A DNA stretch of 64,000 bases from Arthrobacter sp. SDTb3-6 (GTDB taxonomy: Bacteria > Actinomycetota > Actinomycetes > Actinomycetales > Micrococcaceae), in the NCBI RefSeq assembly GCF_013376095.1, contig NZ_JAAMFN010000001.1, positions 62,001 to 126,000 of the forward strand. Direction: 5' to 3'. This document shows, one piece after another, positions 1-64,000 of this stretch (position 1 is its first letter; each line of letters opens with the position of its first letter). The notes under the pieces were generated by a model, which worked only from the letters and a program-made list of their open reading frames with translations, did no database searches and was not told where the DNA came from. The translations under genes and the position numbers were made by a program.

Positions 1-580
1 CCGGCTGCGTGTAGTCATAGCCGGTGCAGACCGCGGGGACCAGCGCGTCCACGCCGGGCACTTCCCGGCCGACCCGGCGGATCGCGGCGATCAGTTGGGT
101 GACGGTGTCCTGGCGGGCAACCGCATCATCGAGGACGGTCGAATCCAGCGCCCGCCGCGTCCTGGATTTCAGCACGCCGGTCTCGGCGACCACGGCGGCG
201 ACGGACTGGAAGATCCGGTCCGGGCGGCCGCTGGCGGCCAGTCGCTTGCGCCAGTACGTCAACGTCGTCGGATGAAATGCCTTCGTGGTCACGGCGAACC
301 CGCAGGCCGCCTTCCAGCGCAGATCAAAAGTCACCGCTTCCGCGGCCTCGCGGTCCGAGAGCCCGTTCAACGCCTGCAGGACCAGCACCGTGGCCACGAC
401 CTCGGCCGGAATCGAGGGCCGTCCCCTGCCGGACGGGAACAGATCCTCAAACATCGACGGCGGGAACAACTCCCCTCGGTGCCCAGCCAGAAACGCGAAG
501 ACGCTGCCCGGGTCCAAAAGGTCCCCGGCCAGCGCCTCAACATCCAGGATTTCCCGCTGCCCATCATCACGACCCTGCAT
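1..580 (-). CDS. IS1182-family transposase, N-terminal part
   Basis: The open frame starts at an ATG on the minus strand at 580 and runs off the left edge after 193 codons. The N-terminus matches the DUF772-type domain of IS1182 transposases: a stretch reading RPSIPAEVVATVLVLQAL, then LSDREAAEAV and LRWKAACG, then a T-x-x-YWRKRLA segment. Residues TRRALDSTVLDDAV look like the first acidic part of the DDE catalytic region; the remaining catalytic residues are beyond the edge. It would cut and rejoin DNA at the element ends. No frameshift is visible in the part present. The family call is firm, the exact element is unknown. Confidence 0.8.
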   Translation of the reverse strand, partial: MQGRDDGQREILDVEALAGDLLDPGSVFAFLAGHRGELFPPSMFEDLFPSGRGRPSIPAEVVATVLVLQALNGLSDREAAEAVTFDLRWKAACGFAVTTKAFHPTTLTYWRKRLAASGRPDRIFQSVAAVVAETGVLKSRTRRALDSTVLDDAVARQDTVTQLIAAIRRVGREVPGVDALVPAVCTGYDYTQP

Positions 581-660
581 AAAACAAGGTCCTAACGATC
601 CATAGCCAAAGTCCAGCAGGCGCTCCTTAACACGCTGGACTAATCAGCAGTGTCCTAGCC
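1..660 (-). mobile_element. IS1182-type insertion sequence, partial (one end)
   Basis: The window opens inside an insertion sequence read on the minus strand. It holds the first 193 codons of a transposase and about 80 bp of non-coding end. A short inverted repeat (GTCCAGC at about 612, GCTGGAC at about 634) lies between the gene start and a putative outer end near 657, reading TAGGACACTG on the minus strand. The other end lies outside the window, so the terminal repeats and target duplication cannot be checked and the outer boundary is a guess. Confidence 0.6.
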
Positions 661-1107
661 CCGGAAGCCCGTCTCCGGGGCGGGGTTCCGCGTTTACGGG
701 AGGGCGGGCACCGTCGGGCCCTCCCTCCACAGGGCATGCTGCGGCCCCGTGTGCCCAAACTCACGGGGTGCCGTCGACTTTTGCCCTGGGGATTGTGTAG
801 CGTATGCCCTACAATTTAAATATCCCCCACTCCGGTATCTCCTTATTATTTCTGCCCAATTTTTGAGGCAGGAGCCTGAAGTGTATGGGGCCCGCAAAGC
901 ATGTTGGGCGGGCAGTAAAGCGTTCATAGGGGATTGCCGGCAAAGAAAACGCCATGTGGCGCCGGCACCCGCTGACGCCTGCAAGTGCGCGTCAAAACGC
1001 ACAGCAATGGTGCCGAAGTCCTGCCACGGGATGGTATGTAGCGGCTGGATTTCTTTGTAATGCGGCTGTCACAGGCCGCCTGGCCCTATGAATGAGGACT
1101 ACTAACC
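661..1107 (+). promoter_or_regulatory. Long non-coding leader before the DEAD-box helicase gene
   Basis: About 450 bp without a credible gene. It includes an AT-rich patch (about 808-870) unusual in this GC-rich DNA, a possible hairpin near 985-1002, and a GCGGC/GCCGC hairpin at about 1060-1078 just before the start codon. Cold-inducible DEAD-box helicase genes often have long structured leaders, so this may be a post-transcriptional control region. That function is inferred and no promoter could be assigned securely. Confidence 0.35.
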
Positions 1108-3039
<1,932 letters not shown>

Positions 3040-3130
3040 CCAGCCCTTCGCTGCGCTGCCGGGCGGGCGGTCCCTGCCACCGGCCCCGGGCGCTGCCGGG
3101 GAGCTGACACACCGTAACGACGTCCCGTAA

Positions 3131-3164
3131 AAAGGGGCGGGCCAATTCATGGCCCGCCCCTTTC
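3131..3164 (+). terminator. Rho-independent terminator after the helicase gene
   Basis: A perfect 10-bp stem, GGGGCGGGCC at 3134-3143 and GGCCCGCCCC at 3151-3160, with a 7-nt loop, an A run before and TTT after. Confidence 0.9.
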
Positions 3165-3315
3165 TGCTGCCCTGTCCGCACAGCCGCCGTCGTCCCGGGT
3201 CCCCACGCCGCGGGCCCGCCGGGCCCCCCTTCTGGGCGGGTGTGACACACATCATTTGAGGCGTTCCGAAGTGCCGGAATGTGGCGGTTTCGGGGCCGTT
3301 CCGGCGCCGTGTGAA

Positions 3316-3342
3316 CAGCTTCAAATGGCAGAATTGAAGCTG
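3316..3342. repeat. 9-bp inverted repeat between helicase and tRNA genes
   Basis: CAGCTTCAA (3316-3324) and TTGAAGCTG (3334-3342) form a perfect stem with a 9-nt loop. It lies upstream of the tRNA promoter and could be an operator or RNA hairpin. The rest of 3165-3378 shows no gene. Confidence 0.5.
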
Positions 3343-3378
3343 ATTTCGGACCTCGCGCCGGGGGAGGGGATTTCCGAT

Positions 3379-3407
3379 TTCGCATCCAGCAAATCCGCTG
3401 GTAAAGT
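3379..3407 (+). promoter_or_regulatory. Sigma-70-type promoter for the tRNA genes
   Basis: TTCGCA at 3379-3384 and TAAAGT at 3402-3407 are separated by 17 bp. The predicted start, about 3414, is a few bases before the mature tRNA-Thr. Confidence 0.55.
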
Positions 3408-3418
3408 ATTTTCTCGTT

Positions 3419-3490
3419 GCCCCCCTAGCTCAGTGGTAGAGCGCGTTCTTGGTAAGAACGAGGTCACCGGATCGATTCCGGTGGGGGGCT
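3419..3490 (+). tRNA. tRNA-Thr (anticodon GGT)
   Basis: A 72-nt cloverleaf. The acceptor stem pairs GCCCCCC (3419-3425) with GGGGGGC (3483-3489). The anticodon stem CGTTC/GAACG encloses TTGGTAA, giving anticodon GGT. The D arm and a 5-bp T stem are intact. The CCA end is not encoded. Confidence 0.95.
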
Positions 3491-3552
3491 CGCAAATGAG
3501 GAGGCTCGTGTCAAGACGGTTTTGGCCGGCAGCACGGGCCAAACTCATTTAT

Positions 3553-3626
3553 GGCGGCGTAGCTCAGTTGGTTAGAGCGCACGACTCATAATCGTGAGGT
3601 CGGGAGATCGAGCCTCCCCGCCGCTA
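3553..3626 (+). tRNA. tRNA-Met (anticodon CAT), elongator type
   Basis: A 74-nt cloverleaf. The acceptor stem pairs GGCGGCG (3553-3559) with CGCCGCT (3619-3625, one G-U). The anticodon loop CTCATAA gives CAT and the T stem is GGGAG/CTCCC. It lacks the mismatched first pair and the GC-rich anticodon stem of initiator tRNA, so it is called elongator. CCA is not encoded. Confidence 0.92.
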
Positions 3627-3630
3627 CACA

Positions 3631-3680
3631 AAAAAGACCCGTGGTCCCGGCTGACAGCCGGGACCACGGGTCTTTTGTTT
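3631..3680 (+). terminator. Strong Rho-independent terminator after the tRNA genes
   Basis: A roughly 20-bp perfect stem centred near 3653: AAAAGACCCGTGG on the left pairs with CCACGGGTCTTTT on the right. It is followed by GTTT and begins about 5 nt after tRNA-Met. Confidence 0.95.
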
Positions 3681-3792
3681 CGTGTCCGCCCCGCCGGGGA
3701 CCGCCCGGGCTGGCGCAGGGGCCGCGCCCGGTGTGTACTGGGAAGACGCCGGCGGAAGGGTCCGGTGCGGGGCCGTGACGAAGGGGCAACAC

Positions 3793-4440
3793 ATGGGCAA
3801 GGTCATGATCATTGGCGGGCATGGGAAGATTGCGCTGCTGCTGGCGCCACTGCTGAAAGCGGCCGGCTGGGAAGTCTCCGGGATGATCCGCAACGCCGCA
3901 CAGATCGACGACGTTGCCGCGGCAGGCGCAACACCGGTGGTGCACGACGTCGTCTCCTCCTCCGTGGAGGAGCTCGCAGGGCTGCTGGCCGGCCAGGACG
4001 CCGTCATTTGGTCAGCGGGTGCCGGCGGCGGAAATCCGGACCGCACCTATGCCGTCGACCGGGATGCCGCCATCCGTTCCATGGACGCTGCTGAGCAGGC
4101 CGGGGTGGGCCGCTACATCATGGTGTCCTACCTGGGTGCGCGGACGGACCACGGCGTTGGGCCCGGGGACAGCTTTTTCGCCTATGCCGAAGCCAAGGCG
4201 GCCGCAGATCTTCACCTGCGCAGCTCCGGCCTGGCGTGGACCATCCTGGGGCCCGGGGCCCTGACCCTGGACGCGCCCACGGGAACCATTGCCACCGACA
4301 CGGATGCCGCACACCGCAACACCTCCCGTGCCAATGTCGCCCTCGTCGCCGCGGCCGTCCTGGAACGCCCGGACACGGTGGGCCGCACCATCGAATTCAC
4401 CGACGGGAACGTGCGGGTCGCCCAGGCACTGAACCCGTAG
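3793..4440 (+). CDS. NAD(P)-binding Rossmann-fold protein (atypical SDR, YwnB/YhfK-like)
   Basis: A 215-residue cytosolic protein with an N-terminal dinucleotide fold (VMIIGGHGKIALLLA at the start; the GxxGxxG spacing is GGHGKI). It also has a YIMVSYLGA segment where short-chain dehydrogenases carry their active-site region, and a C-terminal EFTDG segment. Known relatives are NAD(P)H-binding reductases or epimerases of unknown substrate. The start at 3793 follows AAGGGG; longer upstream in-frame extensions lack a ribosome site and overlap the tRNA terminator. The antiporter gene starts 10 nt after the stop, so the two are probably co-transcribed. Substrate unknown. Confidence 0.8.
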   Translation: MGKVMIIGGHGKIALLLAPLLKAAGWEVSGMIRNAAQIDDVAAAGATPVVHDVVSSSVEELAGLLAGQDAVIWSAGAGGGNPDRTYAVDRDAAIRSMDAAEQAGVGRYIMVSYLGARTDHGVGPGDSFFAYAEAKAAADLHLRSSGLAWTILGPGALTLDAPTGTIATDTDAAHRNTSRANVALVAAAVLERPDTVGRTIEFTDGNVRVAQALNP

Positions 4441-4450
4441 GGCAGGAACG

Positions 4451-6022
4451 GTGGAACAGCTCGTCATCATCATCGGACTCCTTTTCGCCACCGTCGTCGC
4501 CGTCGGCCTGGGGGACAGGCTCAGGTTGCCGTATCCGGTGCTCATGCTCATCATGGCCGGTGCGATGACGTTCATCCCGGGATTTCCGGACCTGGGGATC
4601 GATCCCGAACTGATCCTGCCCATCTTCCTCCCGCCACTCCTCTTCGCCACGGCGCAAAAAAGCTCCTGGTCGGTGTTCCGGGTCCGGTGGCGCACCATTA
4701 TCCTGCTGGCCGTAGCCCTCGTGGTGGCCTCCACCGCGGTGGCGGCCGGCGCCGCCTGGCTGATGGTCCCCGGGATTGGCCTCCCCGCAGCCGTTGCCCT
4801 GGGCGCCATGGCTGCCCCGCCGGACCCGGTGGCCGTGGAATCGGTGTCCGGCAGGGTGCACATGCCCCGCCGCCTCGTCACCGTGCTGCAGAGTGAGGGC
4901 CTGTTCAACGACGCCGCCGCAATCGTCATCTTCCAGGCAGCGGTGGCCAGTGCCATGGACGGGAAGCCCTTCGGGGTCGGTGTGACGGCCATGTTTGTCC
5001 TGGGTGCCATCGCCGCAATTGTCATCGGCGTGTTCATGGGGTGGGTGACCGGCCTGATCACCAGGTTCATTACCTCCTCGGTGGCGCGCAGCGCGGTGAC
5101 CCTGGTGGTGCCGTTTGCGGCCTACATCCTGGCCGAGGAAGTGCATGCCTCCGGTGTGATTGCGGTGGTGGTGACGGCGCTGGAGATCAAGCGGCATGCC
5201 CGCGCTGAGGATGCGACCGAACGTGTCACGCGCGCCGCCTTCTGGGACGTGGTGGAACTGCTCGTCACGGGGCTGGCCTTTGGCTTGGTCGGGCTGGAAG
5301 TCCGCGGTGTCATCAAGGCCGAGGGCGCGGCCATTTGGGGCATGGTCCCCGCAGCGGTCGGCGTCAGCGTGCTGGTCATTGCTGTCCGCTTTCTGTGGTT
5401 CGGGCTGCTGGCGCTCCTTTCGAGGAAGACCGTTGGAGGACTTCCGCCCGCCAGTTTCAAGGATGTGGTGGTCCTCACCTGGTGCGGCATGCGGGGGCTG
5501 GCCACCTTGGCGCTGGCGCTGGCGCTGCCCTCGGTGCTGCCCTCCGGGCTCCCGTTTCCGGGCCGGCACGAGATCATCGTGATCGCCTGTGCCGTGCTGC
5601 TGGCCACGCTGGTGCTGCCCGGCCTCACGCTGCCATGGCTCATGCGCGTGCTCAATGCCACGGACGACGGCGTCGAGGAACGTGAGGCTGCCAGGCTCCT
5701 GGCCCTGCGCGCCCAGGAGGCGGCTGTGGCCGCTCTGCGAAGCAACGACCGCATCAAAAACCTCCCGCCGGAGAAAGTTGAGCTGGTCAAGTCCAGGATG
5801 TCGCGCCTGCAGGCCGAACTGCTGGACGGCAGCCTGAAGGACGAAAGCATCGATGAGCGGCGCCGTCGCGGACGCCAGCTGGCCATCGCCGTGCAGACCA
5901 TCGCACTCGACGCTGCACGGCAGGAAATCATTACGGCCCGCAATGAGCCCGAGACCGATCCGGAAGCGGCAGACAGGGTGCTCAGGCAGCTTGATTTGCG
6001 CACCATGATCATGCCCGAGTGA
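4451..6022 (+). CDS. Na+/H+ antiporter, CPA1 (NhaP-like) family
   Basis: A 523-residue membrane protein with about 12 hydrophobic segments in its first ~410 residues and a ~110-residue charged cytoplasmic tail (EEREAARLLALRAQEAAVAAL onward, probably helical). The signature FLPPLLFATAQ and the QSEGLFNDAAAIVIF segment, with the conserved ND pair used for ion exchange in CPA1 antiporters, are both present. It should exchange Na+ (or K+) for H+ in pH and salt homeostasis. The start is GTG at 4451 after GGCAGG, just downstream of the Rossmann-fold gene. A 9-bp inverted repeat (6026-6034 with 6084-6092) follows the gene. Ion selectivity cannot be read from sequence. Confidence 0.88.
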   Translation: MEQLVIIIGLLFATVVAVGLGDRLRLPYPVLMLIMAGAMTFIPGFPDLGIDPELILPIFLPPLLFATAQKSSWSVFRVRWRTIILLAVALVVASTAVAAGAAWLMVPGIGLPAAVALGAMAAPPDPVAVESVSGRVHMPRRLVTVLQSEGLFNDAAAIVIFQAAVASAMDGKPFGVGVTAMFVLGAIAAIVIGVFMGWVTGLITRFITSSVARSAVTLVVPFAAYILAEEVHASGVIAVVVTALEIKRHARAEDATERVTRAAFWDVVELLVTGLAFGLVGLEVRGVIKAEGAAIWGMVPAAVGVSVLVIAVRFLWFGLLALLSRKTVGGLPPASFKDVVVLTWCGMRGLATLALALALPSVLPSGLPFPGRHEIIVIACAVLLATLVLPGLTLPWLMRVLNATDDGVEEREAARLLALRAQEAAVAALRSNDRIKNLPPEKVELVKSRMSRLQAELLDGSLKDESIDERRRRGRQLAIAVQTIALDAARQEIITARNEPETDPEAADRVLRQLDLRTMIMPE

Positions 6023-6171
6023 GCGGCGGCCTACCCGGAAACGGTTCGCGGCGAAGGCCTTGAAAGGAACGTTGCGGAGCCATGTAGGCCGCAGGCCCCA
6101 CTGGCGCATTCCACCAGCCATTGGCGGCGCGTCTTGTAGGAGGGGACAGGGATTCCGGCGCCGAGTACGTA

Positions 6172-6177
6172 TACGGT
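6172..6177 (+). promoter_or_regulatory. -10 box of a leaderless promoter (CitE-like gene)
   Basis: TACGGT ends 6 nt before the ATG at 6184 and no Shine-Dalgarno sequence precedes that ATG. This spacing fits transcription starting at the start codon. Confidence 0.5.
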
Positions 6178-6183
6178 AGATGT

Positions 6184-7056
6184 ATGTCTAGTACCGTTCA
6201 CACCGATGCCGTGTCCAAGCCGCCGCGCAACCGCAACATTCCGGCGGAAATTGCCCGTTCCTGGCTGCTGGTGCCCGCGACCCGCCCGGAAATCTTTGAT
6301 GACGCTGCACGGTCGCGCGCAGACGCCATCGTGCTGGACATTGAAGATGCCGTGGATCCGAAGAAGAAGGACGGGGCCCGTGCAGACGTCATTGCGTGGC
6401 TGCGCAACGGCGGCAAGGCCTGGGTCCGCATCAACGACGTCCACTCTGACTTTTGGGCCGACGATGTGGCGGGCCTGCGCAACATTCCGAACCTGCTCGG
6501 CGTGATGCTGGCCAAGACTGAAAATGCCGAACAGGTCAAGGAAACGTACCACCGCCTCGACGGCAAGACCCGGGTGCTGGCGCTTGTGGAATCAGCGCTG
6601 GGCATCGAGGAAGCGAACAACATCGCCCGTGCCGAAGGCGCCTTCCGCCTGGCATTCGGCTCCGGCGACTTCCGTCGCGACACCGGCATGGCCGCCGACC
6701 GTGAGGCCATGGCCTACCCGCGCGCCAAACTCGTCGTGGCCAGCCGCGTCGGCAACCTGCCCGGACCCATTGACGGACCGACGGTGGGCACCAACCACCC
6801 GATCCTGCGTGAACAGTCCGCCATTACGGTCTCCATGGGCATGACCGGGAAGCTGTGCCTGGAAGCGGACCAGACCACCATCATCAACGAGGTCATCAGC
6901 CCCACGCCGACCGACGTTGCCTGGGCCACTGACTTCATGAACGACTTTGAGGCCCGCGGCGGCGTGATCCGTGACGGTTCGGACCTGCCCCGCCTGGGTC
7001 GCGCGGAGAAGATCATGAAGCTTGCCGTGGCGTACGGCGTCCAGCCGGCGGTCTAA
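6184..7056 (+). CDS. HpcH/HpaI aldolase / citrate lyase beta-subunit-like protein
   Basis: A 290-residue protein of the CitE/McL fold (TIM barrel, acyl-CoA lyase superfamily). It shows the N-terminal SWLLVPATRPE, the metal/CoA region DAIVLDIEDAVDPKKK, the catalytic-region Glu in LVESALGIEEA, and GSGDFRRDTG. Stand-alone CitE-like proteins usually cleave or form CoA thioesters such as malyl-CoA or citramalyl-CoA; no citrate lyase alpha or gamma subunit is nearby, so classical citrate lyase is unlikely. The start at 6184 was chosen because a TANNNT box lies 6 nt upstream; an in-frame extension reaches back to 6121 but would include the promoter. Substrate unknown. Confidence 0.85.
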   Translation: MSSTVHTDAVSKPPRNRNIPAEIARSWLLVPATRPEIFDDAARSRADAIVLDIEDAVDPKKKDGARADVIAWLRNGGKAWVRINDVHSDFWADDVAGLRNIPNLLGVMLAKTENAEQVKETYHRLDGKTRVLALVESALGIEEANNIARAEGAFRLAFGSGDFRRDTGMAADREAMAYPRAKLVVASRVGNLPGPIDGPTVGTNHPILREQSAITVSMGMTGKLCLEADQTTIINEVISPTPTDVAWATDFMNDFEARGGVIRDGSDLPRLGRAEKIMKLAVAYGVQPAV

Positions 7057-7061
7057 TCCCG

Positions 7062-7961
7062 GTGGTCGAGCCGGGGCCCTCGGTCCAAGGACCCGCCCTG
7101 GTCCGCGGGGTCACGTGGTCCCCGGACGGACCCGCCCTTTCGCTGTCCACGGACGACGGCGATTCCCGCCTCGCGCTGGGACCCGGGCTTTGGCTGCGGT
7201 TCCGCGCCGGGGCCGGGGCCGACGTGCCGTCCCGGTACTGCCTCGGGTATTCAGTGGTGAATGGCCCCGAGGACGCTGTGCATCACGGCTGCCCAGCGCA
7301 CCAGGCGGCCGAGCGAGGGTTCCAGTGTGGTGCCTGCTTCGCCCGGGACGACTTTCGCTTCATGCATGACTTTCACCGCAGCGGCATTGGGCCGGCCGGC
7401 CTGAAAGCTTATCTGGCCCAGCCGCATTGGCTGTATGTCGCCACTTTTGCCGACGGCACCGTCAAGGTCGGCACCGCGTCCCAGCGAAGCAAATGGAGCC
7501 GGCTGGCCGAGCAGGGGGCCATCGTCGCCCGGTACGTCGCGCATGCCCGCGACGGCTCAGTGGTGCGGGTACTGGAGGACGCCGTGTCCGCCGGGCTGGG
7601 ACTGACACAATTCGTCCGGGGGACCGCAAAATTTGCCGCCCTTTTGCAGCCCAGGCCCGGGGCGGAACTCGAGGCCGCCAATGCCGCCGCGGCTGGCACG
7701 GTACGGGACTTCCTGGGCACTGCAGGGGTCGACGGCTTTGAACCCGTTTCCGCGTCCCTGGTGGCACGGGCCGCGGCCGCGGTAAGGGCGGCGGCCAGGC
7801 TGAGCAGGCGGCGGATAGGCCCGCCGGCCACCGACGTCCCTGCCGCCGTCCCTGCCGCCGTGCCGGTGCCTCCCGGGCCCGGCACCCTTGCCGTTCTCTC
7901 CATGCACACCACGCTACAACCAGCCACCGACAAACATTCACGGGAAACCCGCGAATGTTGA
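7062..7961 (+). CDS. DUF2797 domain-containing protein
   Basis: A 299-residue protein starting with GTG at 7062, 5 nt after the CitE-like gene, so probably in the same transcript. Residues ~85-105 hold CPAHQ and CGACFARD, a Cys/His cluster that could bind zinc. A conserved segment reads WLYVATFADGTVKVGTAS, followed by RLAEQGAIVARYVA; this pattern is typical of DUF2797, a family without a settled function. The last ~40 residues are Ala/Pro-rich and probably disordered. An inverted repeat covers the stop region. Family assigned by remembered motif pattern; function unknown. Confidence 0.7.
   Translation: MVEPGPSVQGPALVRGVTWSPDGPALSLSTDDGDSRLALGPGLWLRFRAGAGADVPSRYCLGYSVVNGPEDAVHHGCPAHQAAERGFQCGACFARDDFRFMHDFHRSGIGPAGLKAYLAQPHWLYVATFADGTVKVGTASQRSKWSRLAEQGAIVARYVAHARDGSVVRVLEDAVSAGLGLTQFVRGTAKFAALLQPRPGAELEAANAAAAGTVRDFLGTAGVDGFEPVSASLVARAAAAVRAAARLSRRRIGPPATDVPAAVPAAVPVPPGPGTLAVLSMHTTLQPATDKHSRETREC
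7934..7958. repeat. Near-perfect 11-bp inverted repeat at the end of the DUF2797 gene
   Basis: ACATTC.CGGG and CCCG.GAATGT flank AAA, with one unpaired position in each arm. There is no T run, so it may be a weak terminator or a protein-binding site. TTGACA at 7958-7963 overlaps its right edge but no matching -10 box was found. Confidence 0.55.
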
Positions 7962-8105
7962 CAACCCTAGAACACACATTCCCTGTGGAGACCCCACCAC
8001 ACAAAAACGGCCCAAACCAGTCTCAAAGATGCGTCATGCTCCAGGTTGGCAGCGGACCGAATCCGGCATGGCCGTTCCCGAGACGGAGCCCGGATTTTGC
8101 TCCAT

Positions 8106-8111
8106 TAGACT
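8106..8111 (+). promoter_or_regulatory. -10 box of a leaderless promoter (small membrane protein)
   Basis: TAGACT ends 6 nt before the GTG at 8118. No ribosome-binding site is present. Confidence 0.5.
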
Positions 8112-8117
8112 TGGGGT

Positions 8118-8366
8118 GTGCTTAATGACTTTTGGGAAACCGCTCCTCCTGCGTACAAATACGCTGTTTTCGGCGGCATGGCCCTGACCACGATCGGCAT
8201 CATCATCATTGTGGTCGGTGCGGTGACTTCCACACCGCAACTGACGTTCGTGGGTTTGCCGTTCATTGGCGTGGGGCTCCTTGCCCACATGACGTCTCTT
8301 GGAATCCGTGGCCGCTCCGTCCGCAAGGCGCTCAAGGAAGCGGAGAAGCGCAGCAACGGGCGGTGA
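8118..8366 (+). CDS. Small two-helix membrane protein (possibly DUF3188)
   Basis: An 82-residue protein. Two hydrophobic segments are evident: about residues 15-37 (VFGGMALTTIGIIIIVVGAV) and 42-62 (LTFVGLPFIGVGLLAHM). A basic C-terminal tail (RGRSVRKALKEAEKRSNGR) is predicted to face the cytoplasm. GTG at 8118 was chosen because it is 6 nt after a TANNNT box; the protein begins MLNDFWETAPPAYKYA. It resembles short actinobacterial proteins annotated DUF3188, but that is from memory and not certain. It stands alone between the DUF2797 gene and a convergent exporter gene. Confidence 0.7.
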   Translation: MLNDFWETAPPAYKYAVFGGMALTTIGIIIIVVGAVTSTPQLTFVGLPFIGVGLLAHMTSLGIRGRSVRKALKEAEKRSNGR

Positions 8367-8476
8367 CGTAGCGCGGGTGGCCAGCCCGAACGGCAAGATG
8401 CCGTGGGCGGCCTCCCTGTCTCCCCGCGGCCACTACCCAGTCCCCAGTGCGTTGACCTAAGTGTGGCCGGTCCCCG

Positions 8477-10042
8477 TCAGCGCCCTGCACGTCCACTGGT
8501 TCCAGGCCCTCCCCTCGAATCTGCGGCACGAAGTGTGCGCAGGCACATGAGTGCCGCCGCGAGCATCAAGCCGACACCTACCAGGGACACCAGCCCCGAA
8601 CCGGAATCAAAGGCCTGCCGGGCCGATGCCAGCAGTGCAGTGCCCTGGCCGGCAGGCAGCGTCCCCGCAACATCGATCGCCCCGCCCAATGTCTGCCCGG
8701 CGGCGTGCCTGTCAGCCGCAGTGAGCGAAGCGGGCAGGACCACGTTCAACCGGTAGGCGGCCGCCAGGATGCTGCCCAGCAGGGCCGTGCCGAGGACGGA
8801 CCCAACTTCGTAGGCGGTCTCGGAAATGGCTGACGCGGCCCCTGCCTTGGCGGGCGGTGCGGCGCTGAGGATGAGATCGTTGGAGATGGTCTCGGCTATC
8901 CCCACGCCGGCACCGAGCACGGCAAAGGCAGCAACAACACCGGCGACGGAGCCGCCCGTGTTCAGCCACACAATCCCAAATCCCACCGCGTTGAGCAGCA
9001 GCCCTGCAGCCGCCAGCCTGGAAGGGCGGAAGAACTTCGCCAGGGACGCGGCCAGCAAGCCCGTCATAATCGAAATGACCAGTCCGGGCACCAGCACAAA
9101 CGCGGCCGCCGTGGGGGAGAGTCCCACCACGAGCTGCAGGTGCTGGGTGACAAAATACAGGAATCCAACAAGGGAGAAGATGCTCAGCAGGTTGGCCAGC
9201 ACGCCGCCGCTGAAGACCGGATTCCGGAACAGCCGCACGTCCAGCATGGGGTTGGTGCGCGCCAGCTGGCGCCGCACAAAGACCAGGCCCAGCGCCACGC
9301 CCACAACAATCAGGGCACCATTGACAAACCAGGGCCGGCCCTGCGCGATCTCCTTGATGCCAAAGGTGGTCGGGACCATGGCGCCAAAGGACAGCAAAAT
9401 GCTCAAGGGGTCAATTTTTCCCGGGGCGGGGTCCTTTGACGCCGGAACAAAGACCGGCGCCAGGATCAGCAGCAGCACCATGACCGGGATCGAGAGCAGG
9501 AAAACCGCTCCCCACCAGAAATGTTCCAACAGGAACCCTCCCACAATGGGACCCAGTGCGGCACCGCCCGAAAAGCAGGCAGCCCAGATGGCGATGGCCG
9601 TCCGGCGCTGGTCCTGGTGAACGAACAAGTTGCGGATCAGCGAAAGCGTCGACGGCATCAGCATTGAGCCAAATACGCCCAGGAGCGCCCGGCAGCCAAT
9701 CAGGGCCGCGGCCGACGGCGCAAAGGCCGCCAGTACCGACACCACGGTAAAACCGGTGCTTCCCAGTAGGAGCAGACGGCGGCGGCCAAAGCGGTCGGCC
9801 AGGCTGCCCATGGGGACCAGCAACGCGGCGAGCACCAGAGGGTAGACGTCAATGATCCACAGCAGCTCGTTGGCCGAGGGGACCAGGGCCAGCGAGATGG
9901 AAGGGACGGCAAAGCTCAGCACCGTGTTGTCAACCGAGATAAGCAGCACGGGAAGCATGAGCACGGCCAGCGCGATCCACGCGCGCGTCCCTGCGCGGGC
10001 CGCAGTGGCGCCCGGGACCGGAGTGTCAAGGATGAAAGCCAT
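8477..10042 (-). CDS. MFS multidrug exporter, DHA2 (QacA/LfrA-like) family
   Basis: A 521-residue drug:H+ antiporter with about 14 membrane segments. Family signatures include DNTVLSFAVPSI in helix 1, WIIDVYPLVLAALLVPMG, the inter-helix loop GSLADRFGRRRLLLLG, and the antiporter motif C region (SGGAALGPIVGGFLLE). Such pumps expel quaternary ammonium compounds, dyes or antibiotics. The start at 10042 (MAFILDTP) is preferred over an ATG at 10051, because the upstream ATG lies inside the -10 box TAGAAT. A TetR gene is divergent and a double palindrome sits between them, so drug-inducible derepression is likely. Substrates unknown. Confidence 0.9.
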   Translation of the reverse strand: MAFILDTPVPGATAARAGTRAWIALAVLMLPVLLISVDNTVLSFAVPSISLALVPSANELLWIIDVYPLVLAALLVPMGSLADRFGRRRLLLLGSTGFTVVSVLAAFAPSAAALIGCRALLGVFGSMLMPSTLSLIRNLFVHQDQRRTAIAIWAACFSGGAALGPIVGGFLLEHFWWGAVFLLSIPVMVLLLILAPVFVPASKDPAPGKIDPLSILLSFGAMVPTTFGIKEIAQGRPWFVNGALIVVGVALGLVFVRRQLARTNPMLDVRLFRNPVFSGGVLANLLSIFSLVGFLYFVTQHLQLVVGLSPTAAAFVLVPGLVISIMTGLLAASLAKFFRPSRLAAAGLLLNAVGFGIVWLNTGGSVAGVVAAFAVLGAGVGIAETISNDLILSAAPPAKAGAASAISETAYEVGSVLGTALLGSILAAAYRLNVVLPASLTAADRHAAGQTLGGAIDVAGTLPAGQGTALLASARQAFDSGSGLVSLVGVGLMLAAALMCLRTLRAADSRGGPGTSGRAGR

Positions 10043-10049
10043 GCATTCC

Positions 10050-10077
10050 ATTCTAAACCGTCTAGTCGGTACAGTAA
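10050..10077 (-). promoter_or_regulatory. Exporter promoter overlapping the TetR operator
   Basis: On the minus strand TTTACT (10073-10078) and TAGAAT (10050-10055) are separated by 17 bp. The -10 box ends 7 nt before the ATG at 10042. The left operator palindrome lies in the spacer, so repressor binding would block RNA polymerase. Confidence 0.6.
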
Positions 10078-10091
10078 ACCGGCTGGACGGT
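10057..10091. promoter_or_regulatory. Double palindromic operator for the TetR-family regulator
   Basis: Two 14-bp sites, ACCGTCTAGTCGGT (10057-10070) and ACCGGCTGGACGGT (10078-10091), share the palindromic form ACCGNCTNGNCGGT. Their centres are 21 bp apart, two helical turns. The pair is also an overall inverted repeat. The position between divergent exporter and tetR genes, over the exporter promoter, indicates a repressor site. Confidence 0.75.
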
Positions 10092-10109
10092 GTAGTTCAT
10101 CACTTCTTG

Positions 10110-10115
10110 TAGTCT
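10110..10115 (+). promoter_or_regulatory. -10 box of a leaderless promoter (tetR)
   Basis: TAGTCT ends 6 nt before the ATG at 10122. No Shine-Dalgarno sequence precedes the gene. Confidence 0.5.
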
Positions 10116-10121
10116 TGTTCC

Positions 10122-10688
10122 ATGACTACACAACCGTCCGCGCGAGCGAGGGTCCTGCAGGCGTACGAGGACCTGCTGATCAACGACGGACCCCGCGCGG
10201 CCACGTTGGATGCGGTCGCAGCGGCAGCAGGAGTGTCCAAGGGCGGGCTCCTTTACCACTTCAAAAGCAAGGAAGCCCTGACCGCCGGCCTGGTGGAAAA
10301 GATGCGCGAACTGGCCGAAGTCGACTTTGCCCGCATGGCCCACGACCCGGACGGCTGCGCCAACTACTACGTGCGCACCAGCGTCTTCGGCGGCACCACC
10401 TTTGACCGCACGGTGGTCGCCGCGATGCGCCTGGCCCAGGGCGAAGAATCCACCGTCCGGGCCGCCTTTACCGAAATGCACGAACGCTGGTACCAGCTCA
10501 TCCTCGGCGACATCCAGGACGCCGCGGTGGCCCGGGCCGTCCTGCTCATTGGCGACGGGCTGTACTACAACGCGGCACTCTTCGGCCTCCCGGCCCATGC
10601 CGGGGCCGACGCCGGACCCGAGGGGAGCGTCGATGTCCAGTCGCTGCTGGCGGTGGTCGGGCGCATGGGTTCCGGTGCCCGGACCTGA
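10122..10688 (+). CDS. TetR-family transcriptional repressor
   Basis: A 188-residue regulator. The N-terminal TetR helix-turn-helix is clear: residues ~10-55 contain VLQAYEDLLINDGPRAATLDA followed by AAAAGVSKGGLLYHFKSKEAL. The C-terminal ligand domain is variable, as usual. It is divergent from the DHA2 exporter gene and most likely represses it from the double palindrome at 10057-10091; its own promoter adjoins the operator, so autoregulation is probable. Ligand unknown. Confidence 0.9.
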   Translation: MTTQPSARARVLQAYEDLLINDGPRAATLDAVAAAAGVSKGGLLYHFKSKEALTAGLVEKMRELAEVDFARMAHDPDGCANYYVRTSVFGGTTFDRTVVAAMRLAQGEESTVRAAFTEMHERWYQLILGDIQDAAVARAVLLIGDGLYYNAALFGLPAHAGADAGPEGSVDVQSLLAVVGRMGSGART

Positions 10689-10767
10689 CATTCCCGGCGC
10701 CTCCCACCTTTCGCACGCCCGCGGCGGGCCGCACCTCAGTGGACCCATGTGCGGGCCACTCGGCCGG

Positions 10768-10773
10768 TAGGCT
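10768..10773 (+). promoter_or_regulatory. -10 box of a leaderless promoter (hadA-hadB-MFS-murB cluster)
   Basis: TAGGCT ends 6 nt before the ATG at 10780. The GGAG between them is too close to the ATG to act as a ribosome site. Confidence 0.5.
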
Positions 10774-10779
10774 TGGAGC

Positions 10780-11229
10780 ATGACCATCAACCCCAAATTG
10801 CAGGGCCGCAGCTATCCGGCCGGCGATGTTTACAGCGTGGGCCGCGAGTCCATCCGTGAATTTGCGCGTGCCGTCAAGGCCGTCCACCCAGCCCACTTTG
10901 ACGTTGCCGCAGCCCGGGCGCTGGGCCATGGCGACCTCGTGGCGCCGCCCACCTACGCCATCATCGTCGCGCAGCGCGCCGACGCCCAGCTGATCAACGA
11001 TCCCGAGTCCGGCATCGACTTTTCCCGCGTGGTCCATGCGGAGCAGAAATTCACCCACCATCGCCCCATCGTGGCCGGCGACGACCTCGTGGCCGAACTC
11101 CACGTCGACACGGTCCGGGCCATGGGCGGTGGCGCCATGATCACCACACGCGCCGAAATATCCACCGTGGCCGGGGACGCCGTTGCCACGACAGTGTCCG
11201 CCATCCTGGTGCGCGGGGAAGGGCAGTAA
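10780..11229 (+). CDS. MaoC-like N-terminal dehydratase, HadA-like (UPF0336)
   Basis: A 149-residue hot-dog-fold protein of the FAS1-dehydratase-like/HadA group. Visible family features are SYPAGDVYSVGRESIREFARAV at the N-terminus, APPTYAIIVAQRA, and HAEQKFTHHRPIVAGDDL. In mycobacteria HadA pairs with HadB to form a (3R)-hydroxyacyl-ACP dehydratase of FAS-II, HadA lacking the catalytic dyad. Here the stop overlaps the next start by 1 nt (TAATG), so the two are translationally coupled and probably form a heterodimer. Arthrobacter-like bacteria lack mycolic acids, so the substrate is unknown. First gene of a four-gene overlapping cluster. Confidence 0.8.
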   Translation: MTINPKLQGRSYPAGDVYSVGRESIREFARAVKAVHPAHFDVAAARALGHGDLVAPPTYAIIVAQRADAQLINDPESGIDFSRVVHAEQKFTHHRPIVAGDDLVAELHVDTVRAMGGGAMITTRAEISTVAGDAVATTVSAILVRGEGQ

Positions 11230-11654
11230 TGAACTTTGCAGAACTCGCAACGGGCCAGGAAATCGGTACCCGTACCCTTGAAATCTCCCGGGCGGACCTG
11301 GTGAAGTATGCCGGTGCCTCCGGGGACTTCAACCCCATCCACTGGAACGAACGCTTTGCCCGGGAGGTGGAGCTGCCCGGCGTCATCGCCCACGGCATGT
11401 TCACCATGGGGGCGGCCGTGCAGCTGGTGACCGACTGGGCGGGCGACCCCGCCGCCGTCGTCAGTTACGGCACACGCTTCACCAAGCCGGTGCCGGTGGC
11501 CGACCTGGACGGGGCCCCGGGAGCCGTCGTCGAGGTGTCCGGCACCATCGGCGCCCTTGACGCCGTGGCCCGCACGGCCCGGATCGACCTGGCCGTCACC
11601 CTGGACGGCCAAAAGGTGCTCATCAAGGCCCAGGCCACGGTCCGGGTGGCGTGA
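11229..11654 (+). CDS. MaoC-family dehydratase, HadB-like
   Basis: A 141-residue hot-dog-fold hydratase/dehydratase. The catalytic hydratase motif is present: YAGASGDFNPIHWNERFARE carries the Asp and His that act on the 3-hydroxyacyl thioester, and the following GVIAHGMFTMG is the usual helix. It is the catalytic partner of the HadA-like protein encoded just upstream. The next gene starts inside its stop codon (GTGA, 4-nt overlap). Function as a 3-hydroxyacyl-thioester dehydratase is well supported by family; the pathway is unknown. Confidence 0.85.
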   Translation: MNFAELATGQEIGTRTLEISRADLVKYAGASGDFNPIHWNERFAREVELPGVIAHGMFTMGAAVQLVTDWAGDPAAVVSYGTRFTKPVPVADLDGAPGAVVEVSGTIGALDAVARTARIDLAVTLDGQKVLIKAQATVRVA

Positions 11655-13066
11655 GCAGCAGCTCCCCTGCCAACAGCTCCGGCAGCGACTCACGCAGCGT
11701 CAAGGCCTGGCGCAACGGCGTGGTCACCGCCTACGCCGGTTCCGGGCTGGTCTTCTCCACCTGGGTCTCACGCATCCCGGCAATCCGCGACGATCTGCAC
11801 CTGACGCCGGCCAAGGTGGGCCTGATCCTGCTGTGCATGTCGCTGGGGTCGTTCGTGTCGGTGGCCGTTTCCGGGCTGGTGGTTCTCCGGCTCGGTTCCC
11901 GGTTGACCACCCGGACCTGCACCACCATCCAGGCCGCGGGCCTGGTGGTCATGGGAGTGGGTGCCAGCGTCTTTGTCAACCCGCTGGTGGTGGGCGGCGG
12001 GCTGGTCGTGGTGGGCCTGGGCACCGCCAGCTTCAACACCGCCTCCAACATCGAGGGCGCGGCGGTGGAGCGGGCGCTGGGCCGGCACATCATGCCGCGC
12101 CTGCACGGCTCCTTCAGCATCGGCACGGTCGTGGGCGCCGGGCTGGGCGCCCTGGCCGCTTCCGTGCACCTGCCCGTGGCCATCCACGTCGCCGTCATGG
12201 CCGCCATCGTCTGGACCGCCATCTGGTTTGCCACCCGCCACTACCAGGCGGACCGGCGTGCGGCGGAGGCGGGGCGTGGCCAGGGCGCCGTCCGGCTGGG
12301 CGAGCTCGACTCCGTGCCGGGCACCGGCCCCATTCCCCTCGTCAAGCCGGGCACGACGCCGGGTTCCCCTGCCAGGCGGGCGGGCCCGCCCGACCCTGCG
12401 GCCGAAGCCGCCGCCGCCCTGGCCGCGGAAAGCAGCAGGCTGGCCCGGGCCAAGCTCGACGGCAAGGCCAAGATTGCCGCCGCCTGGCGGGACCCCCGCA
12501 CCCTGCTCATCGGTGTGCTGGTGCTGGGCCTGGCCCTGGCCGAAGGCGCCGCAGGGGACTGGGTGGCGCTGGCGATGGCTGACGGCTACGGATCCTCCAA
12601 CGCCACCGGCGCGCTCGGCTACGGCATCTTTGTCTCCGCCATGACCGTGGGCCGCTTCGCCGGCACCTGGGTCCTGGACCGCTACGGCCGCGTCGCCACG
12701 CTGCGGGCCAGCGCGGCCCTGGCCGTCGCCGGACTGGCCGTCTTTGTGTTTGCCCCGGGCCCGGAGGTCGCCCTGGCCGCCCTCGTCTTTTGGGGCCTGG
12801 GCTCCGCCCTCGGGTTCCCGGTGGGCATGTCCGCGGCATCGGATGACCCGGACCACGCAGCGGCCCGCGTCTCCGTGGTCTCCACGATCGGCTACGGTGC
12901 ATTCCTGGGCGGCCCGCCGCTGTTGGGCCTGTTGGCCGAGCACGTGGGCGTGCTGCATTCCCTGCTGGCCGTCCTGGCCATGCTGGTGGTCGCCTTTGTG
13001 CTGACGCCGGTGGTCCGCAAACCCGCGGCGGCCATCGCCCGCGAAGGCACTACTGTTGAAGCGTGA
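11651..13066 (+). CDS. MFS transporter (YbjJ-like)
   Basis: A 471-residue membrane protein starting with GTG at 11651 inside the stop of the dehydratase gene. About 12 hydrophobic helices are split by a long hydrophilic central loop (about residues 195-275, rich in Ala, Gly, Pro). The first half has GLVFSTWVSRIPAIRDDLHL and PAKVGLILLCMSLGS, typical of YbjJ-like MFS proteins of unknown substrate. Its last codons overlap murB by 4 nt. Its place between a dehydratase pair and murB suggests a cell-envelope role, but this is inference. Confidence 0.8.
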   Translation: MSSSSPANSSGSDSRSVKAWRNGVVTAYAGSGLVFSTWVSRIPAIRDDLHLTPAKVGLILLCMSLGSFVSVAVSGLVVLRLGSRLTTRTCTTIQAAGLVVMGVGASVFVNPLVVGGGLVVVGLGTASFNTASNIEGAAVERALGRHIMPRLHGSFSIGTVVGAGLGALAASVHLPVAIHVAVMAAIVWTAIWFATRHYQADRRAAEAGRGQGAVRLGELDSVPGTGPIPLVKPGTTPGSPARRAGPPDPAAEAAAALAAESSRLARAKLDGKAKIAAAWRDPRTLLIGVLVLGLALAEGAAGDWVALAMADGYGSSNATGALGYGIFVSAMTVGRFAGTWVLDRYGRVATLRASAALAVAGLAVFVFAPGPEVALAALVFWGLGSALGFPVGMSAASDDPDHAAARVSVVSTIGYGAFLGGPPLLGLLAEHVGVLHSLLAVLAMLVVAFVLTPVVRKPAAAIAREGTTVEA

Positions 13067-14145
13067 GTGAAAACGTGCTGCTGAGTTCCCTGACCACCCT
13101 TGGCGTGGGAGGCCCCGCACGCAACTATGCCGAGGCGGCGACGGAGGCCGAAATCATCGCCGCCGTCCGTTCCGCGGACGACGCCGGCGAGCACCTGTTG
13201 ATTGTGGGCGGCGGCTCCAACCTGGTGGTCTCCGACGACGGCTTTGACGGCACGGTCCTGAAGATCGCCAGCCAGGGCTTTACGGCCACCGCCGAAGACT
13301 CCTGCGGCGGGGCGTCCGTGGTGGTCCAGGCCGGCCACGACTGGGATGACTTTGTCCACCAGTCCGTGCTCCACGCCTGGAGCGGGCTCGAGGCGCTCTC
13401 CGGCATTCCCGGCCTCGCCGGAGCCACCCCCGTGCAAAACGTGGGCGCCTACGGTGCCGATGTTTCCCAGACCATTGCCGCCGTGCGGACCTGGGACCGG
13501 GAAAGGAACGCCGTCCGCACCTTCACGAATTCGGAACTGAAGTTTGGCTACCGCGACTCCATCATCAAGCAAACCACGGCCGACGGCTCACCGCGCTACG
13601 TGGTCCTGACGGTGGAATTCCAGCTGCTGTTGGGCCGCATGAGCGCCCCGGTGAAGTACGCCGAGCTGGCCCGCCGCCTGGGTGTGGAGGTGGGCAGGCG
13701 TGCGAATTCGCTGGAGCTGCGCCGCGCCGTCCTGGAACTGCGCGCAGCCAAGGGCATGGTGCTGGACCCTGGCGACCGCGACACCTTCTCCACGGGTTCG
13801 TTTTTCACCAACCCGATCGTTGCCGCCCCGGTGGCGGACGCGCTGCCCGCCGACGCCCCGCGCTATCCCGCGGCGGACGGGTTGACCAAGCTCAGCGCCG
13901 CCTGGCTCATTGAGCACGCGGGCTTCTCCAAGGGCTACGGCCTGGCCCTGGACGGGGGGAAGGACGACGCCGGGACCCCGGCCCGCGCTTCCCTGTCCAC
14001 CAAACACACCCTCGCCATCACGAACCGTGGCGGGGCCACGGCCGGCGACGTGCTGGGGGTCGCACGCAAGGTGCGGGACGGCGTCGTGCGCCAGTTCGGC
14101 ATCACCCTGCACCCGGAGCCGGTGCTGGTGGGCTGCCGGCTCTGA
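13063..14145 (+). CDS. murB: UDP-N-acetylenolpyruvoylglucosamine reductase (MurB)
   Basis: A 360-residue FAD enzyme that reduces UDP-GlcNAc-enolpyruvate to UDP-MurNAc with NADPH in cytosolic peptidoglycan synthesis. The FAD-binding part is seen in LTTLGVGGPA, LLIVGGGSNLVVSD and GIPGLAGATPVQNVGAYG. The type I region contains FGYRDS, the catalytic-Ser segment FSTGSFFTNP, and a C-terminal PEPVLVGCRL with the conserved Glu. GTG at 13063 overlaps the MFS stop by 4 nt, so murB depends on the upstream promoter unless an internal one exists. Confidence 0.95.
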   Translation: MSENVLLSSLTTLGVGGPARNYAEAATEAEIIAAVRSADDAGEHLLIVGGGSNLVVSDDGFDGTVLKIASQGFTATAEDSCGGASVVVQAGHDWDDFVHQSVLHAWSGLEALSGIPGLAGATPVQNVGAYGADVSQTIAAVRTWDRERNAVRTFTNSELKFGYRDSIIKQTTADGSPRYVVLTVEFQLLLGRMSAPVKYAELARRLGVEVGRRANSLELRRAVLELRAAKGMVLDPGDRDTFSTGSFFTNPIVAAPVADALPADAPRYPAADGLTKLSAAWLIEHAGFSKGYGLALDGGKDDAGTPARASLSTKHTLAITNRGGATAGDVLGVARKVRDGVVRQFGITLHPEPVLVGCRL

Positions 14146-14154
14146 CCCCTCAGA

Positions 14155-14236
14155 CGCTCCCGCGCAATCGGGGGTGTTTTCGCCGTCGCTCCCGCGCAAT
14201 CGGGGGTGTTTTTCCTGACGCTCCCTCACTTCCGGC
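14155..14236. repeat. Tandem intergenic repeat, 32-bp period, about 2.6 copies
   Basis: Two identical 26-bp units start at 14155 and 14187, each opening with CGCTCCCGCGCAATCGGGGG and ending TGTTTT. A third, diverged unit (CGCTCCCTCACTTCCGG) starts at 14219. The regular 32-bp spacing suggests local duplication of a short intergenic element. No coding capacity. Confidence 0.8.
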
Positions 14237-14242
14237 GGCGCA

Positions 14243-14260
14243 CCCCTACCGCGGTAGGGG
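14243..14260. promoter_or_regulatory. 18-bp perfect palindrome upstream of the desaturase gene
   Basis: CCCCTACCGCGGTAGGGG is perfectly self-complementary and lies about 120 bp before the desaturase start, right after the tandem repeat. A dimeric regulator of lipid desaturation could bind here; it could instead be part of the repeat array. Confidence 0.5.
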
Positions 14261-14381
14261 GTCAAGACCGCTCCCGGGTGTGATGTGGCCGGGTGTCCTT
14301 TTTACATAACGTAGAAGTCAGATCGAGACTTTTTACTTTTACGTGATGATTGGGCATCCGTGAGGCAACTGGAGGAGCACC

Positions 14382-15506
14382 ATGTCATCCGCAACACTTG
14401 ACAGCACGGACCTGCTGGACGGGGCACCCGCCGTCCGGCCTGTGCGCAAGCGCCCCGCACGGGACCGCCACGTCACCGACTTCATCCAGCTGTGCGAGCA
14501 GGTCCGCGACGCCGGGCTCATGGAGCGCGACATCAAATGGTACGTGGGCCGCTTCGTCCGCCAGGGGATCGGCTACCTTGCCGTCCTGGCGTTGTTCCTG
14601 ACGCTGGGGCAGAGCTGGTGGCAGCTGGCCACCGCCGTGCTGTTCGCGTTCCTGTGCACGCACACCGCCTTCCTCTCGCACGACGCCGCACACCGCCAGG
14701 TGTTTGCCTCCGCCAAGAAAAACGCGTGGCTGGCCCGTATCTCCGGCAACCTGTTCGTGGGGCTGTCCTACGGCTGGTGGATGAACAAGCACGGCAAGCA
14801 CCACCTGAACCCGAACAAGATCGGCGTTGACGGCGACATCGACCCCGGCGCCCTCGTGTTTGACCCGGAAAACGCCGCCAAGCGCACCGGCTTTGCCAAG
14901 TGGTTCGCCCGCCGCCAGGGCGCGTTCTTCTTCCCCCTGCTGACGCTGGCCATGCTGGACCTGCACATCTCCGCCGTCCGCCGCGTGGTGGACCGCAAGC
15001 AGATTGTGCCCGAACGCAAGGCCGAGATCGCCATGCTGGTGGTCCGCCTCGTGATCCTCCCGGCGTTTACCGTCTGGTTCCTTGGCTGGGGCCTCGGGCT
15101 GGCTTTCATCGCCGTGCAGGTCATGGCGCTGGGCCTCTACATGGGCGGCTCCTTCGCCCCCAACCACAAGGGCATGCCGCTGGTTCCCAAGGACGTCAAG
15201 ATCGACTTCATGCGCCGCCAGACCCTGATGAGCCGCAACATCTCCGGAGGGTGGTGGGTGGACGCCGGCATGGGCGGGCTGAACTACCAGATCGAGCACC
15301 ACCTCTTCCCCACCATGTCCTCCAAGAACCTCAAGGCCGTCCAGCCCATGGTCCGGGCCTATTGCGCCGAGCGGAACATCACGTACACGGAAACCACACT
15401 GGGCCGGTCGTACATGATCGTTATGCGCTACCTGAACCGCGTGGGCCTGGGCCAGCGCGACCCCTTCGAGTGCCCCATCACCGCCCAGCTCCGATCCGCC
15501 CGCTAA
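14382..15506 (+). CDS. Fatty acid (acyl-lipid) desaturase
   Basis: A 374-residue membrane di-iron desaturase that introduces double bonds into acyl chains, probably adjusting membrane fluidity. All three histidine boxes are present: HDAAH at residues 100-104, HGKHH at 137-141, and QIEHH at 303-307. Hydrophobic segments occupy about residues 60-100 and 215-260. The ATG at 14382 has AGGAG eight nt upstream. The QxxHH form of the third box is shared by front-end (delta-6-like) and several actinobacterial desaturases, so the bond position is open. It stands alone, preceded by a palindrome and an AT-rich region (14300-14345). Confidence 0.9.
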   Translation: MSSATLDSTDLLDGAPAVRPVRKRPARDRHVTDFIQLCEQVRDAGLMERDIKWYVGRFVRQGIGYLAVLALFLTLGQSWWQLATAVLFAFLCTHTAFLSHDAAHRQVFASAKKNAWLARISGNLFVGLSYGWWMNKHGKHHLNPNKIGVDGDIDPGALVFDPENAAKRTGFAKWFARRQGAFFFPLLTLAMLDLHISAVRRVVDRKQIVPERKAEIAMLVVRLVILPAFTVWFLGWGLGLAFIAVQVMALGLYMGGSFAPNHKGMPLVPKDVKIDFMRRQTLMSRNISGGWWVDAGMGGLNYQIEHHLFPTMSSKNLKAVQPMVRAYCAERNITYTETTLGRSYMIVMRYLNRVGLGQRDPFECPITAQLRSAR

Positions 15507-15534
15507 AGCGTCGACGCTGCCGGGACGTGGGCAC

Positions 15535-15540
15535 TAGATT
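15535..15540 (+). promoter_or_regulatory. -10 box of a leaderless promoter (AlkZ-like gene)
   Basis: TAGATT ends 6 nt before the ATG at 15547. No ribosome-binding site is seen. Confidence 0.5.
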
Positions 15541-15546
15541 GGGTCC

Positions 15547-16689
15547 ATGACCCCCAGCCTCACACCAGCCAAGCTGGCCCGGCTCCGCCTCGCAGCACAA
15601 TGGATCCTGCCCGCGTCCTCCGCCCCCGCCCCCGGGCCGGTGGACGCGGTGCGCCGGCTGACGGCCCTGCAGGGACAGGACTTTCCCGGCGCCCTGTGGT
15701 CCATCGGCCTGCGTGCGCCCGGCACCACCCGCTCGGATGTCGAGGCCGCCTTCAACCGCGGCGAGCTGGTGCGCTCCTGCCCCCTGCGCGGCACGCTCCA
15801 CGTCACCGTGGCGCAGGACCTTGGCTGGATCCTGTCACTGACCGCGGAGCGCATGATGGCGGGCCAGGCCGCCCGGCACCGCCAGCTGGACATTACGACG
15901 CCGGACGTGGAGCAGGTGCGCGGCCTCGCCCTTGCGCTGCTGGAACAGTCGGGCGGCAGGGCCACGCGCGAGGAACTGTTCGCCGCCTTTGAACAGGCGG
16001 GCCAGGGGACCAGGGCCCAGCGCGGCTATCACCTTTTGTTCCTGCTGTCCCTGGACGGAACGCTGGTCCAGGGCCCCGTCAACGGGAGCGCCGGCAATGG
16101 CAACAGCCAGTTTTATGTCAACTCCGCGCAGTGGATCAGGAATCCCCGCACCCTGGACCGCCGGGAGGCCCTCGCCGAACTGGCCCTGCGCTACTTCCGC
16201 GGCCACGGCCCGTCCACCGTCCGGGACTTCCAGTGGTGGTCCAAGCTGACCCTCGCGGACATCAAGGCCGGCCTGGAATACGCGAAGGAACAGCTCGAAG
16301 CGGTGGAATGTGGCGGCGACACGTACTGGCTTGCCCCCGAAACCGCGGACCTGCTGGGCGGCAGCACGCCCGGCGGGCCGCCCGGGGCGCGCTCGGTGCT
16401 CCTGCTGCCGGGCTTTGATGAATACCTGCTCGGCTACACGGACAGGAGCGCGGCCCTGGCGCCGCGACACGCACCGCTTACAGTGCCCGGCAACAACGGA
16501 ATGTTCAAGGCGACCGTGGTGGCCGGCGGCCAGGTGGCCGGAACCTGGCGGAAAGCCCGCGGCGCTGCCGGGCAGCAACGGCCGCCGGCCGGCATCGTGG
16601 TCCCGGAATGCTTTACGGACCTTGGCCCCAACCAGCACAAGTCGCTGGAAAAGTCGGCGAAGGCGTACGCCAAATTCATCGGCACCTAG
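15547..16689 (+). CDS. Winged-helix DNA-binding protein of the AlkZ/YcaQ (HTH_42) superfamily
   Basis: A 380-residue protein with the tandem winged-helix architecture of this superfamily. Visible marks are LTALQGQDFPGAL (residues 39-50), RGTLHVTVAQDLGWIL, YFRGHGPSTVRDFQWWS in the middle, and LLPGFDEYLLGYTDRS in the C-terminal beta region. AlkZ of Streptomyces unhooks azinomycin-type interstrand crosslinks using a QxQ motif; Q42-G-Q44 here matches QxQ rather than the QxD of YcaQ. DNA-glycosylase activity is therefore plausible but unproven, since many homologues are uncharacterised. No natural-product cluster is nearby. Monocistronic, followed by the convergent asd gene. Confidence 0.75.
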   Translation: MTPSLTPAKLARLRLAAQWILPASSAPAPGPVDAVRRLTALQGQDFPGALWSIGLRAPGTTRSDVEAAFNRGELVRSCPLRGTLHVTVAQDLGWILSLTAERMMAGQAARHRQLDITTPDVEQVRGLALALLEQSGGRATREELFAAFEQAGQGTRAQRGYHLLFLLSLDGTLVQGPVNGSAGNGNSQFYVNSAQWIRNPRTLDRREALAELALRYFRGHGPSTVRDFQWWSKLTLADIKAGLEYAKEQLEAVECGGDTYWLAPETADLLGGSTPGGPPGARSVLLLPGFDEYLLGYTDRSAALAPRHAPLTVPGNNGMFKATVVAGGQVAGTWRKARGAAGQQRPPAGIVVPECFTDLGPNQHKSLEKSAKAYAKFIGT

Positions 16690-16720
16690 CAAGGGGTCTC
16701 GACGGGCCCGGCCGCCGGGG

Positions 16721-17866
16721 CTAGAGCGTGCCGGTGGCGATGTTCAGCATGCGGCGCAGCGGCTCCGCGGCGCCCCAGAGGAGCTGGTCGCCCACCGTGA
16801 ACGCACTGATGTACTCCGGGCCCATCTCCATCTTGCGGATGCGGCCCACGGGCACGTCCAGCGTGCCGGAGGCGGCCACCGGGGTGAGGTCCGCCATGGA
16901 TGCCTCCTTCGTGTTCGGCACCACCTTCGCCCACTCGTTGTCGTTGGCCAGCAGTGACTCGATCTCGGCCACGGGGAGGTCCTCGCGCAGCTTGAGCGTG
17001 AGTGCCTGGGAGTGGGAGCGCATGGCGCCGATGCGCACGCACAGCCCGTCCATGATGACGCGGTTGTCGGCGCCGGTGCCCAGGATCTTGTTGGTCTCCA
17101 CCCCGGCCTTCCACTCCTCGCGGGACTGCCCGTTGCCGAGGTCGGAATCGATCCAGGGGATCAGCGAGCCGGCCAGCGGCACGCCGAACTGGCTGGAGTC
17201 GATGCCCTCGCGCTGGTGGGCGAGGACCTTGCGGTCAATGTCCAGGATGGCCGACGCCGGGTCGTCCAGTTCGCTGGACACCTCGGAGTTGAGCGTGCCG
17301 AACTGGGTGAGGAGCTCGCGCATGTGGCGGGCGCCGCCGCCGGAGGCAGCCTGGTACGTCATGGCCGTGCCCCACTCCACCAGGTTGTTCTTGAACAGGC
17401 CGCCCAGGCCCATGAGCATGCAGGAGACGGTGCAGTTGCCGCCGATGAAGTCGCGGGTGCCGTTGGCCAGGCCCTTGTCGATGACGTCGCGGTTGATCGG
17501 GTCCAGGACGATGATCGAGTCGTCGTTCATGCGCAGCGTGGAGGCCGCATCCAGCCACAGCCCGTCCCACCCGCGGCCGCGCAGTTCGGTGTGCACACGC
17601 TTGGTGTAGTCCCCGCCCTGGGCCGTGACAATGATTGGCAGCTTTGCCAGCGTGTCAATGTCAAAGGCATCTTCGAGCCTGCCGGCCCCCGGCGCGAACG
17701 CGGGGGCGCTGCCGCCGGCGTTGGAGGTGGAGAAGAAGACGGGGTTGATGCCTGCGAAGTCGCCTTCGTCCTGCATGCGCTGCATCAGGACGGAACCGAC
17801 CATGCCGCGCCAGCCAACCAGGCCAACTGAAGGAACGCCGGCGGGGGGAACGCTGTGAGAAGTCAT
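16721..17866 (-). CDS. asd: Aspartate-semialdehyde dehydrogenase, E. coli-type
   Basis: A 381-residue NADPH enzyme reducing aspartyl phosphate to aspartate semialdehyde for lysine/DAP, threonine and methionine synthesis. The N-terminal [17 protein letters not shown] binds NADP; the catalytic Cys is in [23 protein letters not shown] and [13 protein letters not shown] follow. These segments are nearly the same as in the E. coli enzyme, whereas many actinobacteria carry the other Asd subfamily. The ATG at 17866 lies 6 nt after TAAACT on the minus strand, so a leaderless mRNA is likely. It lies downstream of the thyA-folA pair on the same strand but with its own promoter. Confidence 0.93.
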
Positions 17867-17872
17867 GAGTCC

Positions 17873-17878
17873 AGTTTA
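17873..17878 (-). promoter_or_regulatory. -10 box of a leaderless promoter (asd)
   Basis: TAAACT on the minus strand ends 6 nt before the asd ATG at 17866. Confidence 0.5.
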
Positions 17879-17946
17879 GGGCGGGGAGGCAAATCGGCCG
17901 AAGTCCGTTTCACTGCGTGAACGCTGCCGGGCCGCTTTTGGCAGGC

Positions 17947-18543
17947 CTACTCCGGCGCCTGAAACTCCGTTGCGCCCCTGGCCCACAGCGTGAAGCGGTA
18001 TTCGGTGCCGTTCTTTGCGGTGTTCCAGCCTTCGCCCGGTGTGGCCCCGCGGAACGACCACTCCGCACCGAGCACGGGCGCCTGCGTGTCACCTGGCACG
18101 TCCGTGTTAATAACGGTGATGACGGCCACGTTGCAGTCCTCGAGCAGTTCCCCAAAGACCTGCGCGCCGCCAATGACCCACACCTCGTTGCCACCGGGGG
18201 AGAGCTGGGCCTCCACGAGTGCGTGTTCCACGGAGTCAAGCACGACGGCGCCGCCCGCCCCCGGCGTTGAGCCCCACCCTTCCTGCCGGGTCACCACGAT
18301 GTTGGTGCGCCCCGGCAGCGGCCGGTACTTCGCCGGGAACGAGTCCCAGGTCTTGCGGCCCATGACCACCGGGTGGCCGGAGGTGACGCGCTTGAAGTGG
18401 GCCAGGTCCTCGGGCAGGTGCCAGGGCATGCCGCCGTCGGCGCCAATGACGCCCTGGTTGGTCTGCGCCCAGATCATGCCGATGATCGGTTCGGTGAAGC
18501 GGTAGTACCCGGGCTGTTCGGGGGAAGCTGGCTTAGGGTTCAT
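17947..18543 (-). CDS. folA: Dihydrofolate reductase
   Basis: A 198-residue NADPH-dependent enzyme regenerating tetrahydrofolate. The substrate site appears as [20 protein letters not shown], with the conserved Trp and the acidic residue of LPEDL. The cofactor segment [12 protein letters not shown] and the central [14 protein letters not shown] are also present. Its ATG overlaps the thyA stop (ATGA), so it is translationally coupled to thymidylate synthase, which makes the dihydrofolate it consumes. The N-terminus has about 15 extra residues before the core; an internal start is possible. Natural trimethoprim sensitivity cannot be judged. Confidence 0.95.
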
Positions 18544-19358
18544 ACGGCGATCGGTGCCTTAATCGTCGGGTGGTGGCGGTAGTCGACCAGCTCAAAGTCC
18601 TCGAACTTGTAGTCGAGGATCGAATCCGGCGTACGCGTAAACCGCAGCCGCGGATACGGGTACGGCTCACGCGAAAGCTGTTCGGCCACCTGCTGGATGT
18701 GGTCGTCGTAAATATGCACGTCGCCGCCGGTCCAGATGAACTCGCCCGGCTCCATGTCCAGCTGCTGCGCCACCATCATGGTCAGCAGGGCGTAGGAGGC
18801 AATGTTGAACGGGACACCCAGGAAGGAGTCGGCCGAGCGCTGGTACAGCTGGCAGCTGAGTTTCCCGCGGCCGTCTTCCGTGGGGGCGACGTAAAACTGG
18901 AAGAACGCGTGGCACGGCGGCAGCGCCATGTTTTTCAGCTCGCCCACGTTCCAGGCGGAGACCATGTGCCGGCGGGAATCGGGGTTGCTGCGCAGCGACT
19001 CCATCACGGCGGCAATCTGGTCGATGTGTTCGCCGTCCGGCGTGGGCCACGAGCGCCACTGGACGCCATAAACGGGGCCCAGCTCGCCGTCGTCGTCCGC
19101 CCATTCGTTCCAGATCTTCACGCCGTTCTCCTGCAGCCAGCGCACGTTCGAATCGCCGCGCAGGAACCACAGCAGCTCCAGGGCCACGGACTTGAAGTGC
19201 ACCCGCTTGGTGGTGATGAGGGGGAAGCCCTCGGAAAGGTCGAAGCGCAGCTGCCGGCCAAAAACGCTGCGGGTCCCGGTGCCGGTGCGGTCCGATTTAT
19301 GGGTGCCGTTGGCCAGCACGTCCCGGAGCATGTCCTCATACGGGGTCAGGATAGTCAC
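18540..19358 (-). CDS. thyA: Thymidylate synthase
   Basis: A 272-residue enzyme converting dUMP to dTMP with methylene-tetrahydrofolate. Family motifs: [20 protein letters not shown] near the N-terminus, the catalytic Cys in [28 protein letters not shown], and the dUMP-binding [12 protein letters not shown] at 19358 ([11 protein letters not shown]) is chosen over a GTG at 19364 because the latter abuts the -10 box TAGACT (19366-19371); from 19358 the spacing is 7 nt, as for other leaderless genes here. The stop overlaps the DHFR start. The upstream mutT1 gene ends only 25 nt away. Confidence 0.95.
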
Positions 19359-19365
19359 GCCCACC

Positions 19366-19371
19366 AGTCTA
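19366..19371 (-). promoter_or_regulatory. -10 box of a leaderless promoter (thyA-folA)
   Basis: TAGACT on the minus strand ends 7 nt before the GTG at 19358. This gives thyA-folA a promoter separate from ppk1-mutT1. Confidence 0.5.
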
Positions 19372-19383
19372 CGTGCCCGGCCG

Positions 19384-20349
19384 TCAGTCCTCGTAGGGCC
19401 GGTGCTGCTCCAGGGCCACGATGCGTCCAGGCTCGCTGACGGACACGTGCGCCACCAGGACCTCGCCCGGGGCCAGGTGCGGGTCGCCCAGCGGGAGGGT
19501 GGCCGCCAGCGGTGCGTCCATGTGCGTGGCCAGCGTCTTCAGGACAGTCGGCAGCACGGGCCGGTGGGTGCAGAGCGCCGCGGCCTTGGACTTGGCGAGC
19601 AGCTTTTCAACGGCTGCGGCGGCCTTGTCCGGATTCCGCTTATGGTCCGCTTCCGTCAGTGCCGGCACCACCTTGACCTTGGCCTTTGTGGCCTGGGCGT
19701 AGGGGGAGATGGTGGCAATGCAGCGCATCCAGCCGCTGGTGATGACCTTTCCCGGGTGCCAGGCCATCAGCAGCCGCTGGAGGTAGAGCGCCTGCCGCTT
19801 GCCGGTGGCCGCCAGCGGCCGCTCGCCTTCGGCCCGGGTCCACGCCGAGCGGGGCTTGGCCTTGGCGTGCCGGATCACCACCAGGGGCCAGGTCTGCAGG
19901 CTACCCGCCTCATGGGCGGCGAGCAGCGCGTCCAGGGGTTCGACGTCGGACGGGTTGGACAGCAGGCCCCTCGCCTTGGTGGGGGAGCACCAGACGGCCG
20001 TGTCCACCTCCTTGCCGTCGGGCAGGGGCGGCATGTCGTCCACTTCGGAGGCCCAGTAGTGCACTTCCTTGATGCCGGGCTTGACGGCGTAGCGGATGAA
20101 CGGCAGGGGGATGCCGAGGGTGATGGGCAGCCCCACTTCCTCATAGACTTCGCGCACCGCGCATTCCGCGAGCGTTTCGCCCTTGTCCAGCTTGCCCTTG
20201 GGCCAGGACCAGTCGTCGTAGCGCTGCCGGTGGATGAGCAGGAGCTCCAGCTTCCTTTTCTTCACCCGCCAGCACAGCGCCCCGGCGGCGTACACGGAAA
20301 TTTCCGTGCCGTCGGTTGCCACGTCCTCCAAATGCTCGCTGCTGCGCAT
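19384..20349 (-). CDS. mutT1: MutT1-like hydrolase: Nudix domain plus histidine phosphatase domain
   Basis: A 321-residue two-domain protein. The N-terminal Nudix box spans residues 52-74 with the pattern G-x5-E-x7-REV-x-EE-x-G-L. The C-terminal phosphatase domain starts near 155 with [11 protein letters not shown], where H161 would be phosphorylated, and has a second His in [10 protein letters not shown]. Mycobacterial MutT1 has the same layout, hydrolyses 8-oxo-dGTP/8-oxo-GTP and diadenosine polyphosphates, and also lies next to the polyphosphate kinase gene. Its ATG overlaps the ppk1 stop (ATGA), so the two are translationally coupled. Confidence 0.9.
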
Positions 20350-22592
20350 CAACGGTGGAGGGTGGAGCGCTGTCGGGAACGGCTGGCGAGCAGCCAGGAC
20401 TGGACGTCGCTGAGCGGATCGCCTTGGGCGTCGAGGTGGTGGCGCGTCCATTCGCCGTCCTCGCCCAGGTGCCAGCTGGATGTGCGGTCGTCGAGGTAGC
20501 GGTCCAGGAGGGAGTTGACCTCCACGATGTGGTCGGGGTTGGACAGCTGCACCAGGGCCTCCACGCGGCGGTCCAGGTTGCGGTGCATCATGTCCGCCGA
20601 ACCGATGTAGACCACCGGCTTCCCGCCGTTGGCAAAGGTAAACACGCGTGAATGCTCCAGGAAGCGGCCCAAAATGGAGCGGACCGTGATGTTCTCGCTA
20701 AGCCCCGGAACGCCCGGGCGCAGCGAGCAGATGCCGCGCACCACCACGCCCACGTCCACCCCGGCCTGGGAGGCGCGGTACAGCGAATCGATGATGGCCT
20801 CGTCCACCATGGAATTGACCTTGAAGCGCACCTGCGCCGGCAGGCCCGCCTTCTTGTGGGCAATTTCGGCATCGATGCGGGCAATCAGGCCCGAACGCAC
20901 CGAACGCGGCGCCACGAGCAGGCGTTCAAACTCGGACTTGGGGGCGTAGCCGGAGAGCTGGTTGAACAGCTTGGACAGGTCCTCGCCCACCTGGTTGTCG
21001 GCCGTCAGCAGGCCCAGGTCCTCGTAGTACCGGGCCGTGCGCGGGTGGTAGTTGCCGGTGCCGATGTGGCAGTAGCGGCGCAGCCCGTCCTGCTCCTGGC
21101 GCACCACCAGGGACAGCTTGCAGTGGGTTTTCAGGCCCACGATGCCGTACACCACGTGCACGCCCGCCTGTTCCAGCTTCCTGGCCCAGGAGATGTTGGC
21201 CTGCTCGTCAAAGCGGGCCTTGATCTCCACGAGGGCCAGCACCTGCTTGCCGGCCTCCGCCGCGTCGACCAGGGCGTCCACGATGGGGGAGTCTCCGGAG
21301 GTGCGGTACAGGGTCTGCTTGATGGCCCGGACCTTGGGGTCCGAGGCCGCCTGCTCCAGGAACGCCTGCACCGAGGTGGAGAAGGAGTCGTAGGGGTGGT
21401 GGAGCAGGATGTCGCGCCGGCGCATGGCAGCGAACACGTTGGCGGCCTTCGCCGTCTCTGATTCATTCAGGTCCCGCGAGGTGTGGGCCACGTGCTTGGG
21501 GTAGCGCAGGTCGCTGCGGTCAATGTGCCCAATGACGGAGAGCCCGCGCAGGTCCAGCGGGGCCGGGAGCTTGTAGACCTCGGCCTCGTCGACGTCGAGT
21601 TCGCGCACCAGCAGCGCCAGGACGTTCGGGTCGATGTCCGTGGCCACTTCCAGGCGGACGGGCGTGCCGAACCGGCGGCGGAGCAGTTCCTTCTCCAGCG
21701 CCTGGAGGAGGTTCTCGGCGTCGTCCTCCTCCACCTCAAGGTCCTCGTTGCGGGTGACCCGGAAGGTGTGGTGCTCAATGACCTCCATGCCGGGGAAGAG
21801 CTGGTCGAGGTGCTCGGCGATGACTTCTTCGAGCGAAATGAAGCGGGCCACGCGCCCGGGCACGGTCCCGGCGCGGGGGCCGTCCACGGAGACCAGCCGT
21901 TCGAGCAGGTCCGGGACCTTCAGGCGGGCAAAGAGTTCCTTGTCGCTGACGGGGTTGCGCACCACCACGGCCAGGTTCAGCGAGAGCCCGGAGATGTACG
22001 GGAACGGGTGGGCCGGGTCCACGGCCAGCGGGGTGAGGATGGGGAAGATCTTTTCGGCGAACATCTTGCTCAGCCGGTCCTTGGCGGCCTCGTCCAGTTC
22101 GTTCCAGTGCACCAGGTGCAGGTGTTCGTAGGCGAGGGCGGGGCGGATTTGGCTGGCAAAGACATGGGCGTGGCGCGCCTGCAGCTTGTGCGCTTCCTCG
22201 CTGATGTGTTCCAGGACCTCGATGGGGCTCAGCCCGGCGGGGGACGGCACGGCCAGGCCGGCGGCGATGCGCCGCTTCAGCCCGGCCACCCGAACCATGA
22301 AGAATTCATCGAGGTTGGAGGCGAAGATGGACAGGAAATTCACCCGTTCGAGCAGGTAAAGCTCCGGATCCTCGGCCAGTTCCAGGACGCGGGCGTTGAA
22401 CGCCAGCCAGCTCAGCTCCCGGTCCAGGAAGCGGTCGGGGCTGATGTCGCCCGCCGGCAGAAGGTTCGGCTCAAACTCGGGGATGTCGATCCGGTCCTGC
22501 GTGGCGCGCACGGCGGGCATCTCGCCGGAACCGAAACGTTCCCCGTTCAGCGACGCCGAGGTCTGCACCGGTCCCTTGTATTCGCGCTTCAT
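20349..22592 (-). CDS. ppk: Polyphosphate kinase 1
   Basis: A 747-residue enzyme that reversibly moves the gamma-phosphate of ATP to long polyphosphate chains. The N domain has [19 protein letters not shown] and [17 protein letters not shown]. The catalytic region has [23 protein letters not shown]-like [13 protein letters not shown], and [19 protein letters not shown] with the His that is phosphorylated. [16 protein letters not shown] is near the C-terminus. The start at 22592 (MKREYKGP) has GAGGA 8 nt upstream. Longer in-frame extensions would overlap the promoter at 22628-22633. Coupled to mutT1 through an ATGA overlap. Confidence 0.96.
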
Positions 22593-22627
22593 CGATAAAT
22601 CCTCAAAGTTGGTGCTGCTTTGTTCCA

Positions 22628-22633
22628 ACACTA
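22628..22633 (-). promoter_or_regulatory. Candidate -10 box for ppk-mutT1
   Basis: TAGTGT on the minus strand, about 36 nt before the ppk ATG, between mshD and ppk. The -35 region is not convincing. Confidence 0.35.
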
Positions 22634-22684
22634 CAAGCCCCCGGCGGGCCTGGGCAGTGCGCGCAGCAAGGTTCCATGTGCCGG

Positions 22685-23662
22685 TCAGGAGGGGGAGACG
22701 GGGCCGTACATGACGTCGGAATCCCACTTGGTGAAGCCCAGCTTCCGGTACAGCGCCACGGCTGCCTCGTTGTCGGCGTCCACGTACAGCATGATGGCCC
22801 GCAGCCCCTGCGCCTGCAGGTAGTCGATCCCCTGGCTGGTCAGCACCCTGCCCAGGCCCATGCCCTGGGCGGCCGGCGTCACACCCACGACATAGACCTC
22901 GCCCATGGGGGACTGCCCCGCGCGCCCCGGATGGACCTTGGTCCAGTGGAAGCCCAGGATCGCCCCGGAGCCGTCCACGGCCAGGAAGAAGCCGGCCGGA
23001 TCAAACCACGGCTCGGCCATGCGGGCCTGGAGGTCCTCAAGGGTCAGCGCGCCCTGTTCGGGGTGGTGGGCGAAGGCTGCGGCGTTGGCCGACAGCCAGG
23101 CGGCCTCGTCCTGGTGGGGCACAAAGGTCCGCAAGGTCACGCCGTCGGGCAGCTGGGGGCGGTGCGGCTCCGCGGCGGGCTCCGGTGCCCGGCGCACCAG
23201 GCGCATGCGCCACAGTTCACGGATGGCACGGTAGCCGTAGCTGGCGGCCAGGTCCGCCGCCGCCTCGTGGTCCCCATGCGACCACGCCCGGATGCCCTGA
23301 AGCCCGCGGACCTCCACCAGCTTGTCCAGCAGCATCGAGCCGACGCCCTCGTTGCGGTAGTTGGGGTGCACGGCAATCTCCAGGACGCCCTCACCGCCGT
23401 CAAGCACGACGACGGCCACGCCCGCCAGGTCTTCGCCTTCCGTTGGTGAATTCTCCTCTGGGGCATAGGTCAGCAGGACCAGGACGGAATGCGGGCCGGC
23501 CTGCCGGGCCTTCAATTCCACCAGGGTCTGCTCGGAAAACGGCGGATTGCCGTCCTCGTCCTCGGCATCGCCGACCAGGTCGAGGATGTCGTGCAGGACG
23601 TCGGGTTCGGGGGTGCCCGGGACCACTGTCACGGGCCAGCTGCCAGTCTTTGCGGGGCTCAT
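22685..23662 (-). CDS. mshD: Mycothiol synthase (two GNAT domains)
   Basis: A 325-residue acetyltransferase catalysing the last step of mycothiol synthesis, acetylation of Cys-GlcN-Ins with acetyl-CoA. Two GNAT repeats are visible: the first with [22 protein letters not shown], the second with [19 protein letters not shown] and [16 protein letters not shown]. Between them is [19 protein letters not shown], a typical MshD segment. ATG at 23662 is 6 nt after TAGGCT, so the transcript is probably leaderless; a GTG at 23668 abuts that box and is rejected. In mycobacteria mshD and glnR are likewise neighbours. Confidence 0.93.
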
Positions 23663-23668
23663 GACCAC

Positions 23669-23674
23669 AGCCTA
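23669..23674 (-). promoter_or_regulatory. -10 box of a leaderless promoter (mshD)
   Basis: TAGGCT on the minus strand ends 6 nt before the mshD ATG at 23662. Confidence 0.5.
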
Positions 23675-23847
23675 GACGATATGGGGTGGGGGCGGCTGGG
23701 TTTATGTCCCGTGCGCTGCGGACGCCTGCGGGATGCCGGTGCCACACCGTGGACAGGCGACGGCCATCCGGCGGGCACCCGGCATGCATCCGCTCCAGCC
23801 GGTGCCCGGACGGGTGTGGCGGTTTGCCATGGGCGCCGGTGCTGCCC

Positions 23848-23964
23848 TAGAGTTTGAGGGCAGCAACTGCGAGGGGGATGCACCAGTGGGGTGTCCTCGA
23901 TACGTTCGACCCGTATGTCCTCCACCACGGCGAAGGCCCGCTCCATGACGGAGCGGGCCTTTTT
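23848..23964 (+). other. Possible small transcript between mshD and glnR
   Basis: Between two minus-strand genes lies a plus-strand -10-like box TAGAGT (23848-23853), with TTGCCA at 23823-23828 as a weak -35 (19-bp spacer), then about 80 nt ending in a strong hairpin followed by five T on the plus strand. A short reading frame (MHQWGVLDTFDPYVLHHG) begins at 23878 but has no stop before the hairpin. A small RNA is possible; nothing proves it. The rest of 23675-24023 shows no gene. Confidence 0.25.
23932..23964. terminator. Terminator-like hairpin downstream of glnR
   Basis: GGCCCGCTCC and GGAGCGGGCC pair around a 5-nt loop. TTTTT follows on the plus strand and only TT on the minus strand. It lies 60 nt beyond the glnR stop and may end glnR transcripts, but the T run is on the opposite side. 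Confidence 0.7.
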
Positions 23965-24023
23965 CATGTTGGCGCCAGCCGTCCGGGGCGCCGCCGGCCG
24001 CGGCCCCGGAGTGGCGTGTTGTG

Positions 24024-24722
24024 TTACGCCCCGGCCAGTTCGTCGTCGGGCATGTTGGCAATGGTGAGGCGGTAGCCGACGTTGCGGACCGTGCTGATCA
24101 GGCTCTCGTGGTCCGAGCCGAGCTTGGCACGCAGGCGCCTGACGTGGACATCGACGGTGCGGGTGCCCCCGTAATAGTCATAGCCCCAGACTTCATTCAA
24201 CAGCTGCGCACGGGTGAAGACGCGGCCCGGATGCTGCGCCAGGTACTTCAGCAGCTCAAATTCCTTGTAGGTCAGGTTCAGCGCCTTGCCATGGACCCGT
24301 GCCGTGTAGCTGTCCTCGTCAATCACCACGCCGGCGGCCTGGATTTCCTGGTGCACCGAGTCCTCGGCGTCGGAGACCCGCGTCAGGGCCAGCCGGATGC
24401 GCGCCTCCACCTCCGCGGGACCGGCTGAATCGAGAATGACGTCATCCGCCGCCCACGACGCCGTGACGGCGGCCATGCCGCCTTCCGTCAGGACCAGCAG
24501 CAGGGGCACGCTGATGCCTGTCGCACGCAGCAACTGGGTCAGGGACCGGGAGCCGGCCAGGTCCTTGCGTGCGTCGACCATGATCAGGTCGGTCGGCCTG
24601 GCGTCCAGCAGGGCAGTGGGGACGGCGGGCAGGATGTGGATCGAGTGGCTGAGCAGTTCCAAGGCAGGCAGGACGTCCACGGAACTGCCCTGGTTGTTGG
24701 TCAGCATTAAGATCTGCGACAT
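24024..24722 (-). CDS. glnR: Nitrogen regulator GlnR (OmpR-family, atypical response regulator)
   Basis: A 232-residue DNA-binding regulator. The receiver-like domain covers residues 1-115 and keeps the single conserved Asp50 ([11 protein letters not shown]) but lacks the usual acidic pair and Lys, as GlnR proteins do; they are dimers not activated by phosphorylation. [19 protein letters not shown] and [20 protein letters not shown] are characteristic. The winged helix (about 130-228) reads [20 protein letters not shown] and [19 protein letters not shown]. Start at 24722 after GGAGGA. Neighbour mshD matches the mycobacterial order. It should control glutamine synthetase, ammonium transport and nitrate genes elsewhere. 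Confidence 0.92.
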
Positions 24723-24877
24723 GACTTCCTCCAAAGTGCGTAGATAAGCGCATCTTTGAGCGATGAACCACCGGTCACCCCCGGGACCGGTTGATCGCAC
24801 CGTGGGCCAGGGCAGCGGCGCCAGTGGCACAACGCACCGGGGCAGGGGTTGTTCCACAGTGTACCGCCAGAGTAGGG

Positions 24878-24883
24878 CAGGAT
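24878..24883 (+). promoter_or_regulatory. Possible -10 box of a leaderless promoter (membrane protein gene)
   Basis: CAGGAT ends 6 nt before the GTG at 24890. It deviates from TANNNT at the first base only. Confidence 0.3.
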
Positions 24884-24889
24884 TGATGT

Positions 24890-25624
24890 GTGAAGTCATC
24901 AATAGCCGGACTTGTTGGAATCGTTGCGCTCGCAGCCATCGTCGCCGGGCACTCCTTGGGGCTGGGCTGGACAGTGGGTGTGGCCGTGGTGCTTTCCGTT
25001 GGTTTTGGCTACGGCTGGCCGCAGTATTTGGGCATTCCGGCGAAGAAGACCCTGGGTGCCGTGATCGCCCTCAGCGGCGCAGGGGCGGCCCTGGCCGGCG
25101 GGCTGACCCGCGATGCCAACTTTCTGGTCTGGACGCCGGTGTTCATTGCCTTCGGCTTCGGCGCGGTCATGGTGGTGCAGCTCCTGAGGGGCGCGGGCCA
25201 GGAACACCGGCTCGAGTCCACCCTGGGTGCGGGGGCCGGCGTCCTGATCGCCGGGTTTGCCGCCGGCTGGGTCTCCTCCTACCGCTTCCTTGGCGAGCCC
25301 GGCATGACCGTGGTTGCCGCCACGGGTGCGGGGGTGGCCCTGGTCATTGGCATGCTGCCCTGGCCGGACAGGGTCCTGGCGCCGCTGGCCATTGTCCTGG
25401 CCGCCTTGGCCGGCCCGCTCGCGGCACTGCTCGTCTCCGAGCTGCGGATTGTGCCTGCCGCCGTGATCGGGGCGCTCGTGGCGGCCGTGATTGCCAGCTT
25501 CCACCGCCTGCGCACCCTCTCGGGGCCTGTTCCCAATGTTGCGGGAGGCCTGGCCGCGGCGGCGGCACCGGTCCTTGCGCTCGGCGCCCTGGTGTATTTC
25601 ATGGAAAAACTGCTGTTGACCTGA
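24890..25624 (+). CDS. Polytopic membrane protein of unknown function
   Basis: A 244-residue, very hydrophobic protein ([20 protein letters not shown] at the start), predicted to span the membrane about eight times with short loops. Charged stretches occur only around residues 100-110 ([11 protein letters not shown]) and 205 (ASFHRLRTL). No transporter signature, catalytic motif or domain was recognised; it could be a permease-like conserved actinobacterial protein. GTG at 24890 was chosen from the 6-nt spacing to a -10-like box. It is divergent from glnR, so GlnR control is possible. The 37-codon gene starts 30 nt after its stop. Confidence 0.7.
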
Positions 25625-25641
25625 GCGCCAAAAGATCACGA

Positions 25642-25647
25642 TAGGAT
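25642..25647 (+). promoter_or_regulatory. -10 box of a leaderless promoter (37-codon gene)
   Basis: TAGGAT ends 6 nt before the ATG at 25654, the same spacing as at other leaderless starts in this window. Confidence 0.55.
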
Positions 25648-25653
25648 GGCTCC

Positions 25654-25767
25654 ATGAGCGTACTTTCCCTGGAAATTTTCTTCATCTGCCTGCTGGTCCT
25701 CGCCGGACTCACCATGGCCTGGTTCGCCGTCATGGTGGTGTGGCGCCTCTTCAAGGGCCAGCAGTAG
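25654..25767 (+). CDS. Small single-helix membrane peptide, 37 residues
   Basis: A short gene with ATG at 25654 and TAG at 25765-25767. The product is one hydrophobic helix (about residues 4-30, including IFFICLLVLAGLTMAWFAV) ending in the basic tail WRLFKGQQ. Support comes from the TANNNT box 6 nt upstream, the clean stop, and the next gene's ATG 6 nt after the stop, which suggests co-transcription with the nitrobindin-like gene. It may be a membrane anchor or regulatory peptide. No family is recognised and the function is unknown. Confidence 0.65.
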   Translation: MSVLSLEIFFICLLVLAGLTMAWFAVMVVWRLFKGQQ

Positions 25768-25773
25768 GCCGCC

Positions 25774-26373
25774 ATGGCCATTGAAATCCCCACGGACCTG
25801 ACACCCGAACTGGTCCCGCTGTCCTGGCTGCTGGGCACCTGGACGGGACGCGGCCGGCTGGGATCCGGTGAGGCGGACGACGAACACTTCACCCAAACCG
25901 CCACGTTCAGCGCCAACGGGCTGCCGTACCTGCGGTACACGGCCGAATCCTGGCTCACGGACGAGGACGGCACCATCCTGCGCCCCCTGTCCGTGGAAAT
26001 GGGCTTTTGGCAGCTTGACCGCCCCATGAACGACGCCGACGGCGGCCCCGGCATGGTCCCCGCCGACATTGTGCCCGCACTGCGGACGGCCGACGACGTC
26101 GAGGCCCTGCGCAATGCCGACGGCGGCTTTGACATCATGGCTGGCATTGTCCACCCCGGCGGCATCTCCGAGCTGTACTACGGCAGCATCAAGGGACCGC
26201 AGATCCAGCTCTCCACCGACGCCGTCATGCGGCACGCCGGGGCCAAGGCCTACACGGCGGCCACCCGCATCTTCGGCCTGGTCAACGGCGACCTTTTCTG
26301 GCGCTGGGATGTTGCCGCCCAGGGCAAGTCCCTCGAAGCCCACGCCTCCGCAGCCCTGCACAAGGTCGCTTAA
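25774..26373 (+). CDS. Nitrobindin-like heme-binding beta-barrel protein (FABP family, DUF1794)
   Basis: A 199-residue protein with the nitrobindin signature LSWLLGTWTGRGRLG near residues 16-30, a barrel core with GLPYLRYTAESWL and LRPLSVEMGFWQL, and a C-terminal SLEAHASAALHKVA. The His in that segment lies where nitrobindins carry their proximal heme ligand. Bacterial nitrobindins bind ferric heme and turn over peroxynitrite or NO, so a nitrogen-stress role is plausible. About 25 residues around 85-110 are an extra acidic/Gly insert relative to short nitrobindins. Start at 25774 just after the 37-codon gene. Heme binding is inferred. Confidence 0.8.
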   Translation: MAIEIPTDLTPELVPLSWLLGTWTGRGRLGSGEADDEHFTQTATFSANGLPYLRYTAESWLTDEDGTILRPLSVEMGFWQLDRPMNDADGGPGMVPADIVPALRTADDVEALRNADGGFDIMAGIVHPGGISELYYGSIKGPQIQLSTDAVMRHAGAKAYTAATRIFGLVNGDLFWRWDVAAQGKSLEAHASAALHKVA

Positions 26374-26471
26374 CAGCGTAATAAATCCCGGCCCCGCTGT
26401 GGGCTGCATCGGCGACCGCCGGCGTCGAGGGTGGCTGGAATAGGCGTATCACGGAAGGCGTTGGAAACGTT

Positions 26472-27569
26472 ATGAGTTATTTGAGTCCCCTGCTGAACCG
26501 CCATGGCGCCGTGCAGGCCGGCGGCCTGGATGCCGGGGTGGCGGCACACTACGGGGATCCCCTCCGTGAACAGCGCCTCCTGGCCGGCTACCTTGGCAAG
26601 CCCGGGACCGCCGTCGTGGACCTTTCCCACCGCGGCGTGGTCACCGTGTCCGGTCCGGACCGGCTGAGCTGGCTGAACACGCTCTCCTCGCAAAGCCTCA
26701 CCCACCTGGCCCCCGGGGCCGGCACGGAGCTGTTGCTGCTGAGCGTGCAGGGGCGGATCGAATTCGACGCCCGCGTGGTGGACGACGGGGGGACCACGTG
26801 GCTGGTTGTGGAGGCCGGGGAGGCTGCGCCGCTGGCCGAATGGCTGACCTCCATGAAGTTCATGCTGCGGGTCGACGTGACGGATGTCTCGGCAGGCTGG
26901 GCCGTGCTGGGATCCGTGGTGGAGGTCCCCGAATGGGACGGACTCGTGGTGTGGACCGACCCCTGGCCGCACATCGGCGCCGGCGGCTGGAGTTACGCCG
27001 CCGTCGAAGAGGGTGCCCACCCCGGGCTGGAACGTCCCTGGCACGAATACCTGGTCCCTGCCGCGGACCTGGTTGCCACGGTGGGCACCCGGCCGCTGGC
27101 CGGTGCCTGGGCGGCGGAGGCTTTGCGAATTGCCGCCTGGCGCCCGCGCCGCGGGGCAGAGACCGACGACAAATCCATTCCCCACGAACTGGACCTGCTG
27201 CGCACGGCGGTGCACCTGGCCAAGGGGTGCTACAAGGGCCAGGAAACGGTGGCGCGCGTCCACAACCTGGGCCACCCGCCGCGCCGCCTCGTCTTCCTCC
27301 AGCTGGACGGATCCCAGCACACCATCCCGGCCCCGGGCAGCGGGGTGTTCGCGGGCGAGCGCAAGGTGGGCGTCGTGACCAGCGTGGCACAACACTATGA
27401 AATGGGTCCCATCGCCCTGGCCTTGATCAAGCGCACCGTGGACCCCGACGCCGCGCTCGTGGTGGACGACGCCGGCGAAAAGTACACGGCCGCCCAGGAA
27501 ACCATTGTGGCCACCGACGCCGGCCAGGTGGTCGGTCGCGCCACCGGTTTCCTGCGCGCACCGAGGTAG
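26472..27569 (+). CDS. ygfZ: YgfZ/GcvT-family folate-binding protein
   Basis: A 365-residue protein of the YgfZ family, which uses folate to support iron-sulfur cluster enzymes (and tRNA modification in E. coli). The hallmark KGCYKGQETVARVHNLG with its conserved Cys is present near residues 252-268. The N-terminal fold has VVDLSHRGVVTVSGPDRLSWL, like the GcvT aminomethyltransferase, and the C-terminal beta barrel ends GRATGFLRAPR. The ATG at 26472 follows GGAA. It lies about 100 nt after the nitrobindin-like gene, an association seen in other actinobacteria. Family call strong; the molecular reaction is not settled. Confidence 0.9.
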   Translation: MSYLSPLLNRHGAVQAGGLDAGVAAHYGDPLREQRLLAGYLGKPGTAVVDLSHRGVVTVSGPDRLSWLNTLSSQSLTHLAPGAGTELLLLSVQGRIEFDARVVDDGGTTWLVVEAGEAAPLAEWLTSMKFMLRVDVTDVSAGWAVLGSVVEVPEWDGLVVWTDPWPHIGAGGWSYAAVEEGAHPGLERPWHEYLVPAADLVATVGTRPLAGAWAAEALRIAAWRPRRGAETDDKSIPHELDLLRTAVHLAKGCYKGQETVARVHNLGHPPRRLVFLQLDGSQHTIPAPGSGVFAGERKVGVVTSVAQHYEMGPIALALIKRTVDPDAALVVDDAGEKYTAAQETIVATDAGQVVGRATGFLRAPR

Positions 27570-27622
27570 GGCGGGCCGTTCCCGGCCCCGGACACCACCA
27601 CGGAACAAACCGGGGGACGATG

Positions 27623-27652
27623 TTGTTCTCCATATAGTCCACGTGGAATAAT
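27623..27652 (+). promoter_or_regulatory. padR promoter with central palindrome
   Basis: TTGTTC (27623-27628) and AATAAT (27647-27652) are 18 bp apart. The spacer contains the perfect 10-bp palindrome TCCACGTGGA (27638-27647), whose symmetry extends imperfectly outward (ATA/TAT). A dimeric PadR repressor bound here would block the promoter, the usual autoregulated arrangement. Confidence 0.5.
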
Positions 27653-27665
27653 TCTTGGGGACTAA

Positions 27666-27689
27666 ATGGGCGAAGGACGGCAGGCATGA
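27666..27689 (+). CDS. Possible 7-codon leader peptide coupled to padR
   Basis: ATG at 27666 follows GGGG with 5-nt spacing and encodes MGEGRQA. Its TGA overlaps the padR ATG (ATGA). It may couple translation of padR, or be chance. Confidence 0.2.
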   Translation: MGEGRQA

Positions 27690-28291
27690 CGGGAGAGAAG
27701 CACCTCACACCCCTCGGCGTGGCGGCACTGGGGCTGCTGGCCGAACGTCCCATGCACCCCTACGAGATGTACCAGCTGCTCATCCACCGGCGCGAAGACC
27801 GGCTGGTGAAGGTCAAGCCGGGCACCCTGTACCACACGGTGGGCAGGCTCGCCGCGGCCGACCTTGTCAAGGCGGTTGGCACCGAGCGGGAGGGCAACCG
27901 CCCGGAACGCACCACTTATGCGATCCTGCCGGCGGGGCGTGAGGCCCTGGAAGCCCGGCTCAAGGAACTGCTGGGACGCCCGGCTGCCGAGTACCCCAGC
28001 TTCCCCCAGGCGGTGGCCGAGGCACACAACCTGCCGGCCGCCGTCGTGCTTGAACTGCTGGGCACACGCATGGAGGCGCTGGCTGCCCGCCTCGCCGAGC
28101 TGGCGGCGGACGTGCAGGGGGCACAGGCCAAGGGCGTGCCGGAACAGTATTGGCTGGAACTTTTGTATCAGCAGGCCATGACGGAAGCGGAACTGGCCTG
28201 GATCCGCCAGCTGTCCGCAGACATCGCCGCCGGTGCGCTGCCCTGGCGGCTGGCCGAAACCTTCAACACAACGGCTTCAACCGAACCTTAA
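27686..28291 (+). CDS. PadR-family transcriptional regulator
   Basis: A 201-residue repressor. The winged-helix N-terminus has the family pattern LTPLGVAALGLLAERPMHPY, then EMYQLLIHR, then VKPGTLYHTVGRLAAADLV and RTTYAILPAGREAL. The long helical C-terminal part (about 95-190) is typical of the dimerising class. PadR proteins repress adjacent drug or phenolic-acid exporter genes and release DNA on ligand binding; the DHA2 exporter gene starts 11 nt after the stop. It probably regulates itself and the exporter from the palindrome at 27638-27647. AAGGA 9 nt before ATG 27686 supports the start. Confidence 0.9.
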   Translation: MTGEKHLTPLGVAALGLLAERPMHPYEMYQLLIHRREDRLVKVKPGTLYHTVGRLAAADLVKAVGTEREGNRPERTTYAILPAGREALEARLKELLGRPAAEYPSFPQAVAEAHNLPAAVVLELLGTRMEALAARLAELAADVQGAQAKGVPEQYWLELLYQQAMTEAELAWIRQLSADIAAGALPWRLAETFNTTASTEP

Positions 28292-28301
28292 GGAACATTG
28301 C

Positions 28302-29807
28302 ATGGAAACCGTCGCAAAACCGTGGCCCGCGTTATGGGCGCTCGTGTTGGGCTTCTTCATGATCCTGGTCGACTCGACCATCGTCTCGGTGGCCAACCCG
28401 AAGATCATGGAAGGCCTGCACACGGACATCAACTCCGTCATCTGGGTGACCAGCGCCTACCTGCTGGCCTACGCCGTGCCGCTGCTTGTCACCGGCCGGC
28501 TCGGTGACAAGTACGGCCCCAAGAACCTGTACCTGATCGGCCTGAGCGTGTTCACCCTGGCCTCGCTGTGGTGCGGGCTCTCCGGCAGCATCGGCATGCT
28601 GATCCTGGCCCGCGCGGTGCAGGGTTTCGGTGCGGCATTGATGACGCCGCAGACCATGGCCGTGATCACCCGCATCTTCGCCCCCGACAAGCGCGGGCCC
28701 GCCATGGGCCTGTGGGGCGCCACGGCCGGCGTCGCCATGCTGGTGGGCCCCATCCTGGGCGGCGTGCTGGTGGACGGGCTGGGCTGGGAATGGATCTTCT
28801 TTGTCAACGTGCCGGTGGGCGTGGTGGCGTTCATCATGGCCTGGCGCCTTGTGCCGACCCTGGCGACGCACGACCACAAGTTTGACCTCCTGGGCGTGGC
28901 GCTGAGTTCCATCGGCCTGTTCATGCTGGTCTTCGGCATCCAGGAAGGCGAAAAGTACAACTGGGGGACCATTGCCGGCCCCATCTCGGTGTGGGGGCTG
29001 ATCATCGCCGGGATCGTGTTCCTTGGCCTGTTCATTGTCTGGCAGGCAGTGACGAAGGGGGAGGCGCTGGTGCCGCTGCACCTGTTCAAGGTGCGCAACT
29101 TCTCCCTCGCCAACGCAGCCATCACCACCATGGGTTTCACGGTCACTGCCATGAGCCTGCCGCTGTTCTTCTACTACCAGCTGGTGCGTGGCATCTCGCC
29201 GACGCAATCGGCCCTGATGATGGTCCCCATGGCACTGTTTTCCGGCGTCCTGGCACCGTTTGTGGGCAGGCTGGTGGACATCGTCAACCCGCGCTACGTG
29301 GCACTGACGGGCTTCATCCTGATGGCGGTTTCCCTGCTGTGGACGTCGTCCCTGATGAATGCCGACACGCCGATCTGGCTGTTCCTGCTGCCCAGCGGAC
29401 TGCTTGGCATTGCCAGCTCCGGGATTTGGGCGCCGCTGTCAACAACAGCCACCCGAAACCTTGGTCCGCGGGAGGCGGGCGCCGGCGCCGGAATCTACAA
29501 CACGACCCGGCAGATCGGCTCGGTGCTGGGTTCGGCAGCCATAGCCGCCCTGATCGGTGCACGGCTGGCTGCCGAGATGCCCGCTGGTGCCCCGCAGGGT
29601 GCCGCCGGTGCCAGCGGCCAGCTTCCCGAATTCCTTCGTGCAGGCTTCTCTACGGCCATGGGGCAGTCCATGGTCCTGCCGGCCCTGGTGGTCCTGGTGG
29701 GCGGCGTGATGGCAATCCTCTTCGCCAAGCCGCGGGCCGTGGACGCTATTTATGCGGACTTTGACGGGGCTGAAGGGCAACCGAAGTCTGTAAGCCGGCC
29801 ACACTAA
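28302..29807 (+). CDS. MFS exporter, DHA2 (EmrB/QacA) family
   Basis: A 501-residue drug:H+ antiporter with about 14 membrane helices. Motifs: LVDSTIVSVANPKIM (helix 1), WVTSAYLLAYAVPLLVTGRL, GDKYGPKNLYLIG, and motif C (VAMLVGPILGGVLVDG). ATG at 28302 has AAGGA upstream; a longer frame beginning at 28233 would overlap padR and lacks a ribosome site. Forms an operon with padR, which likely controls it. Its last 62 nt overlap the convergent acetyltransferase gene. Substrate unknown. Confidence 0.9.
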   Translation: METVAKPWPALWALVLGFFMILVDSTIVSVANPKIMEGLHTDINSVIWVTSAYLLAYAVPLLVTGRLGDKYGPKNLYLIGLSVFTLASLWCGLSGSIGMLILARAVQGFGAALMTPQTMAVITRIFAPDKRGPAMGLWGATAGVAMLVGPILGGVLVDGLGWEWIFFVNVPVGVVAFIMAWRLVPTLATHDHKFDLLGVALSSIGLFMLVFGIQEGEKYNWGTIAGPISVWGLIIAGIVFLGLFIVWQAVTKGEALVPLHLFKVRNFSLANAAITTMGFTVTAMSLPLFFYYQLVRGISPTQSALMMVPMALFSGVLAPFVGRLVDIVNPRYVALTGFILMAVSLLWTSSLMNADTPIWLFLLPSGLLGIASSGIWAPLSTTATRNLGPREAGAGAGIYNTTRQIGSVLGSAAIAALIGARLAAEMPAGAPQGAAGASGQLPEFLRAGFSTAMGQSMVLPALVVLVGGVMAILFAKPRAVDAIYADFDGAEGQPKSVSRPH

Positions 29808-30477
29808 AGCCGGTTGAGATGGCCAGTGCGTGGGCGCCTGCGTTGTTGACGTCCGCGCGCCACTGGGCAATCAGGCCGGTGGCCAGTGCCTCGTGGGCGG
29901 CGATTTCGGTGGCCCGCCTGCCCAGGCCCCTGCGCCGGAACTTCGGCGGCACCAGCGTGCCCAGCTGCGCCAACATCCCGGCGAACTCGGCGTAGGCGGC
30001 GCAGGCGAGCGGGCCGCCACCGGGCTCTTCGGAATCCATCACCGTGAACTTGTGCGGGAGGCCGGAGAGCCCGACGTCGTTGACGTCGTCGGGCGGGCAC
30101 AGCGCCTCGAGTGCCACGGCCTCCGGATTGCCGTGGGAGACCATGACGGTTCCTTCCGGCTGCTTCAGGCGGAGGTCGTCGGCGTAGTAGAGCGCCTGCG
30201 TGCCGCAGCCGCGCCCGCCAAGGCCACGGCTGAGACGGAGCATGGTGGCGTGGTCGCTTAGTTCGTCGTCGCTGTAGGCTTCCGCAGCCCGGAGCAGTTC
30301 GGCGGGGCCGGTCAGGACCCCCTGGTCCCAGAGCCGCAGGAAGGAAAGCGAGCCCGAATCGTCGGATTGTGTGATGCGTCCGCCGGACGAACCGGCCACA
30401 AGTGAATCGGCGGGCAAGCCCAGGTGCCGTTCCCAGGCCAGCCGGACGATGGGCGCCGAACTCAGGTCAAAGGTCAT
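29746..30477 (-). CDS. GNAT-family N-acetyltransferase
   Basis: A 243-residue protein with a C-terminal acetyl-CoA-binding fold: LAQLGTLVPPKFRRRGLGRR gives the (Q/R)-x-x-G-x-G/A pyrophosphate loop, followed by ALATGLIAQWRADVNNAGAHA and the usual LAISTGFSVAG end. The N-terminal half (residues 1-110) has no recognised domain. ATG at 30477 is 6 nt after TAGCCT on the minus strand, consistent with a leaderless mRNA. The 3' end overlaps the exporter gene by 62 nt antiparallel. Acceptor substrate unknown. Confidence 0.8.
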   Translation of the reverse strand: MTFDLSSAPIVRLAWERHLGLPADSLVAGSSGGRITQSDDSGSLSFLRLWDQGVLTGPAELLRAAEAYSDDELSDHATMLRLSRGLGGRGCGTQALYYADDLRLKQPEGTVMVSHGNPEAVALEALCPPDDVNDVGLSGLPHKFTVMDSEEPGGGPLACAAYAEFAGMLAQLGTLVPPKFRRRGLGRRATEIAAHEALATGLIAQWRADVNNAGAHALAISTGFSVAGLQTSVALQPRQSPHK

Positions 30478-30483
30478 GCATCA

Positions 30484-30489
30484 AGGCTA
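30484..30489 (-). promoter_or_regulatory. -10 box of a leaderless promoter (GNAT gene)
   Basis: TAGCCT on the minus strand ends 6 nt before the ATG at 30477. Confidence 0.5.
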
Positions 30490-30494
30490 GTCCC

Positions 30495-30621
30495 CACGCC
30501 CTCCCCGCCCGGCGCCGGGGCGCCGGCCGTGGCGCCGGCCGTGGCCCCTCGGGCGCGTGGCCCCACCCACGCCCTCCCCGCCCGGCGCCGGGGCGCCGGC
30601 CGTGGCCCCTCGGGCGCGTGG
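30495..30621. repeat. GC-rich direct repeat, two copies, downstream of pfkA
   Basis: A 66-bp copy (30495-30560) and a 54-bp copy (30568-30621) both start CACGCCCTCCCCGCCCGGCG and end GGGCGCGTGG. They differ by a 12-bp internal duplication of GGCGCCGGCCGT in the first. Each copy can fold because its ends (CACGCCC and GGGCGCGTG) are partly complementary, so it may serve as a terminator for pfkA. Confidence 0.85.
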
Positions 30622-30623
30622 GC

Positions 30624-31649
30624 TCAGCCGAACAGGATGGCGGCCTCGTCATAGCGGTGCTGCGGGACGGTCTTCAGGTTGCCCAGCGCCGCCTCAAACG
30701 GGACATGCTCGATTTCCGTCCCCTTTAGGGAGACCATGGTGCCCCAGCGCCCTTCCACGACGGAGTCGACGGCGGCCATGCCCAGCCGGGTGGCCAGCAC
30801 GCGGTCGAAGCTGGAGGGGACGCCGCCGCGCTGGATGTGGCCCAGGATCGTGGCCCGGGTTTCAATGCCGGTGCGGGCCTCGATCTCGGGGGCCAGCTGC
30901 TCGCCGATGCCGCCGAGCCGGGGGCGGCCGAACGTGTCCAGGCCGCGTTCGGAGTGCGCGGAGTCCTGGTGGTCCGGCACAAAGCCCTCAGCCACCACCA
31001 CGAGGGGTGCGCGGCCGCGGTCATGGGCTTCCTGCACCCATTCAACAATCTGGTCCATGCTGGTCTTTTGCTCCGGGATCAGGATGGCGTGGGCTCCCGT
31101 GGACATGCCGGCGTGCAGGGCAATCCAGCCGACATGGCGTCCCATGACCTCGGCGATCATGCAACGGTGGTGCGATTCGCCCGTGGTCCGCAGGCGGTCG
31201 ATGGCCTCCGTGGCGATTTGGACGGCCGTGTCAAAACCGAAGGTGTAGTCGGTGGCGTCGAGGTCGTTGTCCACCGTCTTCGGCACACCCACGATCTTCA
31301 GCCCGGCGTCGGTGAGGCGGCGGGCCGCAGCCAGCGTGCCTTCCCCGCCAATGGCGATCATTGCCTCAATGCCCAGCCGGTCCAGGTGCGCCTTGATGAC
31401 CTCGGGGCCGCCTTTGCCCTCAAAGGGGTTGGTGCGGGAGGTGCCCAGGATGGTCCCGCCCTGCTTGGAGATGCCCCGGACCATCTGGCGGGGCAGGTCC
31501 ATGATGTCGCCCTCCACCACGCCGCGCCAGCCGTCACGGAAGCCGACGAATTCGTGGCCGTAGCTCTTGATGCCCTTGAGTACGACGCCGCGGATCACCG
31601 CGTTGAGTCCGGGGCAGTCGCCGCCGCTGGTCAGAATTCCAATCTTCAT
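30624..31649 (-). CDS. pfkA: 6-phosphofructokinase (PfkA)
   Basis: A 341-residue glycolytic enzyme phosphorylating fructose 6-phosphate. ILTSGGDCPGLNAVIRG binds nucleotide. IAIGGEGTLAAARRL carries Gly at the position where PPi-dependent enzymes have Asp, pointing to ATP as donor. GVPKTVDNDLDATDYTFGF holds the catalytic PKTVDND. AEVMGRHVGWIALHAG and LGHIQRGGVPSSFDRVLA are typical. The Gly plus PKT combination is that of the actinobacterial mixed group. ATG at 31649 has GAAGGA upstream. Single gene with its own promoter at 31717-31744. Confidence 0.95.
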   Translation of the reverse strand: MKIGILTSGGDCPGLNAVIRGVVLKGIKSYGHEFVGFRDGWRGVVEGDIMDLPRQMVRGISKQGGTILGTSRTNPFEGKGGPEVIKAHLDRLGIEAMIAIGGEGTLAAARRLTDAGLKIVGVPKTVDNDLDATDYTFGFDTAVQIATEAIDRLRTTGESHHRCMIAEVMGRHVGWIALHAGMSTGAHAILIPEQKTSMDQIVEWVQEAHDRGRAPLVVVAEGFVPDHQDSAHSERGLDTFGRPRLGGIGEQLAPEIEARTGIETRATILGHIQRGGVPSSFDRVLATRLGMAAVDSVVEGRWGTMVSLKGTEIEHVPFEAALGNLKTVPQHRYDEAAILFG

Positions 31650-31716
31650 GGGTATGGGTCCTTCGGGGAGTGGAGTCAGTGTGGTTTGAGCGCACCGTTG
31701 AGCTCCTCTCTTGGAC

Positions 31717-31744
31717 ATTCTAGACGCTCGTGTGACGGGGGCAA
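31717..31744 (-). promoter_or_regulatory. pfkA promoter
   Basis: On the minus strand TTGCCC (31739-31744) and TAGAAT (31717-31722) are separated by 16 bp. This predicts an RNA start near 31710 and a 60-nt leader. Confidence 0.6.
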
Positions 31745-31748
31745 CTTC

Positions 31749-31772
31749 GGGCCGCCCCTGGACAGGCGGCCC
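31749..31772 (-). terminator. Hairpin ending the pspC operon
   Basis: GGGCCGCC (31749-31756) and GGCGGCCC (31765-31772) form a perfect 8-bp stem, about 18 nt after the end of the small membrane protein gene. There is no T run, which is common in this GC-rich DNA. Confidence 0.55.
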
Positions 31773-31774
31773 GG

Positions 31775-31798
31775 GCCCTACTTTTTGCCCTACTTTTT
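31775..31798. repeat. Tandem 12-bp duplication at the stop codon of the small membrane gene
   Basis: GCCCTACTTTTT is repeated twice in tandem. On the minus strand each copy encodes Lys-Lys-stop, so the gene has a duplicated end. The first in-frame TAG is at 31790-31792. Confidence 0.8.
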
Positions 31799-32083
31799 GC
31801 GCAGTACGTTGACCGCCCCGCCGGCCACCATGGCCAGGCCTGCGCCCAAGAGCAGCCACATGGCGGCCTGGCCGGTGTCCAGGTGAAGGCCCGCCTGCCG
31901 CGTGGCCAGGACCAGCAGCCCAATGGCGACAACGACGGCACCCCACACCACGGTGCCTACTCTCACCGGGAGGCGCGTTGCGGCCGGCGCCGTGTCCATT
32001 GCGCGGGAGGCGCCGGGGCCGGCGTCCCCGGCTCCGCCCTTCGGCGCGTCGGGAAATTCCAGTGATTCCGTTGGGTTGTTCAT
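31790..32083 (-). CDS. Small membrane protein in the pspC operon
   Basis: A 97-residue protein. The N-terminal ~40 residues are acidic/Gly/Ala-rich and probably disordered (MNNPTESLEFPDAPKGG). Two membrane helices follow, about residues 43-62 (VGTVVWGAVVVAIGLLVLA) and 70-90 (AMWLLLGAGLAMVAGGAV), ending in LRKK. ATG at 32083 has GGGAG about 9 nt upstream; an ATG at 32098 is possible but less supported. It lies 40 nt after the PspC/LiaF-like gene and is probably co-transcribed with it. No function recognised; an envelope-stress role is inferred from position. Confidence 0.7.
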   Translation of the reverse strand: MNNPTESLEFPDAPKGGAGDAGPGASRAMDTAPAATRLPVRVGTVVWGAVVVAIGLLVLATRQAGLHLDTGQAAMWLLLGAGLAMVAGGAVNVLRKK

Positions 32084-32123
32084 GCTGTTTTCTCCCATTG
32101 CTCTGTTGGACCGTTTCGGCCGG

Positions 32124-33569
32124 CTACTTGCCGGCCACGGGGACGATGGTGATCTTGGCGGCCGCGCCTTGCAGGGTGACCACCAGCCCGTTGCCTGTCT
32201 TGCCGGGATTGACCTGGGTCGTGGTTGCCTGCACCACGGCCTTGCCGTCGGTGCCAGGCTGCCCCTGCACTTCAAGGCTGGAGGCCACAAGCTCGCTCTT
32301 GATCGTGACGGGGATGCTTTCGGGGACCTTGACCACGGCCTTGGCGGCAATCACGTTCACCGGGATCTGGAGGTCGCCGCCCGGTGCGGTGCCGGCGTCG
32401 AGTCCGGTCAGGTCGATGCTGGCGTCAGCCATGGCCACGGACAAGCCGTCCTGGGCCGCGCTGGCGGTGGCGGGGGCCCAGGACTGATGTGCCATGGACG
32501 TCCACGGCGCATGCAGGGGGACCATGCTCAGCAGTCCGGCAAACACGAGGGCAGCCGCGGCAAAGGTGCCCACGCCATCCGCCGTGCGGCCGCGGAGGCC
32601 GGAAGCCATGATGGCCAGGCCTGCCGTGATCGCTGCTGCGGCGGCGGCCGCGGGGGCCTGGTAGCCGTGCAGGTCCAGGACGCCGGATGCATTGAGGATC
32701 AGCACCAGGGCGCCGACCATGACGGCCAGGCCGAGCGAGAGCAGGCTGGCCGCGGCGCCCAGGCGCGGCCTGGCGTGAAGGGCCACGGGGCCGGGGGCGC
32801 CGAGCGGCCCGGTCCAGGCGGCTGTGCGGCTGTCAAGCGGTTCCGCGGGATGGTCGCCGGAGCCGGGCCGGCCGGCGGGGAACGGCACCGGACCGTACGG
32901 ACCTGCCGCGGGGGCCGGCACATGGTCTTGGGAATGGCCGGCCACGCCCGGTGCAGCGGGTGCGCCGAAGTACTGCTGCCGCGGGGGCCGGCCCGTGGCG
33001 GACCGGCCTTCCTTGCCGCGGTTTATGGCCCAGACCACGCAGCAAACGATCGCCGCCACCCACAGCACGGGCCAGGGGAACCAGCCGCCATGCCAGTTCC
33101 AGGCGACGCTCTGCCCGGGGCCCGCCAATCCGAAGAAGGTTGCAATCGCCGCGCCCGTCATGCCCGTGGACCAGTGGCCGCGGGCCACCTGCTCCACGTG
33201 GATGCGGCCGTCGGGCTCGGGGAGGAGCGCCCAGGCGACGCCATAGGCCAGCAGGCCGATGCCGAAAATGAGCGTCAGGACCACGGCCAGTCCGCGCACG
33301 ATCACCGGGTCGATGCCCCACTTGTCCGCCAGGCCGCTGCACACCCCGCCCACCCAGCGGCTGCTCCCGCGGCGGACGCCGAGGGACCGCAGCCAGACGA
33401 AGGGGCGGGCGCTGCGCTGCGGTTCGGGCCCCGGGCCAAATGTCGGTTCATTGGGTGGCGGCTGCTGCCGGTCGTGTCCGGCCTCGGACCCGGCGGCCGG
33501 CCCAGGCTTGTCGTTGGGGGCCGGTTCAGGTGCCGGCCCGGGCTGTTGGTCTTCATGGCTGTCATTCAT
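32124..33569 (-). CDS. PspC-domain membrane protein with LiaF-like C-terminal part
   Basis: A 481-residue protein. Residues 1-60 are Pro/Gly/Asp-rich and disordered. A PspC domain follows at about 65-118 (SRWVGGVCSGLADKWGIDP, then VIVRGLAVVLTLIFGIGLLA). More membrane helices lie near 150-165, 180-200 and in the middle (270-340). The last ~120 residues (about 360-481) look like an extracytoplasmic beta-rich domain similar to LiaF/cell-wall-active antibiotic response proteins. With the divergent kinase and regulator it resembles LiaFSR-type envelope sensing. The start lies 6 nt after CACGAT, a weak leaderless box. Confidence 0.8.
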   Translation of the reverse strand: MNDSHEDQQPGPAPEPAPNDKPGPAAGSEAGHDRQQPPPNEPTFGPGPEPQRSARPFVWLRSLGVRRGSSRWVGGVCSGLADKWGIDPVIVRGLAVVLTLIFGIGLLAYGVAWALLPEPDGRIHVEQVARGHWSTGMTGAAIATFFGLAGPGQSVAWNWHGGWFPWPVLWVAAIVCCVVWAINRGKEGRSATGRPPRQQYFGAPAAPGVAGHSQDHVPAPAAGPYGPVPFPAGRPGSGDHPAEPLDSRTAAWTGPLGAPGPVALHARPRLGAAASLLSLGLAVMVGALVLILNASGVLDLHGYQAPAAAAAAAITAGLAIMASGLRGRTADGVGTFAAAALVFAGLLSMVPLHAPWTSMAHQSWAPATASAAQDGLSVAMADASIDLTGLDAGTAPGGDLQIPVNVIAAKAVVKVPESIPVTIKSELVASSLEVQGQPGTDGKAVVQATTTQVNPGKTGNGLVVTLQGAAAKITIVPVAGK

Positions 33570-33614
33570 GGTTCAATCGTGTCGTGCCAGGGCAGGCGCC
33601 CGCCATCCGGGGTG

Positions 33615-33647
33615 ACCCTGAATCAACCCTGAAGCAACCCTTGCAAT
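33615..33647. promoter_or_regulatory. Three 11-bp direct repeats between pspC and the kinase gene (likely LuxR-type operator)
   Basis: ACCCTGAATCA (33615-33625), ACCCTGAAGCA (33626-33636) and ACCCTTGCAAT (33637-33647) lie head to tail with one helical turn per unit. NarL/LuxR-type regulators commonly bind repeated sites in phase on one DNA face. The position between divergent pspC and kinase/regulator genes suggests self-regulation. Both flanking genes begin with the same run GATTGAACCATGA, in opposite orientation. Confidence 0.6.
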
Positions 33648-33683
33648 CCCGCCGCCGGGGCCGGGCCGTGCTTGGATTGAACC

Positions 33684-35015
33684 ATGAGCGTAAAGATGTA
33701 CCGGTCCCCGGAGCGCATGGTGGCAGGGGTCTGTGCGGGCCTGGCCGGGCACCTCGGCCTGCGCGTGGGCACGGTCCGGGCCGTCATGGCCGGCTCCTGC
33801 TTCCTGTTCGGCGCCGGTCTGGTCTTCTACGCGTGGCTGTGGATCCTGGTCCCTCTGGCCGGCGACGACGACCCTTCCGGTACGCCGCAGCCGGCCGACG
33901 ACGGCGCCCCCCGCCTGAAGCTGTTCCGCCCGGCACCGGCCGGGGGGATCCGTGCCGGCGGGGGAGCCCCCGCGGCCGGGAGTGCTTCGGCGCCGAGAGG
34001 CGCTTCGGTGGGACTGCGGGAAATCCTCATCGGCGGAGCCCTGGTGGTCCTCGCCTTGGTCCTGTTCAGCGCGAGGACAGGCGTGAACCTTGACCTGGGG
34101 ACCGTGGTGCCCCTCGGCGTGATTTCCGCCGGCGCCGTCCTGGCCTGGATGCAGCTCGATGCCACCCGCCGCGTGGGCCTGCTCAACGCGGCCAAGATGG
34201 ACACGCCCTGGTCGATCGCCCGGTTCGCCGCAGGAATTGTCCTGGTGGTGGCAGGCGTCCTGATCATCGTGACGGGCTCGGGGTCATGGGCGCTGGTGTG
34301 GGCCTCCGTGGTCGCCTCCCTGGCGGTCCTGGCCGGCGTCGGGCTGGTGCTGGCCCCGTGGGCGCTCAAATTTTGGCGTGACTTTCAAAATGAACGGGCC
34401 GGGCGCATCCGCGAAACCCAGCGGGCCGAAATTGCCGCGCACCTCCACGACTCCGTCCTCCAGACCCTGGCCCTGATCCAAAAGCGGGCCGACTCACCGC
34501 AGGATGTCAGCCGGCTGGCCCGGGCCCAGGAGCGGGAACTACGCAGCTGGATCTACCAGGACGAAGGCAAGGACCCGGGGAAGCTCGTGGCTGGCATCCA
34601 AGCCGCCTGTGCAGAGGTGGAAGACCTGCACGGGCTGCCCGTGGAGGTGGTGAGCGTGGGCGACGCCGAACTGGACGAGGCCACGCGGGCCCTGGCCCAG
34701 GCCACCCGCGAGGCCGTGCTCAACGGAGTCCGGCACGGCGGAACGGCGGTGTCCGTGTACGTGGAGGCGGCCGGGTCCGGCGTCGACGTTTTCGTCAAGG
34801 ACAGGGGCGCCGGCTTCGATCCCGGCGCCGTGCCGCCGGACAGGCTGGGAGTCAGGGAGTCCGTCGTCGGCCGGATGCAGCGCAACGGCGGCACGGCTGC
34901 GATCATTAGCTCAACGGAAGGCACGGAGGTGCGCCTGCACCTGCCGGCCAGGCCGGCGCAGGCCGACGCGCCGGCCGGAAACGGCAAGGCCACCAACGGT
35001 GGGGACAAGAAATGA
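33684..35015 (+). CDS. PspC-domain sensor histidine kinase (LiaS-like)
   Basis: A 443-residue membrane kinase. The N-terminal PspC domain (residues ~4-62) reads YRSPERMVAGVCAGLAGHLG. A Pro/Ala linker, then four membrane helices (about 115-130, 135-153, 172-192, 194-215) follow. The HisKA_3 dimerisation region contains EIAAHLHDSVLQTLALIQKR with phospho-acceptor H255. The ATPase domain shows REAVLNGVRHGG (N box) and DRGAGFDP (G box). It should phosphorylate the response regulator encoded 13 nt downstream. ATG at 33684 is 6 nt after TTGGAT, possibly leaderless. Putative stimulus: envelope stress. Confidence 0.88.
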   Translation: MSVKMYRSPERMVAGVCAGLAGHLGLRVGTVRAVMAGSCFLFGAGLVFYAWLWILVPLAGDDDPSGTPQPADDGAPRLKLFRPAPAGGIRAGGGAPAAGSASAPRGASVGLREILIGGALVVLALVLFSARTGVNLDLGTVVPLGVISAGAVLAWMQLDATRRVGLLNAAKMDTPWSIARFAAGIVLVVAGVLIIVTGSGSWALVWASVVASLAVLAGVGLVLAPWALKFWRDFQNERAGRIRETQRAEIAAHLHDSVLQTLALIQKRADSPQDVSRLARAQERELRSWIYQDEGKDPGKLVAGIQAACAEVEDLHGLPVEVVSVGDAELDEATRALAQATREAVLNGVRHGGTAVSVYVEAAGSGVDVFVKDRGAGFDPGAVPPDRLGVRESVVGRMQRNGGTAAIISSTEGTEVRLHLPARPAQADAPAGNGKATNGGDKK

Positions 35016-35028
35016 CAAAGGACGTGAA

Positions 35029-35685
35029 ATGACGGGGACAGGACAGCCCATCAGGGTTGTGGTGGTGGACGACCACGCGATCTTCCGCTCGGGGCTGAAG
35101 GCCGATCTTGCCGCGGACATCCACGTGCTGGCGGAGGCGGCCACGGTGGAACAGGCCATTGCCGCGGTCTCCGCCCACACCCCGGACGTGGTGCTGCTGG
35201 ACGTCCACCTGCCCGGCGGCCGCGGCCAGGGCGGACGTGAGGTGATTGCGGGCTGTTCGGGGCTGCCGGGGCAGGTGAAGTTCCTGGCGCTGAGCGTCTC
35301 CGACTCCGCCGAGGATGTGGTCTCGGTGATCCGTGCCGGCGCCCGCGGCTACGTCACCAAGTCCATTTCCGGGCACGAAATTTCCGACGCCGTCCGGCGG
35401 GTCGCCGGGGGAGACGCCGTCTTCTCGCCCCGGCTGGCCGGCTTCGTCCTGGATGCCTTCGGCACCGCCGAGGTGGCCGTGGAGGACGAGCTGGACAAGC
35501 TCTCCGCCCGCGAATTGGAGGTCATGCGCCTGATCGCCCGCGGATACTCCTACAAGGAGGTGGCAAAGGCGCTGTTCATCTCCATCAAGACGGTGGAAAC
35601 CCACGTCTCCGCCGTGCTGCGCAAGCTGCAGCTCTCCTCCCGCCACGAACTCACCCGCTGGGCCGCCGACCGCCGCCTGCTCTAG
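35029..35685 (+). CDS. LuxR/NarL-family response regulator (LiaR-like)
   Basis: A 218-residue regulator with a receiver domain at 1-125: VVVVDDHAIFRSGL gives the acidic pocket, D58 in DVVLLDVHLPGG is the phosphorylation site, and RAGARGYVTKSIS has the switch Lys. The C-terminal helix-turn-helix (about 153-215) reads LSARELEVMRLIARGYSYKE and VETHVSAVLRKLQLSSRHE. ATG at 35029 follows AAGGA. It forms a two-component operon with the PspC-kinase; the 11-bp repeats at 33615-33647 are its likely binding site. Confidence 0.92.
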   Translation: MTGTGQPIRVVVVDDHAIFRSGLKADLAADIHVLAEAATVEQAIAAVSAHTPDVVLLDVHLPGGRGQGGREVIAGCSGLPGQVKFLALSVSDSAEDVVSVIRAGARGYVTKSISGHEISDAVRRVAGGDAVFSPRLAGFVLDAFGTAEVAVEDELDKLSARELEVMRLIARGYSYKEVAKALFISIKTVETHVSAVLRKLQLSSRHELTRWAADRRLL

Positions 35686-35695
35686 TCCGGCCCGC

Positions 35696-36928
35696 CTACT
35701 TGGCGGTGCCGAGGAATTCCTGGAGACGTCCGACGCCGGTGGCCAGGTCGTCGTCGCCCAGGGCGTAGGAGAGGCGGAGGTAGCCGCTGGGGCCGAACGC
35801 CTCGCCGGGAACCACGGCAACCTCGGCCTTGTCCAGGATGAGCGCGGCCAGTTCGGCGGACGTGGCCGGGCGGACGCCGCCAATGTCACGGCCGAGCAGG
35901 GCGCGGACGTCGGCGTAGGCGTAGAACGCGCCGTGCGGGGTGGGGCACTCCACGCCGTCTATCGTGTTGAGGGCCGAAACCATGGCCTTGCGGCGGCGGT
36001 CAAAGGCCACCTTCATGTCCTCCACGGCCGTTAGCGGGCCGGAGACGGCGGCCAGGGCGGCCATCTGGGAGACATTGGCCACGTTGGAGGTGGCATGGGA
36101 CTGCATGTTGGTGGCGGCCTTGGCCACGTCGGCCGGGGCAATCATCCAGCCCACCCGCCATCCGGTCATGGCATAGGTCTTGGCCACACCGTTCAGGACC
36201 ACCACGCGGTCGCCCAGCTCCGGGGCGGCGGTGGCAATCGAGGTGAACGGCACGCCGTCGTAGGTCAGGTGTTCGTAGATTTCATCCGTGATGACCCACA
36301 GCCCCTTGGCGGCCGCCCACTGGCCGATCTCGCGGGTCTGTTCCGGGGAATACACGGCGCCGGTGGGGTTCGACGGGGAGACGAACAGCAGGACCTTGGT
36401 GCGCGGGGTGAGCGCCGCCTCGAGCTGGTCCACGGTGACCAGGTAGCCCTGTTCGGGGCCGGCGAAGACCTCCACGGGCACGCCGCCGGCAAGCCGGATC
36501 GCCTCGGGGTAGGTGGTCCAGTACGGGGTGGGGACAATGACCTCGTCCCCCGGGTCCAACAGCGTGGCGAAGGATTCGTACACCGCCTGCTTGCCGCCGT
36601 TGGTGACCACCACCTGGGAAGGCTCCACGGCATAGCCGGAATCACGCAGCGTCTTGGCGGCGATGGCCGACTTCAGCTCGGGCAGCCCCGACGCGGGGGA
36701 GTAGCGGTGGAACTTGGGCTGGCGGGCCGCGACGATGGCAGCTTCCACAATGTAGTCCGGGGTGGGGAAGTCCGGTTCGCCGGCGCCGAAGCCGATGACG
36801 GGGCGGCCGGCAGCCTTGAGGGCCTTGGCCTTGGCATCCACTGCCAGGGTGGCGGATTCGGCAATGGCGGCGACGCGGGCCGAAACCCGGCGTGCGGCGG
36901 CTTGGTCGGCGCTCACGTTGGCAGACAT
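35696..36928 (-). CDS. Pyridoxal-phosphate aminotransferase, class I (aspartate aminotransferase-like)
   Basis: A 410-residue class I/II aminotransferase, probably aspartate:2-oxoglutarate. Motifs: [54 protein letters not shown] with the PLP-phosphate/carboxylate Asn, [13 protein letters not shown] with the PLP-ring Asp/Tyr, and [16 protein letters not shown] with the Schiff-base Lys (AKT instead of the common SKT). [17 protein letters not shown] carries the C-terminal substrate Arg. ATG at 36928 with a purine-rich GAGAGAG upstream. Single gene, convergent with the response regulator gene (10-nt gap). Confidence 0.9.
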
Positions 36929-37064
36929 CTTCTGTACTCTCTCTCGAAAGGCGGGCCCGCAGGGGTCCTTGGTGGCGGGACTCGACGGGAACTCATCGGG
37001 GACACGGCGGGGCCGTTGACGTGTGCAGGCCCCACCCCCTACTTTAGGCGCATCCGGCCCCCGG

Positions 37065-37094
37065 TTCGACGTGGCGGGCAACAATGCGTAGAAT
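37065..37094 (+). promoter_or_regulatory. Promoter for the tRNA-Trp-secE-nusG region
   Basis: TTCGAC (37065-37070) and TAGAAT (37089-37094), 18-bp spacer, RNA start near 37101. A GGTGTT/AACACC hairpin follows at about 37102-37115. The remaining sequence between the aminotransferase start and tRNA-Trp (36929-37227) has no gene. Confidence 0.55.
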
Positions 37095-37227
37095 GGACAA
37101 CCGGTGTTGAAACACCATGATGGTGCACGCCTTGCGACGGTTTGGAAACGGCCGCCCAAGACTGTAAGTTATTTCATGGCCTTCGGCTCCGGTGCGATCC
37201 ACCGGGTTGCACAACAGTTAGTTTCAT

Positions 37228-37300
37228 AGGGTAGTGGCGCAATTGGTAGCGCAGCGGTCTCCAAAACCGCAGGTTGCAGGTTCGAGTCCTGTCTGCCCTG
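37228..37300 (+). tRNA. tRNA-Trp (anticodon CCA)
   Basis: A 73-nt cloverleaf: acceptor AGGGTAG (37228-37234) pairs with CTGCCCT (37293-37299). Anticodon stem GCGGT/ACCGC encloses CTCCAAA, anticodon CCA. T loop TTCGAGT. CCA tail not encoded. Its place just before secE is conserved in actinobacteria. Confidence 0.96.
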
Positions 37301-37321
37301 CGTCAAGGCGCAGCGGGGTTG

Positions 37322-37360
37322 GTCCGCGGCAATTCCGGGATAACGGGAATGGCCGCGGAC
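37322..37360 (+). repeat. Large stem-loop between tRNA-Trp and secE
   Basis: GTCCGCGGC (37322-37330) pairs with GCCGCGGAC (37352-37360), and inside it ATTCC pairs with GGAAT across one mismatch. No T run follows. It may help tRNA 3' processing or tune read-through into secE. Confidence 0.7.
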
Positions 37361-37451
37361 AAGTCCCGCCCAGCCTGGCGAACACAAGCACATGACACGG
37401 TCCGCCCGCGCGGGCTCGCGTGTTTTTCAACTAATGATGAGTGAGGCAATG

Positions 37452-37730
37452 GTGACCGAAACCGCGGCAAGCCGCTCCAATGGCCGCCCCGCCAAGAAGA
37501 ACGCCAAGCCGAAGGGTCCCGGCATCTTTGCACGCATAGCCATTTTCCTGCGCCAGGTCATCGGCGAAATGAAGAAGGTTGTCACCCCCACTCGCAAGGA
37601 GTTGCTCAACTACACCGCGGTTGTGCTCGTGTTCGTTATCATCGTGATGGGTATTGTTACCGTCCTGGACCTGGGATTCGGAAAGCTCGTGCTTTGGGTC
37701 TTTGGCGGAAACGTAAACGTCGAGCACTAA
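37452..37730 (+). CDS. secE: Preprotein translocase subunit SecE
   Basis: A small membrane subunit of the Sec translocon that clamps SecY. From GTG at 37452 it has 92 residues: a basic N-terminus, the conserved amphipathic FLRQVIGEMKKVVTPTRKEL, and one membrane helix (YTAVVLVFVIIVMGIVTVL). GTG 37452 is preferred because GAGG lies 5 nt upstream; ATGs at 37434, 37437 and 37449 are possible alternatives that would add 1-6 residues. Followed by nusG after 90 nt. Confidence 0.88.
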   Translation: MTETAASRSNGRPAKKNAKPKGPGIFARIAIFLRQVIGEMKKVVTPTRKELLNYTAVVLVFVIIVMGIVTVLDLGFGKLVLWVFGGNVNVEH

Positions 37731-37820
37731 ACGCTCAACTTTGGCCGGCCCCGATAGTGTCTTGGAACACGGGGGACGGTTTGAGCCATTTAAGTAACGC
37801 ACCAGGAAAGCAGGAAATTC

Positions 37821-38645
37821 GTGTCTGAGCAGGAGCCCGAGGCAACGTACAGTGAGCAGGACCAGGACACTGTGGTTGCTGATGCTGCCATCAGTGCTGA
37901 CCTTGATGCATCCATGGACGACGCCGCCGCTGCGGATCCCGCAGAAGCCACGGACACCCCGGCAGCCGAAGAAGCAGCCGAATCCGAGGACGGGGCTGCC
38001 GTGTCCGAAGCGGACGGGGACGCGGTGGCGGCCGAACCGGAAGTGGACCCCGCCGAGGAATTCAAGGCCAAGCTGCGCCGCCAGGAGGGTGACTGGTACG
38101 TCATCCACTCCTACGCCGGCTACGAAAACCGCGTGAAGGTCAACCTCGAGTCCCGCAGCCTGTCGCTGAACATGGAAGATTACATCTTCGAAGTCCAGGT
38201 CCCCATGGAAGAAGTCGTGGAGATCAAGAATGCCCAGCGAAAGGTTGTCAACCGCGTGCGCATTCCCGGCTATGTCCTGGTCCGCATGGACCTGACGGAC
38301 GCCTCCTGGGGCGTTGTCCGCCACACCCCCGGCGTCACCGGCTTCGTGGGAAACGCCCACAACCCGGTCCCGCTGCGCCTGGACGAGGTCTTCTCCATGC
38401 TGGCCCCCGTCTTCGAGGAGCAGCAGGCCGAGGAAACCGGCGTTCCGCTGCGCCACCTCCCTGCCGACGCGGAAATCGACTTTGAGGTCGGCGAGGCCGT
38501 CATCGTCAAGGACGGCCCGTTCGAGACCCTCTCCGCCACGATCTCCGAGATCAAGCCCGAATCCCAGCAGCTGGTTGTGCTGGTCTCCATCTTCGAGCGC
38601 GAAACCCCTGTCACGCTCGCCTTCAACCAGGTCACCAAGATCTAG
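37821..38645 (+). CDS. nusG: Transcription termination/antitermination factor NusG
   Basis: A 274-residue protein, longer than E. coli NusG (about 180). The first ~85 residues are a strongly acidic Ala/Glu/Asp-rich extension ([20 protein letters not shown]-like) typical of high-GC actinobacteria. The NGN domain follows ([19 protein letters not shown], then [19 protein letters not shown] and [10 protein letters not shown]). The C-terminal KOW domain contains [19 protein letters not shown]. It binds RNA polymerase and links it to Rho or ribosomes. GTG at 37821 after CAGGAAA. Located between secE and the L11 gene as usual. Confidence 0.95.
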
Positions 38646-38774
38646 TTGGACCACTGATTTCGCTGGACGGCCGCTTGCTTGGCGGCCGCGCAGTGTCCGG
38701 CCGGACGCCATCCGGCCACCCACCTTGGACGCGCTCCGTCGTCGAAGGAAAGTTATTGAGAGAAGGACCCTACA

Positions 38775-39206
38775 TTGGCTCCCAAGAAAAAGGTCACCGG
38801 CCTTATCAAGCTGCAGATCCAGGCAGGCGCCGCCAACCCGGCACCTCCGATCGGTCCCGCGCTTGGCCAGCACGGTGTCAACATCATGGAATTCTGCAAG
38901 GCCTACAACGCCGCCACGGAATCCCAGCGCGGAAACGTCATCCCGGTTGAAATCACGGTTTACGAGGACCGCTCCTTCACCTTCATCACCAAGACCCCGC
39001 CGGCTGCCGAGCTGATCAAGAAGGCTGCCGGCGTCGCCAAGGGTTCAGCCACCCCCCACACCGTCAAGGTTGCCCAGCTGACCAAGGCACAGGTCACCGA
39101 GATCGCCACGCAGAAGCTGGTCGACCTCAACGCCACGAGCATCGAAGGCGCCGAGAAGATCATCGCCGGCACCGCCCGCTCCATGGGCATCACCGTCGAG
39201 GCCTAG
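38775..39206 (+). CDS. rplK: 50S ribosomal protein L11
   Basis: A 143-residue protein of the GTPase-associated centre. Begins [19 protein letters not shown] after the initiator and has the conserved [22 protein letters not shown] at 38775 is the only start that fits, with AGAAGGA 7 nt upstream. The 130-nt gap after nusG contains a GGCCGC/GCGGCC hairpin (38669-38687). The L1 gene follows. Confidence 0.96.
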
Positions 39207-39219
39207 GCTTCGGACACCC

Positions 39220-39244
39220 TGGGGTCGAGCCTGTCGAGACCCCA
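39220..39244 (+). repeat. Hairpin between L11 and L1 genes (TCTCGACAGGCTCGACC-type element)
   Basis: TGGGGTC (39220-39226) and GACCCCA (39238-39244) flank GAGCCTGTCGA. Diverged relatives of the element occur at about 16694 and 49195 in this window, so it may be a dispersed intergenic repeat. Confidence 0.55.
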
Positions 39245-39364
39245 CAGCATCACCAACATCATCAAGAACGACGCCGGCCGGCCCCCCGGGTGCCTGGCGG
39301 CGGACGTAGTGGCAGGGCCCGCGCGGTCCTTACGACCACAACTGCACAAGGAGAAACAAGCAGC

Positions 39365-40072
39365 ATGGCAAAGCGCAGCAAAGCATATGAGGCAGCCGTA
39401 GCCAAGATCGATGCGGACAAGGTTTACGCACCGTTCGAGGCCATCAAGCTCGCCAAGGACACCAACCCGTCCAAGTTCGACGCCACCGTTGAGGTTGCGT
39501 TCCGCCTGGGTGTTGACCCCCGCAAGGCGGACCAGATGATCCGCGGCACCGTCAACCTCCCCCACGGCACCGGCAAGACCGCCCGCGTCCTGGTTTTCGC
39601 AACCGGCGACCGCGCCGAGGCCGCCATCGCCGCCGGCGCCGACTTTGTCGGCACGGACGACCTGATCGAAAAGATCCAGGGCGGCTGGACCGACTTTGAC
39701 GCAGCCGTTGCCACCCCCGACCTCATGGGCAAGGTGGGCCGCCTGGGCAAGATCCTCGGACCCCGCAACCTGATGCCGAACCCGAAGACCGGCACCGTCA
39801 CGAACGACGTCGCCAAGGCCGTCAACGACATCAAGGGCGGCAAGATCGACTTCCGGGTCGACAAGCACGCCAACCTGCACTTCATCATCGGCAAGGTCTC
39901 CTTCGACGCGGCCAAGCTGGCGGAGAACTACGCGGCAGCACTGGAAGAGGTGCTTCGCCTGAAGCCGTCCGCTTCCAAGGGCCGCTACGTGCAGAAGGCC
40001 ACCGTGGCCACCACCTTCGGTCCCGGCATCCCCGTGGACCCGGCCGTGACCAAGGTTGTCATCGAGGCATAG
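39365..40072 (+). CDS. rplA: 50S ribosomal protein L1
   Basis: A 235-residue protein of the L1 stalk that moves with E-site tRNA; in many bacteria it also represses its own operon. Typical segments are [57 protein letters not shown] and [22 protein letters not shown] at 39365 with AAGGAG upstream. Ends the secE-nusG-L11-L1 unit, as a strong terminator follows. Confidence 0.96.
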
Positions 40073-40097
40073 GCGATGCGTTTGAACGCTGCCTGAT

Positions 40098-40145
40098 CGG
40101 AGGGCCCGGTGTAGCGATCTGCTACGCGGGGCCCTCCTTTTTTAT
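40098..40145 (+). terminator. Rho-independent terminator after rplA
   Basis: GGAGGGCCC and GGGCCCTCC form the outer stem (40099-40137) with an inner GTAGC/GCTAC stem, followed by TTTTTTT. Confidence 0.93.
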
Positions 40146-40191
40146 ATCGTTGAACGGCACACAGGCCGCAGTTGGCCGTGGGGAGCAGCAC

Positions 40192-40773
40192 ATGGGAACC
40201 ACCATCCGGCAGGCGGCAAGTGAAGAGGCCGCGGCCCTGGCGGAACTTGCGTCCGTCACGTTCGCGCTGGCCTGCCCTCCCGGCAGCGCGCCGGAAGACA
40301 TTGCCGCGTTCATCGCCACCCATCTCACGGCCGAAAGTTTTGCCCGCTACCTGGGTGATCCGTCACGGGCCGTGTTTGTCGCGGAGGAACACGGACCCGC
40401 GGCAGCAGCCACGCCCGGTGGTTCCGCACGGCGAGGGGCACGCCTGGCCGGCTACAGCATGTTGGTGGACGCCCCGCCGTCGGACGCGGATGTGGCAGCC
40501 GCAGTGGGTGGCGGTGCGGCCGTGGAACTGAGCAAGTGCTATGCCCGCCCGCACGTCCATGGCACGGGCCTGACGGCCGGCCTGATGGCCGCCAGCCTGG
40601 CATGGGCGGCGACGCGGGGTGCGGAGCAGGTGTGGCTGGGCGTCAACGGTGAAAATGCCAGGGCCAGGAAATTCTACGAAAAGCATGGCTTCAGGGTGGC
40701 TGGAAGCAAAAGATTTCAATTGGGGAACCGGGTGGAGCATGACCACGTCATGGTGCGGCCGGTACAAAGCTAG
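40192..40773 (+). CDS. GNAT-family N-acetyltransferase
   Basis: A 193-residue acetyltransferase. The acetyl-CoA loop region reads LSKCYARPHVHGTGLTAGLM, followed by VWLGVNGENARARKFYEKHGF, the usual C-terminal GNAT segment. ATG at 40192 has GGGGAG upstream; earlier in-frame starts lie in the L1 terminator region. It is followed after 18 nt by another acetyltransferase gene, so both are likely one operon inserted between the L1 and L10 genes. Substrate unknown. Confidence 0.83.
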   Translation: MGTTIRQAASEEAAALAELASVTFALACPPGSAPEDIAAFIATHLTAESFARYLGDPSRAVFVAEEHGPAAAATPGGSARRGARLAGYSMLVDAPPSDADVAAAVGGGAAVELSKCYARPHVHGTGLTAGLMAASLAWAATRGAEQVWLGVNGENARARKFYEKHGFRVAGSKRFQLGNRVEHDHVMVRPVQS

Positions 40774-40791
40774 TTTCAGGAGCAACAGGAC

Positions 40792-41883
40792 ATGACTGAC
40801 ATCCGGATCGAACAGTTGCACGTGCCCGACAACCTCGACGGCGAGGGGGCCGCGGACTTCCTGCGCGCCGTGGAAGTCTCCCGGCAGGTGCGGGTGGGCA
40901 CGTGGGGCAACGACGACCTTGCGTACACGGGCGAGGAACTGCTTGCGCTGTGCCACGACCCCTACGAGTGGTACGTGATGCTGGTGGCCCGGCTGGATGG
41001 GCAGATCGTGGGGCGTGCGGGCATCGCCATGCCGCTGGACGACCACACCGAACTGGCGCACGTCACGCTCGACGTCCTGCCTTCCGCGGAAGGACGCAGC
41101 CTGGGCAGGCGCCTGCTGGAAGCCGCTGAATCGTTTGTGCGCGGGGAAAACCGTCGGGTTGTGGTGGTGGAGACGAACCACTCGGCCACCGAGCTGCAGT
41201 CGGAGCAGGAGGGCGGCGGTGACGAACGGCTGCTGCATCCCGCCGCCGGGCCTGGCGCGCTGACGCTGGAAAACCGCCAGGCCCGTTTTGCCCACAACGC
41301 CGGCTACCAGCTGGAGCGGGTGGAGCACTTCAGTTCCTGTGCCCTGCCGTTCCCGGCGGAACGGGCGGCGGAACTCCTGGAATCCGCCACAGCCTCCCAC
41401 GGGGACGAATATGCCGTGCACCAGTGGACGGACAGCTGCCCCGAGGAATGGGCTGCGGACGTGGCCCGCCTGGAAGCAGAAATGGGCCAACCGGCCGGCG
41501 AGGGGCCCTGGGACGTGGCACACATGCGTGAAGCGGAGGAAATTTCCCAGTCGACAGGCCGGCACACGCTGGTCACAGCGGCCGAGAGCCGCGCCTCGGG
41601 CCGCCTGGTCGGCTACACGTCCATCTCCGTGCTGGGCAAACGCGACGATGTCGTCTTCCAGGACGACACCGTCATGGAAGACGGGCACCGCGGCAGGGAG
41701 CTGGGGCTGCGCATGAAGCTGGCCAACCTGCAACTGCTGGCGCGTGACTACCCGAACCCGCATGCCATCTATACCTGGAACTCCGCCGAGGACACCCACC
41801 TGATAGAGATCAACGCCCGCATGGGCTTCACCGTGGCGGGCGTGACCGGGCAGTGGCGGAAATCCTTTGACCCCGGCGACTGA
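40792..41883 (+). CDS. Tandem-domain GNAT acetyltransferase
   Basis: A 363-residue protein with two GNAT repeats. The first (about 1-170) has VTLDVLPSAEGRSLGRRLLEA as its acetyl-CoA loop. The second (about 190-363) has VMEDGHRGRELGLRMKLANL and ends YTWNSAEDTHLIEINARMGF. Between them is an acidic segment (residues 225-260). Double-GNAT proteins in actinobacteria include mycothiol synthase and aminoglycoside-type enzymes, but none matches this one clearly. ATG at 40792 follows AGGAGCAACAGG. Substrate unknown. Confidence 0.8.
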   Translation: MTDIRIEQLHVPDNLDGEGAADFLRAVEVSRQVRVGTWGNDDLAYTGEELLALCHDPYEWYVMLVARLDGQIVGRAGIAMPLDDHTELAHVTLDVLPSAEGRSLGRRLLEAAESFVRGENRRVVVVETNHSATELQSEQEGGGDERLLHPAAGPGALTLENRQARFAHNAGYQLERVEHFSSCALPFPAERAAELLESATASHGDEYAVHQWTDSCPEEWAADVARLEAEMGQPAGEGPWDVAHMREAEEISQSTGRHTLVTAAESRASGRLVGYTSISVLGKRDDVVFQDDTVMEDGHRGRELGLRMKLANLQLLARDYPNPHAIYTWNSAEDTHLIEINARMGFTVAGVTGQWRKSFDPGD

Positions 41884-41895
41884 CTGACCCGCGAT

Positions 41896-41925
41896 TTGGA
41901 AGGGGCGGCGCCGCTCCTGTAGGCT
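41896..41925 (+). promoter_or_regulatory. Promoter for rplJ-rplL
   Basis: TTGGAA (41896-41901) and TAGGCT (41920-41925), 18-bp spacer. The RNA start near 41932 would give a leader of about 280 nt. Confidence 0.6.
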
Positions 41926-41931
41926 GGGAGG

Positions 41932-42214
41932 ACCAAAGACCGTCGGTCGATGGAAACCACCCCCACGTGCCAGGCGCATCATGTGTCGTGCAGCGTGGAA
42001 GCGGGAAGGTTTTCATCCGAAAGTCCTGAACCAGGACGGCCAGCGCAGGTGCACAAAGCTTAGGCAGCGAATGATCCGGACGAAAGTCCATGGAACCGCT
42101 GCCCGAACGCCCCGTACATCTGTGCGGGGCGTTTTGTTTTCCACTTGCCTTCCTTCCCGGAAACGGCAGCGGGCAGGACCGGAAGGACCGGCATTAATTC
42201 CCGGAAGGAGGGTT
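41932..42214 (+). promoter_or_regulatory. L10 leader (autoregulatory mRNA leader of rplJ-rplL)
   Basis: A roughly 280-nt untranslated region between promoter and rplJ, with several complementary segments and an internal Rho-independent terminator (42106-42140) well before the start codon. In actinobacteria and Firmicutes the L10-L12 complex binds such leaders and controls attenuation. Position and architecture fit; the L10-binding bulge was not matched base by base. Confidence 0.65.
42106..42140 (+). terminator. Attenuator inside the rplJ leader
   Basis: AACGCCCCG (42106-42114) pairs with CGGGGCGTT (42125-42133) and is followed by TTTGTTTT. It lies 75 nt before rplJ, so transcription must pass it to reach the genes. 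Confidence 0.85.
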
Positions 42215-42802
42215 ATGGCAACGCCAACAAAGGTGGCTGCGGTTGCAGAAATCAAGCAGGATTTCAGCGATTCCACTGCAGCAGTCCTAACCGAATACCG
42301 TGGGCTCACCGTTGCCCAGCTCAAGGAGCTGCGCGTTTCTCTCGGCCAGGACACCAAGTTCTCGGTCGTCAAGAACACCCTGACTGCCATTGCGGCCAAG
42401 GAAGCCGGTGTTGACGCTTTCGAAGGTCAGCTTTCCGGCCCTACCGCCATTGCCTTCATCAAGGGTGATGCTGTTGCAGCAGCCAAGAGCCTGACGGATT
42501 TTGCAAAGGCCAACAAGGCGCTGATCATCAAGACCGGCATCTTCGAAGGCAAGGCCCTTGACGCTTCCGAGGTTGCCGCACTGGCCGCCCTGGAATCGCG
42601 CGAGCTGCAGCTGGCCAGGGTTGCCGGCGTGCTGAAGGCACCGATGGCCGCCGCTGCGCGCACCATCGACGCCCTGCGCCTCAAGCTTGCCGAAGGTGCA
42701 CCTGCCGAAGAGGCTCCCGCCGCTGAGGAAGCACCGGCCGCCGAAGAGGCTCCCGCCGCTGACGAGGCTCCGGTTGCTGAAGCTGAGACCACCGAGGCCT
42801 AG
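42215..42802 (+). CDS. rplJ: 50S ribosomal protein L10
   Basis: A 195-residue stalk base protein that carries L7/L12 dimers. MATPTKVAAVAEIKQDF starts the protein; YRGLTVAQLKELRVSLG and FSVVKNTLTAIAAKEAG are conserved. The last ~30 residues are an Ala/Glu/Pro repeat (AEEAPAAEEAPAAEEAPA-like), an acidic tail common in actinobacteria. ATG at 42215 follows GGAAGGAGG; a long in-frame upstream extension is leader RNA, not protein. Encoded with rplL, separated by a hairpin. Confidence 0.96.
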   Translation: MATPTKVAAVAEIKQDFSDSTAAVLTEYRGLTVAQLKELRVSLGQDTKFSVVKNTLTAIAAKEAGVDAFEGQLSGPTAIAFIKGDAVAAAKSLTDFAKANKALIIKTGIFEGKALDASEVAALAALESRELQLARVAGVLKAPMAAAARTIDALRLKLAEGAPAEEAPAAEEAPAAEEAPAADEAPVAEAETTEA

Positions 42803-42853
42803 TCCTCATGGGGGCTTGTCTCCCGCATGTTTTTCCCTAAATCCATGAGGACT
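42801..42853 (+). repeat. Inverted repeat spanning the rplJ stop, before rplL
   Basis: AGTCCTCATGG (42801-42811) and CCATGAGGACT (42843-42853) are a perfect 11-bp pair with a 31-nt loop. The left arm overlaps the rplJ stop codon. It may slow decay of the 3' end or adjust the L10:L12 ratio. Confidence 0.75.
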
Positions 42854-42908
42854 TAGGTTTTTAGATCCGCCCGTCACCGGGCAAGAACACAAAGAAGGAG
42901 CGCCACCC

Positions 42909-43286
42909 ATGGCTAAGCTCACCAACGACGAGCTCATTGAAGCTTTCAAGGAACTGACCATCATTGAACTCTCCGAGTTCGTGAAGAAGTTCGAAGAGGT
43001 CTTTGAAGTTACCGCTGCTGCTGTTGCAGTTGCCGGCCCGGCCGGCGGCGCAGCTGCCGAGGCTGAGGAAGAGAAGACCGAGTTCGACGTCATCCTCGAA
43101 GCTGCTGGCGACAAGAAGATTGCAGTCATCAAGGAGGTGCGCGCCCTGACCTCCCTCGGCCTGAAGGAAGCCAAGGACGTCGTTGACTCCGCTCCCAAGG
43201 CTGTCCTCGAAGGCGCCACCAAGGAAGCTGCCGAGAAGGCCAAGGAAGCCCTCGAAGCTGCCGGCGCCACGGTTACCGTCAAGTAA
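42909..43286 (+). CDS. rplL: 50S ribosomal protein L7/L12
   Basis: A 125-residue stalk protein that recruits translation factors. N-terminal dimerisation helix [20 protein letters not shown], an Ala/Gly/Glu hinge (about 36-55), and the C-terminal factor-binding domain with [20 protein letters not shown] and [21 protein letters not shown] at 42909, AAGGAG upstream. A strong hairpin terminator follows. Confidence 0.97.
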
Positions 43287-43301
43287 TCACCGACGCATTC
43301 C

Positions 43302-43340
43302 AAGGAAGGCCCCGCACCCTACGGTGCGGGGCCTTCCTGA
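43302..43340 (+). terminator. Terminator after rplL
   Basis: GGAAGGCCCCGCACC (43304-43318) and GGTGCGGGGCCTTCC (43323-43337) form a perfect 15-bp stem with a 4-nt loop. Only a short T-rich tail follows. Confidence 0.88.
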
Positions 43341-43377
43341 TTCCCGGGGCGTGCCAAACACTCACCGGACCCACTGA

Positions 43378-43439
43378 GGGCGTGCCATGCTGCCGAGGGC
43401 GTGTGAAATTTCCTACGCCGCCGCCAGCATGGCACGCCC
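43378..43439. repeat. 15-bp inverted repeat between rplL and ybaK
   Basis: GGGCGTGCCATGCTG (43378-43392) and CAGCATGGCACGCCC (43425-43439) pair perfectly around a 32-nt loop. Extra copies of GGGCGTGCCA (43356) and GGGCGTGTGA (43397) lie nearby, suggesting a repetitive intergenic element. It may also stop ybaK transcripts arriving from the other strand. Confidence 0.75.
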
Positions 43440-43456
43440 CCGTCGTTGGGGTGGGG

Positions 43457-43951
43457 CTACTCAGGGGCTGAAATGTCCGCGACCGTGGCGTCCAGGGCGG
43501 AAATAAGGGCGTCAGCCTCGACGAACATGCTGTAGCCGTGTTCGCCGGCGCCCAGGGCGACGCGGCGCCCGGCCACGCTCTCGTCCACAAACACGGGCCA
43601 CGGCGTCGTGCTGCCCAGGGGAGTGATGGTGCCGCGCTCATGGCCCGTGGCGGCCAGTGCGACGTCGGGCTTGGGCATCTGCAGCTTGTTGACGCCCACC
43701 ACGGCTCGCAGCTTGGGCCAGGAAATGGCGCGCCCGCCCGGCACCAGCGCAAACAGGAAGGTGTCGTCGCTGCGCTTGACCACCAGCGACTTGACGATGT
43801 CGGACGGATCGACGCCAATCAGCGCGGCGGCCTCGGCCAGTGAACCGGCGGCCGGGCGCGGGATGATCTCCACGGCAAGGCCGCGGGCGGCCGCGTCGGC
43901 GGCAACCCGGGCCCGGCCGGTCGGCGTTTCAGCGTCCCCGGCGGCGCTCAC
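43457..43951 (-). CDS. ybaK: YbaK/EbsC-type aminoacyl-tRNA deacylase
   Basis: A 164-residue protein of the YbaK/ProX editing-domain family, which hydrolyses mischarged Cys- or Ala-tRNA. Features: a conserved IVKSLVVKRSDDTFLFALVPG with the key Lys, WPKLRAVVGVNKLQMPKPD, and the GTITPLGSTTPWPVFVDESV segment. GTG at 43951 overlaps the thiolase stop (GTGA), so the two are translationally coupled. Which misacylated tRNA is cleared cannot be told. Confidence 0.88.
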   Translation of the reverse strand: MSAAGDAETPTGRARVAADAAARGLAVEIIPRPAAGSLAEAAALIGVDPSDIVKSLVVKRSDDTFLFALVPGGRAISWPKLRAVVGVNKLQMPKPDVALAATGHERGTITPLGSTTPWPVFVDESVAGRRVALGAGEHGYSMFVEADALISALDATVADISAPE

Positions 43952-45171
43952 TCGGCGTCCCGGAACAGCAACAGCGCCTCGCCCTGCCCGCCGCCGCCGC
44001 ACAGCGCCACGGCAGCCCGTCCCGTGCCACGGCGGGCCAGCTCAGTGGCGGCATGCAGGGCCAGGCGGGCGCCGGACGCACCAATCGGATGCCCCAGGGC
44101 GATGGCGCCACCGTGGATGTTGCACTTCTCCAACGGGTAGTCCAGGTCCTGCAGCGACTGCACTGCCACCGAGCCAAAGGCCTCGTTGATCTCAATGAAG
44201 TCGAGCTGCTCGGTGCTCCAGCCGGCCCTTTTTAGTGCGCTCTGGATGGCGTGTGAGGGTTGGGAATGCAGCGAGTTGTCCGGCCCGGCCACCTGCCCCG
44301 GTGCGCCGACAACCGCCAGCCAGGGGAGGCCGTGGGCTTCGGCATAGGACCGGCTGGACAGCACCATGGCGGATGCGCCGTCGGACAAGGGGGAGGAGTT
44401 GCCGGCCGTGATGGCGCCGTCGGCCGAAAATGCCGGACGGAGCGGGGCAAGGGTTTCCAGGGTGGTCTGGGGCCGGATGCCTTCGTCACGCGTCAGCACC
44501 ACGGGCTCGCCCTTGCGCTGGGGAACGGCGACCGGCACGATCTCGTTGTCGAAGACGCCGGAGTCCTGCGCCGCCGCGGCCCGCGTGTGGGATGCCACCG
44601 CCACTTCGTCCTGGACCGCGCGGCCTATGTTCAGGCGGATGTTGCCGCGCTCCGTGGAAAGGCCCATGGATTCGCCGTCAAAGGCGTCGGTGAGGCCGTC
44701 ATGTGCGGCCACGTCCAGGGCCTGGACAGCACCGTAGCTCCAGCCCTGGCGCGAACCGGGGAGCAGGTGCGGGGCCCGGGTCATGGATTCCTGCCCGCCG
44801 GCCACCACCACCTCGGCATCGCCGCTGCGGATCAGCCGGGCCGCATCAATCACGGCCGTCAGGCCCGAAAGGCAGACCTTGTTGATGGTCACCGCCGGCA
44901 CGTTCCAGCTGATCCCGGCACCAATCGCGCTCTGGCGCGCGGGGTTCTGGCCGGCACCGGCCTGCAGCACCTGGCCCATGATCACCTGGTCCACGTCCGC
45001 GGCGCTGGCCCCGGAACGTTCAAGGGCTGCGGCAATGGCCTTGGCACCCAGTTCGACGGCGGTGAACCCGGCCAGCTGCCCGTTCAGCCGGCCCTGCGGG
45101 GTGCGGGCCCCGGCCAGGATCACGACCTCGGCCGCTTTGTCCACATTGTTCGGGTTCTCTTGTGCTGTCAT
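43948..45171 (-). CDS. Acetyl-CoA C-acyltransferase (thiolase)
   Basis: A 407-residue thiolase that condenses two acetyl-CoA or cleaves 3-ketoacyl-CoA. Catalytic residues: C100 in NKVCLSGLTAV, the His in GGAIALGHPIGASGAR, and the second Cys in ALCGGGGQGEALLL. NEAFGSVAVQ and GNSSPLSDGASAMVL are typical. Close to the acetoacetyl-CoA (biosynthetic) type. ATG at 45171 with AAGGAG upstream. The upstream region holds TAGATT near 45236-45241 on the minus strand as a possible -10 box. Coupled to ybaK by a 4-nt overlap. Confidence 0.92.
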   Translation of the reverse strand: MTAQENPNNVDKAAEVVILAGARTPQGRLNGQLAGFTAVELGAKAIAAALERSGASAADVDQVIMGQVLQAGAGQNPARQSAIGAGISWNVPAVTINKVCLSGLTAVIDAARLIRSGDAEVVVAGGQESMTRAPHLLPGSRQGWSYGAVQALDVAAHDGLTDAFDGESMGLSTERGNIRLNIGRAVQDEVAVASHTRAAAAQDSGVFDNEIVPVAVPQRKGEPVVLTRDEGIRPQTTLETLAPLRPAFSADGAITAGNSSPLSDGASAMVLSSRSYAEAHGLPWLAVVGAPGQVAGPDNSLHSQPSHAIQSALKRAGWSTEQLDFIEINEAFGSVAVQSLQDLDYPLEKCNIHGGAIALGHPIGASGARLALHAATELARRGTGRAAVALCGGGGQGEALLLFRDAE

Positions 45172-45350
45172 GGCAGGCGCTCCTTACACATTGTCCGCAC
45201 AGATCACCCTTGACCTGTGCCGGGCCTTACATTGAATCTAACAGTTTGGGCGGGCCGGAAATTTCCGCCGCCGCCCTGGCCGGAGAGGTCCGGGACGGCG
45301 CCGGTGTGAGGAGCGGAACATCCATACTTGCGCATTTGCGCGGCGTGAGG

Positions 45351-45379
45351 TAGACACGCGGGAGATATGCCTGTAGTGT
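45351..45379 (+). promoter_or_regulatory. rpoB-rpoC promoter
   Basis: TAGACA (45351-45356) and TAGTGT (45374-45379), exact 17-bp spacer. The RNA start near 45386 would leave a leader of about 210 nt containing a TTGGGA/TCCCAA hairpin (45463-45483). Confidence 0.6.
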
Positions 45380-45385
45380 AGATCT

Positions 45386-45594
45386 TTGCGTATCCCTCTT
45401 AACCTTCAGCCTTCATATAGCGGTGGGCTTTGCTTCGGTCAAAGGTTGGAACGGCTCGCGTCTTGGGAAGATTCAACTCCCAACACGGGTGCTTTTGCAA
45501 CTTTTGTCCAGCGTTCGTCTTGGTTTGATGACCAATCGGCGAATCGGGTGAGGGTTCACAAGAACTAGCCTGCAGGTCTGTGGAAGGATCCCTC
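45386..45594 (+). promoter_or_regulatory. Untranslated leader of rpoB
   Basis: About 210 nt from the predicted RNA start to the TTG start. It contains one clear hairpin and no credible gene. The part from 45172 to 45350 likewise shows no gene. Confidence 0.4.
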
Positions 45595-48500
45595 TTGGTC
45601 GCCTCGAGCACCTCTAATGTAAATAACGCTGCAACCGCTATCGATTCAAACAGCACTGACGGTGCAAAGAGTCGCCTCTCATTCGCCAAGATTCACGAGC
45701 CGCTTGACGTGCCGAATCTGCTCGCACTCCAGACCGAGAGCTTTGACTGGCTCGTCGGCAACGAGCGCTGGCAGGGCCGCATGGAAGCCGCCGTGAACGC
45801 CGGTGATGACAGCGTGGCCGTCACGTCCGGGCTGTCTGACATCTTCGAAGAGATCTCCCCGATTGAAGACTTCCAGGGCACCATGTCCCTGTCCTTCACG
45901 GAACCGGAGTTCGCCGATCCCAAGTTCACCGTTGACGAATGCAAGGACCGCGACGCCACGTACGCGGCGCCCCTGTACGTCAAGGCTGAATTCATGAACA
46001 ACCTCACGGGCGAAATCAAGCAACAGACCGTGTTCATGGGCGATTTCCCGCTCATGACCGACAAGGGCACCTTCGTTATCAACGGCACCGAACGTGTTGT
46101 TGTGTCCCAGCTGGTCCGTTCCCCGGGCGCCTACTTTGAGCGCACGGCAGACAAGACCAGCGACAAGGAAATCTTCACCGCCAAGATCATCCCCTCGCGT
46201 GGTGCCTGGTTCGAGCTGGAAATCGACAAGCGGGACCAGGTCGGCGTGCGCCTTGACCGCAAGCGCAAGCAGTCCGTCACCGTGCTGCTCAAGGCACTGG
46301 GCTGGACCGAGGGCCAGATCCTGGAGGAGTTCGGCGAGTTCGACTCCATCCGCGCCACGCTGGAAAAGGACGCGACCACCGGCCGCGAAGATGCGCTGCT
46401 GGACATCTACCGCAAGCTGCGCCCGGGCGAGCCGCCGACGGTTGACGCAGCCGACGCGTTGCTGAACAACCTCTACTTCAACGCCAAGCGCTACGACCTG
46501 GCCAAGGTCGGCCGCTACAAGATCAACCGCAAGCTGGGCATCGACATGCCGCTGAGCAACCCGGCGTCCTCCGTCCTCAGCGTCGATGACATCGTTGCGA
46601 TGATCAAGTACCTCGTCACCCTGCATGCCGGCGGCAAGACCACCAAGGGCATCCGCGACGGCGCCGAAGTCGACCTCCGCGTTGACGTGGATGACATCGA
46701 CCACTTCGGCAACCGCCGCATCCGCGCCGTGGGCGAGCTCATCGAGAACCAGGTCCGCACCGGCCTGTCCCGCATGGAGCGCGTTGTGCGCGAGCGCATG
46801 ACCACCCAGGACGTCGAGGCCATCACGCCGCAGACGCTGATCAACATCCGCCCCGTCGTGGCTGCGATCAAGGAGTTCTTCGGAACCTCCCAGCTGTCGC
46901 AGTTCATGGACCAGAACAACCCGCTCGCCGGCCTGACGCACAAGCGCCGCCTGTCCGCGCTGGGCCCGGGTGGTCTGTCCCGCGACCGCGCGGGCATGGA
47001 AGTCCGTGACGTCCACCCGTCGCACTACGGCCGCATGTGTCCCATTGAAACCCCTGAGGGCCCGAACATCGGCCTCATCGGTTCGCTGGCCTCCTACGGC
47101 CGCATCAACCCGTTCGGTTTCATCGAGACCCCGTACCGCCGGGTCAAGGACGGCGTCGTCTCCAACGAGGTTGACTACCTGACGGCTGACGACGAAGTTG
47201 ACGTTGTCATCGCCCAGGCCAACGCGCCGCTGGATGACGACAACCGCTTCACCGAGGAAACCGTCCTGGTCCGCCAGCGCGGCGGTGGCGGCGAGCCCGT
47301 CCTGGTCCCGGCCGACGAGGTCGAGTACATGGACGTTTCCCCGCGCCAGATGGTGTCCGTGGCAACCGCCCTGATCCCGTTCCTGGAGCACGACGACGCC
47401 AACCGTGCCCTCATGGGTGCGAACATGCAGCGCCAGGCCGTGCCGCTGGTCCAGTCCGAGGCCCCGTTCGTGGGCACCGGCATGGAGCGCCCCACGGCTG
47501 TTGACGCCGGTGACGTGGTCATCGCCAAGAAGGCCGGTGTGGTCTCCGAGGTTTCCGCCGACGTCGTGGTGATGTTGAACGACGACGGCACGGAGACCAG
47601 CTACCCGATCGCCAAGTACCAGCGTTCCAACCAGGGCACCGCCTACAACCAGCGGGTCCTCGCCTCCGAGGGCCAGCGTCTGGAAGTCGGCGGCATCATC
47701 GCCGACGGTCCCGCAACGGACATGGGCGAGCTCGCCCTGGGCAAGAACCTGCTCGTGGCGTTCATGTCCTGGGAAGGCCACAACTACGAGGATGCCATCA
47801 TCCTCTCCCAGCGCATCGTTGCCGAAGACGTGCTGTCCTCGATCCACATCGAGGAGCACGAGATCGACGCCCGCGACACCAAGCTCGGTGCCGAGGAAAT
47901 CACCCGGGACATCCCGAACGTTTCCGAGGAAATCCTGGCCGGCCTGGACGAACGCGGCATCATCCACATCGGTGCCGAGGTTGAGGCCGGGGACATCCTG
48001 GTCGGCAAGGTCACCCCCAAGGGCGAGACCGAGCTGACCCCGGAAGAACGCCTGCTGCGCGCCATCTTCGGTGAGAAGTCCCGCGAAGTGCGTGACACCT
48101 CCCTGAAGGTGCCCCACGGCGAGTCCGGCACCGTCATCGGTGTCCGCGTCTTTGACCGCGACTCCGACGACGACCTGCCCCCCGGAGTGAACCAGCTGGT
48201 CCGCGTATACGTGGCCAACAAGCGCAAGATCACCGACGGTGACAAGCTGGCCGGCCGCCACGGAAACAAGGGCGTCATCTCCAAGATCCTGCCGATCGAG
48301 GACATGCCGTTCCTGGCCGACGGCACCCCCGTGGACATCGTCCTGAACCCCTTGGGTGTTCCGGGGCGCATGAACGTGGGCCAGGTGCTGGAGATCCACC
48401 TCGGCTGGGCTGCCAAGACCGGCTGGAAGGTTGAAGGCGAACCGGACTGGATCAAGAACCTGCCGAACCTTCCGCGCGAGATCGGCCAGACGAAGGTTGC

Positions 48501-49113
48501 GACCCCCGTGTTCGACGGCGCCCGCGACCAGGAGATCACCGGGCTGCTTGACTCCACGAACGTGACCCGTGACGGCGACCGCCTGATCGATTCCTCGGGC
48601 AAGACGCGCCTGTTCGACGGCCGCTCCGGCGAGCCGTTCCCGGATCCGGTGTCCGTTGGCTACATGTACATCCTCAAGCTCCACCACCTGGTGGATGACA
48701 AGATCCACGCGCGCTCCACCGGCCCGTACTCCATGATCACCCAGCAGCCGCTGGGTGGTAAGGCACAGTTCGGCGGCCAGCGCTTCGGTGAGATGGAAGT
48801 GTGGGCCCTGGAGGCCTATGGCGCCGCGTACACGCTGCAGGAACTGCTCACGATCAAGTCCGATGACATCCACGGCCGCGTCAAGGTCTATGAGGCCATC
48901 GTCAAGGGTGAGAACATCCCGGAGCCGGGCATTCCGGAGTCCTTCAAGGTTCTCATCAAGGAAATGCAGTCGCTGTGCCTGAACGTGGAAGTCCTTTCCA
49001 CCGACGGCACCACGATTGAGATGCGTGACTCGGATGAAGAAGTCTTCCGGGCCGCGGAGGAGCTGGGCATCGACCTCTCACGGGCCGAGCCGAACTCCGT
49101 CGAAGAGGTTTAG
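45595..49113 (+). CDS. rpoB: DNA-directed RNA polymerase subunit beta
   Basis: A 1172-residue core subunit forming half of the polymerase active cleft. The TTG start at 45595 (product begins with the VASSTSN segment) has AAGGA about 7 nt upstream and matches the length of other Micrococcaceae RpoB; a GTG 15 nt earlier is less likely. The rifampicin region (about residues 430-465) reads [20 protein letters not shown] and [11 protein letters not shown], with the Asp, His and Ser of the drug pocket in the sensitive form. [19 protein letters not shown] and the C-terminal [19 protein letters not shown] are conserved. Followed by rpoC after a hairpin. Confidence 0.98.
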
Positions 49114-49119
49114 CGAAGC

Positions 49120-49149
49120 CGGCGGCGGCACCCAGCCGTGCCGCCGCCG
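49120..49149 (+). repeat. Terminator-like hairpin between rpoB and rpoC
   Basis: CGGCGGCGGCAC (49120-49131) and GTGCCGCCGCCG (49138-49149) form a perfect 12-bp stem with a 6-nt loop, followed by a pyrimidine-rich TTCCCCCTCTTTCC. It may be a partial terminator or a processing site setting the beta:beta' ratio. Confidence 0.75.
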
Positions 49150-49250
49150 TTCCCCCTCTTTCCGTACCCGTGGCCCGGTGGTCGGGCAAACCTCGACCCC
49201 GGGCCTGTAGAGACATTCAGACTTAGAGAATTAGAGAGAACAGGACCCAT

Positions 49251-52200
49251 ATGTCCAGCGAATCCTCCTTCGGCCTCATGCAGATCGGCCTGGCCACCGC
49301 GGAAGACATCCGCGACTGGTCGCACGGCGAAGTCAAGAAGCCGGAAACCATCAATTACCGCACCCTCAAGCCCGAGAAGGACGGCCTCTTCTGCGAGAAG
49401 ATCTTTGGCCCGTCCCGCGACTGGGAATGCTACTGCGGCAAGTACAAGCGCGTGCGCTTCAAGGGCATCATCTGTGAGCGGTGTGGCGTTGAGGTCACCC
49501 GTGCCAAGGTGCGCCGCGAACGCATGGGCCACATTGAACTTGCTGCGCCCGTCACGCACATCTGGTACTTCAAGGGCGTCCCGTCCCGTCTGGGCTACCT
49601 GCTGGACCTGGCGCCGAAGGACCTGGAAAAGGTCATTTACTTCGCCGCCTACATGATCACCAGCGTCGACGAGGAAGCCCGCCACGACGAGCTGCCGAAC
49701 CTCCAGATCGAGCACGACCTGGAGAAGAAGCGCATGGTTGACACGCGCGACTCCGACATCGCCACGATTGCCCGCGACCTCGAAAACGAGATTGCGCGCC
49801 TCGAGGGCGAGGGTGCCAAGGCAGCCGACAAGAAGAAGGCCCGCGACTCCGCGGACCGCCAGATGGCCAACGTGCGCAAGCGCGCCGATGCGGACATCGA
49901 CCGCCTCGAGCAGGTCTGGGACCGTTTCAAGGGCCTGAAGGTCGCCGACCTCGAAGGCGACGAGGCGCTGTACCGCGAACTGCGTGACCGCTACGGCATG
50001 TTTTTCGAAGGTGCCATGGGTGCCGAGGCGATCAAGAAGCGCCTGGAGACCTTCGACATGGCTGCTGAAGCGGAGATCCTGCGCGACATCATCCAGAACG
50101 GCAAGGGCCAGCGCAAGACGCGTGCCCTCAAGCGCCTGAAGGTTGTCAACGCGTTCCTGACCACCAACAACAGTCCGCTCGGCATGGTCCTGGACGCCGT
50201 CCCGGTGATCCCCCCGGAACTGCGCCCCATGGTCCAGCTCGACGGTGGCCGTTTCGCCACCTCGGACCTGAACGACCTGTACCGCCGTGTGATCAACCGC
50301 AACAACCGCCTCAAGAGGCTGCTTGACCTGGGTGCTCCGGAGATCATCGTCAACAACGAAAAGCGGATGCTGCAGGAAGCCGTTGACTCGCTGTTCGACA
50401 ACGGCCGCCGCGGCCGTCCGGTCACCGGGCCGGGCAACCGCCCGCTGAAGTCGCTCTCCGACATGCTCAAGGGCAAGCAGGGACGCTTCCGCCAGAACCT
50501 GCTTGGCAAGCGCGTTGACTACTCCGGCCGTTCGGTCATCGTTGTCGGCCCGCAGCTGAAGCTGCACCAGTGCGGCCTGCCCAAGCAGATGGCCCTGGAG
50601 CTCTTCAAGCCGTTCGTGATGAAGCGCCTGGTTGACCTCAACCACGCCCAGAACATCAAGAGCGCCAAGCGTATGGTGGAGCGTTTCCGCCCGCAGGTGT
50701 GGGATGTTCTCGAAGAGATCATCACCGAGCACCCGGTGCTGCTGAACCGTGCACCAACCCTGCACCGTTTGGGCATCCAGGCGTTCGAGCCGCAGCTGGT
50801 TGAAGGCAAGGCCATCCAGCTTCACCCGCTGGTGTGTGGCGCCTTCAACGCCGACTTCGACGGTGACCAGATGGCAGTGCACCTGCCGCTGAGCCCCGAG
50901 GCACAGGCTGAAGCCCGCATCCTGATGTTGTCCTCCAACAACATCCTGAAGCCTTCGGACGGCCGCCCGGTCACCCTGCCTTCGCAGGATATGATCATCG
51001 GCCTGTACCACCTGACCACCAAGCGCATTGGCGCCGTGGGCGAAGGTCGGATTTTCTCCACCCCGGCCGAGGCCGTCATGGCGCACGACGCCGGCGAGCT
51101 GCACTTGAACTCGCAGGTCAAGATCCGCCTGGAGAACTTCGTGCCGTACGCGGGCTGGGAAGCCCCCGAAGGCTGGGAGGCCGGCCAGCCGGCCATCGTG
51201 GCGACGTCGCTGGGACAGGTCATCTTCAACGAGACCCTGCCCGCCGACTACCCGTGGGTTGAGAAGGTTGCCGACAAGGGCCAGCTCTCCGAGATCGTCA
51301 ACGACCTCGCCGAGCGCTACCCGAAGGTTGTGGTGGCGGCAACGCTGGACAACCTTAAGGATGCAGGCTTCTACTGGGCCACCCGCTCCGGCATCACGGT
51401 TGCCATCTCCGACATCGAGGTGCCCAAGGCCAAGCCGGCCATCCTGGAAAGCTACGAGACCAAGGCCGCCAAGGTCCAGGCACAGTTCGACAAGGGCCTG
51501 ATCGCCGACGACGAGCGCCGCCAGGAGCTCATCGACATCTGGAACCAGGCAACGAACGAGATCGCCGAGGCGATGCGTGCGTCGCTGTCCGCCTCCAACA
51601 CGATCAACCGGATGGTCTCCTCCGGCGCCCGTGGTAACTGGATGCAGGTTCGCCAGATTGCCGGTATCCGCGGCCTGGTGGCCAACCCGAAGGGTGAAAT
51701 CATTCCGCGCCCGATCAAGTCCTCCTACCGGGAGGGACTGTCGGTCCTGGAGTACTTCATCGCCACGCACGGTGCCCGCAAGGGTCTGGCCGACACGGCC
51801 CTCCGTACGGCAAACTCGGGCTACCTGACCCGTCGCCTCGTGGACGTTTCGCAGGATGTCATTGTCCGTGAAGACGACTGCGGCACCGAGCGCGGCCTGA
51901 CCCTGCCCATCGCAGTGGTCACCGAAAACGGCGAGATCAAGCTGCACGAGGAAGTCGAGAACAGCGTGTACGCACGCACCTTGGCTGCCGACGTGGTGGA
52001 TTCCTCCGGCACCGTGCTGGCAAATGCCGGCGACGACGTCGGCGATGTCCTCATCGCCAAGCTGTTCGCGGCCGGCATTGAAGAGATCAAGGTCCGCTCC
52101 GTGCTGACCTGTGAATCCACGGTGGGCACCTGTGCCCTGTGCTACGGCCGTTCGCTGGCCACCGGCAAGACCGTGGACATCGGTGAGGCCGTGGGCATCA

Positions 52201-53153
52201 TCGCCGCACAGTCCATCGGTGAGCCCGGCACGCAGCTGACCATGCGTACCTTCCACACCGGTGGTGCCGTTTCGGCCAGCCGCGGGGAGGACATCACCCA
52301 GGGTCTGCCGCGTATCCAGGAGCTCTTCGAGGCCCGTACCCCGAAGGGTGTGGCACCGATCGCAGAGGCCGCCGGCCGCATCAACATTGATGAGTCCGAG
52401 CGCACCATGCGTTTGATCCTCACCCCGGACGACGGAACCGAAGAGATCGCCTACCCGGTCCTGCGCCGTGCCCGCCTGCTGGTCGCAGACGGCGAGCACG
52501 TGGTGGTTGGCCAGAAGCTGATTGTCGGTGCCGTGGACCCGAAGCAGGTCCTGCGCATCCTCGGCCCGCGTGCCGCCCAGAAGCACCTCGTTGAGGAAGT
52601 CCAGGGCGTGTACCGCAGCCAGGGTGTGGGCATCCACGACAAGCACGTGGAAGTCATCGTCCGCCAGATGCTCCGCCGCGTGACGGTCATCGAGTCCGGC
52701 GACTCCAACCTGCTGCCCGGCGAGCTTGCCGAGCGCGGGCGCTTCGAGACGGAAAACCGCCGCGTGGTGTCCGAGGGCAAGAAGCCGGCCTCGGGCCGTA
52801 ACGAGCTCATGGGCATCACCAAGGCCTCGCTGGCCACCGAGTCCTGGCTCTCCGCCGCTTCCTTCCAGGAAACCACCCGCGTCCTGACGCAGGCGGCCAT
52901 GGAAGGCAAGTCCGACCCCCTGCTGGGCCTGAAGGAGAATGTCATCATCGGCAAGCTCATCCCGGCCGGCACCGGACTGCCTCGCTACACCAACGTCACG
53001 GTGGAGCCGACGGAAGAGGCCAAGGCCAACCTGTTCACCGGTCCGAGCGCGTTCAGCGACTTTGACTACGTGGGCGGCGTGGGCGACCTCGGTGCAGAGT
53101 TCCGTGCCATCCCCCTGGATGACTACGACCTGGGCACCAACTTCTCCGGCTAG
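49251..53153 (+). CDS. rpoC: DNA-directed RNA polymerase subunit beta'
   Basis: A 1300-residue core subunit. It begins [20 protein letters not shown]. The N-terminal zinc ribbon is [20 protein letters not shown]. The catalytic magnesium loop [12 protein letters not shown] and the bridge-helix and trigger-loop regions ([34 protein letters not shown]-type) are intact. A coiled coil follows near 130-220 ([15 protein letters not shown]). The second zinc site ([12 protein letters not shown]) is present. ATG at 49251 after AGGA. Downstream hairpin at 53171-53217 ends the operon. Confidence 0.98.
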
Positions 53154-53170
53154 CATTCGGCCAAGAAGTA

Positions 53171-53217
53171 CGACGGCGGTTGGCGGGCTTCCCTGTGAAG
53201 CCCGCCAACCGCCGTCG
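53171..53217. terminator. Terminator between rpoC and the convergent patatin gene
   Basis: CGACGGCGGTTGGCGGGCTT and the matching AAGCCCGCCAACCGCCGTCG form a stem of about 20 bp with a short loop. It has no T run and could serve both converging genes. Confidence 0.8.
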
Positions 53218-53238
53218 TGCGTTGGGCAGGCAAATTGC

Positions 53239-54231
53239 CTACTTGGTGTAGTCCCCGGCCTTCCAGGTGCCCCAGTCCCAGCCGGCGAGGAACTTCTGCC
53301 CGCTCGCCCTGCCCTTGGCGAAAAGTGCCTCCTTGTCCGCCGGGGTCAGGTGGAAGTCGGTGGCCCGGTAGTTGGAGGTGTCGACGAAGATGGTCCGGGA
53401 AACCGCCTGCGGGTCGTTGACGTAGCTGCGGTCGTGCGCACCAACCATGGTGCTCAGCAAGGACTTGGCCAGTTGCAGGTTGCTGTTGTTCGGCGCCCAG
53501 TCCTCGGTGCGGATGCTGGTCTGCCCGGAAAGCTTGACGCCGAGGGTGGGCCACCGCGACGGCTGGCCGTCATGCCTGTCAAAGATCGCCATGGGAAAGT
53601 TGGAGAGCAGGCCGCCGTCGGCACACACAATGTGGTCGTGTCCGATCAGGGAGGTGTTGGCGGGCATCATCCAGGGCCGGAAGAAAAACGGGATGGAGGC
53701 GGATGCCCGGATGGCATCCGCCACGGACACCCTGTCGGGGTCAAGGCCCAACAGGGATTCATAGTCCCAAGGGAGTCGGAGCATGAGGCCACGCGAAACG
53801 TCGGAGACGATCACCACCAGCCGGTACCGGTGCGCTGGCGGGAGGGCGCTGCCGGGATCATCCTGCTTCAGGTCCGCCCAGGTGTAGACGCCCTGGCCGG
53901 CCAGCGTCTCGGAAATCCAGTCGTGCAGGAAGCCGCCGGCGAAGAGCCCCTCGTGGAGGAGCAGCCCGGCGGATGCACCCAGGCCGGGCACGTGGGCCAG
54001 GAAGCCCGACTCGTCCTCGAAGCGGGCAAAGTCCAGGTCATCCATGACGCCCTTGACCTGGGAAACGGACATGCCGGAGGCCAGCAGGCCTGCCACGATG
54101 GCCCCTGCCGAGGTGCCGGCCACCCGGTGGAAGGTGTAGGGGTCGGCGTGTTCGGCCAGGGCCGTCACCGCCCCCACCAGGCCGGACCCCTTGACGCCGC
54201 CGCCTTCCAGCACCAAATCTGCATCTGCCAT
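53239..54231 (-). CDS. Patatin-like phospholipase family protein
   Basis: A 330-residue lipid acyl hydrolase. LVLEGGGVKGSGLVGAV gives the Gly-rich oxyanion hole, the nucleophile Ser is in RVAGTSAGAIVAGLL (GxSxG), and the catalytic Asp is in CADGGLLSNFPMAIFD (DGG). ASASIPFFFRPW lies in between as in the family. No signal peptide, so probably cytosolic or membrane-associated. ATG at 54231 is preferred; an in-frame extension to 54279 lacks support. Located alone between rpoC and the S12 gene. Substrate unknown. Confidence 0.88.
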   Translation of the reverse strand: MADADLVLEGGGVKGSGLVGAVTALAEHADPYTFHRVAGTSAGAIVAGLLASGMSVSQVKGVMDDLDFARFEDESGFLAHVPGLGASAGLLLHEGLFAGGFLHDWISETLAGQGVYTWADLKQDDPGSALPPAHRYRLVVIVSDVSRGLMLRLPWDYESLLGLDPDRVSVADAIRASASIPFFFRPWMMPANTSLIGHDHIVCADGGLLSNFPMAIFDRHDGQPSRWPTLGVKLSGQTSIRTEDWAPNNSNLQLAKSLLSTMVGAHDRSYVNDPQAVSRTIFVDTSNYRATDFHLTPADKEALFAKGRASGQKFLAGWDWGTWKAGDYTK

Positions 54232-54633
54232 GGCACACCTGCAATCCGCCGAAAATCCGCTCCACATCGGGTGCTGCAAGTGGGAGACCGGCCAGCGTGC
54301 GGCGTGGAGTACCTTCGAGAGTGCGCGCGCCAGTCCGTCCTGTCAAGGATTAACGGACCGTGATTTCAGGACCGTGCCCACGGCATGGTAACGTAGTGGT
54401 AATTGTTAGTGTGGCAGTGGATAAGAGCGCCCGGTTCCCTTGGATTTCCAGGGGACGCGGTTCGCGGGTCCGGGTTGTACGGTTCTTGTACAGCGAATGC
54501 CACATTTTTGCATGCCTAGGCGCTGTGAAGTCGCCCAAGTCTGCGACTACCAGTAAAAGGCTCTTCCCAGGTGCTTGACGGCCGGGGAAAGCGACACGAG
54601 AAGCATCTCGAGAAAACAACGGAGAACACGAAA
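54232..54633 (+). promoter_or_regulatory. Upstream and leader region of the rpsL-rpsG-fusA operon
   Basis: About 400 bp without a gene. Possible promoter pieces are TAGTGT at 54407-54412 and TTGTAC at 54486-54491, but no -35/-10 pair with normal spacing was convincing. The last 130 nt are probably transcribed leader. Confidence 0.4.
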
Positions 54634-55008
54634 GTGCCTACGATTAACCAGCTGGTCCGGAAGGGCCGGTCACCCAAGGTCACCAAGACCAAGGCTCCCG
54701 CACTGAAGGGCAGCCCCATGCGCCGCGGCGTTTGCACGCGCGTTTACACGACCACCCCGAAGAAGCCGAACTCGGCCCTTCGCAAGGTTGCCCGCGTGCG
54801 CCTCAACGGTGGCGTGGAAGTTACCGCCTACATCCCCGGTGTTGGCCACAACCTCCAGGAACACTCCATCGTGCTGGTCCGCGGCGGCCGCGTGAAGGAC
54901 CTTCCCGGTGTTCGTTACAAGATCGTCCGCGGCGCATTGGATACCCAGGGCGTCAAGAACCGCAAGCAGGCCCGCAGCCGCTACGGTGCAAAGATGGAGA
55001 AGAAGTAA
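54634..55008 (+). CDS. rpsL: 30S ribosomal protein S12
   Basis: A 124-residue decoding-site protein. [15 protein letters not shown] starts after the initiator; [19 protein letters not shown] and [19 protein letters not shown] contain the lysines whose change gives streptomycin resistance, here in the normal sensitive form. GTG at 54634, GGAG 9 nt upstream; an upstream in-frame extension is leader. The S7 gene starts one nt after the stop. Confidence 0.97.
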
Positions 55009-55009
55009 T

Positions 55010-55480
55010 ATGCCTCGCAAGGGTCCGGCCCCCAAGCGGCCGCTAGTTGTAGATCCCGTATACGGTTCCCCCCTGGTCACGCAGCTGATCAACAAGGTTC
55101 TGGTTGACGGCAAGAAGTCCACCGCGGAGCGCATTGTCTACGGTGCACTCGAAGGTGTTCGCGAGAAGACGGGCGGCGACCCCGTTGCAGCCCTGAAGAA
55201 GGCCATGGAAAACATCAAGCCGAGCCTCGAGGTGAAGTCCCGCCGCGTTGGTGGCGCCACCTACCAGGTTCCCGTTGAGGTCAAGCCCGGTCGCCAGACC
55301 GCCCTGGCCCTGCGTTGGCTGGTCGGCTACTCGAAGGCCCGCCGCGAGAAGACCATGACCGAACGCCTGCGCAACGAGGTCCTGGATGCCTCGAACGGGC
55401 TTGGTGCCGCCGTCAAGCGTCGCGAAGACACCCACAAGATGGCCGAGTCCAACAAGGCATTCGCCCATTACCGCTGGTAA
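55010..55480 (+). CDS. rpsG: 30S ribosomal protein S7
   Basis: A 156-residue primary 16S rRNA-binding protein of the head. [39 protein letters not shown], and [19 protein letters not shown] are typical, ending [13 protein letters not shown] at 55010 lies 1 nt after the S12 stop, with GGAGAAGAAG overlapping the end of rpsL as ribosome site. The EF-G gene follows after a hairpin. Confidence 0.97.
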
Positions 55481-55492
55481 CTAGAGCCGTGA

Positions 55493-55532
55493 GGGTGGTT
55501 CCGGACGGCCTTGGCGCCGTGCGGAACCACCC
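55493..55532 (+). repeat. Hairpin between rpsG and fusA
   Basis: GGGTGGTTCCG (55493-55503) and CGGAACCACCC (55522-55532) form a perfect 11-bp stem; an inner ACGGC/GCCGT pair extends the structure. No T run follows. Confidence 0.75.
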
Positions 55533-55562
55533 GCAAGCTCATCTCTAGAAAAGGGAGAAACC

Positions 55563-57677
55563 GTGGCACAGGACGTGCTTACAGACCTTAACAAGGTCCG
55601 CAACATCGGCATCATGGCCCACATTGATGCCGGCAAGACCACTACTACCGAGCGCATCCTGTTCTACACGGGTGTGAACCACAAGCTTGGCGAAACCCAC
55701 GACGGTGCCTCGACGACTGACTGGATGGAACAGGAAAAGGAACGCGGCATCACCATCACCTCCGCCGCGGTGACCTGTTTCTGGAACAACAACCAGATCA
55801 ACATCATTGACACCCCCGGCCACGTTGACTTCACGGTTGAGGTTGAGCGCTCCCTGCGTGTGCTCGATGGCGCCGTTGCCGTCTTCGATGGCAAGGAAGG
55901 CGTGGAGCCGCAGTCGGAGACCGTGTGGCGCCAGGCCGACAAGTACAACGTCCCGCGCATCTGCTTCGTCAACAAGATGGACAAGCTCGGCGCCGACTTC
56001 TACTTCACTGTCGACACCATCATCAACCGCCTGGGCGCGAAGCCGCTCGTCATGCAGCTGCCGATCGGTGCTGAGAGCGAATTCACCGGCGTCGTTGACC
56101 TGCTGACCATGAAGGCACTCGTCTGGGCCGGCGACTCCAAGGGTGACGTCACCATGGGTGCCGCCTACGAGATCCTGGACATCCCTGCAGACCTGCAGGA
56201 AAAGGCTGAAGAGTACCGTGCAGCCCTCGTAGAGGCCGTTGCAGAGTCCTCCGAAGAGCTCATGGAGAAGTACCTCGAAGGCGAAGAGCCGTCCATCGAG
56301 GAACTGAAGGCCGGCATCCGCACGCTGACCGTCAACTCCGAGATCTACCCCGTGTTCTGTGGTTCCGCGTTCAAGAACCGCGGCGTGCAGCCGATGCTCG
56401 ATGCTGTCATCGACTACCTGCCGAACCCGCTGGACGTTGGCGCCATGGTGGGCCACGACCCCAAGGACGAGACCGTCGAGCTCAAGCGCGAGCCCAGCGA
56501 GACGGAGCCGTTCTCGGCCCTGGCCTTCAAGATTGCCACGCACCCGTTCTTCGGACAGTTGAACTTCATCCGCGTGTACTCCGGCCGTGCAACGTCCGGA
56601 ACGCAGCTGCTGAACTCGACCAAGCAAAAGAAGGAGCGCATCGGAAAGCTCTTCCAGATGCACGCCAACAAGGAAATGCCGGTTGACGAGATCCACGCAG
56701 GCCACATCTACGCGGTGATCGGCCTGAAGGACACCACGACCGGTGACACCCTGTGCGACCCGGCAAACCCGATTGTGCTTGAGTCGATGACCTTCCCCGA
56801 GCCCGTGATCTTCGTTGCCATCGAGCCGAAGACCAAGGGCGACCAGGAGAAGCTTTCCACGGCCATCCAGAAACTCTCCGCTGAGGACCCGACGTTCACC
56901 GTCAACCTCAACGAAGACACCGGCCAGACCGAAATTGGCGGCATGGGCGAGCTCCACCTGGACATCCTGGTGGACCGCATGCGCCGCGAGTTCAACGTCG
57001 AAGCCAACGTTGGCAAGCCGCAGGTTGCGTACCGCGAAACCATCAAGCGGGCTGTTGCCAAGCACGACTACACGCACAAGAAGCAGACCGGTGGTTCCGG
57101 CCAGTTCGCCAAGATCCAGATCGCGATCGAGCCGCTGGACACTGCCGAAGGTGCCATGTACGAGTTCGACAACAAGGTCACCGGTGGCCGTGTTCCCCGT
57201 GAATACATCCCCAGCGTTGACCAGGGCATCCAGTCCGCCATGCCTGACGGCGTGCTGGCCGGCTACCCGATGGTTGGCATCAAGGCCACGCTGCTTGACG
57301 GCGCGTCCCACGATGTTGACTCGTCGGAAATGGCGTTCAAGATCGCCGGCCGCATGGCGTTCAAGGAAGCTGCGCGGATGGCCAACCCGGTCCTGCTTGA
57401 ACCGCTGATGGAAGTTGAAGTCCGCACCCCTGAGGAATACATGGGTGAAGTTATCGGTGACATCAACTCCCGCCGTGGCCAGATGCAGTCCATGGAGGAT
57501 GCCAGCGGCGTCAAGGTCATTCGTGCCCTGGTGCCCCTGTCCGGCATGTTCGGCTACATCGGCGACCTGCGGTCCAAGACCCAGGGCCGCGCCGTGTACT
57601 CGATGAAGTTTGACAGCTACGCGGAGGTCCCGAAGGCAGTTGCCGACGAGATCATCCAGAAGTCCCGCGGCGAATAA
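55563..57677 (+). CDS. fusA: Elongation factor G
   Basis: A 704-residue translocation GTPase. G motifs: [20 protein letters not shown] (P loop), [20 protein letters not shown], and [12 protein letters not shown] (NKxD). Domain IV has [20 protein letters not shown] and [15 protein letters not shown]. The C-terminal domain holds [23 protein letters not shown] at 55563 with GGGAG upstream. Between S7 and EF-Tu genes as in most bacteria. Confidence 0.98.
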
Positions 57678-57685
57678 CCGTACTT

Positions 57686-57732
57686 TTGCTTGGGTCCGTT
57701 CCCGCACTTTATGCTGGTACGGACCCAAGCAA
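57686..57732 (+). repeat. Hairpin between fusA and tuf
   Basis: TTGCTTGGGTCCGT (57686-57699) and ACGGACCCAAGCAA (57719-57732) form a perfect 14-bp stem with a 19-nt loop. A partial terminator is plausible because tuf has its own promoter just after. Confidence 0.8.
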
Positions 57733-57740
57733 GCAGTAAT

Positions 57741-57770
57741 TTCTTAAAAATCAAAAGCCCCCAGTAGACT
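57741..57770 (+). promoter_or_regulatory. tuf promoter
   Basis: TTCTTA (57741-57746) and TAGACT (57765-57770), 18-bp spacer. The leader to the GTG contains a CGGTGACG/CGTCGCCG hairpin and a strong AGGAGG ribosome site. Confidence 0.55.
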
Positions 57771-57838
57771 TGCTATCGATTTCGGTGACGAAAAGCGTCG
57801 CCGAGAGTAAGTCAACGAAAACGTTCTAGGAGGAACCC

Positions 57839-59029
57839 GTGGCGAAGGCAAAGTTCGAGCGGACTAAGCCGCACGTTAACATCGGCACCATCGGTCACGT
57901 TGACCATGGAAAGACGACGTTGACGGCTGCCATTTCCAAGGTGCTGTACGACAAGTACCCCACACTCAACGAGCAGCGTGATTTCAGCTCCATCGACTCG
58001 GCCCCCGAGGAGAAGCAGCGCGGCATCACCATCAACATCTCCCACGTTGAGTACCAGACCGAGAAGCGCCACTACGCACACGTTGACGCTCCCGGCCACG
58101 CTGACTACATCAAGAACATGATCACCGGTGCCGCCCAGATGGACGGCGCAATCCTGGTGGTTGCTGCGACTGACGGCCCGATGGCCCAGACCCGCGAGCA
58201 CGTCCTGCTCGCCCGCCAGGTGGGCGTTCCCTACCTGCTGGTGGCTCTGAACAAGTCCGACATGGTTGATGACGAAGAACTCCTCGACCTGGTCGAAATG
58301 GAAGTTCGCGAACTCCTCTCCTCGCAGGGTTTCGACGGCGACGAGGCACCTGTTGTCCGCGTCTCCGGCCTGAAGGCACTGGAAGGCGACCCCAAGTGGG
58401 TCAAGTCCGTTGAGGACCTGATGGACGCCGTTGACAACAACGTCCCGGACCCCATCCGTGACCGCGACAAGCCGTTCCTGATGCCGGTTGAAGACGTCTT
58501 CACCATCACCGGCCGCGGCACCGTTGTGACGGGCCGCGCCGAGCGTGGAACCCTTGCCCTGAACTCCGAGGTTGAGATCGTCGGCATCCGCCCGATCCAG
58601 AAGACCACGGTCACCGGTATCGAGATGTTCCACAAGCAGCTCGACGAGGCATGGGCCGGCGAGAACTGTGGCCTGCTGCTCCGCGGCATCAAGCGCGAAG
58701 ATGTTGAGCGTGGCCAGGTCATCGTGAAGCCGGGCTCCATCACCCCGCACACGAACTTCGAAGGCAACGTCTACATCCTGGCCAAGGATGAGGGTGGGCG
58801 TCACAACCCGTTCTACTCCAACTACCGCCCGCAGTTCTACTTCCGCACCACGGATGTTACCGGCGTCATCACCCTGCCCGAAGGCACGGAAATGGTCATG
58901 CCTGGCGACAACACCGAAATGTCCGTTGAGCTGATCCAGCCCATCGCCATGGAAGAAGGCCTCGGCTTCGCCATCCGTGAAGGTGGCCGCACCGTTGGTT
59001 CAGGCCGTGTCACCAAGATCATCAAGTAA
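57839..59029 (+). CDS. tuf: Elongation factor Tu
   Basis: A 396-residue GTPase delivering aminoacyl-t[22 protein letters not shown] (P loop), [20 protein letters not shown], and [12 protein letters not shown] (NKxD) are present, with domain 2 [13 protein letters not shown] and the C-terminal [17 protein letters not shown] at 57839 after AGGAGG. It is probably expressed both from the upstream operon and from its own promoter. A terminator follows. Confidence 0.98.
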
Positions 59030-59055
59030 CTTGCACTCCAAGTAACGAAGATCTG

Positions 59056-59095
59056 AAAAAGGAGGGCCCCGGCTTCGGCCGGGCCCTCCTTTTTG
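59056..59095 (+). terminator. Rho-independent terminator after tuf
   Basis: GGAGGGCCC and GGGCCCTCC stem with a GC-rich apical loop containing TTCG, preceded by AAAAA and followed by TTTTT. Ends the str operon before the insertion sequence. Confidence 0.95.
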
Positions 59096-59357
59096 GTACG
59101 CCCTCACCGCCCTCACAGGCCTGCCGGGCGGCTTCCGTGCAGGCGGCCGCCCTTGTGTGTTTCCCTGGACGGCGGTGCCGGCGGCCTGGTGGGCCCATGG
59201 CGACGTCGGCCGTGCCCTTGCGTCGTCCGGCGCACGCGGACACCTTGTCACCAGCCGTGGAACAGGCAGGGAACGCCGTGGGCAGTCCCGTGTTGGCCGG
59301 GAAGTAGTGGAATTTCCCCCCCGTTACCTTTTTAGTAGCCCCATAAAGAGTAAGAAT

Positions 59358-59570
59358 TGGGGTTGTTGGCCTGTCGGTCCCGGCATGATTGAAGCCCCCA
59401 GTCATCAATGATCCGGGGGGTGTTGTCACCGGGATTCGATAGGCGCCAAGGGATCGCTAATGGGGACCGGACCAGCACAATGAATGAACGTGTAGGTCAG
59501 CCGTAACGTGGATGCCGAGCCTTGCCGCCGCAGGACATGCCAACACCAAATTGCACGACACAAATTCTGG
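59358..59570 (+). ncRNA. Candidate bridge RNA of the IS110 element
   Basis: The ~200 nt before the recombinase start fold into two successive stem-loops. The first has arms 59366-59383 and 59429-59449 (TTGG, CCTGTCG, TCCCGG paired with CCGGGA, CGATAGG, CCAA), enclosing a 45-nt internal loop that contains a smaller ATTGA/TCAAT hairpin. The second pairs GACC-GCAC (59470-59478) with GTGT-GGTC (59490-59498). A -10-like TAAGAA/AAGAAT precedes at 59351-59357. IS110-group elements encode such a guide RNA left of the recombinase gene, with two loops specifying target and donor DNA. Guide/target matching was not possible here. Confidence 0.4.
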
Positions 59571-59580
59571 GAGGTTTGCG

Positions 59581-60780
59581 TTGATCAAGGACCATGAACA
59601 AGTCGACATCTTCATTGGTGTTGACGTTGGCAAGAGCAATCACCACGCAGTCGCCATCGACCGCAATGGCAAGAAACTCCTCGACCGGGCACTGCCCCAG
59701 GACGAGGCCAAACTGCGCTCCATCATCAAGGCCGTCGCTGGCAAAGGTACCGTGTTGCTGGTCGTGGACCAGCCCTCGACCATCGGCGCGCTGCCCGTCG
59801 CGGACGCCCAGGCGGAGGGCATCATGGTCGGCTATCTGCCCGGACTGGCGATGCGACGCATCGCCGACCTGCACCCCGGCGAGGCCAAAACGGACGCCCG
59901 AGACGCGGCCATCATTGCCGAAGCCGCCCGCACTCTGCCGCACACGCTGCGCTCCATCGTCCTCGCCGACGAGCAGGCCGCCGAACTGTCCATGCTGTGC
60001 GGTTTCGACGACGACCTGGCCAAGCAGGCCACAGCGACGTCGAACCGGATCCGCGGGCTGCTGACACAGGTCCACCCGGCCCTGGAACGGGTCGTTGGCA
60101 AGCACCTGGACCACCCCGCCATGGCCGAGCTGCTGGTCAAGTACCCGACCCCGGAAAAGCTGCACAGGGCCGGCCAGAACCGTGTCGCCATGCTGCTCTC
60201 CCGCCACGCACCGCGGGCCGGGAAAAGCTGGGCAGCAGAGGTGTTCACCGCCCTGGGCGAGCAGACCGTCGTGGTCGCCGGCACCAATGCCGCCGGCATC
60301 GTCCTGCCCCAGCTCGCAGCCATGCTCAAGCAGCTGCGCGCGGCCCGGGAGGACATCCTCGCCCAGATCGAGGCCCTCGTGGAGGCCCACCCTCTTCACG
60401 AGGTCCTGACGTCCATGCCGGCGGTCGGAGTCAGGACCGAAGCCCGCCTCATCACCGAGGTTGCCGGCAAGGAATTCAAGACCGCCGGGCATCTGGCCTC
60501 CTACGCCGGACTGGCCCCGGTGACGTGGCGCTCCGGGACGTCAATCCGTGGCGACCACCCGTCCAAGAAAGGCAACAAGGCCCTCAAACGGGCGTTCTTC
60601 CTCTCCGCGTTCGCGGCGCTCAAAGACCCGCTCTCACGGGCCTACTACGACCGGAAACGCGCCGAGGGCAAGCGGCACAACCAGGCCCTGATCGCCCTCT
60701 CCCGCAGGCGCTGCGACGTGCTGTTCGCCATGCTCCGCGACGGCACCTTCTACGAGGCACCAGCAGCCAAGACCGCCTAA
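59581..60780 (+). CDS. IS110-family transposase/recombinase (DEDD)
   Basis: A 399-residue recombinase. The RuvC-like domain starts IFIGVDVGKSNHHAVAID (first Asp, D15), continues VLLVVDQPSTIGALPVADA and GEAKTDARDAAIIAEAARTL. A helical middle is followed by the Tnp_20-type domain: SMPAVGVRTEARLITEVAG, FKTAGHLASYAGLAPVTWRS, GDHPSKKGNKALKRAFFLSA. The protein should act with a bridge RNA to recombine the element's circular form into target DNA. TTG at 59581 has GGGAGG 6 nt upstream and gives the usual ~400-residue length; an in-frame upstream ATG at 59512 would run through the RNA region. The reading frame is intact, so the element may be active. Confidence 0.93.
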   Translation: MIKDHEQVDIFIGVDVGKSNHHAVAIDRNGKKLLDRALPQDEAKLRSIIKAVAGKGTVLLVVDQPSTIGALPVADAQAEGIMVGYLPGLAMRRIADLHPGEAKTDARDAAIIAEAARTLPHTLRSIVLADEQAAELSMLCGFDDDLAKQATATSNRIRGLLTQVHPALERVVGKHLDHPAMAELLVKYPTPEKLHRAGQNRVAMLLSRHAPRAGKSWAAEVFTALGEQTVVVAGTNAAGIVLPQLAAMLKQLRAAREDILAQIEALVEAHPLHEVLTSMPAVGVRTEARLITEVAGKEFKTAGHLASYAGLAPVTWRSGTSIRGDHPSKKGNKALKRAFFLSAFAALKDPLSRAYYDRKRAEGKRHNQALIALSRRRCDVLFAMLRDGTFYEAPAAKTA

Positions 60781-60899
60781 ATCCCATCACCCACGAGCTG
60801 GCAGGCACACCTCGCCAGCCAATAACACCTGCCCAGAAACAGAGCCCCAAAAACTTGAAAGAAAATCGGCCCCACCCCTTGACGAAAAACATAGGGACA

Positions 60900-60924
60900 C
60901 CCCCCCCGGGCGGGGGAGGGGGGG
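60900..60924. repeat. C8/G-rich tract at the right flank of the IS110 element
   Basis: Eight C (60900-60907) are followed by GGG, C, GGGGG, A and GGGGGGG up to 60924. The G tracts could form a G-quadruplex, and C8 with the G runs could form a hairpin. It lies at the presumed IS boundary. Confidence 0.6.
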
Positions 60925-61078
60925 TCGGAACGCTTTCGGCCTGCGGCGCCGTGTGGCGGGGTGATTTTGCCCACCAAACCGGGGCATCCGGAGGGGGGCC
61001 GGGCCCGCAGGGCGGTGCCGCGGCGGGAAAGTGCCGGATCGGGCCGTTGCGTGCCCGGCCCCGGGGGCAGGGTGCCGG

Positions 61079-61108
61079 TTGGCGTTTGCCGCCCAATTCC
61101 GGCATACT
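61079..61108 (+). promoter_or_regulatory. Promoter of the S10 ribosomal protein operon
   Basis: TTGGCG (61079-61084) and CATACT (61103-61108), 18-bp spacer; RNA start near 61115. It lies downstream of the IS110 element, so the insertion leaves it intact. The stretch 60925-61078 shows no gene. Confidence 0.5.
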
Positions 61109-61114
61109 TATTGA

Positions 61115-61409
61115 GTTGTTCAAGTGCCTTTTCGTGTCCCGGCCGAGATAATGCTCGGCGCAGGGTCCAAGCTGAGGACCAAACATAACCCACCTTCGCA
61201 AATTATTGCGGGTACGTGCGCGAGTTGATCGCGACACGCCCGACCGCGGGGGTCGGAGCTTCGGCGGATTGAGGAACCCGGAAATGTCCGGATTCAGTTC
61301 GTTGGGAGCGTGGCGGGATCGCCACAGTGCACAGGAAAAGTAAACAGCGTTTACGTCAACAGCATTGCTCGCACAGGATGCTTCGTTACAGGAAGAGAGT
61401 CACGACGCC
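61115..61409 (+). promoter_or_regulatory. Hairpin-rich leader of the S10 operon
   Basis: About 295 nt before rpsJ with a series of small stems: CCGAG/CTCGG (~61141), GGTCC/GGACC (~61164), GCAA/TTGC (~61198), CGACC/GGTCG (~61240), and GGCG/CGCC (~61312). It could be an autoregulatory leader like those recognised by L4 in other bacteria; no known class was matched. Confidence 0.4.
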
Positions 61410-61718
61410 ATGGCGGGACAAAAAATCCGCATCCGGCTGAAGTCATATGACCACGAGGTCATTGATGTTTCAGCCCGGAAGATCGTTGAGACGGTCACGC
61501 GCGCAGGCGCAACGGTAGTCGGCCCCGTGCCGCTGCCCACCGAGAAGAACGTGTACTGCGTTATCCGTTCGCCTCACAAGTACAAGGACAGCCGCGAGCA
61601 CTTTGAAATGCGCACGCACAAGCGTCTGATCGACATCATCGACCCCACGCCCAAGGCGGTGGATTCGCTCATGCGTCTCGACCTGCCGGCCGACGTGAAC
61701 ATCGAAATCAAACTGTAG
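61410..61718 (+). CDS. rpsJ: 30S ribosomal protein S10
   Basis: A 102-residue protein of the 30S head, also NusE in antitermination. [19 protein letters not shown] starts the protein; [20 protein letters not shown] and [16 protein letters not shown] are conserved. ATG at 61410; GGAAGAG lies about 12 nt upstream. First gene of the S10 operon. Confidence 0.97.
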
Positions 61719-61735
61719 GGAGGTGCTGAGAAACT

Positions 61736-62386
61736 ATGACCGCGACCCGAAACACTAAGGGCATCCTGGGCACGAAGCTCGGCATGACCCAGGTCTGGGA
61801 CGAGAACAACAAGCTTGTTCCTGTAACCGTCGTCCAGGCCGACTCGAACGTCATCACCCAGCTGCGCAACGCAGACGTTGATGGCTACACCGCTGTTCAG
61901 ATCGGCTACGGCCAGATCGACCCGCGCAAGGTGACCAAGCCGCTGGCCGGCCACTTTGAAAAGGCAGGCGTCACCCCGCGCCGCCACATCGTCGAGCTGC
62001 GCACTGCAGATGCCGACTCCTACGCCCTCGGCCAGGAAATCTCCGTTGAGATCTTCGAAGCCGGCCAGAAGGTCGACGTCGTCGGCACTTCCAAGGGCAA
62101 GGGCTTCGCCGGTGTCATGAAGCGCCACGGCTTCCACGGAGCCCCGGCATCGCACGGTGCCCACAAGAACCACCGCAAGCCCGGTTCCATCGGTGGCGCG
62201 TCCACCCCTGGCCGCGTCTTCAAGGGTGTCCGCATGGCTGGCCGCATGGGCGCCGAGCGTGTCACGACCATGAACCTGACCGTTCACGGTGTCGACGCCG
62301 AGAAGTCGCTGCTGCTGATCAAGGGTGCCGTCCCCGGCGCCCGCGGCTCGGTCGTCCTGGTACGCACCGCCGTGAAGGGAGCATAA
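61736..62386 (+). CDS. rplC: 50S ribosomal protein L3
   Basis: A 216-residue protein near the peptidyl-transferase centre. [40 protein letters not shown] and [20 protein letters not shown] are family signatures. ATG at 61736 with GGGAGGTG upstream, 17 nt after the S10 stop. Confidence 0.97.
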
Positions 62387-62391
62387 GTAAA

Positions 62392-63219
62392 ATGGCAACT
62401 GTAAAGGTTGACCTGCCTGCAGAGATCTTCGACGTGCAGACCAACGTGCCGCTGCTGCACCAGGTCGTTGTTGCACAGCTCGCTGCTGCACGCCAGGGTA
62501 CCCACAAGACCAAGACCCGCGCCGAAGTTTCCGGTGCCGGCCGCAAGCCGTTCGCCCAGAAGGGCACCGGCCGCGCCCGCCAGGGTTCCATCCGCGCCCC
62601 TCACATGACCGGCGGTGGCATTGTCCACGGTCCGACCCCGCGTGACTACAGCCAACGCACCCCCAAGAAGATGAAGGCTGCAGCCCTGCGCGGTGCCCTC
62701 TCCGACCGGGCACGCAACGGCCGCATCCACGTTGTTTCCGAACTGGTTTCCGGCACCAAGCCGTCGACCAAGTCGGCCAAGGCACTGCTGGCCACGGTTT
62801 CCGAGCGCAAGAACCTGCTGGTCGTCATCGAGCGCAGCAACGACGTTGCCGCCCTGAGTGTCCGCAACATCACCAACATCCACGTGCTGTACGTTGACCA
62901 GCTCAACACCTACGACGTGCTCGTTGCCGATGACGTGGTCTTCACCGAAGCCGCCTACGAGATCTTCATCTCCGGCCGCGCCGCTGCCGAGGCATTCGCC
63001 TCCAGCTTGGTGCTGGTTGAGGAAGAGGTTTCCGCAGATGCTGCCGAAGGCACCATCAAGGGCAACAAGGACTCCATGAAGTACCACGTGCCTGGTTCAC
63101 GCTGGTATGACGCCACTGTGGCCGAGGTTTGGTTCGCAACCGTTGAGGACGCCAAGGCCGCAGGCTTTGTCCCCGCCGGCGGCGAAGCTGCCCAGACGAT
63201 TGAGGAGGACGCCAAGTGA
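62392..63219 (+). CDS. rplD: 50S ribosomal protein L4 with extra C-terminal module
   Basis: A 275-residue protein; usual L4 has about 200-210 residues. The canonical part (1-208) has [40 protein letters not shown] and [20 protein letters not shown]; the exit-tunnel loop is normal. After an acidic linker ([11 protein letters not shown]), residues ~220-262 read [20 protein letters not shown] and [20 protein letters not shown]. This resembles the small YHxPGxxxY/EVWF/AAGF module called sunset domain at the C-terminus of other actinobacterial proteins. The reading frame is continuous and overlaps rplW by 4 nt, so the tail is genuine. Its role is unknown. Confidence 0.95.
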
Positions 63220-63521
63220 GCGCCGTCACCATCAAGGATCCGCGCGACGTCGTGCTTGCACCCGTCGTCTCGGAAAAGAGCTACGGCCTGATCGACGAAG
63301 GCAAATACACCTTCCTGGTCGACCCCCGCTCGAACAAGACCGAGATCAAGCTGGCCGTGGAGAAGATTTTCTCCGTCAAGGTCGACTCGATCAACACCAT
63401 CAACCGTGCCGGCAAGCGCAAGCGCACCCGCTTCGGATGGGGGCAGCGCAAGAGCACCAAGCGCGCCATTGTCTCCCTCAAAGAAGGCACAATCGACATC
63501 TTCGGCGGTCCGCTTTCCTAA
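63216..63521 (+). CDS. rplW: 50S ribosomal protein L23
   Basis: A 101-residue tunnel-exit protein that docks SRP and trigger factor. [37 protein letters not shown] and [19 protein letters not shown] are typical. GTG at 63216 overlaps the rplD stop by 4 nt, with GAGGAGGA upstream. Confidence 0.96.
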
Positions 63522-63551
63522 GCGGAGACCACTTTAACGAGGAAATAAACT

Positions 63552-64000
63552 ATGGGAATCCGTAAATACAAGCCGACAACCCCGGGCCGTCGCGGCTCGA
63601 GCGTTGCCGACTTCACCGAAATCACGCGGTCGACGCCGGAGAAGTCTCTGGTCCGTCCCCTGCCCAAAAAGGGTGGCCGCAACAACACCGGTCGTATCAC
63701 GACGCGTCACAAGGGTGGTGGCCACAAGCGCCAGTACCGCCTGATTGACTTCCGTCGCCACGACAAGGACGGCGTCAACGCACGTGTGGCCGAGATCGAA
63801 TACGATCCCAACCGCACGGCACGCATTGCCCTCCTGCACTACGTTGATGGCACCAAGCGTTACATCATCGCGCCGAACAAGCTCAAGCAGGGCGACTTTG
63901 TTGAAGCCGGCCCCGCGGCCGACATCAAGCCTGGCAACAACCTGCCGCTGCGCAACATCCCGGTGGGTACCGTTATCCACGCCGTGGAGCTGCGTCCCGG
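63552..64000 (+). CDS. rplB: 50S ribosomal protein L2, N-terminal part
   Basis: The first 149 residues of L2, cut by the window end (full length is about 279). [40 protein letters not shown] and [19 protein letters not shown] identify it. It binds 23S rRNA and supports subunit joining and peptidyl transfer. ATG at 63552 with GAGGA upstream, 30 nt after the L23 stop. Confidence 0.97.

What the first reader, a model, noticed from the sequence alone, without database searches (positions are those of the whole stretch)
59358..59570. Candidate bridge RNA in the non-coding left end of an IS110 element
The ~200 nt in front of an intact DEDD recombinase fold into two consecutive stem-loops, the first with a large internal loop holding its own small hairpin. 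IS110-group elements are known to carry a bridge RNA left of the recombinase gene whose two loops read target and donor DNA. This copy looks intact, so both guides could be decoded.
Basis: partly seen in the sequence, partly recalled or inferred. Interest (0 to 1): 0.7.

Follow-up and report, generated by a model that had tools for sequence, protein, structure and literature searches.

The report
Bridge RNA of an IS110 element
The stretch in front of this jumping gene's recombinase looks like a real two-handed guide RNA that reads both the element's own ends and its landing site (runs of C), and the same guide-RNA gene turns out to be a landing site for a second, rival jumping gene of the same kind.

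Summary
Supported. A covariance model of 26 relatives finds the RNA in 80 of 80 related loci (two incomplete); 28 of 44 pairs change on both sides (shuffles 17.1). The donor guides match the element's ends (125 of 136 copies exact at five positions; a changed right-donor base is answered in 9 of 9). The target guides spell a C-run, and the sites are C-runs of about the guides' width; copies whose guides spell ACGCTC sit in ACGCT-type repeats with uninserted copies beside them. Unlike IS621 (CT/CT), donor and target cores differ (CG, CC). The window copy's outer left-guide bases do not match its flank. No transcript was seen. By-product: a second IS110 lineage is inserted at one point inside the target-binding loop of such RNAs (10 copies in 9 genomes or records, one in the window's genome); where readable, its left target guide (CAACACCCCCT) is the antisense of the victim's right-guide region.

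The parts
59322..60899 (+). IS110-family element, 1578 bp, from donor core CG to the last base of the left donor (AGGGACA)
   Evidence: similarity among copies ends here; junction register fixed by uninserted repeats beside L125, L184, L140 and by the RE-LE junction in L275
59315..59321 (+). left target flank (positions 1-7, TCCCCCC)
   Evidence: register
60900..60905 (+). right side of target: core CC and CCCC (positions 8-13), complementary to the six G of the right target guide
   Evidence: C at each of these six positions in 108-128 of 131 unique right flanks, background from position 14
59335..59547 (+). bridge RNA, predicted extent
   Evidence: CM match 59333-59546, 249.6 bits, next best in the window 10.4 (this copy is one of the 26 the model was built from); fold z -2.09; covariation
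59338..59363 (+). 5' hairpin of the bridge RNA
59364..59370 (+). closing helix, 5' arm (pairs with 59539-59545)
   Evidence: helix 2, which takes in this helix and three further pairs: 9 of 10 pairs with changes on both sides
59539..59545 (+). closing helix, 3' arm
59370..59444 (+). target-binding loop (stem plus internal loop)
   Evidence: helix 3: 6 of 8 pairs with changes on both sides
59392..59399 (+). left target guide (positions 1-8, AAGCCCCC)
59415..59420 (+). right target guide (GGGGGG, positions 13-8)
59421..59422 (+). UG after the right target guide, complementary to CA of the left donor (handshake-guide place by analogy with IS621)
   Evidence: sequence; analogy from passages of PMC11208158
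59462..59468 (+). left donor guide (GGGGACC), matches AGGGACA at positions 2-6 plus a possible G-T pair at 1; position 7 mismatches
59470..59498 (+). apical stem-loop of the donor-binding loop
   Evidence: refolded in relatives, weak or absent in several
59503..59508 (+). right donor guide (GUAACG), complementary to CGTTAC 59322-59327
   Evidence: T13 pairs with A in 9 of 9, C13 with G in 156 of 158
59581..60780 (+). IS110 recombinase, 399 aa (TTG start)
60893..60899 (+). left donor (AGGGACA) at the right end
60879..60884 (+). TTGACG, -35 half of a promoter predicted at the circle junction
   Evidence: TTGACG or TTGACA in 122 of 131 copies, TAnnnT 18 nt away across the junction in 117 of 131
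59325..59330 (+). TACCTT, -10 half of the same predicted promoter
59410..59425 (+). site (GATCC/GGGGGGTGTTG) at which a second IS110 lineage is inserted in other copies; intact here

Best explanation
59335-59547 encodes the bridge RNA of an intact IS110-group element. Inferred working: the excised circle joins AGGGACA to CG-TTACC, which sets TTGACG 18 nt from TACCTT and drives the RNA. The first loop pairs its left guide (AAGCCCCC) with the bottom strand and its right guide (GGGGGG) with the top strand of a C-run target. The second loop pairs GGGGACC and GUAACG with the element's own junction. The recombinase then joins the two DNAs at the shared C of position 8. Shown here: conserved structure, guide-to-end and guide-to-site matching across relatives, and the junction register. 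Inferred: transcription, protein binding, order of strand exchange.
For: CM found in 80 of 80 related loci (L107 is cut at a contig end and L126 holds a run of N) and in 111 of 295 genomes of the family. Covariation 28 of 44 pairs. Left donor guide exact at positions 2-6 in 125 of 136 copies, permutation z 15.1, z 5.3 on the 27 distinct pairs (copies of the form [TCG]AGGGGC were read one base further on). Right donor position 13 matched in 165 of 167. Right flanks keep six C after the element in most of 131 copies, background from position 14, equal to the six G of the guide. Copies with guides ACGCTC/CCTGAGCGUG and CCTGAGAGUG sit in ACGCT-CG-CTCA (ACGCC in L184) and ACGCT-CT-CTCA, and uninserted copies of such sequences lie beside them. 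Left guide against left flank z 4.84 over 161 unique flanks. Recombinase model: the top 11 fold matches are IS621 or ISCro4 chains.
Against: In the window copy the left guide matches the flank at positions 4-8 only; positions 1-3 mismatch, and the left donor guide mismatches at position 7. Across the family the outer left-guide positions are matched only slightly above chance (z 2.47, p 0.010; z 1.96, p 0.029 without ten copies whose parsed guide does not end in CCC, two of which, L053 and L071, were simply misread), and a one-base shift control gives a similar z of 2.2-2.4. The right-guide signal (112 copies, z 3.94) disappears without the CGCTC/CTCTC guides (z 0.43), because nearly all other guides are identical. 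On a tree the donor-end changes are few (independent pairs 3 of 4 concordant at each of two positions, p 0.25). The fold of the stated interval alone is no better than shuffles. No empty site for the window copy could be aligned. Rfam has no matching family.
Confidence: 0.93

Rival explanations
1. The conserved leader is a regulatory 5' UTR of the recombinase mRNA (attenuator or translational switch), not a guide.
For: It lies directly upstream of the gene and is structured; [quoted passage not shown]
Against: It does not explain why loop bases follow the element ends or why copies with other loop bases sit at correspondingly different sites.
Confidence: 0.04
2. Structured terminal DNA recognised by the recombinase as DNA (ends), with no RNA function.
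For: Conserved ends are needed by an IS in any case (general knowledge); no transcript was seen here.
Against: Loop bases follow target DNA outside the element and base pairing is kept across 210 nt; a promoter-like pair with nearly constant spacing appears when the ends are joined, none in the linear region.
Confidence: 0.02
3. The C-run at the site is sequence-independent preference of the recombinase, and the C/G-rich loop is coincidental.
For: Almost all guides are C/G runs, so within that class guide and site cannot be told apart (right guide z 0.43).
Against: Copies with ACGCTC-type guides use ACGCTC-type sites; the right-flank C-run has the width of the guide.
Confidence: 0.06

Closest known systems
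IS621 bridge RNA and recombinase (PMC11208160, PMC11208158)
   Same: RNA in the non-coding left end; 5' hairpin, target-binding loop, donor-binding loop; LTG/RTG and LDG/RDG in the same order; promoter across the circle junction; PF01548 plus PF02371 recombinase; IS621 chains are among the top fold matches.
   Different: Recombinase 399 aa versus residues 1-326 in IS621 (passage of PMC11208158); target guides spell a C-run with six G on the right side; donor core CG and target core CC (CG or CT in relatives) instead of CT in both; right donor guide contiguous as read here; second acidic residue appears to be D63 instead of E60 (weak alignment).
ISCro4 recombinase (PDB 9t56)
   Same: Best fold match, C-terminal domain with the serine region aligns.
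   Different: Shorter, 19-20% identity over the aligned columns; its bridge RNA was not compared here.
ISArsp5 of Arthrobacter sp. FB24 plasmid 1, and ISBma3, ISEc20, ISSfl4 (names from record annotation)
   Same: DNA similarity over the element: ISArsp5 72.6%, the others about 68-70% in the rows listed.
   Different: Their guides were not decoded here; the plasmid tables hold no RNA genes, so whether the RNA is annotated could not be judged. Only the ISArsp5 region was opened.
ISAar29 and the other five elements shown in PMC11208160 (names read in a figure legend only)
   Same: IS110-family elements with predicted bridge RNAs.
   Different: Sequences and figures were not available, so kinship is untested.
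IS1111/IS110 seekRNA (PMC11187229, passages read)
   Same: Same idea under another name; that paper separates a long-transposase subgroup (395-455 aa) around IS110, into which this 399-aa protein falls by length.
   Different: IS1111 members usually carry the RNA downstream of the gene and have sub-terminal inverted repeats.

Membership tests
IS110 group (bridge RNA in the left end) | PF01548 plus PF02371 recombinase | tested here: met
   159.7 and 67.2 bits; NF033542 223 bits, cut-off 140
IS110 group (bridge RNA in the left end) | Long non-coding left end, short right end | tested here: met
   259 nt left (59322-59580), 119 nt right (60781-60899); boundaries
IS110 group (bridge RNA in the left end) | 5' hairpin, target loop, donor loop, supported by covariation | tested here: met
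   the apical stem of the donor loop is not covered by the covariation test
IS110 group (bridge RNA in the left end) | Donor guides complementary to the element's ends | tested here: met
   too few independent changes for significance once relatedness is counted
IS110 group (bridge RNA in the left end) | Target guides complementary to the insertion site | tested here: met
   met for the family; for the window copy only left-guide positions 4-8 and right-guide positions 8-13
IS110 group (bridge RNA in the left end) | Promoter formed at the circle junction | tested here: inconclusive
   sequence pattern present in 117 of 131 copies; activity not tested
IS110 group (bridge RNA in the left end) | RNA is expressed and bound by the recombinase | not testable with these tools
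   needs RNA and binding data
IS621-type sub-branch | CT core in both donor and target | tested here: not met
   left junction CG in 168 of 173 as scored (three of the five others read CG by eye; 17 further copies had no readable tip), right junction CC in 120 of 131; L140 target core CT, donor CG
IS621-type sub-branch | Catalytic D-E-D-D | tested here: inconclusive
   D15, D63, D105, D108 invariant in 13 of 13; D63 lies at the E only in a 3.0-bit alignment to ISCro4
IS1111 group | RNA in the right end and long sub-terminal inverted repeats | tested here: not met
   RNA lies in the left end; inverted repeats were not tested
TIGR-Tas | TIGR-Tas endonuclease profile NF052498 | tested here: not met
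   42.3 bits, cut-off 100

The most novel reading that the evidence does not exclude
Bridge-RNA genes are themselves aimed at by other RNA-guided transposons. A second IS110-family lineage (359-aa recombinase) carries a left target guide, CAACACCCCCT, that is the antisense of the conserved right target guide and adjoining bases (GGGGGTGTTG) of the window's IS family, and it inserts at that one point, splitting the rival's bridge RNA within its target-binding loop. The window's own genome holds one such broken copy (contig C62, right side seen).
Probability: 0.8. Interest if true: 0.75.

Novelty: new member of a known kind. Interest (0 to 1): 0.6.

Why it matters
It gives a decoded bridge RNA from the long-recombinase branch of IS110 with natural target reprogramming (C-run versus ACGCT-CG-CTCA) and unequal donor and target cores, which bears on how strict core matching must be in bridge recombination. 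If the second result holds, transposons use guide RNAs to break the guide-RNA genes of rivals, which would be a directly testable form of conflict between mobile elements.

Tried and rejected
Empty site of the window copy: the tuf-rpsJ intergenic regions of G021 and G018 do not align with it well enough; G018 shares only ATTTCCCCCCC and some scattered bases. Empty site for L037 (of 58 genomes only its own has the flank) and L111 (conserved gene end, then unalignable spacer in the eight loci compared). Earlier register ideas in which three or five C belong to the donor junction were dropped. Promoter scan of the linear region 58950-61450: none found. Frame reading of the flanks told nothing in this high-GC DNA. 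The first permutation test (94 flanks) was replaced (161 flanks).

Rows dropped or handled by hand: 7 of 33 aligned left ends were left out of model R1 (L051, L063, L067, L074 interrupted or truncated; L040, L072 near duplicates; L066 divergent). Of 190 copies 183 were used: 168 by regular expression and 15 with guides read off by hand; one false parse (L211b) was removed. L053 and L071 were misread by the expression and stayed. In some searches the left-flank parser required C then G or A before TT, so C at position 8 is by construction; one search repeats the count without that demand. Second lineage: 33 loci were entered and 26 distinct copies scored. L299 (3 of 11) does not match; L300 (3) looks shifted by one base by eye; L308, L318 and L319 (4 each) took a wrong anchor; L290 (0) and L296 (6) were poorly parsed; the homing copies L317, L323 and L059 score 7-8 because of extra C; all were kept in the statistic.

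Papers: PMC11208160, abstract, passages and sections 5, 8, 9, 12; PMC11208158, PMC11187229 and PMC12500396, passages; PMC8450116 and PMC12045711, listing only. Searches in open-access PMC whose listings showed nothing on an IS aimed at a bridge RNA.

Full report
Setting. By ORF content the element lies between tuf (57839-59029) and rpsJ (ORF listed from 61365; its true start may be further in). The element's DNA has matches in 37 of 58 related genomes. In its own genome there are five matches: this one, one 85% identical (C35), one cut and 82% identical (C62), and two under 50 bases. The recombinase ORF gives PF01548 and PF02371 and NF033542, named 'IS110 family RNA-guided transposase'. A model from 13 relatives (mean pLDDT 74.5, pTM 0.51) has IS621 and ISCro4 chains as its 11 best fold matches (TM 0.53-0.55 by query length).

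The observation. Both stem-loops exist, but the stated interval is cut. Folded as given it is no better than shuffles; from 59335 to 59547, with the 5' hairpin complete, it is. I built a covariance model from 26 relatives, the window copy among them. It scores 249.6 bits at 59333-59546 and at most 10.4 elsewhere in the window, and it finds the RNA in 80 of 80 named loci kept by the protein search and in 111 of 295 genomes of the family. On 70 distinct rows, 28 of 44 pairs change on both sides against 17.1 in shuffles, and slid structures collapse. The closing helix and the target-loop stem carry most of this. The C-run/G-run helix inside the first loop should not be counted as plain structure, because its two strands are also the two target guides. 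The apical stem of the donor loop lies outside the 44 pairs and is weak or absent in several relatives.

Donor guides. In 136 copies with both parts readable, the left donor guide equals the left donor (the right end of the element) at positions 2-6 in 125. The classes GGGAC, GAGGC, GGGGC and GAAGC go together (124 of the 126 copies in these classes agree). Permutation gives z 15.1 over all copies and 5.3 over the 27 distinct pairs. The classes change about 9 times (donor) and 7 times (guide) on the tree, and the strict test on independent pairs (3 of 4 concordant at each of two positions) cannot reach significance. At the other end, right-donor position 13 is T in nine copies and the guide has A in all nine; it is C in 158 and the guide has G in 156. 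For the window: GGGGACC (59462-59468) against AGGGACA (60893-60899), with positions 2-6 equal and position 7 not, and GUAACG (59503-59508) against CGTTAC (59322-59327).

Junction register. In L125, L184, L126 and L140 the target guides spell ACGCTC on the left, and on the right CTGAGCG (L125, L184; cut by N in L126) or CTGAGAG (L140). These copies sit in short repeats, and uninserted repeats lie beside them: GAAACGCT-CG-CTCACC, CCAAACGCC-CG-CTCAGC, GACGCT-CG-CTCACC and GACGCT-CT-CTCACTTAATG. Their left junctions read ACGCT-CG-TTACC (ACGCC in L184) and their right junctions AGGGGCA or AGGGACA (AGGGGCC in L184) followed by CG-CTCA, or by CT-CTCA in L140. Hence the donor of the window copy is read as AGGGACA-CG-TTACC; a right-left junction of the same form, AGGGGCA-CG-TTACC, is seen in L275. 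Family-wide the left junction keeps CG (168 of 173 as scored) while the right has CC in 120 of 131. In IS621 the CT core is highly conserved in donor and target and pairing to it is strongly preferred (PMC11208160 section 8; PMC11208158 passages). Here only the C at position 8 is shared for most insertions. I infer that the product keeps donor bases on the left and target bases on the right; the data do not show how.

Target guides. Over 161 unique left flanks C is present at position 5 in 131, 6 in 158 and 7 in 152; over 131 unique right flanks C follows in 128, 121, 125, 118, 121 and 108 at positions 8-13 and then drops to 61 and below. The guide has C at 4-8 and six G for 8-13. Left guide and left flank agree above permutation (z 4.84 over nine positions). 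For the variable outer four bases the excess is small (175 of 644, expected 151.6, p 0.010), and a one-base shift gives a similar value. The right-guide signal (112 copies, z 3.94) rests on the ACGCTC-type copies; without them it is z 0.43. So the C-run part and the reprogrammed copies are convincing; the outer left-guide bases are at best weakly used. In the window the left flank is TCCCCCC and the guide AAGCCCCC: positions 4-8 match, 1-3 do not; the right side matches 6 of 6.

Promoter. Joining the ends puts TTGACG or TTGACA (122 of 131) upstream of a TAnnnT at 18 nt in 117 of 131 copies. This agrees in kind with the junction promoter described for IS621 (PMC11208160 section 5). It is a pattern only.

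A second element aimed at this RNA. Three copies of the window's IS are interrupted at one point in the target-binding loop, between GATCC and GGGGGTGTTG (L051, L063, L059). In L051 the insert is about 1.4 kb and encodes a 359-aa IS110 recombinase on the other strand. Searching 395 genomes for its tip with up to one mismatch gave 27 places in 15 genomes. Of the eight exact tips seven lie in a bridge-RNA loop (L314, L316, L317, L321, L322, L323, L325; L317 and L325 have the same flank) and one does not (L311); of nineteen one-mismatch tips one does (L313). L323 is the L051 copy and L322 the L063 copy. With the cut copy in the window's own genome (L059, right side only) and a named plasmid, pNicSoilB8 of Arthrobacter sp. 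NicSoilB8 (NZ_AP024656.1), that makes 10 copies in 9 genomes or records. Both sides were seen in five (L316, L317, L325, L323, L337), the left side alone in four, the right side alone in one. The host flanks of eight of them are 57-88% identical to each other, so most are probably separate insertions. Where its own left end could be read (L316, L317/L325, L323, L059) the insert carries CAACACCCCCT, and its flank reads CAACACCCCC followed by zero to two more C and then T. Relatives with other guides mostly sit at sites that match those guides: 26 copies, z 9.9; 18 distinct guides, z 9.0; 0 of 5000 permutations reach it; L299 is a clear exception. I read this as guide-directed insertion into a rival's bridge-RNA gene. 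The insertions themselves are shown; that the guide causes them and that they silence the rival are inferences.

Known or new. Bridge RNAs are predicted for 85.7% of IS110s (PMC11208160 section 12), so the window RNA is a new member of a known kind. The listings of my searches in open-access PMC showed no report of C-run guides or of an IS aimed at another's bridge RNA; subscription journals and preprints were not covered, and figures and supplements could not be seen.

Noticed in passing
window 59410-59425; L051 494-1891; L059 (G000:C62); L063; L313; L314; L316; L317; L321; L325; L337 2239-3670: A second IS110-family lineage is inserted at one point inside the target-binding loop of bridge RNAs of the window's IS family and of diverged relatives; where readable, its own left target guide is the antisense of the victim's right target guide region.
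   Followed up: yes
L055 = L115 and L065 = L175: Copies from two genera have the same foreign left tip (TTGACT....CATCAGATGTC) in place of CGTTACC while their right donor guides still read GTAACG.
   Followed up: no
L125, L126, L140, L184: The ACGCT-CG-CTCACC-like repeats that these copies target are short repeats with one or more uninserted copies within about 2 kb in each of the four loci; their nature was not studied.
   Followed up: partly
L106, L138, L165, L275: Four copies are joined on the right to CGTTAC or CGTTAT, that is, to donor-like sequence; in L138 and L275 it looks like the left end of another IS110 element.
   Followed up: partly
window 59581-60780, residue 63 of the 399-aa protein: VVDQP with invariant D in 13 of 13 relatives where ISCro4 has E at the aligned place (IS621 E60); the alignment is weak there (3.0 bits).
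   Followed up: partly
G207 C1 986052-987845 (L195, L276): Two related elements lie head to tail, joined by AGGGACA-CCCC-GTTACC.
   Followed up: partly
window 59068-59093 and 60900-61365: The insertion lies between a terminator-like hairpin after tuf and the region before rpsJ, so it seems not to break a gene.
   Followed up: no
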